From contig CM067067.1 of assembly GCA_033980235.1 (NCBI GenBank), positions 39,909,985-39,973,984 of the forward strand: a stretch of DNA of 64,000 nt, in the 5' to 3' direction. Made by a program: the position numbers and the translations under genes. This stretch comes from Diadema setosum (lineage: Eukaryota > Echinodermata > Echinoidea > Diadematoida > Diadematidae). Below, one piece after another: positions 1-64,000 of this stretch (its first letter is position 1; each line of letters opens with the position of its first letter). The notes under the pieces were generated by a model, which was given only the letters and a program-made list of their open reading frames with translations, was not told where the DNA came from and ran no database searches.

Positions 1-125
1 TATTGAAGTCAATTCATTACGCTACTGTAGGTTCAGAATTTGGGTATGTCACGCCTGATTTTATAGTAAAATACATTCGTATATCTAAGGGAGAGCACAT
101 TATGTCTATCGTGTTTTGCTTTCAG

Positions 126-254
126 GCGACAGTGATTATCATGCACCTGAGTTTCGCCATCAATCCAATCTGCTACGCGACTGGGAATCCCCTCATCAGA
201 GCTGGAGTCATCAACTTCTTATGCCAACGAAAAGGAGCGAAGCAGCGGCCTTAG
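126..254 (+). CDS. Terminal exon of a rhodopsin-type GPCR (partial gene, enters from left)
   Basis: An acceptor-like pyrimidine run ending in TTTCAG at 120-125 is followed by an open frame of 42 codons and a TAG. The peptide reads as transmembrane helix 7 with the class A signature INPICYA, then a short hydrophilic tail ending QRKGAKQRP. NPxxY at the cytoplasmic end of TM7 is the classic rhodopsin-family switch motif, so this is the C-terminal exon of a seven-transmembrane receptor whose other exons lie left of the window. The same frame is open back to position 3, so the exon might start earlier; the CAG at 125 is my preferred boundary because TM7 would start right after it. A poly(A) signal follows 110 bp downstream. 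The ligand and subfamily cannot be told from this piece. Confidence 0.6.
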   Translation, partial: ATVIIMHLSFAINPICYATGNPLIRAGVINFLCQRKGAKQRP

Positions 255-364
255 ACCACCATGGTTTGAATTCAGCAAACCGATTTTTGTTTTTTTGTTT
301 TGTTTTGTGTGTGCGTGATTTTGTTGTTGTTGCTTTAAACCTAATGTGTTGCAAGCAGAAGTTT

Positions 365-370
365 AATAAA
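365..370 (+). terminator. Polyadenylation signal of the left-hand GPCR gene
   Basis: Canonical AATAAA 110 bp after the GPCR stop codon on the same strand, followed by a T-rich stretch. It fits the end of the 3' UTR of the partial receptor gene. Confidence 0.5.
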
Positions 371-1450
371 TTGTACTCTTTAGCATAAAACAATACTAGC
401 TTCTATGCACCCCCCCCCACACACACACCCACGCGCTGTAGATACACACACGTTTTCATTCAGTGTTCATATGAAACTTCTTCGATGATAGTAATTGAAC
501 ATTGCCTTTTATTCAATGATAGTTTTTCGTGTTGGGTAATCCTACCTTGCACTACAATACAAAGTATGGGCAAAATACTGAAATTCCTAAAATAGGAAGT
601 TACTAATCCATTGTAATAATGCTTGATTGATGATGACTGGTTTACTTGTGTAACAATGGAAATTCGTGACACATTAATATTATTTTCTTTGTGTTACTTT
701 ATTAGTTACTTTGTGTATTTTGCCTTAATTGCTTCTATGTTTCATGGCCCTCAAGATTAGCAGTATAAACCTTTGATGGAGCAGCTACTAACCCTGAGTA
801 AAGAATACTAAATGCATAAACAAATAGAAAAATATATTGATTATAGCAAATAAGTGTACATATTATGTTCATAAAGTAAAATACGTAAGAACACACACAC
901 AGATATTAAACAAACTGAAACTTTAAATGAAACATAATTATCAACATGCAATAAAGCATTCATTCTCATTCTCATTGAGCCGACTCTAAGAATAAATCAA
1001 TGACTATTGTATTGAGTGATTTTTTTTTTTTTATCATCCATTGTAATTTGTTGCTCGACTTTTTTCTGTGCGTGGGTTGTTGTGTATAAAACTATAAGAC
1101 ATTGGCTATTCATTGGCTGTCTGTATAAGAAAATAGTACGAGGAGATTGAAGTTAGTCTCTCTGTATTCTACCAGACAATCTAGGAGAAATTGATTTAAA
1201 GTCTGATCTTTGTGAGATTTCGTCGTGTAGTTGAAAGAGGTGAAATAAATTGAGAGATTAAATCGATCAGTCCAAGTCGCTGATAAAATATCTCCCTTTC
1301 CCCTTTTTCTGAACCCCCCCCCCCTCACAAAAACTGGTACTATATAACAATTCACTTGGCTTTTATTTAAAAAACAACAACAAACAAACCAGGAAATAGG
1401 AAAGACAGAAATTCTAAAACTACAACGATTTCTTCAACAAACATAACTCA
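371..1450. other. Intergenic, low-complexity DNA
   Basis: A C-rich then (CA)-rich run at 409-450, short A/T runs and a poly(T) at 1019-1032. I see no coding signal on either strand. Confidence 0.5.
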
Positions 1451-1690
1451 GCTTTTTCGGCGCAGGGAAATCAATACCCAAGATTGACCTTTAAACTATT
1501 CATTCGGAGCTTTTAACTCATTTTGTGACCTTTTGAGTGGAAAAATCATCACCGCCACTCACTCGTCCTTTCTCATATACTGAATTCTCTTTCCTCGTAA
1601 AATGGATGCAATTAACTGGAAATGTTTGTCTACTGAAATGAAAACTTTGCTATGATATATGCATAGGTCCTAAAAGCTCGATCGATAGCT
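1450..1690 (+). repeat. Unclassified repeat, copy 1 of 3
   Basis: Begins with GGCGCAGGGAAATCAATA and continues through an AGCTTTTAACT-like block and a CTGAAATGAAAACTTTG block. The same ordered blocks recur at 4495-4765 and 6515-6750, all in the same orientation. No terminal repeats or coding capacity are evident. It may be a dispersed element or the remnant of segmental duplication. Confidence 0.5.
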
Positions 1691-2599
1691 CTGTAACAAC
1701 CGCAGTTCGAAAGGACGATGTGGAGTAGAGGTAACTACATCGGCGTATGTAATGAACAAATACTGCATCCAAGCCCAGGAAATCACCAGTCGATATCGGC
1801 GTGAGGATAACAATACACCGCTCGCTATTCTACCACATTCTCATTGTGGGTGCTGAACTATACCTGTATCTGGACTTTACTCCGGGGTAACGATTCTTAG
1901 CGGTGAGAATGAGGAAAGCTGGAGAAATTGATTTTCTCCATCTACTGAAATCTAAATTGCGACGTCAAATCATGAACTTATCCCTTTAACATGTGTAACT
2001 TGGAATGTTGAAATGCAGATAGCTAACAACAACGATAAAAGTTTATTTGAAAGACATTTCATTTTTATCCTTAAAGTAGTTATTTATTATCATTCCTACA
2101 ATCGTATTTGTTTAATAAAGGCTTACACTCCTCCATTAGCTGTTCAAAATAAAAGAAGTAAAAATGTTTGTGTATATTGTCTTACGAATGATACATATTT
2201 AGTGCACATTTTGTATCATTCTAATGGACTTTCTCCTATACCACTTTCCTACTATACATAGGACAACATAAAAATCATTTAGAGCAACTTCACTCCACAC
2301 ATGAATTATTATATCATATTGATGCAGTCTTCGGAATTGTCATGGTTATTATCATCATTGTTTTGTGTTTTGCCTATAATGTTATTTTGATTCAATCATT
2401 ATCTTAAACAGTACGTGTAAAAAGATTCGGAAGAATGAAAAAAAAAGTTTCATTTTAAGTGCTTATGTGCTTATATCAACAAATCGGTAAGAAATAAAGT
2501 GTTAGGGACAGAGCACGTTAAAGTAGAACGGTAGGTGAATGTCATTTTTCGTGGTCATAATGATGTACGAGTATCACTCCCTCTCCTAGATCCCATACG

Positions 2600-2790
2600 A
2601 GATAATAATCTATCCGTCTATATCTCTATCTATATATCTATCTATCTATCCAGCTATCTATCTATCTATCTGTCTGTCTATCTATCTATCTATCTATCTA
2701 TCTACCTATCTATCTATCTATCTAATATATTTATATACATGTATCTATTTATCTACCTATCTCTATCTCTCAATCTATATCTATCTGTCA
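2600..2790. repeat. (CTAT)n microsatellite
   Basis: A long run of CTAT tetranucleotides with interruptions such as CTGT and CTAC. It gives an apparent serine/isoleucine/tyrosine open frame that is not a gene. Confidence 0.95.
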
Positions 2791-3405
2791 ATTTATCAAT
2801 TAATCTATCTTGTATAGCACAGTACGCATGTAATGATATGTATGTATGTATACATAGTATGATATAAAACTCCCTGATAATAAACGATGCAACTATCATT
2901 GTGTATTATGTGTGTCTTCGTGTTTGCTTCTTTGTTTTATATGTCATGTTTGTGTGAACGTGTTTATCATGGATCCTCATTGCGATGTAGCAAACAAACC
3001 ATGTTCGCATGACCATGAAAATGAAGCAAATTTGAAAATAAAAGGACATGCCAAGTCATGATGCCATCACAAAAACTACATAAAAATTATGTTCATGTGT
3101 TCCCCTGCATATTTTGTTATTCACTTATAATTTTATCTATTCATTAATTTATTGAAAATTTCGTAATACAATATAAATTTTTCTGTTAAATTACTGTACA
3201 CATTAATTTTCTTTTTTTTTTGAATCATACACATTGTAATCCTTATTTTGATGTTTTCTGTGATATTACTACAAAGTTGATTTACGTATGAAATTATGTT
3301 GACGAAAACAAACAAACAGATTGCCTCGAGGCTGGATGGAGATGTATTCTCATTGGATAAGCGTACGAACTATGAGAACAAACTGTTAAGAGTTCGACGG
3401 ATACC

Positions 3406-3651
3406 ATGGCTCTCCAGGCACACATCAAGATTGATGCCTCTGCATCTGCCTTTTATTCCATCATCTCTCTCAGGGACGTACCGCTGGCCCTTGCCGCTCT
3501 ATTTCTAAACATAATGTTAATACGGCGCAGCATCAGCCAGCGTAGCGTTACTGGGAGACATGTCATGACATCAAACTTGGCCACCACCTCTGAAGACAAC
3601 AATGGATTGGACATAATGTACCCAGAGAAAGTGATTGTGATATCACAATAG
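3406..3651 (+). other. Unassigned, locally GC-richer open stretch
   Basis: An 81-codon open frame lies in an island visibly less AT-rich than its surroundings. It includes a hydrophobic segment (VPLALAALFLNIML) followed by a basic stretch RRSISQRS and an acidic tail. This could be a C-terminal exon with a membrane helix and cytoplasmic tail, or a decayed coding fragment. I recognise no family, see no convincing splice acceptor and find no poly(A) signal at a typical distance. Confidence 0.2.
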
Positions 3652-3689
3652 AATATTATACGTCTTGCGAACTGATGGTAAATGGCAGG

Positions 3690-3790
3690 CATACTTGTAA
3701 GCGCATGACATCATCATTTATTTTTGGATTCAGCAGCAGCTGGGACTGAGCAAGCGGGCTTCTAGGAGTCCTTTCTAGTAGGCCTAATGA
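3690..3790. repeat. Duplicated segment, copy 1 (with 6800-6880)
   Basis: A block with GCATGACATCATCA, a GGATTCAGCA-like core and a GACTGAGC(A/G)AG motif reappears at 6800-6880 in the same orientation. With the 1450/4495/6515 repeat it suggests that a unit of about 2-3 kb was duplicated here. Confidence 0.45.
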
Positions 3791-4064
3791 TCGACGTTCA
3801 AAACTTTTATAGTTTGAAATACATGTACTTTGGTTGATCTGATACATACAAATATCTTTTGCGTCTGAGATTTTATGTTTTGTCATTCTACAATTGAAAA
3901 TATTTAACAATGGCTTCATGTTCAGGGAAACCTACAATTGTATAGGTTTCATTCATCATTTTCATCATTCATTTATCAATAAATTGAACGACAGTGAAAT
4001 AATAGTACACTTTTTAAGATTATATCACCTCAAGACAGATGTTTGCCTGGCTGTGTATAATGAT

Positions 4065-4077
4065 AATAATAAATAGG

Positions 4078-4161
<84 letters not shown>

Positions 4162-4232
4162 GTAATAATTATTATTATTATTATTATTATTACTATTATT
4201 ATTATTATCATTATTATTATTATAATGATAAG
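4065..4232. repeat. (AAT)n / (ATT)n palindromic microsatellite
   Basis: AAT repeats switch to ATT repeats near 4165, giving a long self-complementary trinucleotide tract with AAC/GAT interruptions. The isoleucine-rich open frames on both strands are artefacts of this. Confidence 0.95.
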
Positions 4233-4494
4233 AGAGTCATTACCTCACCTATCTATCTGTTTTAATAAACCTGCCCGACAGTTTAGGAGCTGAGGTTAAA
4301 TCTGCTTCGTTTAAATTTTCCTTTTGCAATATGAAAAGAGTAGCATATAGCATTGATCACTCCAAATGACTAATGCACTTGTTCAACTTTCAATATATTA
4401 CTTGACTTAAGGTAAAATAAGAACTCACCAAGAAGTGATACTAAAAAAAAAAAAACAACTTAAGACATCCAATGGCCTCTTCAATCATAACGAC

Positions 4495-4765
4495 TGAACG
4501 TTTTCAGCGCAGGGAAATCAATAGTCAAGCTTGATCTCTCAATTTTCATCTCAGGAGCTTTAAACTGCAGTATTGCGTGAGATTGTTGAAAAAAACAACA
4601 ACCAATCATTATAATATACCCTCATCTCCGTCAATCTTGTTATTTTACCACACTCTCCTTCTTCACAGAATGGATTCAGTTTACCAGCAACGATTATTCA
4701 TTGAAACGAAAACTTCGATATGAACATAAATTGTGCATCCAAACATATTGATTATGAAATTTTAT
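4495..4765 (+). repeat. Unclassified repeat, copy 2 of 3
   Basis: Shares CAGCGCAGGGAAATCAATAG, GGAGCTTTAAACT and the GAAACGAAAACTTCGATATG block, in order, with the copies at 1450 and 6515. Confidence 0.5.
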
Positions 4766-4849
4766 ATACGTATGAACGTCTCGTGTGACTATACGGAATG
4801 GTATAAGTGACAAATATACTTATAATTAATATAACAGTTCATTATTCTG

Positions 4850-5145
4850 ATTGCTCGTTATTCCGAAGGCTCATAAATCTGAGTTGCTTTAAGCACCTTC
4901 CATTCATTTTCGGATCAACGAACCTTCGGAATAACGAACCTTGTTTCGTTTTCGGATTAACGAGCCTTTGGAATAACGAACCTTATTTCATATTGGAATT
5001 AGCAAACCTTAGGAATAACGACATAAATGTCCCGATCAACAAACTCTCTTGTTTTCAATTTCGTACAAATGAACTTTTAGGTTTATAAGGAATTTGTGTG
5101 TTTAATTCAGAATGACGAACTTCGGAATAACGAACCTGTGTCTTT
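4850..5145 (+). repeat. Tandem GGAATAACGAACCTT repeat
   Basis: At least five degenerate units built around TTCGGAATAACGAACCTT and TTTTCGGATTAACGAGCC. A shorter relative lies at 41255-41620 in VPS16 intron 17. No coding signal. Confidence 0.7.
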
Positions 5146-5519
5146 CCCCAAATTTCGACAATTTTGTAGTTGTTGTTGCTGTTTTACGTTATTTTGGGTC
5201 ATTTCACTCTCTATAGCCATTCATTGTGCATCACTGTGTGTAGGGCAACTTTTGTTAAAATGATTATGGACCAAAATATTCATATCCATGCACGCTTCTA
5301 AATTACGAGATGGTTATATCCATGTGCTACTCTACTATTGCCTTTGTATACAGTGGCTGTCGTTTATACACATCAACATACACATCAAGTATTGTAAAGA
5401 TGACATTAGCTGGAGAGAACGGCTTTTGTCTGGCTGTGCATGCAAGAAATGAAGAAATGGAAATGATTCCCTTTACATGTATTTCACGAACTCGTTTTCA
5501 AAATCCTGTTGGAAAATAT

Positions 5520-5550
5520 GCAGATTCAGATTCAGATTCAGATTCATTTA
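5520..5550 (+). repeat. (ATTCAG)n run abutting a MITE
   Basis: CAGATTCAGATTCAGATTCA followed by TTTATTGTCC. The same hexamer run precedes TTTATTGTC at 29290-29320, so it is probably the terminal tract of a dispersed retroelement. Confidence 0.6.
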
Positions 5551-5559
5551 TTGTCCATT

Positions 5560-6238
5560 TGTGACCATGCATCACAAAACAAACAAAAAGTCGCTATGCA
5601 GGGATTTTTTAGTTAAGGGCAAATTCTGAAAGAGCAGACTCTAAGCTTTAAAATGATGTATAACTCAATTCAATTGGACTCCCCTAACCTATCTAAATAA
5701 TGGAAAGAAAGCACACACTCTGGAAAAATGTGAACTGAGAAAAGAAGCTCTGAAGTGCAGGGTTTATTCAAGCGCTTAATCTTTTCCAAGCCGTGCTAGC
5801 TGTGCTATGAAAGGGACAAAACACAGGATGTAAACCACCAGAGCAACAACAATGAAGGGATTATTAAATTGAGCTGAAATTGAGCATGTTCTATCAACAC
5901 ATTCTGTCCACGATTAATGCCAAATTTCAAAGCAGTAGTGTTACCCTTTCAAAAGTTATTAAACTTGAAAGTGAAGAGTGTGCAAAGGATTTCAAGAAAT
6001 GAAAAGGGGCCTTTAAGACATACCTGATCATTCTACTCTCCCTCAAAAAAGGGTTGTAGAAAAACTGCTGAAAACACACTTTCCCATTCCTCTTATGATC
6101 CAAAACTAAAGAATAATGTAGGAGAAGGATAGCTCTTTCAGAAAATATGAAAAACTCAAGATTGGCTCGGTTGACCCATTTCACCTTTTATGAGTCCTCA
6201 CGTGTGATTTTTTGTTTGTTTTGTGGTGCACGGTCACA
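5560..6238. mobile_element. TGTGACC inverted-repeat element, copy 1
   Basis: A non-coding element of about 680 bp. It begins TGTGACCATGCATCACAAAA and ends with the near-inverse containing TTTTGTGGTGCACGGTCACA. Internal sequence is shared with 34785-35464 (full length) and 44975-45227 (right part), including the ACTCCCCTAACCTA and GCACACACTCTGGA blocks. Inverted ends, small size and lack of coding sequence make it a non-autonomous DNA transposon. Confidence 0.85.
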
Positions 6239-6439
6239 TTTAGGAAATTCTTCTTGTTGGCACATGGGCGTACACATATATGGGTGGGTTTAACTTAAAC
6301 TCCATCATCATTTCGTCTTGCTATTGAAAGGGATGACAGAAATCAAATATATTCAATCAGTCAGACTTCACCGCTAATGTAGGCTACTACTTCTAGCTAG
6401 ATTTGTATTTCATTCTAATTACTTTGCCTCTAATGAAGC

Positions 6440-6475
6440 AAAAAAAAAAAGAAAGAAAGAAAGAAAGAAAAGAAT
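6440..6475. repeat. Poly(A)/(GAAA)n tract
   Basis: A run of A followed by GAAA repeats; simple sequence. Confidence 0.8.
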
Positions 6476-6514
6476 GGAAAGTTGGAAACCTATACAATCT
6501 CTTCTTAAAAGTAA

Positions 6515-6750
6515 ATCTTTTCAGCGCCGAGAAATGAGTGGTCAAGCTTGATCTTTTTACTTTTCATTAGCTTTTCACTTCCCTAGATGTGTGATATTAT
6601 AGTAACAAAACAAATCATCCACACTCCATCATTCTATGCAACTACACCCCCCCCCCCACCAAAGAATGAATGCAATTTCTAGAAACGTTTGCTCGCTGAA
6701 ATGAAAACTTTGGAATGGACATATGCATTCAGAGGTATTGATTATGTTTA
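6515..6750 (+). repeat. Unclassified repeat, copy 3 of 3
   Basis: Shares the CAGCGC(C)GAGAAATGAGTGG-like start, GGTCAAGCTTGATCT and GAAATGAAAACTTTGGAATG with the copies at 1450 and 4495. A C-run at 6646-6658 interrupts it. Confidence 0.5.
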
Positions 6751-6879
6751 AACACGATTACAGATCTCGCATGTGAAATTGTGAATGACAAGCGTGTAGT
6801 TGTAAGTGCATGACATCATCAGTCAGTTGTGGAATCAGCACCAGCCGAGACTGAGCGAGTAGGCTTCTCCCTATAGTTT

Positions 6880-8160
6880 TCCCTGATTGTAATGATTTGC
6901 GTGTTTAATGAGAACTTGTAATATGACACCCTTTGGCTCATTGGACTCAAGTCCTTGTCTTTCTCATATTTTCGCAATCCTACAATACAAGACAAAAGAC
7001 CCCAAGCATTTTAAATCTTATAGTGTTCATTAGTCACTCAATCGATGGTAGCAATACGGTAATGATTTCATTACTTTTGACATTGCAACAGAAAAAAAAA
7101 AATCTTGCGGTGCAATCAAATTATATTTGTACAGTACAAATGCATCCCCGTTTAATAAAGCATGCGGCTTTATGTCATAATCTTAACACCACTTCAGATT
7201 TCTTTGCTCTTTTTGATGCGAAGATTCGGGGTTACACACTTGAAACCATAACATTGCAAGAGTCTATAATCTGATGGTCTATACTTGATTTCTGGTTCAC
7301 TTTCAATAACTTGAAATTGATATCCCCTAGCAACGCTGAATATTTTGTTCATTCATGACGAGGTTATGAGCAAAATTAAGATGATACACTAACATGACTA
7401 GAGTTTAATAAGGAGGGTAAGAAAAAAAAGACAAATTGAGATAAATACGTACACAGTATAGTACATGTAAATTCATTAAAAAAAAAAAAAAACTCACCAA
7501 GACAGTGTGAAAATATTGCTATACTGAGGTTTTCTCGACTGATTTCATTGTTTTGTCATTCAGTTTCGTATTAGGAGCATTCAAAATCTTTTTTCGTCGA
7601 TTAAGGTGAGTAATTTGGCAAAACAGCCTTTGGATAAATCGTACATACATCTTCAGCAATGGTTATTCAACTTCGTCTCCACAAATACGCTGCACCGCTT
7701 CAAACATACGAATTTAAATGCACATAAAAATAATGTAATGACAGTTTTGCGAAACTGGCAAGGAAAATACGTATATATTATGAAAGTGAAAACCGAATAT
7801 GAAACAAGAGATGATTTATTAAAGGCTCAACTTGTTTCAGTTAAATAATAATAATTGTTTCATTTTTCGTTAATTCATTTTCTCTGTGATTGAAAGAATT
7901 TAGTCAGCTGAACTAGAATAGAACTCTTCTGCTCCTTACTCCAACACATTGCAGCACAAGAAGGGATGTGTGTCCCATTCCATAAAATTTTACAAAGAGA
8001 AAAATACAATCGCTTTGACAGATCAAATATAATTTAATCGAATTGAATTGATGAGAGTGTTTTGCTTATTGTCACAACAAAATACAGTATACATTTTACC
8101 GGCAATAAAAAAAGAAAAAAAAAAAGAAAAAAGAGAATAAAAATCTGCCAAATATACGCA
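6880..8160. other. Intergenic DNA without recognised features
   Basis: AT-rich, with A-runs at 7090 and 7480 and a purine tract at 8106-8142. Short open frames here have no recognisable motifs. I see nothing that supports a gene. Confidence 0.5.
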
Positions 8161-8162
8161 TG

Positions 8163-8564
8163 TTAAAGGTATGATATGGCTTTGGTTGAGGTGAGAATTC
8201 AGTCTTTAACTTTTTGAATGACACTTATAGAAACCATGCACATGGAATGTTAAAGAGGATACGATTCTAAGAGGACTTCAAAGTTTTTATGATGAAAATC
8301 AGTTTTAAAATGGCTGAGATATCCAAAAAGAAAGTAAAACAAAGCGATCCTACTAATTGTTGGTTCCACCTTTTATTAGGATTGCTTTGTTTTGGATATC
8401 TCAGCCATTTCAAAGCCAATTTTCATCATATAAACTTTGAATTCCTCATACAAATTATGCTCTTTCATAATTTCATAAGTGGTTTCGCATTATCTCAAAA
8501 AATCATCATCAGAAAACAGTGGAAACCTCAGCCCCATCTCAACCGAAACTGTACCATTCCTTAA
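8163..8564. mobile_element. Palindromic element, GATATCTCAGCCATTT family, copy 1
   Basis: A foldback element of about 400 bp. It starts TTAAAGGTATGATATGG and ends with the inverse containing ACTGTACCATTCCTTAA. Near the centre, ATGGCTGAGATATCC on one side is mirrored by GGATATCTCAGCCAT on the other. A second copy with the same architecture lies at 60749-61131. Confidence 0.8.
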
Positions 8565-9059
8565 AGTTAGATAGAAGACACAGATTGGAAGAGTAGATGC
8601 AATGGTGCATCGAACGATAACTCAAAAGTTATGTTCAAATATGCAACTGAATCATTTTGGAAGCGTGCAACCTCGTTTTCGGCTTGCAATTGTTTTAAAT
8701 ATTCATTGCTATGGTTCACTGACAACGCAACGCTAGTCATGCTAGTTGCAGATATTCTGACTTTCGTACAGCGGGTATAGAGGCCGTATATGACATGGTA
8801 TGTATTCATATATACGGAAACTTTGTGTTTCTTGTATTGTAGTCTAAATTGCAACTACATTGTGTATTGTTCTGGAGATAGAGATAGTTGCTGGAAATGT
8901 GTTTTGAAAGAAGGAGAGATTATTTTCGTTTGACGTACGTTTAGGAGAACATCACATGATGTTGGAAATCCGTAGATTATCACACGGCATTGTATTAAGA
9001 TATGGTCACTACCTGGACATGCGTCATTTCTTGTTCCGTCTTATTAAAATATACATTGA

Positions 9060-9191
9060 TTCGAAGCGCCGAATGGGATAAAAATGGACAAAGAGTATTT
9101 TGGACAGGTGTGATGCCGTATTGTGTGGCTGTGTATGTGGTGTCCAAAAGTGGGCGGAGCTAGCAGTGGCTAGAGAACCTTCTCAGCAAAG
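9060..9191 (+). promoter_or_regulatory. VPS16: VPS16 proximal promoter / 5' UTR
   Basis: The 130 bp before the VPS16 ATG hold a TATAAA-less but A-rich GGGATAAAAATGG at 9075 and a GGGCGGAGC box at 9150. The start context GCAAAGATGGCGC combines a good Kozak sequence (A at -3, G at +4) with an AAGATGGCG core. That core matches the YY1 site often found at animal housekeeping-gene starts. The exact transcription start cannot be read from sequence. Confidence 0.4.
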
Positions 9192-9241
9192 ATGGCGCAC
9201 GTCACGGGAGACTGGAATCCCCTGGGCGATGTTTTCTATCG
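9192..9241 (+). CDS. VPS16: VPS16 exon 1 (residues 1-17)
   Basis: Encodes [17 protein letters not shown], with the last arginine codon split. This matches the conserved WNPLGD..FYRK opening of animal VPS16. Donor CG|GTAAGT. Confidence 0.93.
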
Positions 9242-12200
9242 GTAAGTATCCAAGAGAGAAAATGAATCTTAATTCGAAAAAAAAACCAATGTTAAGGACT
9301 CTTTACTCACTGCTAATTTCGAGGCAAAAGCAATGAGTTTCTCTGGAGATTGGGATATTGGCCAAGTCGGAACATAATTTGTTATTTCTCGCGTACCTTA
9401 ATATAGTCCCACACATCTGTATTTGCGTAAGTGACTCGCGTAACTTGCTAACCAATACAATAGACTTCTAAATGCATGGCAGGTTTCATTATTGTTGAAA
9501 AGCAATTTCAATTTAATTTCAATTTCAATTTATTTTCACATGTAACACAATGTGAACAAGTACATTTTTTTGGTATAATTACGAAAAATTGAACTAGATA
9601 CAGGTTGATGTTTAAACTTACATGGAATGTTGCGTGGGACCTTAAAAAAAGCACAGCTTGCATTGTTTATGGTGTTAATGTTATCAATAATAAGGTCCCC
9701 TGAAAAAAAAAAAAAGAAATATCATGGGCCTAAAGTTTACATGTAGATGAGTGGAAATGATACACAGTGACAGTGTAAGCAAAATAAATAAAAGGCTGAG
9801 GTGAGAAACAAAAAGACAAGAGGGAGGTGGGGAGGAAGAGAAGAAAAGAAATAAAAACGGAGAGAGTAAGTTTAGTGACATACAGTTGTAGGCGTAAATA
9901 CACACTCGTATGCATAGCCCGACCAGACGCTGTTAATACGCTACGCGAATACAGCGTCTGACCAGCGAGCGGGCACCTTCACAGTGGGGAACCACAACAC
10001 AACTACAAAACTTATGAAAATTTATACGTTCTTTATAAACAATGTACACGTTACCAAACGTTACTCACCTTTAGTGCATGCTTGTATTACAGAAGGTTCG
10101 TAAGTCCATTGAGAGCCCTCGTGATAAGTCCGTGGAACCAAAAAATGATACTTTCTGGCGGATTCCCTAACACTGTCGCGGTTCATCGTTGCAGAATTCA
10201 AAATGGCGCCTTGATCTCTGCGGAAATCTTTTGCGTGCGTGCGATGCGCTGCTTGAGTGTTGGTGTAGCAGCACGGTCGACAGCGTGACCTTTTGAAAGG
10301 GCATTCAGATCATGTGACCTCCCGAATATTGGAAATGGCCTGGCGTGAAAGACGATGTACCGTTCGTGAACCGTTCACACATGCTGCATATAACCATCAA
10401 TTTAGGTAAGTTATTGAATCTAAATTTCAATACTCATAGCATAGATATGAAGTCTCATTATCATTTTGTTCGTCAGATGAGTTTGAAGTGGCAAAAAAAT
10501 GATCTAAAGTATCAAAATTCAATCCGATCGCATGCGATCGTTGGACCCTCTTCGTGTTTGGAGCTTCGTTGGCACAGCCCTGTCGCGCTACGTATGTACA
10601 GCGGCGACTGGGCTGTGTATAGTTATCGTATGCATTGCATTGGTCATTAATTAACTCTTAATGTGCCAGACCCAAAACCCCTAACGTGCCAGACGTTTTT
10701 ACCCAACGCCAGAAAGTTTGCGAACTGGATTGACAATATAATTTCAAACTGTCATGTCTTTGAAACTATTGTATTGACTGTTTGAATTGAGTTCTACACA
10801 ACAATTATCAAGAAATAATTGGTCTTTCGTGTCATGTAGTCAGTTTGCTGTAATATCTATCTGAACCTGAAATATTGCAGAAATAATCGATATCATTAAA
10901 AAATTGATATAGATTTTTGTGTAGTATATAAAGAAAGAGTCAGTCATGATTTTTCTTCAATAGAACGCTCCCTTGACTCTGTGAGAAAGTTTTAGAGCTA
11001 CATTTCCTCTTTCAAATGATAACAAATTTGTCTTTTAGAGTTGTATAATTCCAAAGATATTGGTAGTTCAATTTGTCTTTTCAATTTTTTTTTTTCTGCC
11101 TCGGTAATTAATTCCCAAATCTGAGTCCTTTAAATAGTCCCAGATCTTGTATTTGAAACTAAAGTAAATCCCGGGTCCTGGAATAGTGTCTTTTGTCTAC
11201 TTGAGAAGGAAGCACCTACTAATCCTTCTTTTGTCTATGCAGACTGCAGGTGGGCGCACTCTATTGAAATCGGCAGGCCTTTGTTTACAGGTCTACTTTC
11301 CGTCCACTGTACATGTGCATAGACGAGAACAAAAGCGTGTTCTTCCTTTGTATGCTAGCGTGGGGACGATTAGTGAAGTTCACCAAGACAAAAGGATGAA
11401 AGACTTGACCAACGAACGAAAGCTTGACCCTCTTTAACGGACAAAATGAAAGCCGCTCCCACAGGAGAGCACCCAAGCAGAACAATGCAAGTGGAAATGC
11501 ATAGACAACACACGCAAATTCAGTACTTAGCATACACACGCCTGGTTTATCAATGAGAATTTTGATCTATACACAGCTCGCAGAGGGTGCGCTCTCTGCG
11601 AATTTTCCAGACGCGAAAAAAAAAAAACACCTTGCTGAAAAAACACGTATTTACTCAAAATTTTCCTTTGTAAGTATACTCATACTTTTAGTGGAAACGA
11701 TGGCTATGCTAATCAGCTACCAGTACATATCAATGGCAGTTTCTCGGCGACCATGGCATGTTAGAGTTAAAGCAATAAAAATGTACAGTAGGCCTAATGT
11801 AGGTCTAGAACCATATTTTATCCAGTGATAGCGCCCCAACACAACAGGGCATGGGAAGCTAGAGTCTAGCTAAGAATCTACAGTAAAATTTGCAGTTCTG
11901 ATACCCGGGTACTGGAACTGCAAATTACCCCAAAGCTATTTCTACTGAGTTGTTTCATAGTGGGAAAGGCTGCAACATGCATTTCCCATAAACACCTGTC
12001 GGAGTATACTCAGGACTCATCCTCAACGGGTTAATTGGCTCCCTAGGCCCTATGGCACCAAGTCAAATGTGGAAAATTGAGTCTATCACCACTATTGCAC
12101 CAGTCAGTGTATAATTCCAATAGTGTCTTTACTAGTGCTTTATCATTTTCATCAGCTTGCAAGTTTACTGGCATATAATGAGCTTTTGTTTCCTTTTTTG

Positions 12201-15200
12201 CTTTACTTAAATGCTACTTCAGTGTTCAAATGACTACTCTTCTTAGTCCTACTGTGTTTGTAGTGTATCATTTATCCTGTTGCGTTGTCATTGTTTATGT
12301 CCAACTATTCAGAGGATACAAGTAGTCATAATGTCTGCTTAATTTTCCAGGAAAGTTGAGTTGTACACAATGGATCGGATGTGGCAGGATGTAGCTGATC
12401 TGAGGAAGTTCAAAGTAGCCGTGGCTCCTTTTGGTGGTCCAATAGGTAAGGTTCTTGGTGGGCATGCTTCCCAGCTTCGGTAACTATAATTATATTGAGA
12501 TGCCCAGTTTTGGACTGACTAATATGGCCTTCGTAATGCATTAATTGTTCCAAAAAAACCCCCCAAAAAACCAAAAAAAAAAAAACCACACCCTATACTA
12601 TTCTTTGATTGAAACTCTACCAATATATAAGATATGTCATTGGACTGTTAATTTTCTCATTACCATGGTATTAGTATGAAATAGATATTAAATTCAAGGG
12701 AATATTTCAATCAAAATCTTACAGAATCATTCAGTTTTTAATTCTGATGAAGAATGAAGTGCTTCATTAGATGGAATTGCCACCTTATAAATTCCAATGT
12801 ATTATCATTATTTCAATGATTGTAATATACCAAGAAAAAAGGGTATCAATATGTAGGATAGTTACAATAAGCTATGTAGATGTTTCCTGCAAACCTCTTT
12901 CATTTTTTTCACAGCCGGTGTATGAAAACAGAGACACACTCTCTGTTTCTTTATTTTATCTTTTTACTATCGTGAGAGAAGAGGAGAAAATAAACAGGCA
13001 GCATAGACTTCCTGTGCTATGTCGATTTCAAGGTTCAACTTTTATGATGATCTGCAATATTCTGGATTTATGCTATTTTTGCATTGGAGCTGTACAAATT
13101 TAATTTGAAATTTGTTCATAGCCCTGTGATAAACATTTATTTTTGACTCGCAATTTACATGTAGACTCGGTGTCTGATTGGTTTGATTCATTATGATCAT
13201 AACAGTTTTAAGTGAAATAAAAATATCTGTGTTATGGGCAAGATTTTACATCCGTCCTCTTTCATACATGTTAAAGGACAAGTCCACCTTCATATACATA
13301 TGGATTGAGTGAATGCAACAACATTAGTAGAACACATCAGTGAAAGTTTGGGGAAAATCTGACAATCCGTTCAGAAGTTATGAATTTTTAAAGCATCTGC
13401 GCAATCACTGCTGAATGAGGAGACTACTACATTGTATGATGTCACATGCGTACAATGATATAAGGAAAATAAAAAGAGAATTTCACAAAACTTTGTTTTT
13501 TTAATAAAGTGCACATTCCTTCAACTCGTTACTGACGTATGTTAAGGGAAATATTATTCCCCTTGCCTTCTGAAAGAGAGAAGTTGAGTGCTCTTTTGTT
13601 ATGCGAGAAAAGTGAAAATATGTTGAATTTTCTTTAAACTTTCTTTATATCGTTGTACTCATGTGACATCACAAGATATAGTAGTCTTCTCATCCAGCCG
13701 TGACTGAGCAGAAACTTCAAAAATTCATAACTTTTGACCGGATTGTCCAATTTTCCTCAAACTCGCAGTGATGTGCTCTACTAATATTGCTGCATTCACT
13801 CAACTCACATGTCTATGAAGGTGAACTTGTCCTTTAAAAAATATGAATCTTCAGTATTCATAGTATGTAGCCCTTTCAGTACCACTTGCTTCTTTTTTAA
13901 CCCATCGAGGACGGGCTGATTTTGCTACAACGCATATTTTCAATAGACACCTGCCCAAGTATATTCGGGACTCATCTTAAATTGATTAATGTTTAATTGC
14001 TGTATAAATACAAGCATTACTATACACGTTAATTTTTGACACACACTTGTGAAGTAAACACACCAGACAGTAAAAACTGGAAAAAAAAAAATGTACTTAT
14101 TTTCCCCCATCAGCTCTGATGAGAGATAGCAGGAAAGTGACACAAGTGAGAGGAACATCTCATCTGGTCATCTATATTTTCTCTGCTGCTGGAAGGGAAA
14201 TCTCAAAAATCAATGTAAGTCACTGAAAGTTTTTTTACCCTTTACAAGTCTCTAGCCAAGCATATGAGAAGGGAAATCTTCATTAACTTGGAAGATTGGT
14301 TAAAGGAAAAAATAATTCAACCCACAGTAGATATCATTATGAGTTTGCTAGTGTGACCAAGTCATTACACCTCATGCTTCTTTGTGCATTCTGACATAGT
14401 TGGCTACTTGTAACCATACTGTGGTAAATAAAGGAACCAAAATTAAATCAATTCATCTGGACTTACTGTTTTACTTCCGAGAACGGTTTCACGTCCGATC
14501 CTGGACGCTTCATCAGCTCGTCTGATTTGATGGCGGGAAAGCGTCGTTGCTAATCGGCGCAGACGCACTACCGACGTTATTGTTTGAAGTCAGTCGCCGA
14601 GGAATTCTCCGGATGACAGAGCTGTACACCCGGGAGAGGTTGTGTCGCAATCCCCCACCCTTGTTGAGGGAGGGGTTTTCGGAGTTGACGTAGACGTCTT
14701 CCCGGACCCTCTCAAACCACAGAGGCTCCTTATCTAAGATACGCACATCTTTGTCCTTGAAGTCATGTTTGAAGGTCTTCAGGTGGGAGAAGACGGCGAC
14801 AGACTTCGAACAATAACGTCGGTAGTGCGTCTGCGCCGATTAGCAACGACGCTTTCCCGCCATCAAATCAGACGAGTTGATGAAGCGTCCAGGATTGGAC
14901 GTGAAACCGTTCTCGGAAGTAAAACAGTAAGTCCAGATGAATTAATTTAATTTTGGTTCCTTTATTGATCGTTACCTGGATGAATCACAACTTACACCAT
15001 ACTTTTTTAAGCAAAATACAGTTCAAATATTTAAAAGAAGAAAAGAGGAGGTTGTGTGCCTGTGCAGCCAGATATGACATAATTTTCTGCTTGCTTTTCC
15101 ATGATCAGTGGGACAGTGGTCATGTGATTCACATTGGCTGGTCCACAGCGGAGGATCTGCTGTGTATTCAAGAAGATGGGACTGTCTTGGTGTATGACAT

Positions 15201-17660
15201 CTTTGGCAAGTACCAGCGAAACTTTAACATGGGCCAGGTAAGTGTAAATACCTTTTCCAACCTCTGCTAACCTGATGAAGATGGACTGTTTTTCTTATAA
15301 CATGCTTATCCCTTTTACCCCAACCCAAGAATAATCAGGACTAGTCTTCAATTGGTTAAAAGGGTATTACCAATCATACCCCATAATTATTGTTTTCTGG
15401 AATAAAAGGTTGATTTCAACTCGTTTCAATTCATTTGTTTGATTTGATGACTGAGTATGCAATGAATGCAATAGCAAGCAACCACAGGACCAAAGGCTGA
15501 AGTTGCGTGGTAAAGATTTCAGTCCATGTGTTGGTTCCAGTACGCACTACAAGAATGACAAGAATTTACGTCCATGTAGGGCATTTGTCAATCAGTTGCA
15601 AGAATATCATCATCATGTTGCTGTAAAGTCATTATCTGAAAACCTGAAGAAGAAGCATGATGTATCAAAAATTTGGTAAATAATTAAAAGTTGTTGGACG
15701 ATAATGATGCATTAAACTCTTCATTTTATATTTTTGATTTAACATTCTATTTATGATCTTTCAGACTACAGATATCCAAGAGCAGAATCAAAACTAATAT
15801 TTATTAGAACAATGCTGTAAAGTCCAAATAAAACAAACTTTGCAGGAAGCAAGAGAGTCCAAAGTGATAGAAGCCAAGGTGTTCCACAACCCTTCCTATG
15901 GTGGCACTGGTGTTGCTGTTCTGACTGGAACCTACCGGATCTATATGGTAAATGATGTACACAACCCGACTAGTAGAAAGATGATGGAAGTACCAGGTAA
16001 GTCTTCTCTAACGAACATAGGTCTTCTGGACTGAAGCAGATCTCTCTCTATGAATTCTGAGTTAGTTTCCTTAGGACAAATAAATCAACTCAGTAATCTG
16101 GCATTTGTTTGTTTGTTTGTTTGTTTGTTTGTTTGTTGTTGTTAGTTGTTGTTGTTGTTGTTTTTTTTTTTGGGGGGGGTAATTAACAAACAGTACATGC
16201 TGCTTAATGTTCGCAGCTGTGTTTCTCTTGATTCTAATTTAGAGGTCTGACAAAGATATACAATATGTATCATGTAGTTCTATCAATAGCTGACACCTGT
16301 GATTCCCATTACCATGTAATTTTAAAGTAGTAGAGCAGATAAGCCCTCAAAATCACGTGAATTGTGCAAAATTTGACTAAAGCATGAAACTTTCACCAGT
16401 GTTAGTACATACCATAAGATTTATTTTAAGATCGGGAGGTAAGTCTAATTTGACCTCTGATGACCTCCAGAGGTCAATGTACTTTAGATATCAGAAAATC
16501 AATGTTTTTAGACATTTGCAAATGATATATGTGGTTATGTTGCACTAAACATGCATTTATACCACAGAGAAATCATTTCCAGATTCAACAGAGCACTGAC
16601 AGGTTTTTACCTTTGACCTCTGATGACCTCCAGAAGTCAATGAACTTTAAATATCAAAATATCGATGTTTTTAGACATTTGTGAATGATATATGTGGTTA
16701 TGATTCACTAAACATGCATCTATACTTCAGGGAAAGCATTTTCTGATTCCACAGAGCATTGACAGGTTTTAACCTTTGACCTCTGATGACCTTTGGAGGT
16801 CAATGACCTCAAAATATTATATTGATCTGTGATGTAATTGGTTAATGGTAACCATTGTTAAGATGTACAAAACATCTTACAATGAAATTGTCTTCATATT
16901 CTAAAGAGCAGACAGGTTTCTACCTTTGACCTCTGATGACCTTGAGAGGTCAATGACCTCAGAATATCAGAATATTGAAGTATGACATCATTGGTGAAAG
17001 GTCAAACATGGTAAGGATGTACAAAACAAGCATATCTGTGTACAATGACATCGTCTTCATATTCCAAGGCACACAGACGAGTTTCTGCCTTTGACCTCTG
17101 ATGATCTCGAGAGGTCAATGACCTCAAAGTATCAGAATAGTTTGGCATCATCAATGGTAAACATGATGATGTTTTAGAGAGCACTCGTAGGCTCTGTTTA
17201 TTAACGAGCCATTACCGTTCACCTATGAAAATCACACAAGGTCAAATACCTTGAATGAAATGTGAGGATGTTAATACTGATATTGCGATAGTTAATAGTT
17301 AATAATTGTTTACAATGTAGGGCTTACAAACCATGCATTTCTGTTACCAAAAAAGTGGCTACTCATTCCGCAGAACTTTTCAGGTAATCATCTAAGTCGG
17401 GTATGTGCACAGAGCAAGGGGTGGCGATCTGTTTTCACGTGGGGGGGGGGGAACTTGGAAAATATGTAAAAGCATAAGTTCATGGTGCAAAGGAATGAAG
17501 CGGAGGGGGAGGGGGAGGATGTGGGTGGGGGATTGGATTTTTGCAGGTTTAGACCTGAAATCAGTGATTCAGTGTAGCTCTTGTTTAATGTGTGCGTCAT
17601 CACTTATACGGAAGTTGATGGGGTGTGGGCGCATCTCACCTACCCTCCTCCCAAAGACGA

Positions 17661-17696
<36 letters not shown>

Positions 17697-19535
17697 ATCT
17701 GATGCATACGTTTTGGGGGAATATTTGGAAAATTATGGATCACCAAGGTGTACCAAGTCTATATGGATGGGAACCCAGGAAGTGCAGCGTTGGCGAGGGT
17801 AGGGTATTCCACTCCCATTCGACAGAGCTCTTGTATTTTGAGAAATGAGATTCAACGACCTGGCACACAGGCACTTTTGAAGGAATACCTCGAAATTTGT
17901 ATCAAAAAAGCCATCTATGGAGGAAGACCAATCGACAGAAGGATGTGGGTGGAGGTATCCCCCTCCCACATTATGGCGCTTTTGCATTCTTTTGTTTGCA
18001 ATTCAATGATCTCGTGCCACTCTTGGTTGAGCTACCATTTTGAAAAAAAAAAGTCCATACCCAAATGTGTAGCCATAATCAATGCATGGAGGAGAGGTTT
18101 ATACAGCAAGAGGAGGGTATGAAAAGGGCTGTCCCCCAATCCTTCCCATGCGAGGGAGCCTTTGCAGTAAGAATAGAAATGTAAAAAAAAAAAATCTAGT
18201 ATACACATTTATGATGGAATATTTGGGAAATTATCAGTAAAAGGAGTGTACCAAATCTAAGGGTAGAAACCGAGGAGGGATTGTTAATTGAAAGATACAC
18301 TACCCCCTCCAACAAGAGGGATTTTCTTTAATATGTCGGAACTGAAATTAAAGGTCTAGTACATACTTTGTGATGATATAGAACAAAAATGGGACAAAAG
18401 CACTGAGCGTATATGGAAGGGGACATAACGAAAGATAGTGTGGGGGAGGGGGTATGCAAAGGAGATTCTGCCTTTTAATCTGGTGCATACTATAGCAAAA
18501 ATGTTCAGTGACAATTCATTTTCTGTCAAAAAAGTAAAGAAAAAAAAATCTCAATCTCAGGAAATACTTGGAAGCAAAGTTTTATGTCCCCACCATTCCC
18601 CCTCCCATATTTTCTCGGGAGGCGGGGCAAATGCCTCTTGCCCTCCAAAATGAACAATCGTGCATATATAGGAAAGCCTTTTCATCTTTGGAATTCAAAT
18701 AAAAATATCTCTTAAAAACATTTTTCATAGAATAAGGGAAATTATCATTCTCCAAAGTATGTTATATCTGTGGAAGGAACCAAGCAGGGGGAAGGAGTCT
18801 ATCAAAAGGAGATATCCCCTCTCACAGAAGGGAGATTTTGCATTTCAGAATTAAATTTTAACAATCCGATGCACACTTAAAGTGAAAAACTTGGGCAGTT
18901 TTCTGTCTAAAAAGCAAAAAAAAAAAAAACAACAACAACAAAACATAGTCCACATCTCAGAATTCAATGGGGTGGGGGTCAACTATCCCTGCCACCACCC
19001 CACCCCTCCTCCAAACTAATTCCCCGGTATGTGCATGTGTTTTATTCCACTTGTTGAAAAGAAGAGAGAGTTTTAAGAAACAATATTGTTCAGTGGTCGC
19101 TATCCCAGTCAAGTAAATTGTTTATCAATAAGATGATTTCCTTCACCTGTATACCTTAAGATGATGTAGGCCTGGTATTTACCTTGCACGTTATTACATC
19201 TATTTTTTTTTTTAGTATTCTCGTTTATTATTTTGATGTGAAAGTTGTTTACTTTGCCACGATTTTATTTATACATAGAAAAAATAATCCAAGACTGAAA
19301 ATGAAACTGATACAATATTTAATGATTGACATGATGCACATATTGTGTATTTCTATAGCAATAAAAGTGGGCAATTCAAAAGGCGTGTACTCATTTCACA
19401 TGAACATTAGCGATGATCCTCTGACCTCTGGAGGATATTGAAAGATATGCATCAAAATGTAAGAATATTGATGTCTGGTCTCATTGGTTTGTAATGGCCT
19501 GCTGCTTATGAAATAATAATTATATTTAAAAAATG

Positions 19536-19571
<36 letters not shown>

Positions 19572-22500
19572 AAAATTGTATGCAGAGTATTCCACACACA
19601 GTTCAGTTTTGACTTCCATCTAGGACAATGAGCGGTTACTTTTTTCTCAACTACACTGTAATATCAAAATCTATTGAAAAAACACGGTGGCGGCTGGGTC
19701 TAACACATTATCATTCCTTTTCGTTGGAGATCCATGCGGGATGGTCAAAACAAACATAAAAATTAGATATCTCAGACCTAATTGTTATAACAAAGCATCA
19801 TATCCTCATATACCCAACCCAACCCTCTATGCCCAGACAATGTAAACCACCCCATGGACTTACTTGGAGCTTTAGAATATCCTTTGTCAACAGAGAGAGA
19901 CATCCAAACCTTTGCAGTGCCGACTAAGATCTGCCATGGAACTGATTGGTATTGGCTCTGCATCATTGACAGCAGATCTCGTTTCCTATTCTCCTTCTTC
20001 TTCTTCTTCTTCTTCTTCTTCTTCTTCTTCTTCATTATACTGTGTAATCTTGTAATATTCTGCCATGGAGCCTTTTCTTAATTGGTTAAAGAAGGTATCC
20101 AAAGAGCTACATGAAGCAAAAAACAACAAACAAATGCAAAAACAAAAAGAGAGACATATGTATCTTTAATAACAGAGCTGAATATTGAGTATCTCTCTCC
20201 TGAAGTGTTTCAAAGAGATACAAGAGACAGTGGCCGAGAGTAGCCGCCACCTTTTTTGGGACTAGGCCTACTTTGTGTTCTTGCAAATGATGCCTGACAT
20301 TTTTGGTCATTTGCCCTTTTTGAAGAATGCAGCAATAGAGCCACAACTTACTGCGGAGTGGATATTGTGGGGTTCTTGATGCAGAACATCATCGCTGAAT
20401 TTGCCTGAGCTGTACTTTCTTACAGGGATTGCCATTGTAGTTTTGTTTTGTTTTGCTTTGTTTTGTTTTTCAAGTGTGGCTGTAACACTGCTTGTTTTGC
20501 ATATAATATGATGGTCATTGCAGCTAAAGAGTGCATATCTTCTCTGGATCATTCCAAACTTCATGATGTTTCACCTGGGTGAATGGATCCCAGATGATGC
20601 ATGCATATTCCAGGACAGTCCTGAGCGGCATGGAGTAGCAAAACACCTGAACTTTATGATACTCGTATCTTCCGTCTGGAGAGAGTCTTTGGTTGAAGTA
20701 TAACCTTTTTAAGCTGCTGTGGCGATTTGATTCCAGCTGAGCCTCCTATTGGAACTCCAAAATATTTTGCACAATCCGCTTTCTCCATGGTTTGCCATGA
20801 AAGCTTATCTATTCCCTGGGTAGGTCTCGGATGGCAATAGCTAGTTGCAATACACAGGATTGCTTCATGTGGAATGCATGTTGGGCCTCACAGTATGTCG
20901 AAGTTTCAAGATGGTCCATGATGTCGCAGCTGTGGACTGTATACTCCAGGACCATGAGTCATTCATCGCAGTCTTAACCCACCAGCTTTACACTGGCCAA
21001 TACAGGCCCACCAGCTGGAAACTATGCAAATATTGCCCATGAGCTTGACACTTAGGCAAACCAGTCCCATAATGAGTCCAACAAATGGGGGAAAAGATCT
21101 ATGAGACTTACACTGAATAGATTAAACACTCTGTATATCAGTCTCGTGGGCCTTGTTTTCCTCGAGTGTCGAGATAATGGCCATATTTGCTAGTCTACAT
21201 AACTAACCCAAACATAACAGTTGTATTTGAGGTCACTGCCATCACTCAAGAAACTTAAGCTTTATTTCTGAAGTAATTGACCTCTCACATTTCAGAGACC
21301 TGTTACTATAAACCAATGCTCTGTGGAATATGCAGACATACTTTGATCAAAACATCAATGCGTGATTTGTACATGATTAAGCATTTACGATTACACCAAT
21401 GAAGCCAAACATCAATACAGGTAAGCCTACACATGTGACCTCATTGACCTCTCATTTTCCTGAGAGGTCAAAGTTGGATATAATGCACAGGCTAATGACC
21501 AATGTTCCATGGAATGACAAGATTCTTCTATTATAGCATAAATGATTGTACATCGGGTATTACAAAGTTGACCATTGACTATACATAGAATATCAATATT
21601 CTGATATTTTTGAGGTCATTGACCTGTCACCTTCCTCAGAGGTCAAAGGTAGAAACACGTGAGTAATTTCTCTTGCTCTGTGGAATAGGAGAACAATTCA
21701 ATTGTAATACAAATGAATATAACATCTAAATCATGTTTGTCATCAACCAATTGCACCAAATATCAATGTTCTGACATTTTGAGGTCATTGGCCTCATCAT
21801 AGGTCATCTGAGGTCATCGGAGGTCAAAGGTAGAAATCTGACTCGAAAGGCTCAGTGGAACATTGAGGCAATTCCTCTTACAAAAATTAGTTTTTAGTAC
21901 ATAATTATCGTGTTTCGGTTATGAGTGACGCATTAAAATATCAATTTTCTGACATTTTGAGGTCATTGACCTCTGAAGGTCATCAGAGGTCAAAGAAACC
22001 TGTCAGGGATCTGTGGAATATAAAGACAATTTCAAAGTGACAAAAATTAAGTTTTAGTATATCATTACTGTGTTTTATCATTAACCAATGATGCAAAATA
22101 TCAATTTTCTGACATTTTGAGGTCATTGACCTCTGGAGGTCATCAGAGGTCAAAGTAGAAACCTGTCAGGGCTCTGTGGAACATAAAGACAATTTCACTG
22201 TGACAAATATTAAGTTTTAGTACATCATTACTGTGTTTATCATTAACCAATGACGCAAAATATCAATTTTCTTAGATTTTGAGGTCATTGACCTCTAGAG
22301 GTCATCAGAGGTCATCAGAGGTCAATTCAGACTTACCTCCCGATCTTAAAATTAATCTTATAGCATGTACTAACAATGGTGAAAGTTTCATGCTTTAGTC
22401 AAATTTTGCACAATTCTTCGGCTTATCTGCTCTACTAAAGGAAGTTTTGGAAGATTTGATAAATTGGTTACTTTTTTTTTCTTGACTCGGAGCAAATTTC

Positions 22501-25500
22501 ATTGAATAGGAAATAGAATTTATAGCTAAGCTCAACAAAGTAGCCTTTGTCTATCCCTCTTTTTTTTTTTGCCCTCAGGGACTCTTCATGCAATTATATG
22601 AGGTCATTCTGCAGGAGACAAGTTTTTTTTTTTTTTAACGATATATTTCCTCCAGTGTCTGCACTTTCTTTCTTTATTTTTTGAGCAGTGTGATAAAACA
22701 TGAAGCAACTTGAGATTTTGGTGTAAGAATCATATTGAGAGTTATCAACCAAACCATGAGGAGCACTGGTCATTTTTGTCGAGCCCACCGGAGGTGTGGG
22801 GAGACTAAGGGATCGCCTGCGGCGTCTGTCCGTCCTTCGTCTGTCCTTCCGTCCGTCGTCCGTCGATAACGCTACAAAAACTTGAATAACTCTCTACTGA
22901 GGACTTCAATTTCAATCAAACTTGGAGGGAAGAGTGGTTATACAAAGTTACACATTTTACCAAACATGAAAGTTACCTCAAGGTCAAAGGTCACAGTCAG
23001 AGGTCAATGAACTTTGGGCCCAATGTTAAGTTTTTATGGTGCATTTCGATTATGGCTCATAACCTTTGATGTATGTGTACGTTTGTGACCAAACTTGGAT
23101 GGTACATGTCCCTTGAGGAGTTGAAGGTCACCACAAGGTCAAAGGTCACAGACAGGGGTCAACGTATTTTAGGTCCCTATGTTAGGTTTTTATGGCGCGT
23201 TCGATTATGGCTCATAACTTTTGATCCCTTTGTCCGTTTTTGACCAAACTTGGATGGTAGATGTCCTGTGGGGAGTTGAAGGTCATAACAAGGTCAAAGG
23301 TCATAGGCGGGCCAATGAACTTCCAGGAGTTAGAAAAACATTAATTTCTTCTACGCGAATGGGCGAGACACAATTTGGCACTTGCCTTGTTGTTATTGGT
23401 AGCAGATAGTAAAGTTTGTTGAACCACCTCAAAGCCTGATTCTGAATGCATGACCAGTTGGGCTATCATTGATATTAGGGAGGTGTAGATTTTTGTGACG
23501 GAAGGTTCAGAGGAAAAAAAACATGTTCTGAGCATGCACAATAATAATAATAATAATGATTATAATACTACTACTACTACTACTAATAATAATAATAATA
23601 CGTTTGTACATTTATTAAGCGCATTTTCCATAAACGTACATGTTCAAATGCGCTTCACCAGTGGATTATTGATATTAATGGAACAAGTGAGTTTTTAGAT
23701 GTTTTTGAAGGTGATGAGAGATTGCTGGTTGTGGAGAGTTTTGGGTAGTTGATTCCACAGTTTGGGAGTGCGCGTCAAATCAATCTATTTATAGCTTGTG
23801 TTGTCTGAGTTTTTCACTACATGTTCTGGGCTATTTTTATGTCCGCTTTATTCACGACGTAGAGAGCCACTTCTTGCACCGATCATATGGGGGCGTCATT
23901 GTATTTTTCATAAGTTGCGTCTCAACGTAATCTAAAGCTACTTTTCAGCACGACGCAGGGAGAGGGGAGAACGTCCAACGCAAGCGTCATTTGAACTCGT
24001 CTCAAACGTCCGCGCCGCAAATCTAAAGCTTCCCATTACTGCATTTGAGTATTGTCTAATCATGAATATCATGGCAATCTGGACTAAATTATTCTTGACA
24101 TGAATGTAAACTTGTAAACACTCAGGATTGGATGCCCCACCCAGTAGCTGGTGTGTGATTGGAGGAGATCGGCAGAATCACATCTTATTGGCCAGGGACA
24201 AACGTCTCTTCAAACTCGACCGTAGTGACATACAACAGCAGGTCTGTTTTTTTATCACTGTTACCTTTACTATAAATCTTTACCTTTGTAAATCTCTTTC
24301 ACAAAATGTAGCAAAATACCCACCTCTCCCTAATCCCTAAAAAAGACAACCTACTCGCCCCCCCCCCCAAAAAAAAAAAAAAAACTGTGGCAATAATTGT
24401 TATTGTTGATGTCATACATGGCAACAGCCAATCAGCTTTTAGGATTTTTGGCTTTTGCTGTGGTAATTGATAATATTGTAAGAGTATCTGCGGTAAATCC
24501 ATAAAGTTACGGACAAAATACTTGTCGTAGACATGTATTGGATTGGATATTCAGATTATGAAATAATCATCGATTTGTGTCTAATGTCTGACAGTACAAG
24601 TCTTGCTTTGTAAGTCACAAGATTTCACAAACATTCTATAAACAGAGGCTGCTACTTACCAACACCAAGTAAACATCGTTTACCAAAAGAGGAGATGTCG
24701 TAATTCACGCCAGTCTTTCTATGGCTTTTCATCTTTTGTCATCAATTATTATTTGATCCTCAGATTCTGGAAACAAAGACAAAAGAAGTGAATGCATTCA
24801 TTGAGATGGCAGTTTCATTTGACAACCGTCTTCTGACACTGTTTAGTGACACGGGACTTCTCTGGATTGGTTCCTCAGATTTACAGGTGAGATGATTTCA
24901 GTCCAGATTAAAATTTCAGTGTCTCTGTAGGTAATTTTTGCATTTGTTGTTTTTTGCTAATAATCATGTTTTAGGATTTCCTGAGGACCTGATTAATTTT
25001 ATAGATTCAAGGAGGCCTAGTTTGGTCATAAGATCTACTGAAATTTGAGAAAAATCAATATGTCTTCCAGGGCGCCACCCTGAAGTGAATAGTTATTGGA
25101 AGCACTGAGGCCTGTAGTTTTAACAGGAAACTTGAAATTGGAGTATTTATTTTCTCTTTTGCATTGAAAATCGAAAGAAAAGAAGGGAGTGAAAAAGAGT
25201 AATGCTTTGCCCTTTATTCTGTACTATCAAAAGTTGGCACTCTGTCGGTATCTTTCCTCCAACCTCTAGCCACAGAGGCAGTGAACAGAAATTGAATATC
25301 ATAGTAGCTGTTACACCACAAGAGTTGCCCATTGCATGCTGTAATGTTCTCACATGGCCATGAAATACTCATATTATAGGGAAGTTGAATTTTTATTACA
25401 CGCATAGCTGCAAAATCATTTCACATGTTGTGTACTATGTGGAAAGTGTCGTAAAAAAACTGATGTCATTTTCCAAATAGTTTAACATGGTGTGTCAAAC

Positions 25501-28500
25501 ATGGGAACATTCTGAAATAGTTGAAAATGGGTACATGAAGGTTTAACCAGATACATGTACTAGAGGATAAATTTAAGATTTAAATGTAATAATGATTAAC
25601 CCGTTGAGGACGGACTGATTTTGCTACAACACACATTTCCCATAGACACCTGCCCAAGTATACTCAGGATTTGTCCTCTAAGGGTTAAGGTGAAGACTGT
25701 TTGACTTTGATGATGATGCTGATAATGATGTATATTCATATTTTCATATTTTTGTGATTAGAAAACATACTGTGAGTTTGACACCAGTAGCCAGATGAGA
25801 CCAAGGCAGTTGGTCTGGTGTGGGATTGGTGCTGTGGTTGGCTATTGGGAGAATCTCCTTCTGGTCATTGGACCAAAAAAAGACTGGATTAAGTATCCTT
25901 TTCCTCAGTGGCTTTCATGTTCAATTGGTTTTATTATACTATTTATTGTATGCTTTCTTCAACTGTCTGGCCTAGTAGTATAACCCTACACTTTGCCAAT
26001 AGAATCTTTCACATTTTGTTGTTCAAATAAAGACAAAATGAATATTGGGAAGTCTGCATTGTTACATGATGTTTAAAGAGCATTACCTTTTCCTGTCGGA
26101 TTTGAAAAACCAAAAATGAAACTCTGTGTGCATTCGTTTCAGTTTGAGGTTGATACATCACTTACAATTATGCTGTGTATGTTTGTGCACAGTTGGTTCA
26201 ATGAGAAATCCAGACTTTTTGAAAGTTCTGCAATTGCATCTTGAATAAGGCACTTTACTTAAAATGTGGAAGGATGTTTTTATTTGGTGCAATTTTTCCC
26301 CAGTTTTTATATCAGTATGTTAATCATTCCAAGCAACAAAGCAGTTTATATTTGTGTTAAATGAAGAAGGGAATTGAGAACAGTTTTGACTGACTAGCCT
26401 TTGAAAATCAGCATGTAGAAATCTTAACCCAGACTGACCAGATACAACATGGACACAGATGCTGTGTTGGTCCCAGAAAGTGACAGTCTTCACATCTTAC
26501 AAACTCACACACATGAACTTCTACAAAGAGTCCCAGGTAGGTAGAGGATGGCAATCTGGGGTCTGTTTCATAAAACTTGTCATCAGTGACAACTGCCACT
26601 GTGACATTTCTATGACCAATTTGCTTTCAGCCAATCAGAATCGAGGATTCAGTAGCTTGTCACATCTATGACGACTTGTCACTGATGACAAGTTTTATGA
26701 AACGGGCCCCAGATGTGATTGACCACTACTCATTAGCTGCAGTCACACTTGCCATAGACTATGAAGTGTAAGATTGTGAAGTCTTTGTGATCTTTGGTCA
26801 TTCATACTGCACTGGCAGCCGAACTTCTTGATCTTTGGATTGAAAAGTTTGGGTCGCTAGTGGTGCGTGTGCGCAAGAAAGAAGAAAGAGTATGCCATCT
26901 GACTGCTGGTGATTGTGATGTAATAATACAATCCTGTTCATCACAATGACCACTCGCTTCAGAGGCACAGCCTGCAAACAGGTGGTGGATGGACTGGTCA
27001 CATGACAAACTTTGTGAAGCTTCAGTCTTTTGTGTTCATACTGGCAAAACATCCAGGAGTTTGGCGGGAAATACAAATATCCCTGGTTTGATTTGGAAGT
27101 TTTGCAAGAAGTTCCATGAGAAGTTTTGGAAGAAATTCCATGAGAAGTTTTGCAAGAAGTTCCATGAGAAGTTTTTGCAAGAAGTTCCATGAGAAGTTTT
27201 GCGGGAAGTTTGTGGTCACACTGGCAATTAAACTTCATGATCTTTTGCTCATGCGTCTGCAGCTATTGATACTACACAAACAGTTAATACACTATATAAA
27301 GCAATTGTTTTAATGTGCTTAAGTTTCTGTCTGAAATGAAAGTGGCACAGATTCATCATATCATTTTAATTAAATTTCATCTAAGACTCAAGTAGACAAT
27401 GTATCAGTGTTAAAGTTACATGTATTTACATAAACACCTTGTTCATGTTGTGATATACAAGACACATTTAAGTTTGTAGCAAGTCATGTGGGTAAAAAAA
27501 AAAATGCCTTGCAAAGTATGTCTTGTGAAGCTTAGAGGCAAAGTTACTTACGTACATGATGAGACGTAATTCCCCAGTCTGTTTAAAACTGTTTATAAAA
27601 GAAATTTTATCTCCAGGTTTTGTTCATTATAAAGTCTGATGTCTGAAGCATCCCAGGAATAGGAAGATTTGGCAATGTATAGTATAAAATAAACATTTTT
27701 TTTTTCTTACTACAGCCAAGGAATAACTCATGATATCTAACATTTGTTGTAATTGTGTATTCCATTGACACAGTGTGTCTGTTTAACCCTATTCTAACTG
27801 GGGGGGGGGGGGGGGGGTCAAATTGACCCCCCCCTCGACGTTTCGCGCCATGATTCCGCAACGCGCAAAGATTTTGCCGCGTCGTTTCATGACTTTTTTC
27901 ATTCGAGTCTCCCGCATAATTTGAGACCAAATTTGCGACGTTCTGGTACACCGCTCTGAAGTTATGCAATGTTTTGCATATGCATGTCAACCCGAAAAAC
28001 GCTCGAATTCATGATTTCGTGTGCAAATCCAATGCAAACTGTGTTTTTTTGTTTAATTGATATAAATTAGATTATTTCAACTTTTAACCATTGAAATAAA
28101 TCAATTCTAATGTAGATAAGCTTGAAAAAGTGCCTCCAACAAATTTTGGCAAAAAAAGCAATAGAAAACAAAAGATCGAAAAAACAATAAAATACATAAG
28201 AAATTAACAAAACAATAAAAAACAAAAGAAAATGATTTTGATTGCGCTATTTTTTTACTAGAAAATTGTTTGATGTGTCCTGAGGAACTCTAACACAAAA
28301 ATTTAATAATCCTTCAGTCTTTTTGATGGAGTTATAGGTGAAATTATGATTTCATGCATTAATTTGCATAATTAATTTATTAAAAAATATGTAATCAAAA
28401 TTTTTCTATTGTATGACCATGTAATCTTGTAGTTGACATCCGGCTCTATGTTCAGGCAAAATTTTGCGGCGATCGCGCAATCGGCGGCCGAGATCTGAAG

Positions 28501-31500
28501 GGGGGGGGGGGTCAAATTGACCCCCCCCAGTAAAAACTTGGTCTCAAATAGCCCAGTTAGAATAGGGTTAATAGTGATAGTCTATTATCAAAATTTGTGG
28601 GTTTTTTGTATTCTCTGCTGCTAAGGGATTGTATATTAATGATTTATTTGGTAGGTGTAGTTGAGGAGATCTTCAAGATTGGGTCAATGGCCCCTGGTGC
28701 TATGCTGTATGAAGCCTCAAGAGAATTCCAGGTAAGAGCCATGCTAACCACATTGGCCCATATTTAAAAGGTACAAAGCACATTTGTGTGTTAAATTATG
28801 TCCATGGACTAATTCATGTGACAAAAGGAATACCTTACCTCTGTGTACAGTGTATGTCTATGCATGTTCGTCATTGGATATCTGTTAGTGTATGTGATTA
28901 TATCATCATGTTTATGCAGTCAAACTTTGTAGAATCCATATCCAGACTAAATTTACATTTTTGTCGGACTGTGTGTGAATTCTGGCCATTATGCCATACT
29001 ATTATGTCTTTCCAGTGCTATACCCTTTGACATAGCTTTGTTGAGCGCTGTAACATGTGGCACAGATTCATGCTATGTACTTTCTTGACAAGTAAAACAG
29101 TCCTCATGGAACAATGTAAGAATCACGGATAGCCCTGCAACTTCTAGCGATTTAACTTTTAATATTGTGGTTGTTCAGTATACGGTATATCATGAAAATG
29201 CAGCTTTGCAAGTTTGGAATCAGAGTTCCTTTTGTGTGTGGACAGACAAACAGACACTGCTTCAGTTTATTTCAAGTCACAATGAAGTGATTCAGATTCA
29301 GATTCAGATCGTTTATTGTCATGCACTACGGCATAAAAATCTTTGCAACAGTCTCCATAAAAATTTTACATGTAAAGGAAAATAAATACGTATACATAAC
29401 TGAAGGACAAGGAACATAACACTAAACAAAGTACAGTAAGTACACGTACATGTATTATAATAATCAAAATATTGCACTTGGTCCCTGCACATGTACATGA
29501 CTTATTACACGCAAAAAAAAAAAAAAAAAAGCATGCATGGCTCGTGACCCTACCCATCCAACATTCAAAAACAATACACGCAAACCCACACTCATCCACC
29601 CACACACACCCACACACACACAAACACACAGACACATCCGCACCTCCCCACGCCTCATACACGCCCACATCACAAATGTACAGCTGAACCAAAGGGCTAC
29701 TGTACTGTAGTAGCTCCGCGGCTCTACGTACCCCTACACAATATAATCCACACCCACAGTGCACCCAAAACACTAACACATATCCACCCACTGCAAAGGC
29801 ATACCACATACACATACCCAAACAGACGACATAGACACACACTTACACACCCTATCAAGTTCCTGTTTCCATGTACCAAAACATGTGCGCACATGTCCGC
29901 ATCAATTGGAAGAAAATGCACAGTACACGTGCATGTGCAGGGATGTTATTCAAACAACACATGTCTTTACATTGATAAATGAAATAAAGAAAGACACCTA
30001 CAGTTTACATAACATGTACGGTATGTTAAAATCCATAACTATTGCTAGAATTGGAATATAAAGTACATTATAAACATACAAATCAGTACTTTTACATCAA
30101 AGAAAAAAAAAATGAACAGATTATTAAACCCCTATATTCCAATATGTAAATATCATCCACTGAAAAACCAAATACATCGTACATGTATGAGTGTGTTTTG
30201 TTTTGTGCCCGTGTGTGTATGTGTATGTGTGTGCATGTGTGTGTGTGTGTATAAAACATGCACGGGGTAGAAATACATATAACACATATACTTTCCTGTA
30301 TACTGATATACAATCAAATATCCTGAGAAATCCAATCCTGTCATGTTACAACACACAAACCAAACTTATACATCACCAGAAAATGCCAAATTATCACACC
30401 CCTGTATCCAACTGTACGATTTAAGAGTCAGACATTGTTTGCATGACAGACATTATCCACCTTCCTCTGCTAAATACGCATTTCACATTCCCAGACGATG
30501 AAATGACTAGTAGAAATACATTCATATTTTCTTCAATTCATCATAAAGTAAAAATGAATTCTTGTGTTTAAAGTGGGATATGTACAAAGTGATGTAATTC
30601 CTAGATATTTTCCTCAGATAACATACATTTGTATGTCACTTGTGCAACAAGAGATATATAATGCACTTGGTAGAAAAAAAATGACAAATTTACATAACTT
30701 TACTCTTAGGATTGTAATGGCAAACAATTTTGAGATGGAACCATGTCACCTTCAATAGAGTTAAATTCATGAGGTGAGGTCAAGTATCCTTGCCTTAATC
30801 ATGAGCAATGTAAGGACTAAAGTCTGTTTGTATTCAATATTTCAACTGCTAGTAGCACATGAGCTAAAAGTGCATATAGTTGATTTGTTTTATATTTTTG
30901 TCAGCATTTATTCTGTCTCATTCTCCGCTGTAAAAATGTTCTTATGTAAAACTTTACTATGTGTGTAAATTTCTATCATACAGAAAGAGAGCCAGAAGGC
31001 AGATGAGTACATCCGTATGATCAAAGACCAGCTGAACCTTGCTGTAGAACAGTGTATTGAAGCAGCAGGCTCAGAGTATGAACCCAGCACACAACGTCTT
31101 CTGCTCAAGGTAACACTACTCTTATTAGAGTTCTTAGCATTTAACGGACACCTTAACCCACTGAGGATGAGCAAATTTTCTTGAATGGCCTTCAACGAGT
31201 TAAATAACTTACTGTACACATACAAGATTGTATCCCACAAGAGAGGACATTTTTGATATGAGAAACTGCCATTAGAAATATATGGGTCCCACAAAATTAC
31301 CAGCAGAAGTAGTAGCTTTCAGTTACACTGTGTACCTTGACGAAAATACTTCACAGATAACCCTGCTTTGTTGATATTGTATGTAGAAAAGAACAATTTA
31401 TCTCAATGATCATAATGCTCACCATACTGTGATATATTAAGAGAAGAAAATCTATTCTGAAAGATGTCAAATATCAACTTAAACTGTAGACCTGTGTTTT

Positions 31501-34500
31501 CGAAAAGAGCTTATTCATGGTATAGAAGATGGCGTGATTTATTGACCAGCTGATATTCTGTATTCATAGAGGGGCTTTTTACATGAGACATGCTACATCA
31601 CACCATGGATGTATTTGTGACCCGCTACAACAAAATGATCCTAAAGTCGGGTGAGGTCGATTATTTGAAAATTGCATGACAAAATTGCCTAATCTTTCTG
31701 CTTTAAATTGATACATAACACATCTTATGAAAATAATCGGGTGCGGAGATATCGATGTTTAAAAGAGAGCATGTCGAGACGTATGGGAAATCACTGTTTC
31801 GAGAAAAGCGCCCTAAAAGTTTTCCTTGCGACGCAATCGCGATCAAGGGGCACGTAGTCAGTTTTCACCTCCGGACAATAGAAGGTAAACCCTAGCAACC
31901 CCCGAAATGCTCATCCAAGCACAGCGTCGGCGGTCTCCTCACCGACCAATCTGTGACCAGGATGCCAGGAGAAGCGGCTGGGCGTAGCGCACCCCGCCCG
32001 CACGCACCAGTCGACTTGGCAGTGTGCGAGCTTCACGCTTCGGTTAGCGGCAAGCAGCAAACTGACCAATGAGATCACTCCGGTCGTTGTTAGGGGCGGA
32101 GCCTGTCTGTGGCGCTCAATCCAAATTTTCGAACCGGTTTCTGCTTGGTTGAAACGCCAAAAACATGGCCCAGAAAAACGCTATTTTTTTGGTCTTTCCT
32201 TTCATCATTTTGCTTCAAAATTTCGACAGATGATAGAAGACATGTCAGACTCCAATGATATGTCAAAATCAGAAAATCGTAAGTTTTGACCAATTATGAT
32301 GCTCTGACTTCAAACTCGATTTTCACGGCTTCGACCGTGCGCGACTTTAGGACCTTTTTGTTGTAGCGGGTCACATTTTCTCTCATCATGTGGCTCCAAT
32401 GTGTATTGCAGTATAACACATGTCTACATGTCTATTGACAGTATTGTTGGATGTCACATCACAAAACCTTTTCCTTGGCTTCCTTTACAGGCTGCATCCT
32501 TTGGCAAGTGCTTCAGTGCCAGTGTCAATGCAGACAAGTTTGTTAACATGTGTAAGCTGCTGAGAGTGCTGAATGCAGTCAGGGATTACCAGGTTGGAAT
32601 TCCTCTCACCTATGAACAGTATCCTTGTCACAAAGGCTGTGCTACAGTCACAACACAGCCATGATGGCACTACATAATCTCTTTTACTGCTTTTCCAGAA
32701 GCTTGCAAATCCCAGCTTACAACAATATCACAATGCTTCTTTTTAAAGTATGTCTACAAGATAAGCTTCAGTGCTGTCAGAATTCAAAGAATTTTGCAGC
32801 CACGTAAAATACTTAAAATGAATTGCAGTGAGCTCTGGGGGTGCTGTGGCATATTGGATATGACTCCCAATTCCTAATGGGGGGACCTGAGTTTGAATTC
32901 CGCCCAGTGCTCACATCCTTGGACAAGACGTTTTTACCCACCATGTCCCTCTCGACCCAGGTGTATAAATGGGTACCGGGCAACGCTAGGGTAATAATAG
33001 TGGCAGGGCCGTCTGATAGAGCAGTGTGGCAACACTGAAGAGACTACCCTGGGTAAATAAGATGTTATTATTGTTACTTTTATTCTGAATTTGTGATTAA
33101 ATTTACTAAACTGCCTTTTCATGTGATGTAGATGCTGTGGCATTCTATTGATAAATGTCCTTAGGCATGTCAAATAATGTCCATTACACAAGTTTGAAAA
33201 CATTGTGAATGTAATACATGGAAGACAGATTCAAGGCATTCGAGTGGAGTATATCTTCTCACGGCACCTTCCAGGTTGTGTGTATTGAGTTGTGTGAAAT
33301 ACTTTTACCATGAGACATGGGTATGTTATCATCCACAGCCCCCCCCTTTTTCCTTTGTTTTTTTTTAGTTGTTTATATCTGTGTAACTGAAGTTATGATT
33401 TCCTAACTCTATTTCCCACAGACTGAAAAGGTTGACACTGCAAGTTTTGATTGACAGGTAATTTCGTGAAAAGGATGCTGAAGACAGGGTGTTGGACTGA
33501 TGCTATTAAGTGTATTGGACTGATATGATACAGAATATTATTGGATTTTTGTAAGATACAGTTCTCTAGTTAGATGCCAATCAACAGGTGTATCATAGCC
33601 TTTGGCAAAGGTCATAGAACAAGGTGATGATTGACTTACGGTGTATCATTATTTTGTCTCCTATAGTTCTGCAAAGTCGAAAGTTCTAAAGTTTCCTTGA
33701 GCTCTGTAACAAAAAAGATATGTTACTTTGTTTAGTATATTTTTTTCTGTGTTCTTCCTTGTACGATGACTGTGCATCATCTTTAACAGGAACAAAATGA
33801 TTTTAACCCGTTGAGGATGAGTCTCGAGTATACTCGGGCAAGCGTCTATGGGAAATATGTTATGTAACAAAATGAAACCATCCTCAACAGGTTGAGGTGT
33901 TTATTTGTACCATATTGAAGTGATTATTCTATCTTAATATTAAATTATCACACTGTGTCTGTTGAAAGAACCATAGAGGATATTTACATTCCACTTGTTT
34001 AAGGTATGTGGTAATCAATCTAGAACTTATTTTCAAAGGCATTATGGGCTCTGCATGATGTACAACAGAAGAGGTCTATTAGCTGACACTTCTAAGTCAG
34101 TTTTGCATGATTATCTTAAACTATGAGCAGAAATCTCAATTGGTCTAGGTTTTTGAGCTAAAAGAGCACTGTCAAGTCAAGACAAGTTAGACATGGATAG
34201 TTACTACTATTGATTTTTTTTTTTCATTCAAGATGTTGGTTTACAGTGCAAGGTTGTTCTTTGATTTGAAAGCAATTATTGCTTTTATAACTTATTATTA
34301 TGTATTATAAATCTGTTATATATTTCTTTCTCACCAGACTAATTCTGAGGAGGCAGTGGGCTCTTGCACAACAAATCAGTCAATACCTGAAGCTACCTGA
34401 GGCTGATGGGGAGAGTCGTATTCTGGGTCACTGGGCTTGCTACAAGGTACACATACTGGGGACACGACATTTGCTCCTGAGACAATTACTCCTGTCCAGT

Positions 34501-37500
34501 GCCGTATATTAAGAGAGTCTGGCCAACTCATAAATTGGACGCCATGTCGTTACCCAGCGTACAGTGCGCTTATGATTTTAGCGTGTGCGCTTGGAGGGTT
34601 AGCGTGTACGCGCAGGCGTCCCAAAGGCACGGTGTTGCTTCACTTTTCTTTCTCTTAGAGAGAGAGAGGGAGAGGGTGAGAGAGAAATAATGATAATGAT
34701 AATAATAATAATAATAGTGGCTACTTGTATAGCGCACAGGTCCACTTTTCAGTGCTCATGGCGCTTCAAAAATGAAAAGATATATGTGACCCTGCACCAC
34801 AAAACCAACAAAAAGTCGCCAGACATGGATATATTTTAGTTAAGGGCAGATTCTGACAGAGCATAACTCAATTCAATTGGACTCCCCTAACCTACCTAAA
34901 TATTGCAAAGAAAGCACACACTCTGGAAAGTGTGAACTGAAAAAGAGGCTCTGAAGTACATGGTCTATTCAAGCGCTTAATCGTTACCAAGCCATGCTAG
35001 CTGTGCCATGAAAGGGACAAAACACAGGATGTAAACCACCCGAGCAACAACAACGAAGGGATTATCAGATTAAGCTGAAATTGAGCATGTTTTATTAAGA
35101 CATTCTGCCCATGAGTAATGCCAACTTTCAAAGCAGTAGCGCCATCCTTTCACATGTTATTAGACTTCAAAGTGAAGAGTGTGCAAAGGATTTGAAGACA
35201 TGAAAAGTGGCCTCTAAGAGATACCTAATCATTCTACTCTCCCCCCCCCCCCAAAAAAAAAAAAAGGTTGTAGAAAAACTGATAAAAACACACTTTCCCA
35301 CTCATGTTATGATACCAAACTGAAGAATAATGTAGAAGAAGGATACCTCTCTCAGAAAATATGAAAAACTAAAGATTGACTCGGCTGACCCATGTCACCT
35401 TTTTGAGTCCTCACGCGAAATCAAGGGGTGCGACTTTTTGTTTGTTTTGTGATGCACGGTCACATATAATAATTATACATGTACATGCATACATGTTCAA
35501 ATATGTTAACAAAGAAAAAATGGCAAACAAAAAAAAAAATATATACCAAATAAAGAATACAACATAAACCAATAAAAATTACAATATTGTCAATGACATA
35601 CAGCAATTACAGTCCTCAGTGTGAGAGGAAAGTTTTAAGTTTGGATTTGAATGACTCTGTAGATGGCAGTTCCCTTAGCTAAATAGTTAACTGATTCCAC
35701 AATTTTGGTCCCATAACGGAGGAAGCATGATCATCCCATCCATGTTTTACTCTGGGTGTTTGGAGTAACAATGCATCAGATGATGAACGCAGCCTTCGTG
35801 TTGGATTGTATTTTTGAACAGAATTACGGGGGGGGGGGGGGGGGGGGGGGAAGAATGAATGGAATGATGTAGTAATAACAGAATCTTGAAAATAATCCTT
35901 TTTTTTTTCTCTCTACAGGTAACCATGTAGGGGGTAACCAATGTAAAGGGTGTAACCAATATAAAGGGGGTAACCAATGTATAATGTAAAGGGGGTAGGT
36001 TGGGGGAGGGACATTCTTTCATTCCATCCACGTTTAACGAAGCCAACAATCAATCATTTTTACACATCCAAATAGACACAAGCACACAGGTATACCGTAT
36101 AGGGAAGCTGTCTAAAGGGCATAATTCCTGAATATTATGATAAATTATTGCTGTAAAAATAAAAGAAGAATTCACAGTGAGTCGTATCGTAAACTGTCAC
36201 TAGACTGTATGCTACTGTATGTATATTGTATTTAGCAAGTTGTCCAGATATGAACAAGAATATAAACTTACAATTCTAGCTGTGCACAGAGGATAGACGA
36301 ATTCCACAGTTATCAAGGTTTCGCACGTAAATAATCGTCAATTACCATCCTATTTCGTCGCATATAATATTATGTATGAAACTGACATGAAGGCCTATAG
36401 TATGTTATTCAAAAGGAATACACTTATAGTACAATGTACAACATGAAAACGTCATCGGTATTAAAGTAAGTAATAAGATCTAAAATTGTTTAAAAATAGG
36501 TATTTAGGACGTGTATGGGAAATTATTATTTATTATATTTCAACAATAGATAGTAGAATTTTAACATTTTACCTGATATTGATCCTTGAACCTTACCCCT
36601 CCCATACTCGCATCCCCCCCTCCCCAAAAAAAGAAAGAAAAATAAATAAGTAAATACACCCGGTATCAGGTACTTGTAAGTAAATCAAATCACAAGAAAA
36701 TCACGGTCAGGCAGTAAGTTTCGTTTGGAAATATATGGAAATACCTTCAGGAATTGCATATAGATATGAGGGAAATAGTGATATTTTAAGAATTGAACCA
36801 TTATATAAATGACTTTGACCTTTCACTTTGAGCGTGCTTATACAAAAGTTTATAAGCGAAAAACAAAACTTCGTCCACTCACACAAACATACATGTCAAG
36901 TTTCATTTCAACCACCTCAAACGATGCCCACAAAATTGATTACGGAATGAAGGACAGACGGAAGGACGGCCGGACGGACGACCAAAACAAATGCCTCAGG
37001 CGACATTTTCGTATATCATGGCGGAAACATACAAATGTGAATCAAAACTTGGATAGTCTGAAAGACGCCGCGAGGCTTCCAAAGAAAACAAATCATATAG
37101 TTTTCCCGTCGCACTCTAATTTCCCACTTTTTCCTTCGTTTTGGATCTGTCGGAAAGCGGTGCATCATTACACTAAGAGCCAGGTCGGTTTGCGCAACGT
37201 CATGCTGCGCAGGAAGGCATGACGAATCTTCAGTTTATGGCAGTAAGATATCAAAACATCTTTCGTATTGTATCTTCTACTTCAATAAATTGACAACGGC
37301 AATGAAAGTATCCCCGCTGCACCATGACTGATATTCAGGGGAAGTCCCCAAGGCAAGCAATAATTAGCGCGCAGCTGCGCGTAATGAACAATGGGCACTG
37401 CGTATGAGCTCTGCTCGCGCCCGCGTGAATGACTTTGGTAACAACATGGCGCCTGTAGGTCACGGGACCAGCTTTTGACCAATCACATGTTTCAAAACAC

Positions 37501-39290
37501 CTAAGCCGAAAACCGAGTTGGCCAGACTCTCTTAATATACGGCACTGCTCCTGTCTTATTGTCCCCGCCGAACGAGTTCGAGCAGGGGACTATGAAACGG
37601 GCTCCGTACGTGTGTGTGTCCGCCAGTCTGTCCGTCCGTCTGTCCGTCCGTGTGTGATCAAAATGTTCAATTTGCTACTTCTCTGTCATTTATGAGCCAA
37701 TTTTGATTCTGTTTGCTTTATATGATAGCACTACATGGGAGCTTTGAAACTTCTACACAGAATTTCAGTTGTGACCTTTGACCTTGACCTTTGACCTATA
37801 TTGTACATTTTGCTTCAAAATGCTACTCCTTCGCCATTTTTAACCCAATTTCGATTCCGTTTGCTTTATGTGATGGCACTAGGTGAGGCTTCAAAACTTC
37901 TACACAGAATTTTGACCTTTGACTTCTTTGACCTTTGACCTTGATTTTTGACCTATATTGTACATTGGCTACAAAATGCTACTCTTTGCAACTGATTGAC
38001 AAATTGCCCTGCATCGACGTACGTGTAAATAAGCATTGAATTGATCAGTGTTTTAGTAGTAGCCATGATAAAAAATCATTGGCGTACATACTCGAGCGGG
38101 ATTCGAACCCACGACCTCCTGATCACCGGACAGGCGTCATCTCCACTAGACCACCGAGCTTTCGCCCGACAGCAAGTGTTGGTTCTAATCCTTATAGCAT
38201 GCAGCGGGTACTGCGTAATTATTCAAATTCATGAAATTCTTCCGTCGAGATGCTTTCATTGCAACTGATTGACAAATTGCCCTGCATCGACGTAAATAAG
38301 CACTGAATTGATCAGTGTAATTACGCAGTACCTGCTGCATGCTATAAGGATTTAATAGCCTGCAGATATTACATGGGAGCAATTGTCACATGAGCAAATG
38401 TCATGGAACCACACACACTATCCCACCAAGCTAACACATATAATGGCCAACTGTGACAACAATTTTTAAAAAAAAGTAAGACATGTAGTTGCCATGTCAA
38501 TTCATACACATTGTTGGACTCTGTGTTGACAGACAGATTAAAGGATTTAGTTTAGACACAAAACATGATGTAAGACTTCCTGCAACAAGGCCCTACTCCC
38601 TTTATTCTATGACAGGGCCACACATAGTTTACTCCATAACAGAACTGATTTCTTCAAGAGTTTGATCATGTAAAGCTCTATCATTTATCCTGTGAAGATT
38701 CTGGATTATTCTTTTTTGTCTTGGTTTAGGAGATGTTATCACTTCATTGTCTATCAGATTACCGTTTCATGTTCAAAGTTTTGTGCCTGTATTGATGCTG
38801 TGGCTACAGAAGTGAAAATGGTTGCTACCAGTATATGCTGTGGTATATTGAATCCTATGCTTTGTTTGATGACACAAATCCATGTCCAGGTTGAACAGAA
38901 GCACATTCCAGATGAAGCAATAGCAGAGAGCATCAAGAACAAGCTTGGAGACACGCCTGGTATTGCCTACTCAGAGATTGCCAAGAAGGCCTCTGAGTGT
39001 GGGAGGACCCAGCTGGCTGTTAAAGTAAGTTATCCAAGGCACATTATCAATAGGTTTGTAGATTTGTTGTGGTGATGATTAAGAGAATGAGTAAAATTGT
39101 TGTTGTTATTATCATTATCATTATTATTGTTACTGCTACTACTGCTGTTACTGCTGCTGCTATCACTACATGTACTACTACTACTGCTACTACTGCTACT
39201 ATTGCTAAAGCTACTGCTGCTACTGGTACTACTACTACTGGTACTACTACTAGTTGTTGGAATTATAATATCACTATTATTATTGTCATG

Positions 39291-39325
<35 letters not shown>

Positions 39326-40837
39326 ACTTTGATGTAATAATGATCCATAGAGAGTCTTTAACATTTGTCTGTCCATTCAGATAATGAGATAGATAGATAA
39401 ATAGATAGATATATAGAGAAAGAGTTACAGCTGAAATACCTTAACGCATTGAATACTAGTCCCAAGTGTACTGGGGCAGGTGTTGAATAGGAAATATTAT
39501 AATAAAGTCAGCTCATCCTTAACGGATTGACTACTGCTGCTGATTGATGGAAAACTTTGACACACTGAACTGAGTGTGTTCTTCATTGTTTAGTGGGTAG
39601 AGTAATGTATGAATCCAGTATGAGTGAATCCTTCCATGAATAAGGGATGTACAGTGCTGTAGTTGATCATGACATGAGATTTACATTGTCTTTTGGACCT
39701 TGGCCTGATGACAAGAATCCTGTCCCTCCCCTGAGACAAATTCCAAAAAATGAAGTATTCTTGAGCATAACTCTACATGTCCATCTGTGCTGATGTGTGT
39801 ATGTGCATTTTTTTTAATGAATAGGATTTGGTGAAGTTCATCTCTTAACGTTGTTACTAATTTAATCTCCCCCTCCCCCACCTCATCAGCTCCTAGAGTA
39901 CGAACCGAGGGCAGCAGAACAAGTTCCTCTCCTGATGACGATGAGAGACAACAGGACATCCCTCATCAAGGCCATTGAAAGTGGAGACACAGATCTGGGT
40001 ACGTTGCTGGCAAGTTTTGGTGTTGCCAATTCAGAGATGTGGAGGGATTTTGGTGTAGGATTATAGGCTACATAAAGAACTGAGAACAAAATCGTATTTC
40101 TTGATGAATTAATCATGCTAGATATTTGTTATTAGCAATTCAGTTGTGATTCTGTACTGTATTTTTTTTTCATGGGTAGAGAGAAATGTGTAAAGGTTTC
40201 AGAACGTCTTTGGCCATGTGCATCAGAGTAAGTTATGGTCTTTTAAGCAGAAGTGAAATATTCACCATTCTATATTCCCATCTAGGACAATACTGCAAGA
40301 TTATGGCAAGACATCACCAATACTGATGGCCACACAGATATCATCAAAAGATTTTGATTTTTCACATTGAAAATGCTGTAAAACCCTCTTAACTACACAG
40401 TTGTGTACAATTTATAATAAATTTTGTAACCAGAAATATGGCTTTGTATTTCTCAAGCTATGATGCTTGCATATGAGTAAGTTAAGTCACACTTTTACTT
40501 TTGTGTGTGTGTCAAATTCATCACAAATTGACAGCTCTTGTGATGAACAAACATCAGCATGATAATAATGTGTGCTGCCATTCTTTTTTATTCAGAAGCA
40601 TTTTATGCTGATAACTTTGTACTTAAATCTCACTCAACCCATGCTTGATTGCAAAGTAAACTTCTAACGGGAACTGGATATGTGTTGTTGACTTACTAGA
40701 GTATTAAATATTACTCTAATGTGGAGGCAATGGTTTACCTGTGTTCAATAATTTCTTGATAAGGGTTTGTGTCCAAAATAGTAGTACATGTATCTAGTTT
40801 TGAGCATACATGTAAAAGTTAAATTATTGTCAAAGAT

Positions 40838-40880
<43 letters not shown>

Positions 40881-43800
40881 AAATTGGACAGTTGCTGTAT
40901 ATATATCTGCTCATAACATGAATAGTATGAAGATACTTGCATTTCTTTAAATTTTTGATCTTGTAAATCTTGTGCATCTATCCCTTATGTTTTTTTTTCT
41001 TTAGAATTAAAAAGTGTAAATGATGTGATGCATATTGTATCTCTTCCATGCTCAGTGTACATGGTGTTGTTACGTCTAAAGGAAGATCTCCACATTGGTG
41101 AATTTCTCATGATGCTAAGAAACCACCCCCAGGCGCAGGATCTCTTCATGCAGGTAAGACTGGCCAGGTGGTGTTTGGAATTCAAAAGGTTTATTATTCC
41201 AAAGGTTGATATGTAGTGGGGAAATGAAATGAAAGTTTGGACTAAAGAAGTTTACTTCATTTAATAATGAACTTTCAGAATAACCAACCCTTATCATATT
41301 GAATTTAAGCCTGGGGTTGTTGTTTTCTTTTTATTGCAAATAACTTACAAATTGCTCTTTATCGAATGTACTTTGTACATATTAAAGCACCAGTTGATCA
41401 GTGTATAGTCATTAGTAGTAGCCTTTAGTAGTAGCCTTGAGAAAAATCATATACGCGTAGGCATACATACTCAGGCTAGATCCAAACCAACAATCTCCTG
41501 ATCACCGGCCAGGCATCATATTCTCTTTTGGTCTGACAAACCCCATTTAATCTTCAGACTACCAAACCTTTGGAATAACAAACCTTCAAAATAATGAACA
41601 TTGGTAATAACGAACTAAAACCTACCTGGCCAATGTATTTCAGTGGTCTGCACACTAGCCTTCTGTACCTGAAGCTCATCTTTTACTCTCACCATGGTAA
41701 ATTCCACTGGTTTCTTTCTTAGAACCTGTAGTTTATCTTAATTCTGATGATATGGTCCAAAACTTTGAAGAAACAAATTGTATGGAGTCTAGATAGAGAG
41801 GCTAAGATTGTGTACCGCACAGGAACTACATTGTACTATTTCATGGGGGCACTGTGACATAGTGGATCAAATTCTTGACTTTAAATCGGAGGACCCAAGT
41901 TCAATGCCCATCCATTGCTTACATCCTTGGACAAGATGCTTTTACCTACAATGTTCATCTCAGCCCAGGTCTATAGATGGGTACCTGGCAACACTAGGGT
42001 AATTATAATGGCAGGCCTGCCTGGTAGCAGTGGCAACATTGAAGAGGCTACCCTGGGTAAAGAAGACCGTATTATTATTGTTATCATAATCATACTCATT
42101 ATTACTACACAGCAGATGAAATAAAAGATGGGCTCATGATGGTAATGGAGACATAATAGAAAAAAACAAAAACAAAAACAGAAAGAGCTACATGTATCAG
42201 TTTTTGTCTGCCTGAAAGGGGAATATCAAAATATATTGCATGAGCTAGGAACATTTCACACATATCTTCAACAGGTGTACTCATTCTCTCTTTCTCTTCT
42301 CCTTATACATCAATCAATTAGAAACACTTTCAAGCTATAATGTGAAAGATTACAAATTGAACAGATGGTAAATTTGACAAAAAGTCTGCATCCATCATAG
42401 ATTAAAGGTACTATTTTTCTTTTGGGAGCAGTGATTTACAAAATGTTCGAGATATCACATTTGTGTTATCTTGTAAAAAAAAATTACAAGATTTTGCAAT
42501 AAAGCCTAAAATATAAGGAGATATTACTATTTTTCTCAATAAACCATAACTATATATGGTTTAGTCCAGAAACATTGTTATCATAATTATTGTTCACATT
42601 TTGTATATTTAACAATAATTAAAATTAATTATACTGATTTAAATATTTGAATTGGTTGTTTCTATCCCTAACTCACACTTTAAAACTATTTTGAAGTACT
42701 AAATCTGGGTTTTGGTTTCATTTGCAAATGGTTAATTATGCCTTTAAATTTTGATACTTAAACTCTCCCTCCTTTGTACCCTATACATCATCCTGACTTC
42801 AGTTCTGTAGAGAGCAGAATCCTGCCATGCTACTAGACATCTACAACCAAAATGATGATTTCCAGGAGATGGCATGCATGGCAGTCAAGCGCAGCAGTCA
42901 GCTTCAGGTAGGTCCTGTAATAGTGGCCTCTAAATCAACTTTGCTATTAAACAATGTACATATCTTTGAAAACACAGATGATGAATTACATGGTATGGTA
43001 TGAGAGGGAGGAATGCATTTAGAGCAAAAGTATCAGATATCATAGTGTGCATTTCTTTAGTGATCATAGTGATATCATAGTGTGCATTTCTTTAGTGATC
43101 ATAGTGATATCATAGTGTGCATTTCTGTTGTTATCATCACTTTTGGGAGTTATAGCATTTTTTTTTCTATTCTTACCACATGAACTTACAGATGACTACA
43201 GATGAAACTTTTGACAAATATCAGTTTTCTAGTAATTGTCAATGTGGTTTCTAGGGAGTGTTTCATCAAGTTAGTCAGCGCTGACAAGTTGTCAGTCTCT
43301 GACAATAACCATAGTAATAGTCAGTGACCAGAGCATCTCAGCCAATCAAAACCAAGGATTTTGCTGACATTGTAAGAGACTGACAACTTGTCAGCACTGA
43401 CTAAATTGATGAAACGCCCCCTGATGTCTTAGTTTATCATTCATACCTTTTGTTCATGCGAAGTAGATATAGAAGGTGTTCCTGAGGAACACATACAATT
43501 TTTCCTTCAAAGGCAAAGATAAATTTTTAAATCACACTCTTAACAGTGATCCCAGTTGATTGCTTCAATAGCACATTTCTGTGTCTTCCTTTCAGGAGCT
43601 GCAAAAGAAGTTAGAGCAATTAAATCTTGCCCAGGAGAACTACAAGAAAGCTGGCAATGAATTTGCAATGAAGGTGAGAGCAAAAGTCCTAGTCAACATC
43701 TTACACATCTTGATGATTGTACAGTATACGGACTCAAAACAATTCCTTGTCCAAAAATTGTTTGTGAAAAGTTGTGATAATGAGCACACATGTTTGGCAG

Positions 43801-46800
43801 ATTGAAAGTGGTTGGAATGTGCTTCAGGTACCTTCTTTATCTTGTCAGACACTGAGAAATATCAAAGATTTGCAAGGTTTATGTCAAAGCATGTGATATG
43901 CATTTGTGTTGTCAGTAATATTTAGACTCAAGCTCCTGTTTTGATATGTGACCCACTACAACAAAAGGATCCAAAAGTCAGGCGAGGTCTATTTTCAAAA
44001 TATGACATGACATATTTCCTTACTCCTCTGCTTTAATTTCATGTATAACATGACTCATAACAGTACCCAGTAGCAGTGATATCAATGATTTTATTTTATT
44101 TTTGAGTATGTTAAGCGGTCAAAGAAATCAGCGTTTCAAGAAAACCACCTTCACAGTTTTCCTTCCAACGCAATCGTGATCAAGGAGAGGTATGACATTT
44201 TTCCCCTCTTGACAGTAGAAGATTTGATCCTAGCAACCTCCACGATGTTCATTCAAGCTTTATAGTGCATGCCAGCGGTCTACGAATTACCAATCAGTAA
44301 CAAGGATGCCATGCACTTACCAATAAGTTCATTCCCTCGTTGCTAGGGGCAAAGTCCATCTGCAGCGCCAAATCCAAATCTTCAGACATGTTTCTGTTCT
44401 GTTTAGAGTCAGAAAATCATGGCCCAGAAAAACATAATTTCTTGCCTTTCCTTTGGTCATTTAGCTTCAAAATTTTGGCAAATGGTAGAAGAAACATTAG
44501 ACAGAATTATGCCTGAAAAACTGAAATTCGATGGTTTCGACCACTTTTTGAGTGATCTGCCTTCAAACTCGATTTCCTCTGCTCAGCCGTCAGCGACTTT
44601 CTGATCCTTTTGTTGTGGCGGGTCACATATAGTCTGCACGTAAAAACGTGCAATATGTATTGGACAATTTATGAGCTTCTTATTTCATAGATCCCATCAT
44701 AATATGTGTGATGATTTTAACTACTGTACCTTGCATACATTACTTGGCACACAGTTATACACTTAATACATGACACTGACCCCGTCTATTTACCAGTGTA
44801 CACTACCATGGTACATTTAGCCAGATATATGCGGACAGAGTGAATGCAGGAATATTAGCAAAAGATGTTGATGACATTTTACAGAAAATTTGACAATCCA
44901 TGAAAACATCAGATTGTCCCATTTTTCTCAAACTTCTCTGAAGTGTTCTACTACTATTTCTGAATTCACATCTATGTTTGAAAAGTGGTCTCGAAGACAT
45001 ACCTGATTATTCTACTCTCCCCCCAAAAAGGGTTGTAGAAAAACTGCTAAAAACACACTTTTCCATTCATGTTAAAATCCCAAACTGAAGAAAAATGTAG
45101 AAGGAGAGCTCTTTCAGAAAATATGAAAAACTCAAGATTGACTTGGTTGAACCATTTTACGTTTTTTGAGTCCTCACATAAAATCAAGGGGTGCGACTTT
45201 TTGTTTGTTTTGTGATGCATGGTCACATATTATGTCACTCAGTGCATCTAGACTGAATTTTATCCCTGTCCTCCATCCCATGACAGGCTACTGAGGAAGA
45301 GATCAAGTTGCTAGGATACCAGGCTCGTATGCAGGAACAATACAGGGAGCAGTACCTCTTTCTCTCCCTCCATGACACCATCCACAAACTCATTTCCAAG
45401 AACCTTGGCAAGATGGCAGAGCAGCTTAGGAAAGAGTTCAAAGTACCAGACAAGAGGTCAGTGTAGATCCGCAGCAAATTTTGGGATACGTGCAGTGTAG
45501 ATCTGTAGAGAACTCTGGGATACATACACTGTAGTAGTGTAAGGCTTTGGTAAGAAATACTGGTACAATATGTATGCTGTGTGAGACTCTGGCTTTTCAA
45601 AGATCCACATGAGATGTACATTTCATGGGCAGGTCTATACATATTTTTGCTCTCACTACAAAGGGTGTTTTTCTCTAAACATCGTGTGAATTGCTATTGC
45701 TGTGAACAAAAATCTTTAACAAGGTGATAAATTATTTTATTCCCATGTTTTTGTGATTTTTCAATGATGTAGACCCATATTATTTTCATCAACGTGTGAA
45801 CAATCTTCAGATGTTTTTATCATTGTACTTTCAGTTCTGGTAGATCGGGGGGGGGGGGGGGAATGACGTAGTGTTTCCTTATTAATTTTATTTTGATCGT
45901 ATGTACTTGTATTTTCTTTCTAATGATTACAATTGTATATTGTTTTCTGAAATTGAGTTACTTTTTTATGTATACTATTGCTGTTTATATGGTTTTCTGG
46001 ACCCCTTGAGAGAACAGCAGTGTCTTGTAGGCACAGCTGAGCAGGGCAATCCAGCCGTATTCCAGTTAACATGTGTGATTATCATTTGGATATTTTTTTA
46101 AATATTGATTTTATGCAAAAAATCAATACAATACAATGCAATACAGTCACTGAAAGCAATTTTTCTATAAAAGTTTTGAAATGTGCATGGGCAATTCTGA
46201 GTAATATTCCCATAGTGGCACACCTTTCAGTGACCTCGCTGTGTTCTCTTTTTTATTTCTAAGAAAGAGATCATTAGTGTTGACAGTTTGTTTATAAGAA
46301 TCAAATAGATTGCCCAGTCCATTCTTAGCCAAGCTTGTTGTAGTTAATGTTATCCAAAAATGAGAGGGAAAAAGGCACACATCGTCAGAGAAGATAGCAA
46401 AATGATAAAAACCTAGAATACCATGATTAAAATGTGACATGATCAATGTTCCAAAGAAACATCAAATTAATCATTCTCATCAAAATCTGTTGTCCAAAAT
46501 GCCTCAGTTTGTAGAACACCTCACTCTCTCAAATGGCAGGTTCTGGTGGCTGAAGACAGATGCCCTTGCAGGTGCATCAGAGTGGATTGAGCTGGAGCGA
46601 TTTGCCAAGAGCAAGAAATCCCCCATTGGATATGAGGTAAGCTTTCATTTATAGAGTCTTTCATTCACTTTTAGCCATTTGTTTATACTGTAATAGTGAA
46701 CTGTTACCAGACAAGGAGCGAGGCTTCTTCAGGCCTATTGTTGCGTCATTAATATACACAAGCTTTATAGCAGACGCAGTGCAGCAGCTTTTAATAGTAC

Positions 46801-48133
46801 CTTATGCAAATAGCGTGTACCCAAATTGATTATGTGTCACTACCCTAATCTTCCTGCTGCATCATGAATTATCAGACAGTCATGTGGTAGCATTTTGTGA
46901 TGATAGGACATTCAGGGTATAGCATGACATAAAATACAAAGATTTGTTAAAATGACTGTGCCAAACATGCCCTGTTCTTTTTCTTTCTGCAGCCATTTGT
47001 AGAGGTATGTATGAAACATCATAACAAGTTTGAAGCCAATAAGTATGCAGCCAAGGTAGCCCCAGAGCAGAGAGTCAAGATGTATGTCAGAATGGGGTAA
47101 GTTAAGTAGAGGACTGGTGTAATGTGTTGGATATCTTGTTAATTATATTAGTATGAAGCAAAACAATACCATGACAATCAATAATCCATTCAGAAATGTA
47201 CCCACCCCCCTTTTATGGAAGTACTTCAGCATTATTTGACATATTTTTGTTTGAAAAAAATATTCTTTCATTTAATCTGGCTAACTTTTATTTATGCCAC
47301 TGCTCTTCTTTGGAGCCTTTCCTTCTTACAAATTTGATTAAGGTTATTGATATCTCTGTTGGCTGCTTAACCCATTGAAGACGAGTCCTGAGTATACTTG
47401 GGCAGGTGTCTACGGGAAATGCGTGTTGTAGCAAAATCAGCCCATCCTCAACAGGTTAACTCCCATCCATCCTTATGCGGTTCAGTTTGCTATTCATCAT
47501 ACCTCTTTTAAAATCATTCATATGCTCACCATATGCTAGTTTTTGGAGCGGTGAGTATGGAACACACATGTAAAACAAGCCATGCCTGATTAATTGATAA
47601 GATTATACCTGGGCTGCTTCTTCTATGATCTACCTCTTTGGTACAACTTGTATGTTTTGTTTGTTAGTTGCCGAGATGTGAGTACATTGTCAACATTCAG
47701 GATTTTCTTTCTGGCATCTCTTCCCTTTACATGGGCACCTTGATTCAGAAAACTGTGTGTTGACAATAAGAGCAACACTTTTTGTATTCTATTTCCAGCT
47801 AAATCAATAGAGACTCTTGGGTAAATTTCTGTCATTTATAGCAATGGAAAACTGAAATACATACAGTGTATCTCCATTTGTTTTCAAATGTAGCTAATTT
47901 GTTGCCATTTTGAGCTTTGATCTTCACTTTTATCAGCCACAGTTTCTACCTGTAAGTAAGAGTGACTTCATGTATCTCTCTTTCCTTGCTCAAGGGCCCT
48001 TGAAGAGGCAGCTGAACTTGCCTTTCAACAGAAGAGTGAAGAAGACTTGAACATTGTTTTGAGACACTGTTCTGGTAACAGACAACTTTCGGCCAAGATC
48101 AACACCATGAAACAGCAGCTTCAGAAGAAATGA
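9192..48133 (+). CDS. VPS16: VPS16, core subunit of the HOPS/CORVET tethering complexes (23 exons)
   Basis: Joined exons 9192-9241, 12351-12445, 14114-14214, 15109-15237, 15846-15996, 24126-24241, 24764-24886, 25762-25892, 26442-26536, 28655-28731, 30984-31109, 32491-32618, 33422-33457, 34338-34446, 38890-39024, 39890-39998, 41056-41153, 42803-42907, 43596-43673, 45287-45456, 46540-46636, 46993-47096 and 47995-48133 give 2502 nt, or 833 residues plus TGA (human VPS16 is 839). Every junction is GT-AG and keeps frame. Family landmarks appear in order: [11 protein letters not shown] at the start, [88 protein letters not shown] and a basic end. Residues 1 to about 420 form the Vps16_N beta-propeller half, and the rest is the alpha-solenoid that in other animals binds VPS33. 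The protein acts on endosome and lysosome membranes in Rab5/Rab7-dependent fusion. No frameshift or missing exon is seen despite heavy transposon load in the introns. Confidence 0.97.
9500..9720. repeat. Likely retroelement tail in VPS16 intron 1
   Basis: A TTTCAATTTAATTTCAATTT run at about 9507-9535 leads into TTTTCACATGTAACAC and ends in a poly(A)-like stretch at 9702-9717. The hexamer-run start resembles those at 5520 and 29290. No coding sequence remains. Confidence 0.35.
10040..10340 (-). other. CpG-richer block with candidate antisense first exon
   Basis: CG dinucleotides are far denser here than in the surrounding intron. On the minus strand an ATG at about 10187 in good context (A at -3) opens a frame ([12 protein letters not shown]...) of about 40 codons. 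It runs to AAAG|GTGAGTAA, a strong splice donor consensus at about 10068. The plus strand has AAAATGGCGCC, another YY1-like core. It could be the promoter and first exon of an antisense transcript, an alternative VPS16 promoter, or chance. I found no downstream antisense exon. Confidence 0.25.
10690..12340. other. VPS16 intron 1, remainder
   Basis: Contains a diverged copy of the TTAACCCGTTGAGGA small element at about 11965-12036. Otherwise I see only ordinary AT-rich intron sequence. Confidence 0.5.
12351..12445 (+). CDS. VPS16: VPS16 exon 2 (residues 17-49)
   Basis: Encodes [11 protein letters not shown]... ending [10 protein letters not shown]; animal VPS16 has the matching AAPYGGPIA. Acceptor TTTTCCAG, donor AATAG|GTAAGG. 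Confidence 0.93.
13271..13837. mobile_element. TTAAAGGACAAG foldback element, copy 1 (intron 2)
   Basis: A 567-bp near-palindrome. It opens TTAAAGGACAAGTCCACCTT and closes with AAGGTGAACTTGTCCTTTAA. About 150 bp of each arm pairs with the other, including ATTGAGTGAATGCA against TGCATTCACTCAA. A second full copy is at 50176-50745, a diverged one at about 59071-59560 and a fragment at 44815-44970. Confidence 0.88.
13897..13989. mobile_element. Small TTAACCC(G)TTGAGGA element (intron 2)
   Basis: One of a family of about 90 bp with inverted ends and a shared core CACCTGCCCAAGTATA(T/C)TC. Other copies are at 25596-25687, 33803-33893, 39441-39530 and 47367-47459; shorter or diverged ones are at 11965-12036 and 31153-31204. 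Confidence 0.8.
14114..14214 (+). CDS. VPS16: VPS16 exon 3 (residues 49-82)
   Basis: Encodes [10 protein letters not shown]... to [15 protein letters not shown], the blade after GGPIA in which human VPS16 has LDIYSASGMPLASL. Acceptor CCCATCAG, donor CAAT|GTAAGT. Confidence 0.9.
14427..14966 (-). mobile_element. Truncated Penelope-like element with inverted terminal repeats
   Basis: Two arms of about 173 bp (14427-14599 and 14794-14966) are near-identical inverted copies. Between them the minus strand encodes [36 protein letters not shown] and [11 protein letters not shown]. As I know the family, this WFERGVKEAI-PSLNRGGGLRH-type tail is the GIY-YIG-linked C-terminus of Penelope-like retroelements, which often have inverted pseudo-LTRs. 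Only the last part of the ORF remains, so the copy is dead. It sits between VPS16 exons 3 and 4. Confidence 0.6.
14513..14794 (-). pseudogene. C-terminal fragment of Penelope-like element ORF
   Basis: An open minus-strand frame with [32 protein letters not shown] and [13 protein letters not shown]. It resembles the tail of the reverse transcriptase/GIY-YIG endonuclease protein of Penelope-like elements. The reverse transcriptase domain itself is missing because the element is 5'-truncated, so the fragment cannot be active. Confidence 0.55.
15109..15237 (+). CDS. VPS16: VPS16 exon 4 (residues 83-125)
   Basis: Encodes [19 protein letters not shown] then [16 protein letters not shown]. The GWS.E(D/E)LLC(I/V)QEDG motif is diagnostic of VPS16. 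Acceptor ATGATCAG, donor GGCCAG|GTAAGT. Confidence 0.95.
15846..15996 (+). CDS. VPS16: VPS16 exon 5 (residues 126-176)
   Basis: Encodes [19 protein letters not shown] then [16 protein letters not shown] and ends MMEVPG. Human VPS16 has ARIFHTEFGSGVAILTG and RRMPEVPG here. Acceptor TTTGCAG, donor TACCAG|GTAAGT. Confidence 0.95.
16440..17160 (+). repeat. Tandem units with TGACCT half-sites, left arm
   Basis: Five units begin with TTTGACCTCTGATGACCT near 16450, 16613, 16776, 16926 and 17091. Each continues into AGAGGTCAATGACCTC or a variant, then a spacer containing ATATCAGAATATT-like sequence. TGACCT-n4-TGACCT is a DR4 and AGGTCA-n1-TGACCT an IR1 nuclear-receptor arrangement. Confidence 0.8.
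17440..17700. repeat. G-tracts and poly(T) in foldback loop
   Basis: A G-run at 17441-17451, GGGGGAGGG stretches near 17505-17530 and a T-run at 17664-17693. Simple sequence. Confidence 0.8.
17700..19020. repeat. Degenerate tandem repeat of about 150-200 bp in the foldback loop
   Basis: Recurrent order of an A-run, a TCTGATGCATAC-like motif (17700, 18196, 18354, 18479 and 18862), GGGAAATTAT, GTGTACCAA(A/G)TCTA and a CCCCCTCC(A/C)ACA block. Open frames in it, including one at 17748-18122, are incidental. Confidence 0.5.
19541..19570. repeat. (GT)n microsatellite
   Basis: Uninterrupted GT dinucleotide run. Confidence 0.95.
19995..20035. repeat. (TTC)n microsatellite
   Basis: About 13 TTC triplets; it creates poly-Lys and poly-Phe frames on the two strands. 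Confidence 0.95.
20150..21060 (-). pseudogene. Decayed LINE (non-LTR) reverse transcriptase fragment
   Basis: Read on the minus strand, the fragment shows [10 protein letters not shown] (20770-20741, like the KYLGV block of CR1/L2/Jockey-type reverse transcriptases). It then shows [13 protein letters not shown] (20613-20575, matching the well-known LEYxxxxWDPY/F block) and [20 protein letters not shown] (about 20210-20165, matching the LxxLxxRR....LxxFYKI block). They are in the right order but different frames with stops between, so the copy is dead. It sits in the loop of the foldback structure. Confidence 0.6.
21230..22330 (-). repeat. Tandem units with AGGTCA half-sites, right arm
   Basis: Inverted counterparts of the left-arm units. 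GAGGTCATTGACCTC followed by AGGTCATCAGAGGTCAAAG occurs near 21441, 21612, 21780, 21958, 22121 and 22281; weaker units are at 21231 and 21279. The inner copies are more diverged than the outer ones. Confidence 0.8.
22777..23340 (+). mobile_element. TGTCGAGCCCACCGGAGG element with 155-bp tandem DR1 units
   Basis: A GC-rich head (22777-22865) with repeated GTCTGTCCGTCC-type motifs is followed by three tandem units 155 bp apart. Each carries AAACTTGGATGG and a perfect AGGTCAAAGGTCA (22981, 23136 and 23291). Similar heads and AAGGTCAAAGGTCA-type bodies occur at 37556-37980 and, inverted, within 36809-37000. I take this as a non-coding dispersed element. Confidence 0.6.
23530..23760. repeat. (AAT)n/(ACT)n microsatellite and dispersed-repeat tail
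   Basis: AAT and ACT triplets at 23541-23600, then a segment with TTATTAAGCGCATTTTCCATA and TTGATTCCACAGTTTGGGAG. It resembles the segment at 34701-35720 (TAGCGCACAGG..., ACTGATTCCACAATTTTGG). Probably a retroelement 3' end. Confidence 0.5.
24126..24241 (+). CDS. VPS16: VPS16 exon 6 (residues 176-214)
   Basis: Encodes [19 protein letters not shown] then [19 protein letters not shown], equivalent to human [20 protein letters not shown]. Acceptor ACTCAG, donor CAGCAG|GTCTGT, which is weaker than the others. Confidence 0.9.
24764..24886 (+). CDS. VPS16: VPS16 exon 7 (residues 215-255)
   Basis: Encodes [19 protein letters not shown] then [20 protein letters not shown]. Human VPS16 has FLQMAVSF and LALFTDTGYIWMG. 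Acceptor CCTCAG, donor TTACAG|GTGAGA. Confidence 0.95.
25596..25687. mobile_element. Small TTAACCCGTTGAGGA element (intron 7)
   Basis: Starts TTAACCCGTTGAGGACGGAC and ends TCCTCTAAGGGTTAA. The ends are inverted repeats and the core CACCTGCCCAAGTATACTC matches the family. Confidence 0.85.
25762..25892 (+). CDS. VPS16: VPS16 exon 8 (residues 256-299)
   Basis: Encodes [19 protein letters not shown] then [20 protein letters not shown]. Human VPS16 has KLCEFN and PPKQMVWC. Acceptor GTGATTAG, donor TTAA|GTATCC. Confidence 0.92.
26442..26536 (+). CDS. VPS16: VPS16 exon 9 (residues 299-331)
   Basis: Encodes [19 protein letters not shown] then [13 protein letters not shown]. Human VPS16 has [20 protein letters not shown] and EFLHEVP. 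Acceptor GACCAG, donor TCCCAG|GTAGGT. Confidence 0.92.
26553..26712. mobile_element. Hairpin element, TGTTTCATAAAACTTGTCATC family (intron 9)
   Basis: An element of about 155 bp whose two ends (GGGGTCTGTTTCATAAAACT and AAGTTTTATGAAACGGGCCC) are inverted copies, as are their CATCAGTGACAA neighbours. The middle holds CAGCCAATCAGAATCGAGGA. A related hairpin lies at 43252-43425 in intron 18. Confidence 0.85.
27095..27215 (+). repeat. 24-bp minisatellite
   Basis: About 4.5 copies of AAGTTTTGCAAGAAGTTCCATGAG-type units (24 bp). The repetitive Lys/Phe/His frames on both strands come from this tract. Confidence 0.9.
27783..28571. mobile_element. piggyBac-like MITE, copy 1 (intron 9)
   Basis: 789 bp bounded by TTAA on both sides, with perfect inverted ends CCCTATTCTAACTGGG / CCCAGTTAGAATAGGG. 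Just inside each end lies a G-run with TCAAATTGACCCCCC. TTAA targets and CCCTA termini are the hallmarks of the piggyBac superfamily. There is no open frame of transposase size, so it is non-autonomous. Related copies start at 49155 and 51293. Confidence 0.85.
28655..28731 (+). CDS. VPS16: VPS16 exon 10 (residues 331-356)
   Basis: Encodes [19 protein letters not shown] then ASREFQ. Human VPS16 has EEIFKIASMAPGALLLEAQ. The acceptor TTGGTAG is less pyrimidine-rich than the others. Donor TTCCAG|GTAAGA. Confidence 0.95.
29290..30560. repeat. Probable retroelement remnant with AC-rich body (intron 10)
   Basis: Opens with GATTCAGATTCAGATTCAGA then TCGTTTATTGTC, like the tract at 5520. It holds long AC-rich stretches (29580-29640, 29800-29850) and a GT-run at 30190-30252. 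No reverse-transcriptase motif was recognised, and the open frames in the AC tracts are not credible genes. Confidence 0.35.
30984..31109 (+). CDS. VPS16: VPS16 exon 11 (residues 357-398)
   Basis: Encodes [19 protein letters not shown] then [19 protein letters not shown]. Human VPS16 has [10 protein letters not shown] and AVQQCIEAAGHEHQP. Acceptor CATACAG, donor CTCAAG|GTAACA. Confidence 0.96.
31153..31204. mobile_element. Short internally deleted TTAACCC element (intron 11)
   Basis: TTAACCCACTGAGGATGAGC and an inverted end CAACGAGTTAA without most of the core; probably a deletion derivative of the family of about 90 bp. Confidence 0.5.
31616..32374. mobile_element. TGTGACCCGCTACAAC element, copy 1 (intron 11)
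   Basis: 759 bp with inverted ends TGTGACCCGCTACAACAAAA / TTTTTGTTGTAGCGGGTCACA and a further inverted CCTAAAGTCG / CGACTTTAGG. The interior is GC-richer than its surroundings, with CGACGCAATCGCGATCAAGG and AACATGGCCCAGAAAAAC. A second copy with the same layout lies at 43947-44627. Non-coding, non-autonomous DNA element. Confidence 0.88.
32491..32618 (+). CDS. VPS16: VPS16 exon 12 (residues 399-441)
   Basis: Encodes [19 protein letters not shown], then [20 protein letters not shown] with the final Gln split. It is the most conserved stretch of VPS16. Acceptor TTTACAG, donor GAACA|GTATCC. Confidence 0.97.
32837..33066 (+). mobile_element. tRNA-derived SINE, copy 1 (intron 12)
   Basis: Head with an A-box-like TGGCATATTGGAT and a B-box-like GAGTTTGAATTCC (32889), followed by CACATCCTTGGACAAGACG, GTATAAATGGGTACCGGG, a CTACCCTGGGTAAA block and an ATT-rich tail. 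Copy 2 at 41845-42083 has every block in the same order. Pol III-type boxes, fixed length and an AT-rich tail identify a SINE. Confidence 0.75.
33422..33457 (+). CDS. VPS16: VPS16 exon 13 (residues 441-453)
   Basis: A 36-bp exon that encodes [11 protein letters not shown] with split codons at both ends. Human VPS16 has KQLTIQVLLDR. The frame on both sides requires it. Acceptor CCCACAG, donor GACAG|GTAATT. Confidence 0.9.
33803..33893. mobile_element. Small TTAACCCGTTGAGGA element (intron 13)
   Basis: TTAACCCGTTGAGGATGAG and the GAGTATACTCGGGCA(A/G) core, ending CCATCCTCAACAGGTT. Opposite core orientation to the copies at 13897 and 25596. Confidence 0.85.
34338..34446 (+). CDS. VPS16: VPS16 exon 14 (residues 453-489)
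   Basis: Encodes [19 protein letters not shown] then [17 protein letters not shown]. Human VPS16 has [20 protein letters not shown] and RILAHWACYKV. Acceptor TCACCAG, donor TACAAG|GTACAC. Confidence 0.96.
34785..35464. mobile_element. TGTGACC inverted-repeat element, copy 2 (nested in the hAT element)
   Basis: Starts TGTGACCCTGCACCACAAAA and ends TTTTGTGATGCACGGTCACA, flanked by TATA on both sides. About 85-90% identical by eye to 5560-6238. Nesting shows that it jumped after, or travelled within, the hAT-like element. Confidence 0.88.
35826..35850. repeat. Poly(G) tract
   Basis: A G-run of about 24 bases; similar runs are listed at 45848, 51311, 54471 and 54800. Confidence 0.95.
37556..37985 (+). 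mobile_element. GTCTGTCCGTCC-headed element with TGACCTTTGACCT units (intron 14)
   Basis: A GC-rich head (GAACGAGTTCGAGCAGGGGA, then repeated GTCTGTCCGTCC) is followed by two tandem units of about 145 bp. Each contains TTTTGATTC(T/C)GTTTGCTTTA, CTTCTACACAGAATTT and stacked TGACCTTTGACCT motifs. Related to the element at 22777. Confidence 0.55.
37988..38190 (-). mobile_element. tRNA-derived SINE-like repeat, second family (intron 14)
   Basis: On the minus strand 38160-38090 reads like a tRNA body: GGTCTAGTGGAG (A-box-like), then GGGTTCGAATCCCGC (B-box/T-arm with a good stem). The expected acceptor-stem pairing is absent, so it is tRNA-derived rather than a tRNA gene. A decayed copy lies at 41380-41520. 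The ATTGATCAGTGT flank is shared by both copies and repeats at 38300. Confidence 0.6.
38186..38352. repeat. Inverted repeat around CTTATAGCATGCAGC
   Basis: TCCTTATAGCATGCAGCGGG...GCGTAATTA (38190-38222) is mirrored by TAATTACGCAGTACCTGCTG...TATAAGGA (38319-38351). The intervening part repeats the GACAAATTGCCCTGCATCGA sequence found at 38000. A small palindromic insertion in a SINE is likely. Confidence 0.6.
38890..39024 (+). CDS. VPS16: VPS16 exon 15 (residues 490-534)
   Basis: Encodes [19 protein letters not shown], then [20 protein letters not shown]. Human VPS16 has INQKLGDTPGVSYSDIA and CGRTELAIK. Acceptor TGTCCAG, donor TAAA|GTAAGT. Confidence 0.97.
39100..39330. repeat. Trinucleotide and (GT)n microsatellites
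   Basis: ATT, CTG/CTA and ACT triplets with interruptions (39100-39255), then a GT-run at 39296-39325. The Leu/Thr-rich open frames are artefacts. Confidence 0.95.
39441..39530. mobile_element. Small TTAAC element (intron 15)
   Basis: Diverged member of the TTAACCCGTTGAGGA family: TTAACGCATTGAATACTAGT, a CTGGGGCAGGTG core and the end TCATCCTTAACGGATTGA. Confidence 0.7.
39890..39998 (+). CDS. VPS16: VPS16 exon 16 (residues 535-571)
   Basis: Encodes [19 protein letters not shown], then [13 protein letters not shown]. Human VPS16 has LLEYEPRSGEQVPLLLKM and [11 protein letters not shown]. Acceptor CCTCATCAG, donor CTGG|GTACGT. Confidence 0.97.
40843..40880. repeat. (AG)n microsatellite
   Basis: Pure AG dinucleotide run in intron 16. 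Confidence 0.95.
41056..41153 (+). CDS. VPS16: VPS16 exon 17 (residues 571-603)
   Basis: Encodes [19 protein letters not shown], then [13 protein letters not shown]. Human VPS16 has [20 protein letters not shown]. Acceptor GCTCAG, donor ATGCAG|GTAAGA. Confidence 0.95.
41255..41620. repeat. GGAATAACGAACC-type repeat and SINE fragment (intron 17)
   Basis: Diverged GGAATAACAAACCTT-like units at 41255-41295 and 41560-41620 flank a decayed copy (41380-41520) of the tRNA-derived repeat seen at 37988. Confidence 0.5.
41845..42083 (+). mobile_element. tRNA-derived SINE, copy 2 (intron 17)
   Basis: TGTGACATAGTGGATCAAAT (A-box side), CCAAGTTCAATGCCC (B-box side), CTTACATCCTTGGACAAGAT, ATAGATGGGTACCTGGCAAC and CTACCCTGGGTAAA, then an ATT/ATC-rich tail. 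Same order as 32837-33066. Confidence 0.75.
42803..42907 (+). CDS. VPS16: VPS16 exon 18 (residues 604-638)
   Basis: Encodes [19 protein letters not shown], then [16 protein letters not shown]. Human VPS16 has FCKHQELETLKDLYNQDDN. I chose the ACTTCAG acceptor at 42802 over a TAG at 42810 because only the first gives FCR and keeps frame. Donor CTTCAG|GTAGGT. Confidence 0.94.
43030..43128. repeat. 37-bp tandem repeat (intron 18)
   Basis: About 2.7 copies of a unit starting ATATCATAGTGTGCATTTCT and ending TTTAGTGATCATAGTG. Confidence 0.9.
43252..43425. mobile_element. Hairpin element related to 26553-26712 (intron 18)
   Basis: Ends GTTTCATCAAGTTAGTCAGC and TGACTAAATTGATGAAACGC are inverted, with GACAAGTTGTCAGTCTCT mirrored by AGAGACTGACAACTTGTC. 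The central CAGCCAATCAAAACCAAGGA matches the CAGCCAATCAGAATCGAGGA centre of the intron 9 hairpin. Confidence 0.85.
43596..43673 (+). CDS. VPS16: VPS16 exon 19 (residues 639-664)
   Basis: Encodes [19 protein letters not shown], then GNEFAMK. It lies in the part of the solenoid that contacts VPS33 in other species. Human VPS16 has AFYKAKNEFAAKA. Acceptor CTTTCAG, donor ATGAAG|GTGAGA. Confidence 0.94.
43947..44627. mobile_element. TGTGACCCGCTACAAC element, copy 2 (intron 19)
   Basis: 681 bp from TGTGACCCACTACAACAAAA to TTTTGTTGTGGCGGGTCACA. It shares the interior of 31616-32374, including CAACGCAATCGTGATCAAGG and TCATGGCCCAGAAAAAC, at lower identity. Confidence 0.85.
44815..45227. mobile_element. 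Two fused element fragments (intron 19)
   Basis: 44815-44970 resembles a collapsed TTAAAGGACAAG palindrome (AGTGAATGCAGGAATATTAG and a TTCTCAAACT...TGAATTCACA arm). 44975-45227 is the right end of a TGTGACC element, with AGATTGACTTGGTTGAACCA and the terminus TTTTGTGATGCATGGTCACA. Confidence 0.65.
45287..45456 (+). CDS. VPS16: VPS16 exon 20 (residues 665-721)
   Basis: Encodes [19 protein letters not shown], then [20 protein letters not shown] and [13 protein letters not shown]. Human VPS16 has ATEDQMRLLRLQRRLE, FLDLSLHDT and FRIPDKR. Acceptor TGACAG, donor CAAGAG|GTCAGT. Confidence 0.96.
45848..45861. repeat. Poly(G) tract (intron 20)
   Basis: G-run of 14 bases. Confidence 0.95.
46540..46636 (+). 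CDS. VPS16: VPS16 exon 21 (residues 721-753)
   Basis: Encodes [19 protein letters not shown], then [13 protein letters not shown]. Human VPS16 has [20 protein letters not shown] and [11 protein letters not shown]. Acceptor TGGCAG, donor TATGAG|GTAAGC. Confidence 0.97.
46993..47096 (+). CDS. VPS16: VPS16 exon 22 (residues 754-788)
   Basis: Encodes [19 protein letters not shown], then [16 protein letters not shown]. Human VPS16 has [20 protein letters not shown]. Acceptor TTCTGCAG, donor ATGGG|GTAAGT. Confidence 0.97.
47367..47459. mobile_element. Small TTAACCCGTTGAGGA element (intron 22)
   Basis: TTAACCCATTGAAGACGAGT, the core GAGTATACTTGGGCAGGTGT and the inverted end CATCCTCAACAGGTTAA. Confidence 0.85.
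47995..48133 (+). CDS. VPS16: VPS16 exon 23 and stop (residues 788-833)
   Basis: Encodes [19 protein letters not shown], then [19 protein letters not shown] and ends KQQLQKK before TGA. Human VPS16 has EAELSLVLSHCTGA and ends AQAQKK. Acceptor GCTCAAG. Confidence 0.96.
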
Positions 48134-49154
48134 TTGATGTGTGAGTCAGCCTGTGACCTCACCATGTCTCATGCATAGTGGATGTGACCTCCTTCTCCAT
48201 ATGTGCACACACATCGGCACATTCCAAGTCAGCTTTTGTGCTGACATTTGACATTTCTTTCAAGAGATCGAAAGGATCTTGTGCAGATAGAAATGGGGTT
48301 AGTATATCTATACATTGTGTATGATACTTTGATCATACTGAGTAATATGCATGGACATGTTTACTGGCATATTGCTATTAAATGGAGGGGTGGAGGCAGG
48401 GGGATGGGGAGGGAGAAAGATCGCAGAGAGAGGAATATTATGAAACTTTGTTAAGGAACAATCAAGATTCAGATACACAATTGGAGATACAGAAGAAGCG
48501 TGACAGTGGAGAAGGAACTTGCTGACGTGTTCAAAGAGATGTGATGTTTATGGTAATCTATTGAAAGTAAAGATGTCAAGATAGAGTGTATTACAGCCTT
48601 TTTTTATAGAAAGTTACACTTCTTATAATGTCAGTGTTATTGAAATTCATTTGCTGATCATTTGTCATTTGTTTTGTTTGTTTTTTTTTTATGCAGGTGA
48701 TCATGTATCATGTTATGATTTGTCATGTTTAGAATGCAATTCTGTCATCATCTCTGTCAGATATGTTCCAACTCAGGCAAAAGACATACATGTGTAGATT
48801 CTGAAGTAATGACACAATGACAGGCATATGGGTGGTTTTGACGTGATGTTCATCAATGACTGTATGTATTACTAATGTCAAACCTATCTGGAATGGTAAC
48901 CCAGGGAAGACTAAATGAGTGACTGCTATAGACAGGTGGTCACTATAGGCAGGTTTGACTGTAGTCTCAAAGACAGGGCCAAATGAAACAAGAGGAAAAC
49001 TTGACTAATGTCGAGAGTGCTGTGTAGAAACCTGCAGTAAGCATTGATTGTGATGCTAGCTGTGTGTCTCTTACATCAGAGCAGGAAGTGATTGCAGGGT
49101 AGTTATACCCGCATTAATCAATCATGAAGTACCAAACACTGGAAATAAGAATGT
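48134..49154 (+). other. VPS16: VPS16 3' flank / probable 3' UTR
   Basis: No AATAAA lies within the first kilobase after the stop; weak variants AGTAAA (48568) and AATAAG (49143) are present. A fragment with GCTATAGACAGGTGGTCACT and GGCAGGTTTGACTGTA at 48930-48962 belongs to the dispersed repeat also seen at 63680. The canonical AATAAA at 52515 would need a 3' UTR of about 4.4 kb full of elements. Confidence 0.35.
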
Positions 49155-49978
49155 TTAACCCTAAAAGGGCTAGAGGGAATCTGCCCCCTCCAATGTTTTT
49201 TGCAATAATTTTGCAATGCGAGAAGGCCTTGTCATGAGGCTTTTTGACTTTCTTTTCAAGTCTTGCACAATTTTTTAGACCAAATTTGCAATGGCCAAGC
49301 ATGCAGTTCCGGAGCCATCGTAACCATTTTATGTGTCTGTATGTCATGTCAATATGGGCATAATTTTGTGATTTCATGTTCATTTCATATGGAAAACAGT
49401 TTTCTGTCATCAAAAACTCATAAAACCTGACTATTTTTTTTTTTTTTACTATTAATCTCTTATATTTGTTGATTTAGTGCTGATTATGGTAGAAAAGTGG
49501 TCAGTTACAATTTTCAATGAAAAACAAAAGTAAAAAAACAGAGAAATGCACCACAAATTCTAAAAACAGTAATATACATTAAGTACATAAGAATTAATCT
49601 GATTTTCAGAAGTTATTATGTACAATTGTTGAATATGTTAAAACAGATATACAAACCAAAAATTAGACTGTCAGTGCTTTTAATTAGTGACTGTTTAACA
49701 GGCTAACATAAGATCTTGGACTTAGTTTACATAATTGATTAACCAAAATTTGAAATTGATGCTTTCAAAAAATGTTACAACACAATCTTGTTGATTACGA
49801 CATGGGTGTTACATGTCAAAGTGCCAAATTTCGTTGTGATCGCACCACTGGAGATCGAGATCTTGGGGGTTAGGGGATTGGAATCCACCTCCGTCTGGAT
49901 ATAGCATAGCCGAAAAACAAAACAAAAAACAGCCTGGTTATGGTCAAATTAGCTTTCTGTCAGGTTTTGTTAGGTTAA
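49155..49978. mobile_element. TTAACCC piggyBac-like element, copy 2 (diverged)
   Basis: Begins TTAACCCTAAAAGGGCTAGA and ends TGTTAGGTTAA. The interior follows copy 1 (GACTTTCTTTTCAAGTC, GACCAAATTTGCAATGGCC). The inverted ends have decayed. Confidence 0.6.
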
Positions 49979-50175
49979 AATACTCTCTAACAAACTTGTT
50001 TTTTTTTTTTTTTTTTTTTTACAGAGAGAGAGAAAGAGAATTTTGTCATCAATATTATCCCATGAGTTAAAGTACCCATTCTGTTTATCAAAATTTTAGT
50101 TTCCCATGCAGTGTAGCAGATGTTGAACAAACCCCACAAAAAAAGTTTTGATTCCCCTCATACTTTGATTTTATA

Positions 50176-50745
50176 TTAAAGGACAAGTTCACCTTCATAT
50201 ACATGTGGATTGAGTGAAGGCAGCAATATTAGTAGAACACATCAGTGAAAGTTTGGGGAAAATCTGACAATCTGTTCAAAAGTTATGAATTTTTTGAATA
50301 TCTGTGCAATCACTGCTGGAGGAGAAGACTACTTCAGTGTATGGTGTCACATGCATACAACGATATAAGGAAAATAAAAAGAGAATTTCACAAAACTTGA
50401 CTTTTTGACTAAAGTGCACATTTCTTCGACTTGTTACTGACTTATGTTAGGGATAATATTATCCCCCCTGACTTCTTAATGAGAGAAGTCGAGCTGCCTT
50501 TTAATTAATATGTGAGAAAAGTGAGAATATCTTGAATTTTCTTTATATTTTCTTTATCTAGTTGTACTCATATGACATCACAAGCTATAGCAGTCTTCTC
50601 ATCCAGCCGTGACTAAGCAGAAACTTCTAAAATTCATAACTTTTGAACGAATTGTCTGATTTTCCCCAAACTCTCATTGATGTGTTGTACTAATATTGCC
50701 TCATTCACTCAACCCACATGTCTATGAAGGTGAACTTGTCCTTTG
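50176..50745. mobile_element. TTAAAGGACAAG foldback element, copy 2
   Basis: TTAAAGGACAAGTTCACCTT to AAGGTGAACTTGTCCTTTGA. It matches 13271-13837 throughout, including CAACGATATAAGGAAAATAA and CTTCTCATCCAGCCGTGACT. Confidence 0.9.
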
Positions 50746-50971
50746 ATATTCTTACCTCTCCATTTCTACATCTTTGTGTGGAAATTAGTCTTTTGTATTT
50801 TATTCATGGACAGTTGTGTGCAATCATGAACGTGAAATTCTTTCACGAATTATGTTGTAGATCTTTCAAGGAAATAATTGCTCATAAAGCCCCAAATTTA
50901 TGATACTGCTCTCCTTAATGCCATGACTGAAAGGTTAATCACATTGAGTCACTCACAGATTGCAAACTGTT

Positions 50972-51283
50972 TGGCCCGAATTCACAAAGGTGGTACAATC
51001 TTTGTCCATGGTTTAAACAAAAGACCATAGTTTTGTATGGGGCGCCAAGTGTCACATGGCCTTTTTCTTTAGGAAATCAATCATTTTGCGTCGATGAAAT
51101 GACCATTTCATTAACGAAATGAAACGAAAATAATGGTCATTTCATCGATGAATGACTGATTTCGTAACAAAATAGGTCATGCGACACTTAGCGCCCCATA
51201 CAAAACTACTGTCTTTGTCCATGCTTTAAACCATGGACGAAGAGTGTACCACCTTCATCAATTCTGGCAATTGTGTTCATCTC
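50972..51283. mobile_element. Palindromic element of about 310 bp
   Basis: GAATTCACAAAGGTGGTACA ... TTTTGTATGGGGCGCCAAGT is mirrored on the right by ACTTAGCGCCCCATACAAAA ... TGTACCACCTTCATCAATTC. The centre holds repeated GATGAAATGACCATT. No coding capacity. Confidence 0.85.
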
Positions 51284-51292
51284 ACACTTGCT

Positions 51293-52015
51293 TTAACCCT
51301 AACTAGGCCGGGGGGGGGGGGGGGGGGGGGGGGGCGAGGCCCCCCCCCCCCCCCTCGACGTTCCGCGCAATGTATCGCTAACGCGAAAAGCTATCGACGC
51401 GACGTTTCATGACTTTTTTCTTTCGAGTCTCCCACATCTTTTGACACCAAATTTGCGATGCCCAGGTGCGCGGTTCCGAAGTTGCGCATAAATATGTATG
51501 TGCATGTCAGACCAAAAATTGCTCAAAAACGTGAATTCGTGTACAATTTCAATGCAAACTGTGCTTACAGGCAAATTTCATAAAAGCATGATTATTTTGG
51601 GGTTTTATTGATTAAAATCAATTAATAACATATTTTCTTGTTCGGAACAATGTCGCAGACAAGTTTCATCGAAAAAACAATGAAAAACATAAAGTCGAAA
51701 AAGCAGAAATACATAAGAAATTCAAAAAACAATAAAATACTTAAGAAATTTTTTCTAATGGCGCAATTTTTTCTCTTATTTGCTCAGGACACTAAAAAGA
51801 ATATTTACACAAGAAATGTGCCCATTTTGAGCTTTATTTAGTGATTTAACATACCAAATTGTCTGATTTCATGCATCATTATGCATAAATTAGCATAATT
51901 TACCATAAATGATATTTTTTTTTTTTTTAAATTTAACTTCATGGTACTTTAGATTACGTGACAGGCAATGTGTGTGCCAGTTTTTATCGGAGCCCCCCCC
52001 CCCCCCCCCGGCTCT
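51293..52015. mobile_element. TTAACCC piggyBac-like element, copy 3 (right end lost)
   Basis: TTAACCCTAACTAGGCC, then a G-run of about 24, a C-run and CCTCGACGTTCCGCGCAATG. The latter parallels CCTCGACGTTTCGCGCCATG in copy 1. The right terminus is replaced by a C-run at 51993-52009. Confidence 0.65.
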
Positions 52016-52589
52016 ATGAGTGAAAGAATGAGTGAAAGAATCGTGATTTAGGTTCTTGTGAGTGCATCCAAGTAATATGAAGCAGAATAGTAAAAATACA
52101 GTGTATTGTTATGAAGTGTTGAAATGACACATACATGTATTTAGATACTCATTCTTGTTGCCACATAAGCGATAATGAGAGTGTTATGAATCAGTGCAAG
52201 TCAACATGCATTCGCATCGCTTAGTTCCTTGGATAGCACGTATGAATGTTTCTCCGTTACAAGGAGATTACTCATTAGGTTGGTCTTCATCATAATCTTG
52301 TTTTCTTTGCTTCCTTCTATGGTTCGTTATTGTCTGCGGGAGAAAAAAAAATATCGATCAGTGTCCATCAATGTCGTTTTCATGTAGAGTAGGATTCATA
52401 GTTATTTTTGGAGTTGTTGTAATCGGTTAGCCATGATTGGGCAGTGTTTTGGTAGACTATACACCTTCCCCCGGCTTTCACGAATACCTTTGAAGGCGAA
52501 TCTCTTAACATACTAATAAAGAGGGCTTTGTACTTGACTCCGTCACATTCTGTCTGTTCATTTTCAACAATTATTTGTTTGCTCTAAAG

Positions 52590-53520
52590 TGAATAAAACC
52601 TCGGTTACATCGGAACCAAATCAGCTGCGAATGCACCCGAGTACAAGACGTATTTGGATGGATTCGGGAGTATTCTGCTATCCTTTCCCGAATGGGCGAA
52701 AATTCGGGAGGAATTCTGGAACATTCGTCGAGGTACAGCGTATTCGGTTGGTTTTGAAATGTTCCAAACCAGCCGAATACCCTCCAATATACTCCCGAAT
52801 GTGGTCCCGACAAATATTTGGATGGAATTCGGTTGGATTCGGGGAGCCATTTGGGACATTCTGGGCAGATTCTGGTCTATTCGTATCGTTAGGGGAGTAA
52901 CGGCCCGAATCATCAAGCCAAGTATACCCGAATACATGTATAACGAATCGAGCTGAATCTGTCCAGACTGCCCCAAATACCACCCCGAATCCATCCGAAT
53001 CGTTACCCGAATATAGAGCAGAATATGTACAGGCAAGTGAACCGAATAGCAGCCGAATAGGTCGAGTGAGCGGCCAGAATGACCCGAATATCATCGCGAA
53101 GAAGAGAGCCAGATCGCCAGTAGGACCCGACATGAAAGTCGATGACGTGTTCGGCGCATTTGGCCATATTCGTCCCCATTCGGGTCGACATTCGGGTCGT
53201 CATTCGGGTCTGTTTGGCTGTAATCGGGGCATTCGGGCCACACTCGGCTCGATTCTGGCCACATTTGGCTCGACTCTGGAGACTATTCGGGCTGGCATTC
53301 GGTTTAATTCGGGATGCCCAATATTGATTCGGATCAATTCTTGGCGATTTTGCTCTGATTCGGGACCTATTCGGAACCTATTCGTCTCTGATTCGGGGAG
53401 ATCCCCGAATCAGAAACAAATACTGTACATTTGGAATCCATCCTATTCAAGCCATATTTGGGCAGAATCGGTCCAAATTTATTTTGGAGAACTCGGTTCT
53501 GATGCAACCCTGTCTCTAGC
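52590..53520. repeat. ATTCGG/CCGAAT hexamer-saturated inverted structure
   Basis: By eye I count about 16 ATTCGG and 12 CCGAAT in roughly 800 bp. CCGAAT dominates 52900-53100 and ATTCGG dominates 53160-53400, symmetric about a motif-free centre near 53130. The flanks GGTTACATCGGAACC (about 52602) and GGTTCTGATGCAACC (about 53495) are near-inverted. Long overlapping open frames on both strands (for example 53066-53530 plus and 52678-53133 minus) arise because the hexamer rarely creates stops. Confidence 0.7.
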
Positions 53521-53920
53521 TTGTCGTTAATATGGTGTGGGCGTGTTCTGTCCGCAGACTTAAGTTTATCTGTAGAGTGAATCTTTCGTACCACCCCTGG
53601 TTCTTTGAGTATCAGCAAGTTCAATTGCATTGTCGATGCGTTCATGTGTAGGTCGAGTAAGCATTTTTTTTTTTACACTCTCCCTATGCATTTATGTATA
53701 TATGAACACAAAAGTGGCGATGGTTATGCAACCAGAAAAATGAACGTGACTGGAAATTCCTTGCTTATCACAATTGCTTCCACTTCATAATATTTCGGTT
53801 TTTTCATACGAAAGCCAGCTAGAATCAATATACATGTACAATGCATTGTGGGTGAGGGATATACGATCGAGACTCAGTGAGCACAAAAAGTATGTGCACA
53901 CACGCGCATGGGCGTAAATC

Positions 53921-54010
53921 CCGGGGGGGGGGGGGGATGGGGGGGGGATATATCCCCCCCCCCCCCCTAAAATGGAGGAGGGGGGGATGGCCTGTACAAT
54001 CATCCCCCCC
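53921..54010. repeat. Alternating G- and C-runs
   Basis: Runs of 9-14 G, then 15 C, then GGAGGGGGGG; self-complementary and G-quadruplex-prone. Confidence 0.9.
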
Positions 54011-54470
54011 TGAATTTCGGGGGAAAAAATGGAGGAAGCAGAAATGTGATTGTATCAATTTTGGCATATTGCATGACGTTTGTACGCCGGCCTTCAGACA
54101 GGTAACAGAGCTGAACAGTATTCTATCTTGTAGGAAAATGTATACATAATTTTCTCAAGCGCTCGCTCGCTTCGCTCGCTCGCGAAGAAAGTAACATCGA
54201 CATACACTGTAAGGTATGGCTCAGACGTTGACAACGTCAAAATAAGATCTATAATGTAAACATGCTATGACGCGAGTAACTGGGGACCATCTGCAAGATA
54301 TGTAGGAAAACAAACAAACAAACAAACAAACAATAACAAAAACTATATCGCCATAATTGAACCCCCTCCATTTCCTGAATCATTCCTGAGAAACGACAGT
54401 GACTGGTGACTCAGTCAGGATACATCTATGAGCATACCCAGGGAAGATCAGGGGCGTCGAATCTATCTCG

Positions 54471-54494
54471 GGGGGGGGGGGGGGGGGGGGGGGG
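54471..54494. repeat. Poly(G) tract
   Basis: G-run of about 24 next to GGGCAAAGGGGCATTTGCCCC, itself a short hairpin. Confidence 0.9.
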
Positions 54495-54840
54495 CAAAGG
54501 GGCATTTGCCCCGCCCCTACGGAAGTGTTTAGGCAGACACATCATGGTTTATCCCCCAAGCAATTCCCGAGATGAGGACAAATCTCGAACTTTCTTAATG
54601 GAAAATTGTCCAAATATCGCCAGAACTATGCACCAGATCGTTGTATTGCAATCATAAACATGCAAAAGCTCCGCTATACAGGATCCCTTTCGATAGACTT
54701 TGTACACTTTTGAGATTGACGTATATTTCCCTAATTTATCAAAGAGTGTGCAGCAGATCTTTCACTTAACAAAAGCACCCTCATATGGAGAGGCGTCGAT
54801 GGGGGGGGGGGGGGGGATGGTTCCCCCGTAAAAGTGGGAC

Positions 54841-56245
54841 AAACAAAAGCGAAAAATTTAGCTACAAACGGCAGTGTTTGGAGTGTAAAATGTCAAAATT
54901 TTAAAGCTCGCTCGCTCCGCTCGCTCGCATTGAATCGCTATGCCATTCTCCTGATGCTGCTGCCTGTGAATGGCAGCAGTTGCGCCCGGTGCGCCCCGGC
55001 CCCTTAATTTCCAATGCGAAGAATATAGCTACAAACTACAAACGGCAGTTTTTGGACTGTAAAATGTCAAAATTTTGAAGCTCACTCGCTTCGCTCGCTC
55101 GCATTTAATCATTATGCCATTCTCCTGATGTTGCAGCTAGTAATTGCCAGCAGTTTTCGCCCGATGCGCCCCCCTTAATTTCCAAAGCGAAAAATATAGC
55201 TACAAACGGCAGTTTGGGGACTGTAAAATGTCAAAATTTTCAAGCTCGCTCCCTTCGCTCGCTCGCATTTAATCATTATGCCATTCTCCTGATGTTGCTG
55301 CTAGTAATTGCCAGTAGTTTTCGCCCGGTGCCCCCCCCCCCCCTTAATTTCCAAAGCGAAAAAATACAGCCACAAAGGACAGTTTTTGGGACTGTAAAAT
55401 ATCAAAATTTTCAAGCTCACTCGCTTCGCTCGCTCGCATTTAATCGTTATGCCATTCTCCTGATGTTACTGCCAGTAATTGCCGGCAGTTGCGCCCGGTG
55501 TGTCCCCCCCCCCCTTGATTTCCAAGGCGAAAAAATACAGCCACAAACGACAGTTTGGGGACTGTAAAATGTCAAAATTTTCAAACTCGCTCGCTTTCAT
55601 TTAATCGTTATGCCATTCTCCTGATGTTGCATGCTGCCAGTAATTGCCAGCAGTTGTGCCCGGTGCGCCCCCCTTTAATTTCCAAAGCGAAAAATATAGC
55701 TACAAACGACAGTTTTGGGACTGTAAAAAGTCAAAATTTTCAAGCTCACTCGCTTCGCCAGCTCGTATTCAATCGTTATGCCATTCCCCTGATGTTGCTG
55801 CCAGTAACTGCCAGTAGTTGCACCCGGTGCACCCCCCTTAATTTCCAAAGCGAAAAATTACAGCCAAAAGCGGCAGTTTTGGGACTGTAAAATGTCAAAA
55901 TTTTCAAGCTCGCTCGCTTCACTCGCTCGCATTTAATCGCTATACCATTCTCCTGATGTTGCTGCCAGTGATTGACAACAGTTGCGCCCGGTGCGGCCCC
56001 CTTGATTTCCAAAGCGAAGAAGTATAGCTACAAATGGCAGTTTTTAGCATGTAAAAGCATTATGTCAAAATTTTCAAGCTCGCTCGCTCCGCTCGCTCGC
56101 ATTTGATCGCTATGCCATTCTCCTGATGCTGCTGCCATGCAGTGATTGACAGCAGTTGCGCACGGTGTGCCCCCCCCCTTAATTTCCAAAGCGAAGAATA
56201 CAAACGGCAGTTTTTGGACTGTAAAATGTCAAAATTTTCAATGTA
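54841..56245 (+). repeat. Tandem array of about 168-bp units (about nine copies)
   Basis: TCAAAATTTT recurs near 54890, 55067, 55231, 55402, 55572, 55731, 55894, 56064 and 56229, that is every 159-177 bp. Each full unit runs AATTTCCAAAGCGAA, AGCTACAAACGGCAGTTTT, GACTGTAAAATGTC, CTCGCTTCGCTCGCTCGCA, TATGCCATTCTCCTGATG, GCCAGTAATTGCCAGCAGTT and GCGCCCGGTGCG with a short C-run. The in-frame repeated peptides on both strands are by-products. Confidence 0.9.
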
Positions 56246-57002
56246 AAAAGATTTCACCGTGGGAGGGAGAAACCCCCCTACCATACCCTCCCCCTCCCTC
56301 GCTTGCTTCGCTCCCTCACGATCTCATAACCGCTCCCCCAAGATCAAATCTTGTCTACGCCGGTGATAGGCCCCACTATTTAGTAGGCCTTCGCAGTGAT
56401 GTCGCACAGGCGGAGCAAGAGCTGAAATACCACGATTTAGTCATTCAATAATATATTGTGAATATTTCATTTTCTATTGGTTTTTTTTAAAGAAAAAACA
56501 AACAAAAATTTCACCAAAAGTGTGCACCAGATCGCTGAATTTCAGGTCTGAAAATGCAAAATCTTCCTCGTGTGGGAGAGGGACACCCCCCCCCCCATAC
56601 ACCCTCCCCCCGTTAACCCGGTCGCTCCACTCTCTCTCACAGATATTTCAAAAACAAAAAATGTCTTCATACTTTTAAGGTCTGATTTTCCGCCGCAAGT
56701 CATCTGACAAGCAAAAAAAAAGCAACAAAAAGAACAAAAAGTCTTCATATTTTTGCTGCCACTTTCCTCCCACTTTATATTTCATGCAAAAGAGTGGGAC
56801 ATCCGATCCCTGTAAAGTGTGCGTGTGGGGGGGGGGGGGGGAGAGAAGCTTCTCTCCCCCCCCCCCCCCCCCAAGGCTGCGCCGGTCCGGTTATGGGCTT
56901 GTAAGCGTGGTGATGGTGACCATCCCCCCCCCCCCCCCACTCCTCAGTACGGATTTACGCCGTTGACACACGCACACACACATACGTTCCATCTGACATG
57001 AC

Positions 57003-57161
57003 ATGAATTCGATTAAAGACTCGGTAAAATGCTATAAATACTCGTTTATCCCAAGAACAATAATAGACTGGAACTCTCTCCCATCGATAATTTCCAACAC
57101 CACAAACAAAGACTCCTTTAAAGCAGCAACCCTACAGTACATCCAAGAGCAAAGCAACTAG
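57003..57161 (+). pseudogene. C-terminal tail of a LINE (L2/CR1-like) reverse transcriptase ORF
   Basis: The frame reads KCYKYSFIPRTIIDWNSLP, then SFKAATLQYIQEQSN and stops. The SFFPRTIxDWNxLP motif followed by a SFKxxL helix is the usual C-terminus of CR1/L2-type reverse transcriptase proteins. Just upstream TRTHTHTYVPSD appears in another frame, so a frameshift separates it from the rest. The catalytic domain is absent. A short hairpin (TGTCCGG...TGTTGGACA) typical of LINE 3' tails follows at 57210-57240. Confidence 0.65.
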
Positions 57162-57242
57162 ACCCCACACTTCTCTCTCCGCGCAATTTAACACCAGCGC
57201 ACCACCTGTCCGGTTGGCCCCTACTACGGGGTGTTGGACAGT

Positions 57243-57416
57243 ATACAGGAACAGGGGCGGATCCAGGAATTCCGTAAAGAGGGGAGCGTTTACAAAATTA
57301 AAGGGGGGCGCATGCACCCCTCCCCCCATTTTTTTCTTTTTATTTCTTTTGTTTCAACAAAAAATAAGGGGGGGGGGGGCGCGCGCCGGTTGCTGTCCTC
57401 CCTGGATCCACCACTG
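57243..57416. mobile_element. Small element with CAGGGGCGGATCCAGG ends
   Basis: Left end CAGGGGCGGATCCAGG and right end CCTGGATCCACCACTG are inverted repeats of about 16 bp. The interior of about 140 bp carries G-runs. No clear target duplication. Confidence 0.6.
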
Positions 57417-57547
57417 AGGAAGAAGAAGAAGAAACATCTGCATGGACGATGTGACTTCCGTAAGTAATGTGACTTACAATGTATGCAAGATTTCCTGTAT
57501 GTGCGTATCCGAAATGCAACACTGTTGTCACACCATAATAAACTAAT

Positions 57548-57550
<3 letters not shown>

Positions 57551-57585
<35 letters not shown>
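57551..57585. repeat. (CA)n microsatellite
   Basis: About 17 CA dinucleotides. Confidence 0.95.
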
Positions 57586-57586
<1 letters not shown>

Positions 57587-57939
57587 TGAGAAACTGGAGA
57601 TGATAGTGTACTGCTGCCTTTGATAAGCAATACAGCACAGAAACTATGACACATCGTGTTTATCTTTTTTAATTAATACATGTATTCACATCTTCATCAA
57701 ATTGCCTCTTTTGACATGAATCATTGAAAATGCCTTATCAAAAAAAAAAAAAAAAATACCTTCCCTTATTCATATAATCATTCTGTTTTTGTAAACTCAC
57801 TCCGCTATTCCTTTAGGATCGGGGTTGTATACCCGGTAGGTAATCATTTAGCAAAACATAATTTCCATTAAATGTTCTAAAAAGTGTATAAACAAAGTGG
57901 GAAAGAGTTGTCGCGCACCAACATCGTCAGTTCTCTTAT

Positions 57940-58247
57940 TAGGGAGTTTTCGCTACACGACGGGAAGACCGAGAATACGCGGAAGCAATCAGTGACAGTC
58001 TCCGTACTCGTCCCCATATCGAAACAGTTTCGCTTTCCTGTAAAGGACGAGAGCGTATGGACAAGATTACTGATTAGCTGGCTGGCTGGTTGGCTCACTC
58101 GCTGCTCAGCATCGGGACCGAACGCTATTTTGGTGTATTTGTTTTCCCCCAGGACGGAACGTTTCTCGGCTTTGATCATGCGCAGAAGCAAATTTTGCAC
58201 ACGGCACGCTCAGCTCCCGGCCGCGTCGTACTTGCGAAAACTCCCTA
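57940..58247. mobile_element. MITE with TAGGGAGTTTTCGC ends
   Basis: A 308-bp segment bounded by TAGGGAGTTTTCGC and GCGAAAACTCCCTA, with a further inverted ACGACG(G)/(C)CGTCGT pair. Its interior is GC-richer than the flanks and open in several frames, but nothing resembles a protein family. Confidence 0.8.
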
Positions 58248-59060
58248 TAATTCCCACTTGTGCGTGGTTAAGACCATAAATAATATCACATTCTTATTTT
58301 AAAAAAAAAAGCCATGACTTTTTGTAGGCCATATTTCTGTCAGATTTTTGACAAGACATCCTCCACGCTGTTTGGCCGAGCTTACTCTAGCTACTACACG
58401 TATAAAATTAAATGTGGACATATCCTTGCACTGCATCTCAACTCATAATGACAAGTTAAAGGGTAGTGATATGATAAATGTTAATGACAGAAAATAGAAT
58501 TCGTAATTTTTAATTTTATATTCGTATATGGAAAAATCGCTACTCAACATTATCTATGTAAAATAGATATACAGTAAGAGATTCTTCAATTTGTAACTTT
58601 TTTGAATCTTATCCACAGACATTAATACATTAGATTATCAAAATTCTCTAAAATGTACCCATATGTCACCTTTCTGGTATGAATGTTCTTTTTTTCTTTG
58701 CTCAAAGCTAGAAATGTCCGCCATGTTATGTTTACAGATGAGGATATATGTTTTATAACTTTACATGTTGAAAGAGGACATTTAGTGAATACAATTATCC
58801 ATTATGCAAAATGTTCTGTATTTCCGTGTAATATCAAAGATATTATTCCAACTCGATAGTCTGTTCTGTTTTCTATGAAGCATTTGGAAAATACACAACG
58901 TATCATAGCTATGAAAAAGAATCGTCTAGATTTTCATGTGAGCAAATGGCAAGCTCTTATACCATAATTTCTATGTAAATTTTTTTTTTCCGAAATGTAC
59001 TATTCATTATTATGCATGTATTTGGTATGAAGCGGCATGTGAATTGGGCAAATAAAGTTG
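58248..59060. other. AT-rich intergenic DNA
   Basis: I see no element or gene signal in this stretch. Confidence 0.5.
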
Positions 59061-59070
59061 TAAAAAAAAA

Positions 59071-59560
59071 TTAAAGGTCAATGAAGACAAAGCATTATTG
59101 TTTGCATGTGGATTGAATGAATGGAGCAATATCAGTAGGACATTTCAATGGAGTGCGAGGAAAGTCAGACAATCCATTCCATAGTTTATAAAAAGAATGA
59201 AGGAGTCTTATTTAAGAGTTGTTACAGTTGTAGAGAGTACTGGACGAGAAGACCACAACATGTCATCACATCACGCATGGATGATTTAAAGAAATGCAAA
59301 GAAAAGTATGTAAAACTTCCTTTTCCTGAATTAAAAATACACAATCCCTCGACTTGTTATTGGCTTGTGTCACAATATTATTCCCCATGCATTCTGCACA
59401 AATATCAAATGCTCTATCATCATGCTGTTCATGATGAATTCATGATTAAATACTTGATTTTTTTTAAACCAATTACTCAATTTTCATTATACTTTGCTCA
59501 TGTGCTATCGTAATATTGCTGCATTCACTGGATCCACATGTACTTTTGGATTCCTTTAGA
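59071..59560. mobile_element. Diverged TTAAAGGACAAG-family foldback, copy 3
   Basis: GCATGTGGATTGAATGAATG and AGTCAGACAATCCATTCC on the left correspond to blocks of the 13271 copy. TTGCTGCATTCACTGGATCC on the right is their inverse. The termini have decayed. Confidence 0.6.
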
Positions 59561-60748
59561 TTTTTCATCACTCATCTCAGTTGTTTGTCGAAATAAAACA
59601 CTACTCGTAAGCCATCAGCTCCCACATTGATGTGGTTTGATTCTTAACTTGTTTACTATAATCTTAATGAATGATTCATTTGTTCGTGATTCATTTGGCA
59701 TAGTAAAACTTTCAGGACAGCCTTTTCCTGTTCATCTGATGATTATTCGTTATACATGTATATTGTTGCAGAATACACCGTATCTAAAGATTACAACTGG
59801 TCTTAAATTTGTCATAAAAATAGCAGAATCTAACATCGTTTATTTCATATACATGTATATTTCTTTCTGATTTGGAGCAGATTGAATGTATTTTGAACAA
59901 TCCCATACATTCAGTGAATTTAAAAGTGTCAATGTTTTATTCGTGCAATGAGAGTTCAATATAGAGATGGCAAGAAGAAGATTCTGACAGAAAAGTCTTT
60001 CGGAATGCTTTTTGATTTTTCTCGAGGGATACCCAACTTGCCATTATAATACAAGACAACGATTTATCCATACCGTGAACCACGCTACACTGGAAATTTA
60101 AATGGTTTGGTTTGTGTTACAACAGATGCCATTAATGCACGTTCCAATATGAACTCATTGGCTGATTACCCCGCCTTCCTTCGATGGGTACACGCTCCAT
60201 AATCTTTACCAGATCTGTTGTCTCTTAAGCAGTCAGAAAAAAAAAAATGTTATTGGAAGTCAGAAACTAACCAGTCTCATGTTAACTGGAGTCTCCACTT
60301 TAGGTATGAGGACATACATTGTACATTACAAGCTTCTCGAGAGATTGTGCCAACATTTCTCCCGACAAACTGGTGAAAACGGACATCCACTCAGTCAAAA
60401 ATGTTCAGAGTAAGGATACAAAGAACTATAAAATTGAAATATTTTGCTTCTCATCTCAAGTGTTAATATTTTATAGGTCTTAATTTATGCTTACCCTAAG
60501 ATATAGAGTTCCTTTACTGCTTTTGAAAAAGCAGTTTAAAAAAATTAATGTTTTGGAAAAATATTGACATACAGAAGCAACATATTTGGATTTGATGTGG
60601 AGATGCTGTAATCTGCCATCAGCTGGCCGAGTTTCGATTGTTTGCTTGTTTGGTTCTGTTTTTGTTTTTTTTATTTAGTTTTCTGGGGTTTTTTTACGTG
60701 GTAAATTCATATGATATTTGAAATGTATTCTTACTTTAGTCTTTATCT
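59561..60748. other. AT-rich intergenic DNA
   Basis: No supported gene; scattered T- and A-runs only. Confidence 0.5.
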
Positions 60749-61131
60749 TAAAGGGACTGTACAGTACTGGTTGAGGTTTGGATTCATGTTTTGAACATTG
60801 AGTGAGATAATGAGAAACCTTTTATAAAATATGACAGTGCATGTAATTTTAAGAAGGATTCGATGTTTATTTGATGAAAATTGGTTTTCAAATGGCTGAG
60901 ATATCAAAAAAAGTGATAATAATAAAAGACTACAGGCCACGTCTATAGGATCTCTTTGTTTCACCTTGTTTTTGGATATCTCAGCCATTTCAAAAACCGA
61001 TTTTCATCAAAGACTTTGGATACCCCTTAGAGTTGCATATTTTTTGACATCTCATAGAGTGGTTTCTGAATATCTCGCAAAACGTTAAAAGCTAAAGCCT
61101 CACCTCGACCAGAACTGTACACACCCTTTAA
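60749..61131. mobile_element. Palindromic element, GATATCTCAGCCATTT family, copy 2
   Basis: TAAAGGGACTGTACAGTACT to AACTGTACACACCCTTTA. AAATGGCTGAGATATC is mirrored by GATATCTCAGCCATTT around a short centre. Same design as 8163-8564. Confidence 0.85.
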
Positions 61132-62193
61132 AGCCCTTTGAAGACCAAATCTAGTGAGAACAATTTCAATCCGCTCAAATTTAAGGTTCAATAAAGGCGC
61201 AACATATACTGTTTGCAGCTGGTTTTGACATGCTTATACACTAAAAAAATAAATCTTTCGGATGATACTTAGTTTGTTCTCTGTTCAACCTTTAATCTTC
61301 TATGAACAACTATCATCAACAATACACGTCACACCAAGTACCCTTCACAACTATAATACAAGTTTGAATTCCATTAGTGGAAGTAAGGGAAATATAAAAA
61401 AATTAAAAGCAACACTGCTAAATGATTTGACAATTCGCACAACATCAGGCGATACCACTCTGATGATCTTTTCATGAAGATATCTAAATAAGACTTAGAC
61501 GATAAGCTTGAAATGCAATATTCATGAATGTTATCAAACATTTTGCCATTGATCAATCCAATTACCCGACCATCACGATACGTGTAATCAGCTGCGCTAT
61601 TACCATTGTCATTATTGCTACGATATTGCGCTTTGATGTCACTGCAATGTAGACAATTTTATCATTTTAATGCCTCCGTTGCAAAAGAAATGCGAAGAAT
61701 CGCTGAGTTTTAAAGCACCACATAGTAGGGCCTACTGATATTTGATTCCAGACCCTGTAGGACATCATAATTCGTAAAAACCATTTGCCCAAAGCCATTC
61801 AATCATGTGTCAAAGGTCAATAAGGACTTCAGAATATCACAGAGAGAGTGGTTCAAGAAGACTCAAAGAAGAAGGCTTTGTCAAGTGGGTAAATTTTGCT
61901 TCTCTTCAACACAGATTGTTTCTCACGAGGCATTTGCCTTGCTGCACCATAACCATGATCTTAAATTCATACAGTTTTTCAGATCGAAGGTCTTTGAGCC
62001 GCTGTCCATGGATCACAAACGCCATCCCTCTGCTTTTGCACGTTACACTTTACAAATTGACCCACTTTAATGACTTTGTTGAGTGGGATGTATTCCGTTG
62101 TGTAAACACACAACAAATAATGGGATAGGCAAGTATCTATCAGATTATTGTTATACGTCACAACAGTAAGACATCAGCGAAAGGATTTAAAGA
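61132..62193. other. 3' flank of the right-hand GPCR
   Basis: AT-rich sequence that should contain the receptor's 3' UTR on the minus strand. I could not fix a poly(A) site. Open frames at 61805-62128 have no recognisable motif. Confidence 0.4.
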
Positions 62194-63180
62194 TTAGGTC
62201 CCGATCGATGTACCGTGAGATAGGATCGCCCGTAATGTGCTCTTTACGCATGATTTGAATCGCGTGTCTGTGGCGTAAAATATGAACATCTTGCACCACC
62301 AGCAGCCTAGATATACGGTCTTCAGCAGCCACAAGAAAATATCAGCAATCCATCCATCACCAAGCTTCGGGACGACCACCATCAGCACCAAGGGTAAGCC
62401 GATGCTAACAAACGATATCATCGTGTACAGGGCGATTGTCTTGGTTCCGCTGAGGTCGAGCCTTCGTTGACCCCTGCTTGTCGTTCCTTCTGTTGAAGGG
62501 CGCCTCATACGTTTCGCGAAGCGGCGTGCCAGGACCAAAAGCGACGTATTTATAACAGCGTTTACAATCCCTGAAGTACCCACGCTGGCGATAACGAAGC
62601 TAATTACCACTTTTTTGTACGAAGACAACAAGTCCTCTCCACCACTTCCGCAGAGAATGCCGGTGCTGACAAAAGGAAGTCGTCCCACAGGGAGAAAGAG
62701 CGAAGACGCAAGAAGGGCCCAAGCCGCTGCCGTCACTACGAACGAGCCAGCTTTTACGCGCGTCAGGTACGCGCGGTAAGTGAGAGCATAAAAGGTAATG
62801 ACATATTTACTCAAACTTAGTCCACTCAGCAGGAACGATGAAAACACGAACGCAGCGACTACCCCTGATAGAAAGCACTGGCAAGTGGTATCAAGTCGAC
62901 CATAAATCGATGTCACCTCCCCTAGCGAAAATAATGCAACGCTCATGATCCCGCCAAAAATGTCGCATATGGCAATCGCTCGAAAGAAGATGGTTTCGAC
63001 AGCATGAAACTCCATCGTGGCACTCCTCTTGAGGGCGACGAGTATTAACAGGTTAAAGACTACGATCGGTATGATCTCAAATAAGAATGACGTTATTAAC
63101 AGATACCTGTCCAAGTGACTGGAGTCATCTGCGGCACCTTCCAGACCAAGATCATTATACGAGTCCGTAGAGTGTGTCAT
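62194..63180 (-). CDS. Intronless orphan rhodopsin-like GPCR
   Basis: A 328-residue single-exon protein with seven hydrophobic segments. TM1 is about 30-52 (VFNLLILVAL with the helix-1 Asn), TM2 about 65-88 (AICDIFGG with the helix-2 Asp), TM3 about 98-125, TM4 about 143-165, TM5 about 190-215, TM6 about 248-272 and TM7 about 280-303. Cysteines fit the TM3-ECL2 disulfide (TTCQCF and GILCGSG). It departs from the family norm: DRY is replaced by SKY in SLSKYVITFY, TM6 lacks CWxP (FVSIGLPLVL), and NPxxY is replaced by CKMFIFY. The N-terminus is short, with no signal peptide. Intronless, divergent receptors of this kind are numerous in echinoderms; ligand unknown. The start is chosen at the first ATG upstream of TM1. 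Confidence 0.85.
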   Translation of the reverse strand: MTHSTDSYNDLGLEGAADDSSHLDRYLLITSFLFEIIPIVVFNLLILVALKRSATMEFHAVETIFFRAIAICDIFGGIMSVALFSLGEVTSIYGRLDTTCQCFLSGVVAAFVFSSFLLSGLSLSKYVITFYALTYRAYLTRVKAGSFVVTAAAWALLASSLFLPVGRLPFVSTGILCGSGGEDLLSSYKKVVISFVIASVGTSGIVNAVINTSLLVLARRFAKRMRRPSTEGTTSRGQRRLDLSGTKTIALYTMISFVSIGLPLVLMVVVPKLGDGWIADIFLWLLKTVYLGCWWCKMFIFYATDTRFKSCVKSTLRAILSHGTSIGT

Positions 63181-63203
63181 GGTTTCCTTACATTCTGCAC
63201 CAT
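63177..63203 (-). promoter_or_regulatory. uORF overlapping the GPCR start codon
   Basis: An upstream ATG at 63203 opens an eight-codon frame (MVQNVRKP) whose TGA overlaps the receptor's ATG as ATGA. If the leader is unspliced and includes it, translation of the receptor would depend on reinitiation or leaky scanning. Confidence 0.4.
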
Positions 63204-64000
63204 GCGCGAGCCTCCTAGATACTGGCCGAATATAGAATGAAATATTTTGATTTTATTCAACTAGGGCAAAGAAGAGCGTTCGACATATCACAGATGCCCC
63301 CTGCATGCAACTACTTGATTATCACCGTTGATTTTCGTTTGTTTGTTTGTTTGTTTTGTGATTATAGAAGTGCCTTTAAGTAGTGGCTTCTTTAACGCTA
63401 CAGCCTTATAATGCACAAGCAACGGTACATTTCTAGTCACTGACAAACAAATTATATACCTGTACATGTACATACACCTTAGTACTAAGTATGCGTGAAA
63501 GAAATACATGTATTATCAGTACTGTTCAAAGACATACACTTGTAAGTGGTAGGGCCTATATGCTCGAGGCAATGCCCACTATGAAAAGATTTGCGAGCAC
63601 ATGCCAGAATCCTCGATCTGTCTCGTAAACGCTATATCTATATCTATATCTATAGATTATATATATGTTTATATACAGTCAAACCTGTCTATAGCGGCCA
63701 CCCAAGGGAAACGAAAAAAGTGGCCGTTATAGACAGGTGGCCGCTATAGACAGGTAATCCAACTTAATGTGCATTGCCTATACATGTACATAATCGTTTA
63801 ATACATCGATAAGTATTTAATGTACATAAGTACTATGCGTAAGTATACACACGTGTATTTCATGCATTGAACAATGCCGGTGTTTATGAAATTGTTGCAC
63901 GATTGCATGTGTACAGTCGTGAAGAAAGCTTTACACTAGTGCATTATTATGACTGAATAAGTGATGAATGCAGCGGTGGCGATCACTGAACGTTGCCCAT
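63204..64000. other. 5' flank of the right-hand GPCR with a dispersed repeat
   Basis: A TATA-like CTATATTC lies about 50 bp upstream of the receptor ATG (minus strand). A (CTATAT)n run is at 63630-63672. The segment 63675-63760 has ACCTGTCTATAGCGGCCAC followed by two inverted copies (GTGGCCGTTATAGACAGGT and GGCCGCTATAGACAGGT) and is related to 48930-48962. Nothing else was recognised. Confidence 0.45.

What the first reader, a model, noticed from the sequence alone, without database searches (positions are those of the whole stretch)
16321..22440. 6.1-kb foldback whose arms are arrays of nuclear-receptor-type half-sites
Each tandem unit carries TGACCT-n4-TGACCT (DR4) and AGGTCA-n1-TGACCT (IR1), giving dozens of half-sites within one VPS16 intron. 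The spacing is repeated unit after unit and mirrored in the opposite arm. It could act as a response-element array or a receptor sink, or the motif may be what the transposase recognises.
Basis: partly seen in the sequence, partly recalled or inferred. Interest (0 to 1): 0.75.

Follow-up and report, generated by a model that had tools for sequence, protein, structure and literature searches.

The report
Young foldback transposon with receptor-like arrays
A 6.1-kb stretch inside a gene intron is a recent copy of a jumping DNA element found at hundreds of places in this animal's genome; both of its arms carry arrays of a six-letter motif that looks like a hormone-receptor site but is most likely the handle that the element's transposase grips.

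Summary
The feature is a foldback-type DNA transposon at 16328-22437, flanked by a 3-bp duplication (AAG), in an intron of a VPS16-like gene. Its arms hold 11 clear and 2 decayed units with 44 exact TGACCT/AGGTCA half-sites in all (500 shuffles: mean 3.5, maximum 9): 10 DR4, 7 IR1, 6 ER4 pairs. DR4 and IR1 are both intact in 5 of 11 units, not in each.

The genome (886 Mb) has 553 matching tips (6 in the control). An exact 3-bp duplication flanks 22 of 23 copies scored. The nearest copy fetched is 99.9% identical over ungapped columns, so the family is young.

Half-sites are kept better than the rest: across a diverged subfamily 93.6% identity against 80.5% for linkers and 79.3% for spacers. 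Among young copies half-site variants are about half of expectation (33 vs 63), but the replication set alone is weaker (24 vs 33.6, p about 0.05).

Best reading: a non-autonomous cut-and-paste element whose arrays are transposase-binding sites, as shown in vitro for Galileo. No transposase was found; the superfamily is unknown. The 3-bp duplication argues against P- and Mutator-type foldbacks. Receptor binding is untested and not excluded.

The parts
16328..22437 (.). whole foldback DNA transposon, 6110 bp, terminal sequence TAGTAGAGCAGATAAGCC at both ends
16325..16327 (.). target-site duplication AAG, left
   Evidence: 22 of 23 copies scored have an exact 3-bp duplication
22438..22440 (.). 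target-site duplication AAG, right
16328..16448 (+). left terminal domain without half-sites
16449..17233 (+). left array, five clear units (16449, 16612, 16775, 16925, 17090), half-site core plus spacer
17221..17379 (+). decayed unit
   Evidence: E=1.2e-7
19422..19540 (+). decayed unit in the middle segment, same orientation as the left array
   Evidence: E=3e-8
17380..21307 (.). middle segment without a recognised transposase; shared by the 20 copies of the subfamily, some with internal deletions
21308..22324 (-). right array, six units read on the minus strand
22325..22437 (-). right terminal domain without half-sites
15846..15996 (+). exon upstream of the intron that holds the element, VPS16-like
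   Evidence: Vps16_N 20.7 bits, E=2e-4, under the 23.4-bit cut-off; later exons over it

Best explanation
It is a copy of a young, high-copy, non-autonomous cut-and-paste DNA transposon of the foldback type. Shown: dispersal, common tips, a 3-bp target duplication, fixed array position, better conservation of half-sites. Inferred: a transposase supplied in trans cuts at TAGTAGAGC...GCTCTACTA, and the roughly 40 TGACCT sites in the two arms are secondary binding sites for it, in direct, everted and inverted pairs, which concentrate transposase at the ends, add up to specificity from a short motif and help to pair the two ends, as proposed for Galileo. The likeness to DR4 and IR1 receptor elements would then be mostly coincidence: the core is a 10-bp module (TGACCTCTGA) present directly and inverted, which by itself gives DR4 and ER4.
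For: 553 tips against 6 in the reversed control; all 40 scored left tips (the window's own included) 99-100% identical; exact 3-bp duplication in 22 of 23 elements scored; exact core 16-mer 1545 times against 0 in the reversed control; first half-site at fixed distance from both tips in 20 of 20 copies. Half-site identity 0.936 against 0.805 for linkers and 0.793 for spacers in 31 units of a diverged subfamily, and 0.888 against 0.758 and 0.623 among the window's 11 units. Among young copies 33 half-site variants against 63 expected from same-trinucleotide positions. Galileo transposase binds sites in its TIR tandem repeats in vitro (PMC3688188).
Against: No transposase, and so no binding, was found in any copy read. 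The strong depletion of the first 20 copies (12 variants vs 42) shrank in the replication set (24 vs 33.6, p about 0.05). Decayed half-site positions did not vary significantly more than intact ones (5 of 60 vs 14 of 234, p 0.56). The whole core block ranks 4th, not 1st, of 130 blocks in the diverged subfamily. Some spacer words, such as TATCAA, are as quiet as the half-site. A second repeat family in the genome also has AGGTCA arrays, which this transposase would not explain.
Confidence: 0.6

Rival explanations
1. The arrays bind host nuclear receptors, which the element uses for expression, chromatin opening or recruitment, and copies act as response elements or receptor sinks.
For: The hexamer is the consensus half-site, and DR4 and IR1 are canonical spacings (general knowledge). 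A second repeat family in the genome carries DR4 and DR1 arrays. Alu repeats hold half of the consensus DR4s of the human genome, and some Alu DR2s recruit RAR (PMC1785376, abstract).
Against: No occupancy data. The quiet bases lie on the 3' side of AGGTCA (rates 0.075 and 0.115), while the base on its 5' side, where monomer receptors read an extension (recalled), has the highest rate of the profile apart from one far position (0.39). ER4 and 10-bp modules follow from duplication alone. A host function would not be expected at hundreds of scattered copies.
Confidence: 0.15
2. The arrays have no present function: a 10-bp module spread by slippage and unequal exchange, and conservation reflects homogenisation.
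For: The core is built from repeats of one module; units R0 and R3 hold an extra 10-bp copy; Galileo TIR repeats also expand and contract (PMC3573991, passages); the replication of the diversity test is borderline.
Against: Homogenisation of whole units does not explain quieter half-sites beside drifting linkers in a diverged subfamily or the step at the base after TGACCT (0.146 to 0.39).
Confidence: 0.2
3. What matters is the hairpin: the transcribed intron folds into a long double strand that feeds RNA editing or small RNAs.
For: The arms pair with -771 kcal/mol against a mean of -246 for eight shuffled left arms.
Against: The arms are 71% complementary and about 4.5 kb apart, and pairing does not single out half-sites.
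Confidence: 0.03

Closest known systems
Galileo (Drosophila, P superfamily; PMC3688188, PMC3573991)
   Same: long TIRs with internal tandem repeats; transposase-binding sites inside the repeats
   Different: 7-bp duplication, THAP transposase and P-type sequence; here 3 bp and no transposase found
Tetris and Mutator-type foldbacks (PMC4079207, passages)
   Same: terminal domain, then tandem ~220-bp units, then a middle segment without coding capacity
   Different: 8-10-bp duplications
CACTA elements (PMC8978399, passages)
   Same: 3-bp duplication; hundreds of bases of short motifs in direct and inverted orientation next to the tips
   Different: termini are not CACTA; motif is 6-8 bp inside ~160-bp units; no CACTA transposase linked
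TU elements of the purple sea urchin (recalled; only the 1983 citation was seen)
   Same: foldback, modular middle segments
   Different: recalled 15-bp outer repeats and 8-bp duplications
Alu DR2/DR4 motifs (PMC1785376, abstract)
   Same: a mobile repeat spreads consensus receptor motifs
   Different: a SINE with few motifs per copy; here about 40 half-sites per copy in a DNA transposon

Membership tests
Cut-and-paste (TIR) DNA transposon | terminal inverted repeats and target-site duplication of constant length | tested here: met
   22 of 23 elements with an exact 3-bp duplication (L007 not). Outside that count: L005/L006 TTA and TTA; L045 TTT and AAA, not matching
Cut-and-paste (TIR) DNA transposon | DDE/D transposase encoded by an autonomous relative | tested here: inconclusive
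   none among the frames scanned or listed in L001-L006, L044, L045, L048; most of the ~553 tips were not read
Foldback-type element | long TIRs with internal tandem repeats and a variable middle | tested here: met
P/Galileo | 7- to 8-bp duplication | tested here: not met
   3 bp; 7 bp for Galileo from PMC3573991; 8 bp for P recalled
Mutator-type foldback | 8- to 10-bp duplication | tested here: not met
   3 bp; length as given for Tetris
CACTA | 3-bp duplication | tested here: met
CACTA | CACTA termini | tested here: not met
   termini TAGTAGAGC
CACTA | Transposase_21 in a related element | tested here: inconclusive
   2 matches over the cut-off in the genome, no family tip or array in their 3.4-kb loci
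Chapaev3 | CAC...GTG termini and TWA duplication | tested here: not met
   termini differ; TWA in 4 of 22 duplications; definition from PMC4079192 passages
PIF/Harbinger | DDE_Tnp_4 transposase in a related element | not tested
   search for PF13359 did not complete
Zator | 3-bp duplication and Zator transposase | tested here: inconclusive
   duplication fits (Zator length from PMC10045372); transposase not searched
Sea-urchin TU elements | 15-bp outer repeats and 8-bp duplication (recalled) | tested here: not met
   units 150-181 bp, duplication 3 bp; the definition is from memory
Nuclear-receptor response element | AGGTCA half-sites at canonical spacing | tested here: met
   10 DR4, 7 IR1
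Nuclear-receptor response element | receptor occupancy and transcriptional response | not testable with these tools
   no chromatin, binding or expression data

The most novel reading that the evidence does not exclude
Two unrelated repeat families in one genome, a foldback DNA transposon with 3-bp duplications and a second family of TGACCT-rich tandem units (next to a tRNA-derived head in at least one copy), have each built arrays of perfect AGGTCA half-sites and keep them by selection, because a host nuclear receptor is the shared host factor that switches them on or recruits them. They seed a large share of the genome's perfect DR4 elements.
Probability: 0.1. Interest if true: 0.85.

Novelty: new variant of a known kind. 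Interest (0 to 1): 0.5.

Why it matters
What the long repeated arms of foldback elements do is still largely untested (PMC3688188 says so for Foldback and Phantom). Here is a young family with hundreds of tips, fixed array position and a measurable hexamer footprint, so the question can be put to binding and excision assays. Its core 16-mer alone accounts for 1545 of the 3621 perfect DR4s of this genome, a pool of potential response elements, some of them in introns such as that of VPS16.

Tried and rejected
A 7-bp target duplication (TAAAGTA/TAAAGGA; chance about 0.05) was my first reading; other copies showed that the element ends 2 bp further out and that the duplication is 3 bp.

Depletion of variants looked very strong at first (12 against 42 expected). 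I fetched more arms to replicate it: 14 against 20.5 on the left (20 copies) and 10 against 13.1 on the right (15 copies). The pooled effect stays but is smaller. L012 (left arm, 207 private differences) and L015 (right arm, 41) were dropped as rearranged, by a cut of 30 private differences chosen after the per-copy counts were seen; with L012 kept, the new left arms gave 40 against 56.6; with L015 kept, all right arms gave 14 against 36.7. Whether decayed half-sites evolve freely was not resolved. The singleton-to-shared ratio does not differ between half-sites and the rest (p 0.71), so selection at transposition cannot be told from later selection.

The search for an autonomous copy led nowhere. 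Frames of L001, L002, L003, L005, L006, L044, L045 and L048 (20 frames, not every frame) gave no transposase; there was a LINE-type endonuclease piece in L045 (E=1.3e-5, under its cut-off) and a few weak chance-level matches. The three other long tip pairs in the list (C2 15.9 kb, C3 13.6 kb, and half of C5 18.9 kb) were not read or read only in part. Pattern scans of viral and prokaryotic contigs found nothing. Of nine literature searches, five aimed at this point; their listings (1 to 20 papers each) showed no paper on a foldback family with 3-bp duplications and AGGTCA arrays, which is no proof of absence.

My note calls the second AGGTCA-rich family a SINE. That rests on L028 only: the other 15 copies align to L028 from position 159 or later of its 855, so a tRNA head was not seen in them.
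Full report
What is there. The window lies on contig C9 of an 886-Mb genome that is held without a name. An exon at 15846-15996 matches Vps16_N (20.7 bits, E=2e-4, under the cut-off of 23.4); later stretches are over the cut-off (25762-25980, 30.2 bits; 30969-31181, 51.4 bits). So a VPS16-like gene runs on the plus strand, and the element lies in the intron after 15996. The next exon, near 24110, was recognised by eye only (no Pfam match).

The element runs from 16328 to 22437 (6110 bp). Both ends read TAGTAGAGCAGATAAGCC inward, with AAG outside on both sides. Each arm has a terminal domain of 121 (left) or 113 bp (right) without half-sites, then an array. The left array has five clear and two decayed units, the right six. 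A unit is 150-181 bp: a core like TTTGACCTCTGATGACCTnnAGAGGTCAATGACCTC, then a spacer. The core is a 10-bp module, TGACCTCTGA, present directly and inverted, followed by another TGACCT; this gives DR4, ER4 and IR1. Adjacent pairs among the 44 half-sites give 10 DR4, 7 IR1 and 6 ER4; 500 dinucleotide shuffles gave a mean of 3.5 half-sites, at most 9, and none of these pairs.

It is a mobile family. The DR4 pattern occurs 3621 times in the genome against 197 for the reversed pattern; the exact 16-mer TGACCTCTGATGACCT 1545 times against 0. The left tip gave 623 first-look places, of which 40 were scored, the window's own among them; all 40 are 99-100% identical over 123 bases. A tip pattern with up to one mismatch occurs 553 times against 6. 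The first 100 of these tips form 37 pairs within 25 kb, 25 of them 5.5-6.5 kb apart, and 26 tips stay single. Searches fetched 26 regions (25 copies, two regions being the ends of one). In the 23 elements with both tips, the window's included, 22 have an exact 3-bp duplication; the exception is L007, and the tip of L013, which is degenerate, was set by hand. L009 and L012 showed no right tip in range. Outside that count, L005 and L006 read TTA on both sides, and L045, fetched later, does not match (TTT, AAA).

It is young. Twenty elements, the window's included, share one middle segment, some with internal deletions. Their median pairwise identity over ungapped columns is 97.9%; the window copy and L008 are 99.9% identical by that count, 99.6% in BLAST with gaps. 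L001, L003, L004 and the long copy L005+L027+L006 form a second subfamily: arms 77-84% like the window's and another, shared middle. The family is modular, as described for other foldbacks.

Are the half-sites kept? First, among the window's 11 units half-site columns average 0.888 identity, linkers 0.758, spacers 0.623, and in cross-arm pairs the 33-base core is the best of 130 sliding blocks. Second, in 31 unit matches of the second subfamily (one without a core), identity to the window consensus is 0.936 for half-sites, 0.805 for linkers, 0.793 for spacers; DR4 is intact in 17, IR1 in 16, ER4 in 15; the core block ranks only 4th of 130. Third, in 20 young copies half-site positions hold 12 variants where same-trinucleotide positions predict about 42. 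Fourth, the same test on further copies gave 14 against 20.5 on 20 new left arms and 10 against 13.1 on 15 new right arms. The replication alone is 24 against 33.6 (p about 0.05), the pool of both 33 against 63. By position, the variant rate is 0.07-0.20 from two bases before TGACCT to its last base, 0.39 at the next base, then 0.20 and 0.27. Decayed half-site positions were not significantly freer, and some spacer words are equally quiet. I conclude that the hexamer is under constraint, with an effect that the first sample overstated. Copies were chosen by their left tips, so tip diversity is not informative.

How it most likely works. Shown: dispersal, tips, 3-bp duplication, 123 and 113 bp from tip to first half-site in 20 of 20 copies of one subfamily, and better conservation of half-sites. 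Inferred: a transposase supplied in trans, its binding to the arrays, and help in pairing the ends. The model is Galileo, whose THAP domain protects an 18-bp site near the tip and binds two more sites in the tandem repeats (PMC3688188: abstract, the larger part of the results, discussion and legends read). CACTA elements have a similar design, with short motifs in both orientations next to the tips (PMC8978399, passages).

Which superfamily. A 3-bp duplication does not fit Galileo (7 bp; PMC3573991, passages) or Tetris, placed with Mutator (8-10 bp; PMC4079207, passages). CACTA and Chapaev3 fit by length, but the termini differ, and only 4 of 22 duplications are TWA. Zator has 3 bp (PMC10045372, passages) and was not searched. 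Two CACTA transposase matches in the genome have no family tip or array in their 3.4-kb loci, which does not exclude them as partners. The Harbinger search did not complete. No autonomous copy was found among those read (20 frames were scanned with Pfam). The superfamily is open.

The receptor reading is not excluded. The motif is the receptor consensus and the spacings are canonical. A second repeat family carries TGACCTCAAATGACCTTTGACCT in three tandem units; its copy L028 has a tRNA-like head (42.2 bits), which the other 15 copies fetched do not show in the stretch held. In these 16 copies half-sites are less diverse than the rest (0.031 and 0.035 against 0.102), but the copies were found by their DR4s and two of the units are quiet throughout, so half-site selection is not shown. 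In humans Alu repeats carry half of the consensus DR4s (PMC1785376, abstract). Against it stands the place of the constrained bases, on the 3' side of AGGTCA.

Verdict. A real, well-defined transposon family of a known structural type, with an unusual duplication length for a foldback and an unusual array motif.

Noticed in passing
window 22760-23320 and 37560-38160; L028-L043: Other repeats with AGGTCA arrays: DR1 pairs (AGGTCAAAGGTCA) in ~155- and ~150-bp tandem units, beside a tRNA-like sequence at 38088-38160 (minus). The copy at 22760 resembles, by eye, the family of L028, whose units carry DR4 plus DR1.
   Followed up: partly
L045 (G000:C2:16925950-16931100): A copy with two right-type tips whose host flanks are inverted copies of each other (12 of 12 bases shown; inverted match of 804 columns at 91%): an inverted duplication that includes flanking DNA.
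   Followed up: partly
window 20524-20887 (minus): A piece that looks by eye like the end of a LINE reverse transcriptase, in the element's middle segment; no Pfam match.
   Followed up: partly
window 17660-18890: Degenerate purine- and T-rich repeats in the middle segment, with short matches to 54630-54672 and 56509-56598 in the window.
   Followed up: no
window 54846-56241: Tandem array of 8.4 copies of a 164-bp unit, unrelated to the finding as far as seen.
   Followed up: no
window 62197-63252 (minus): Single-exon frame of 352 aa, rhodopsin-type GPCR (7tm_1, E=4.1e-6, under the cut-off).
   Followed up: no
unit spacers, window 16449-17233 and 21308-22324: The spacer word TATCAA varies as little among copies as the half-sites (rate 0.028); a second motif may lie in each unit.
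   Followed up: no
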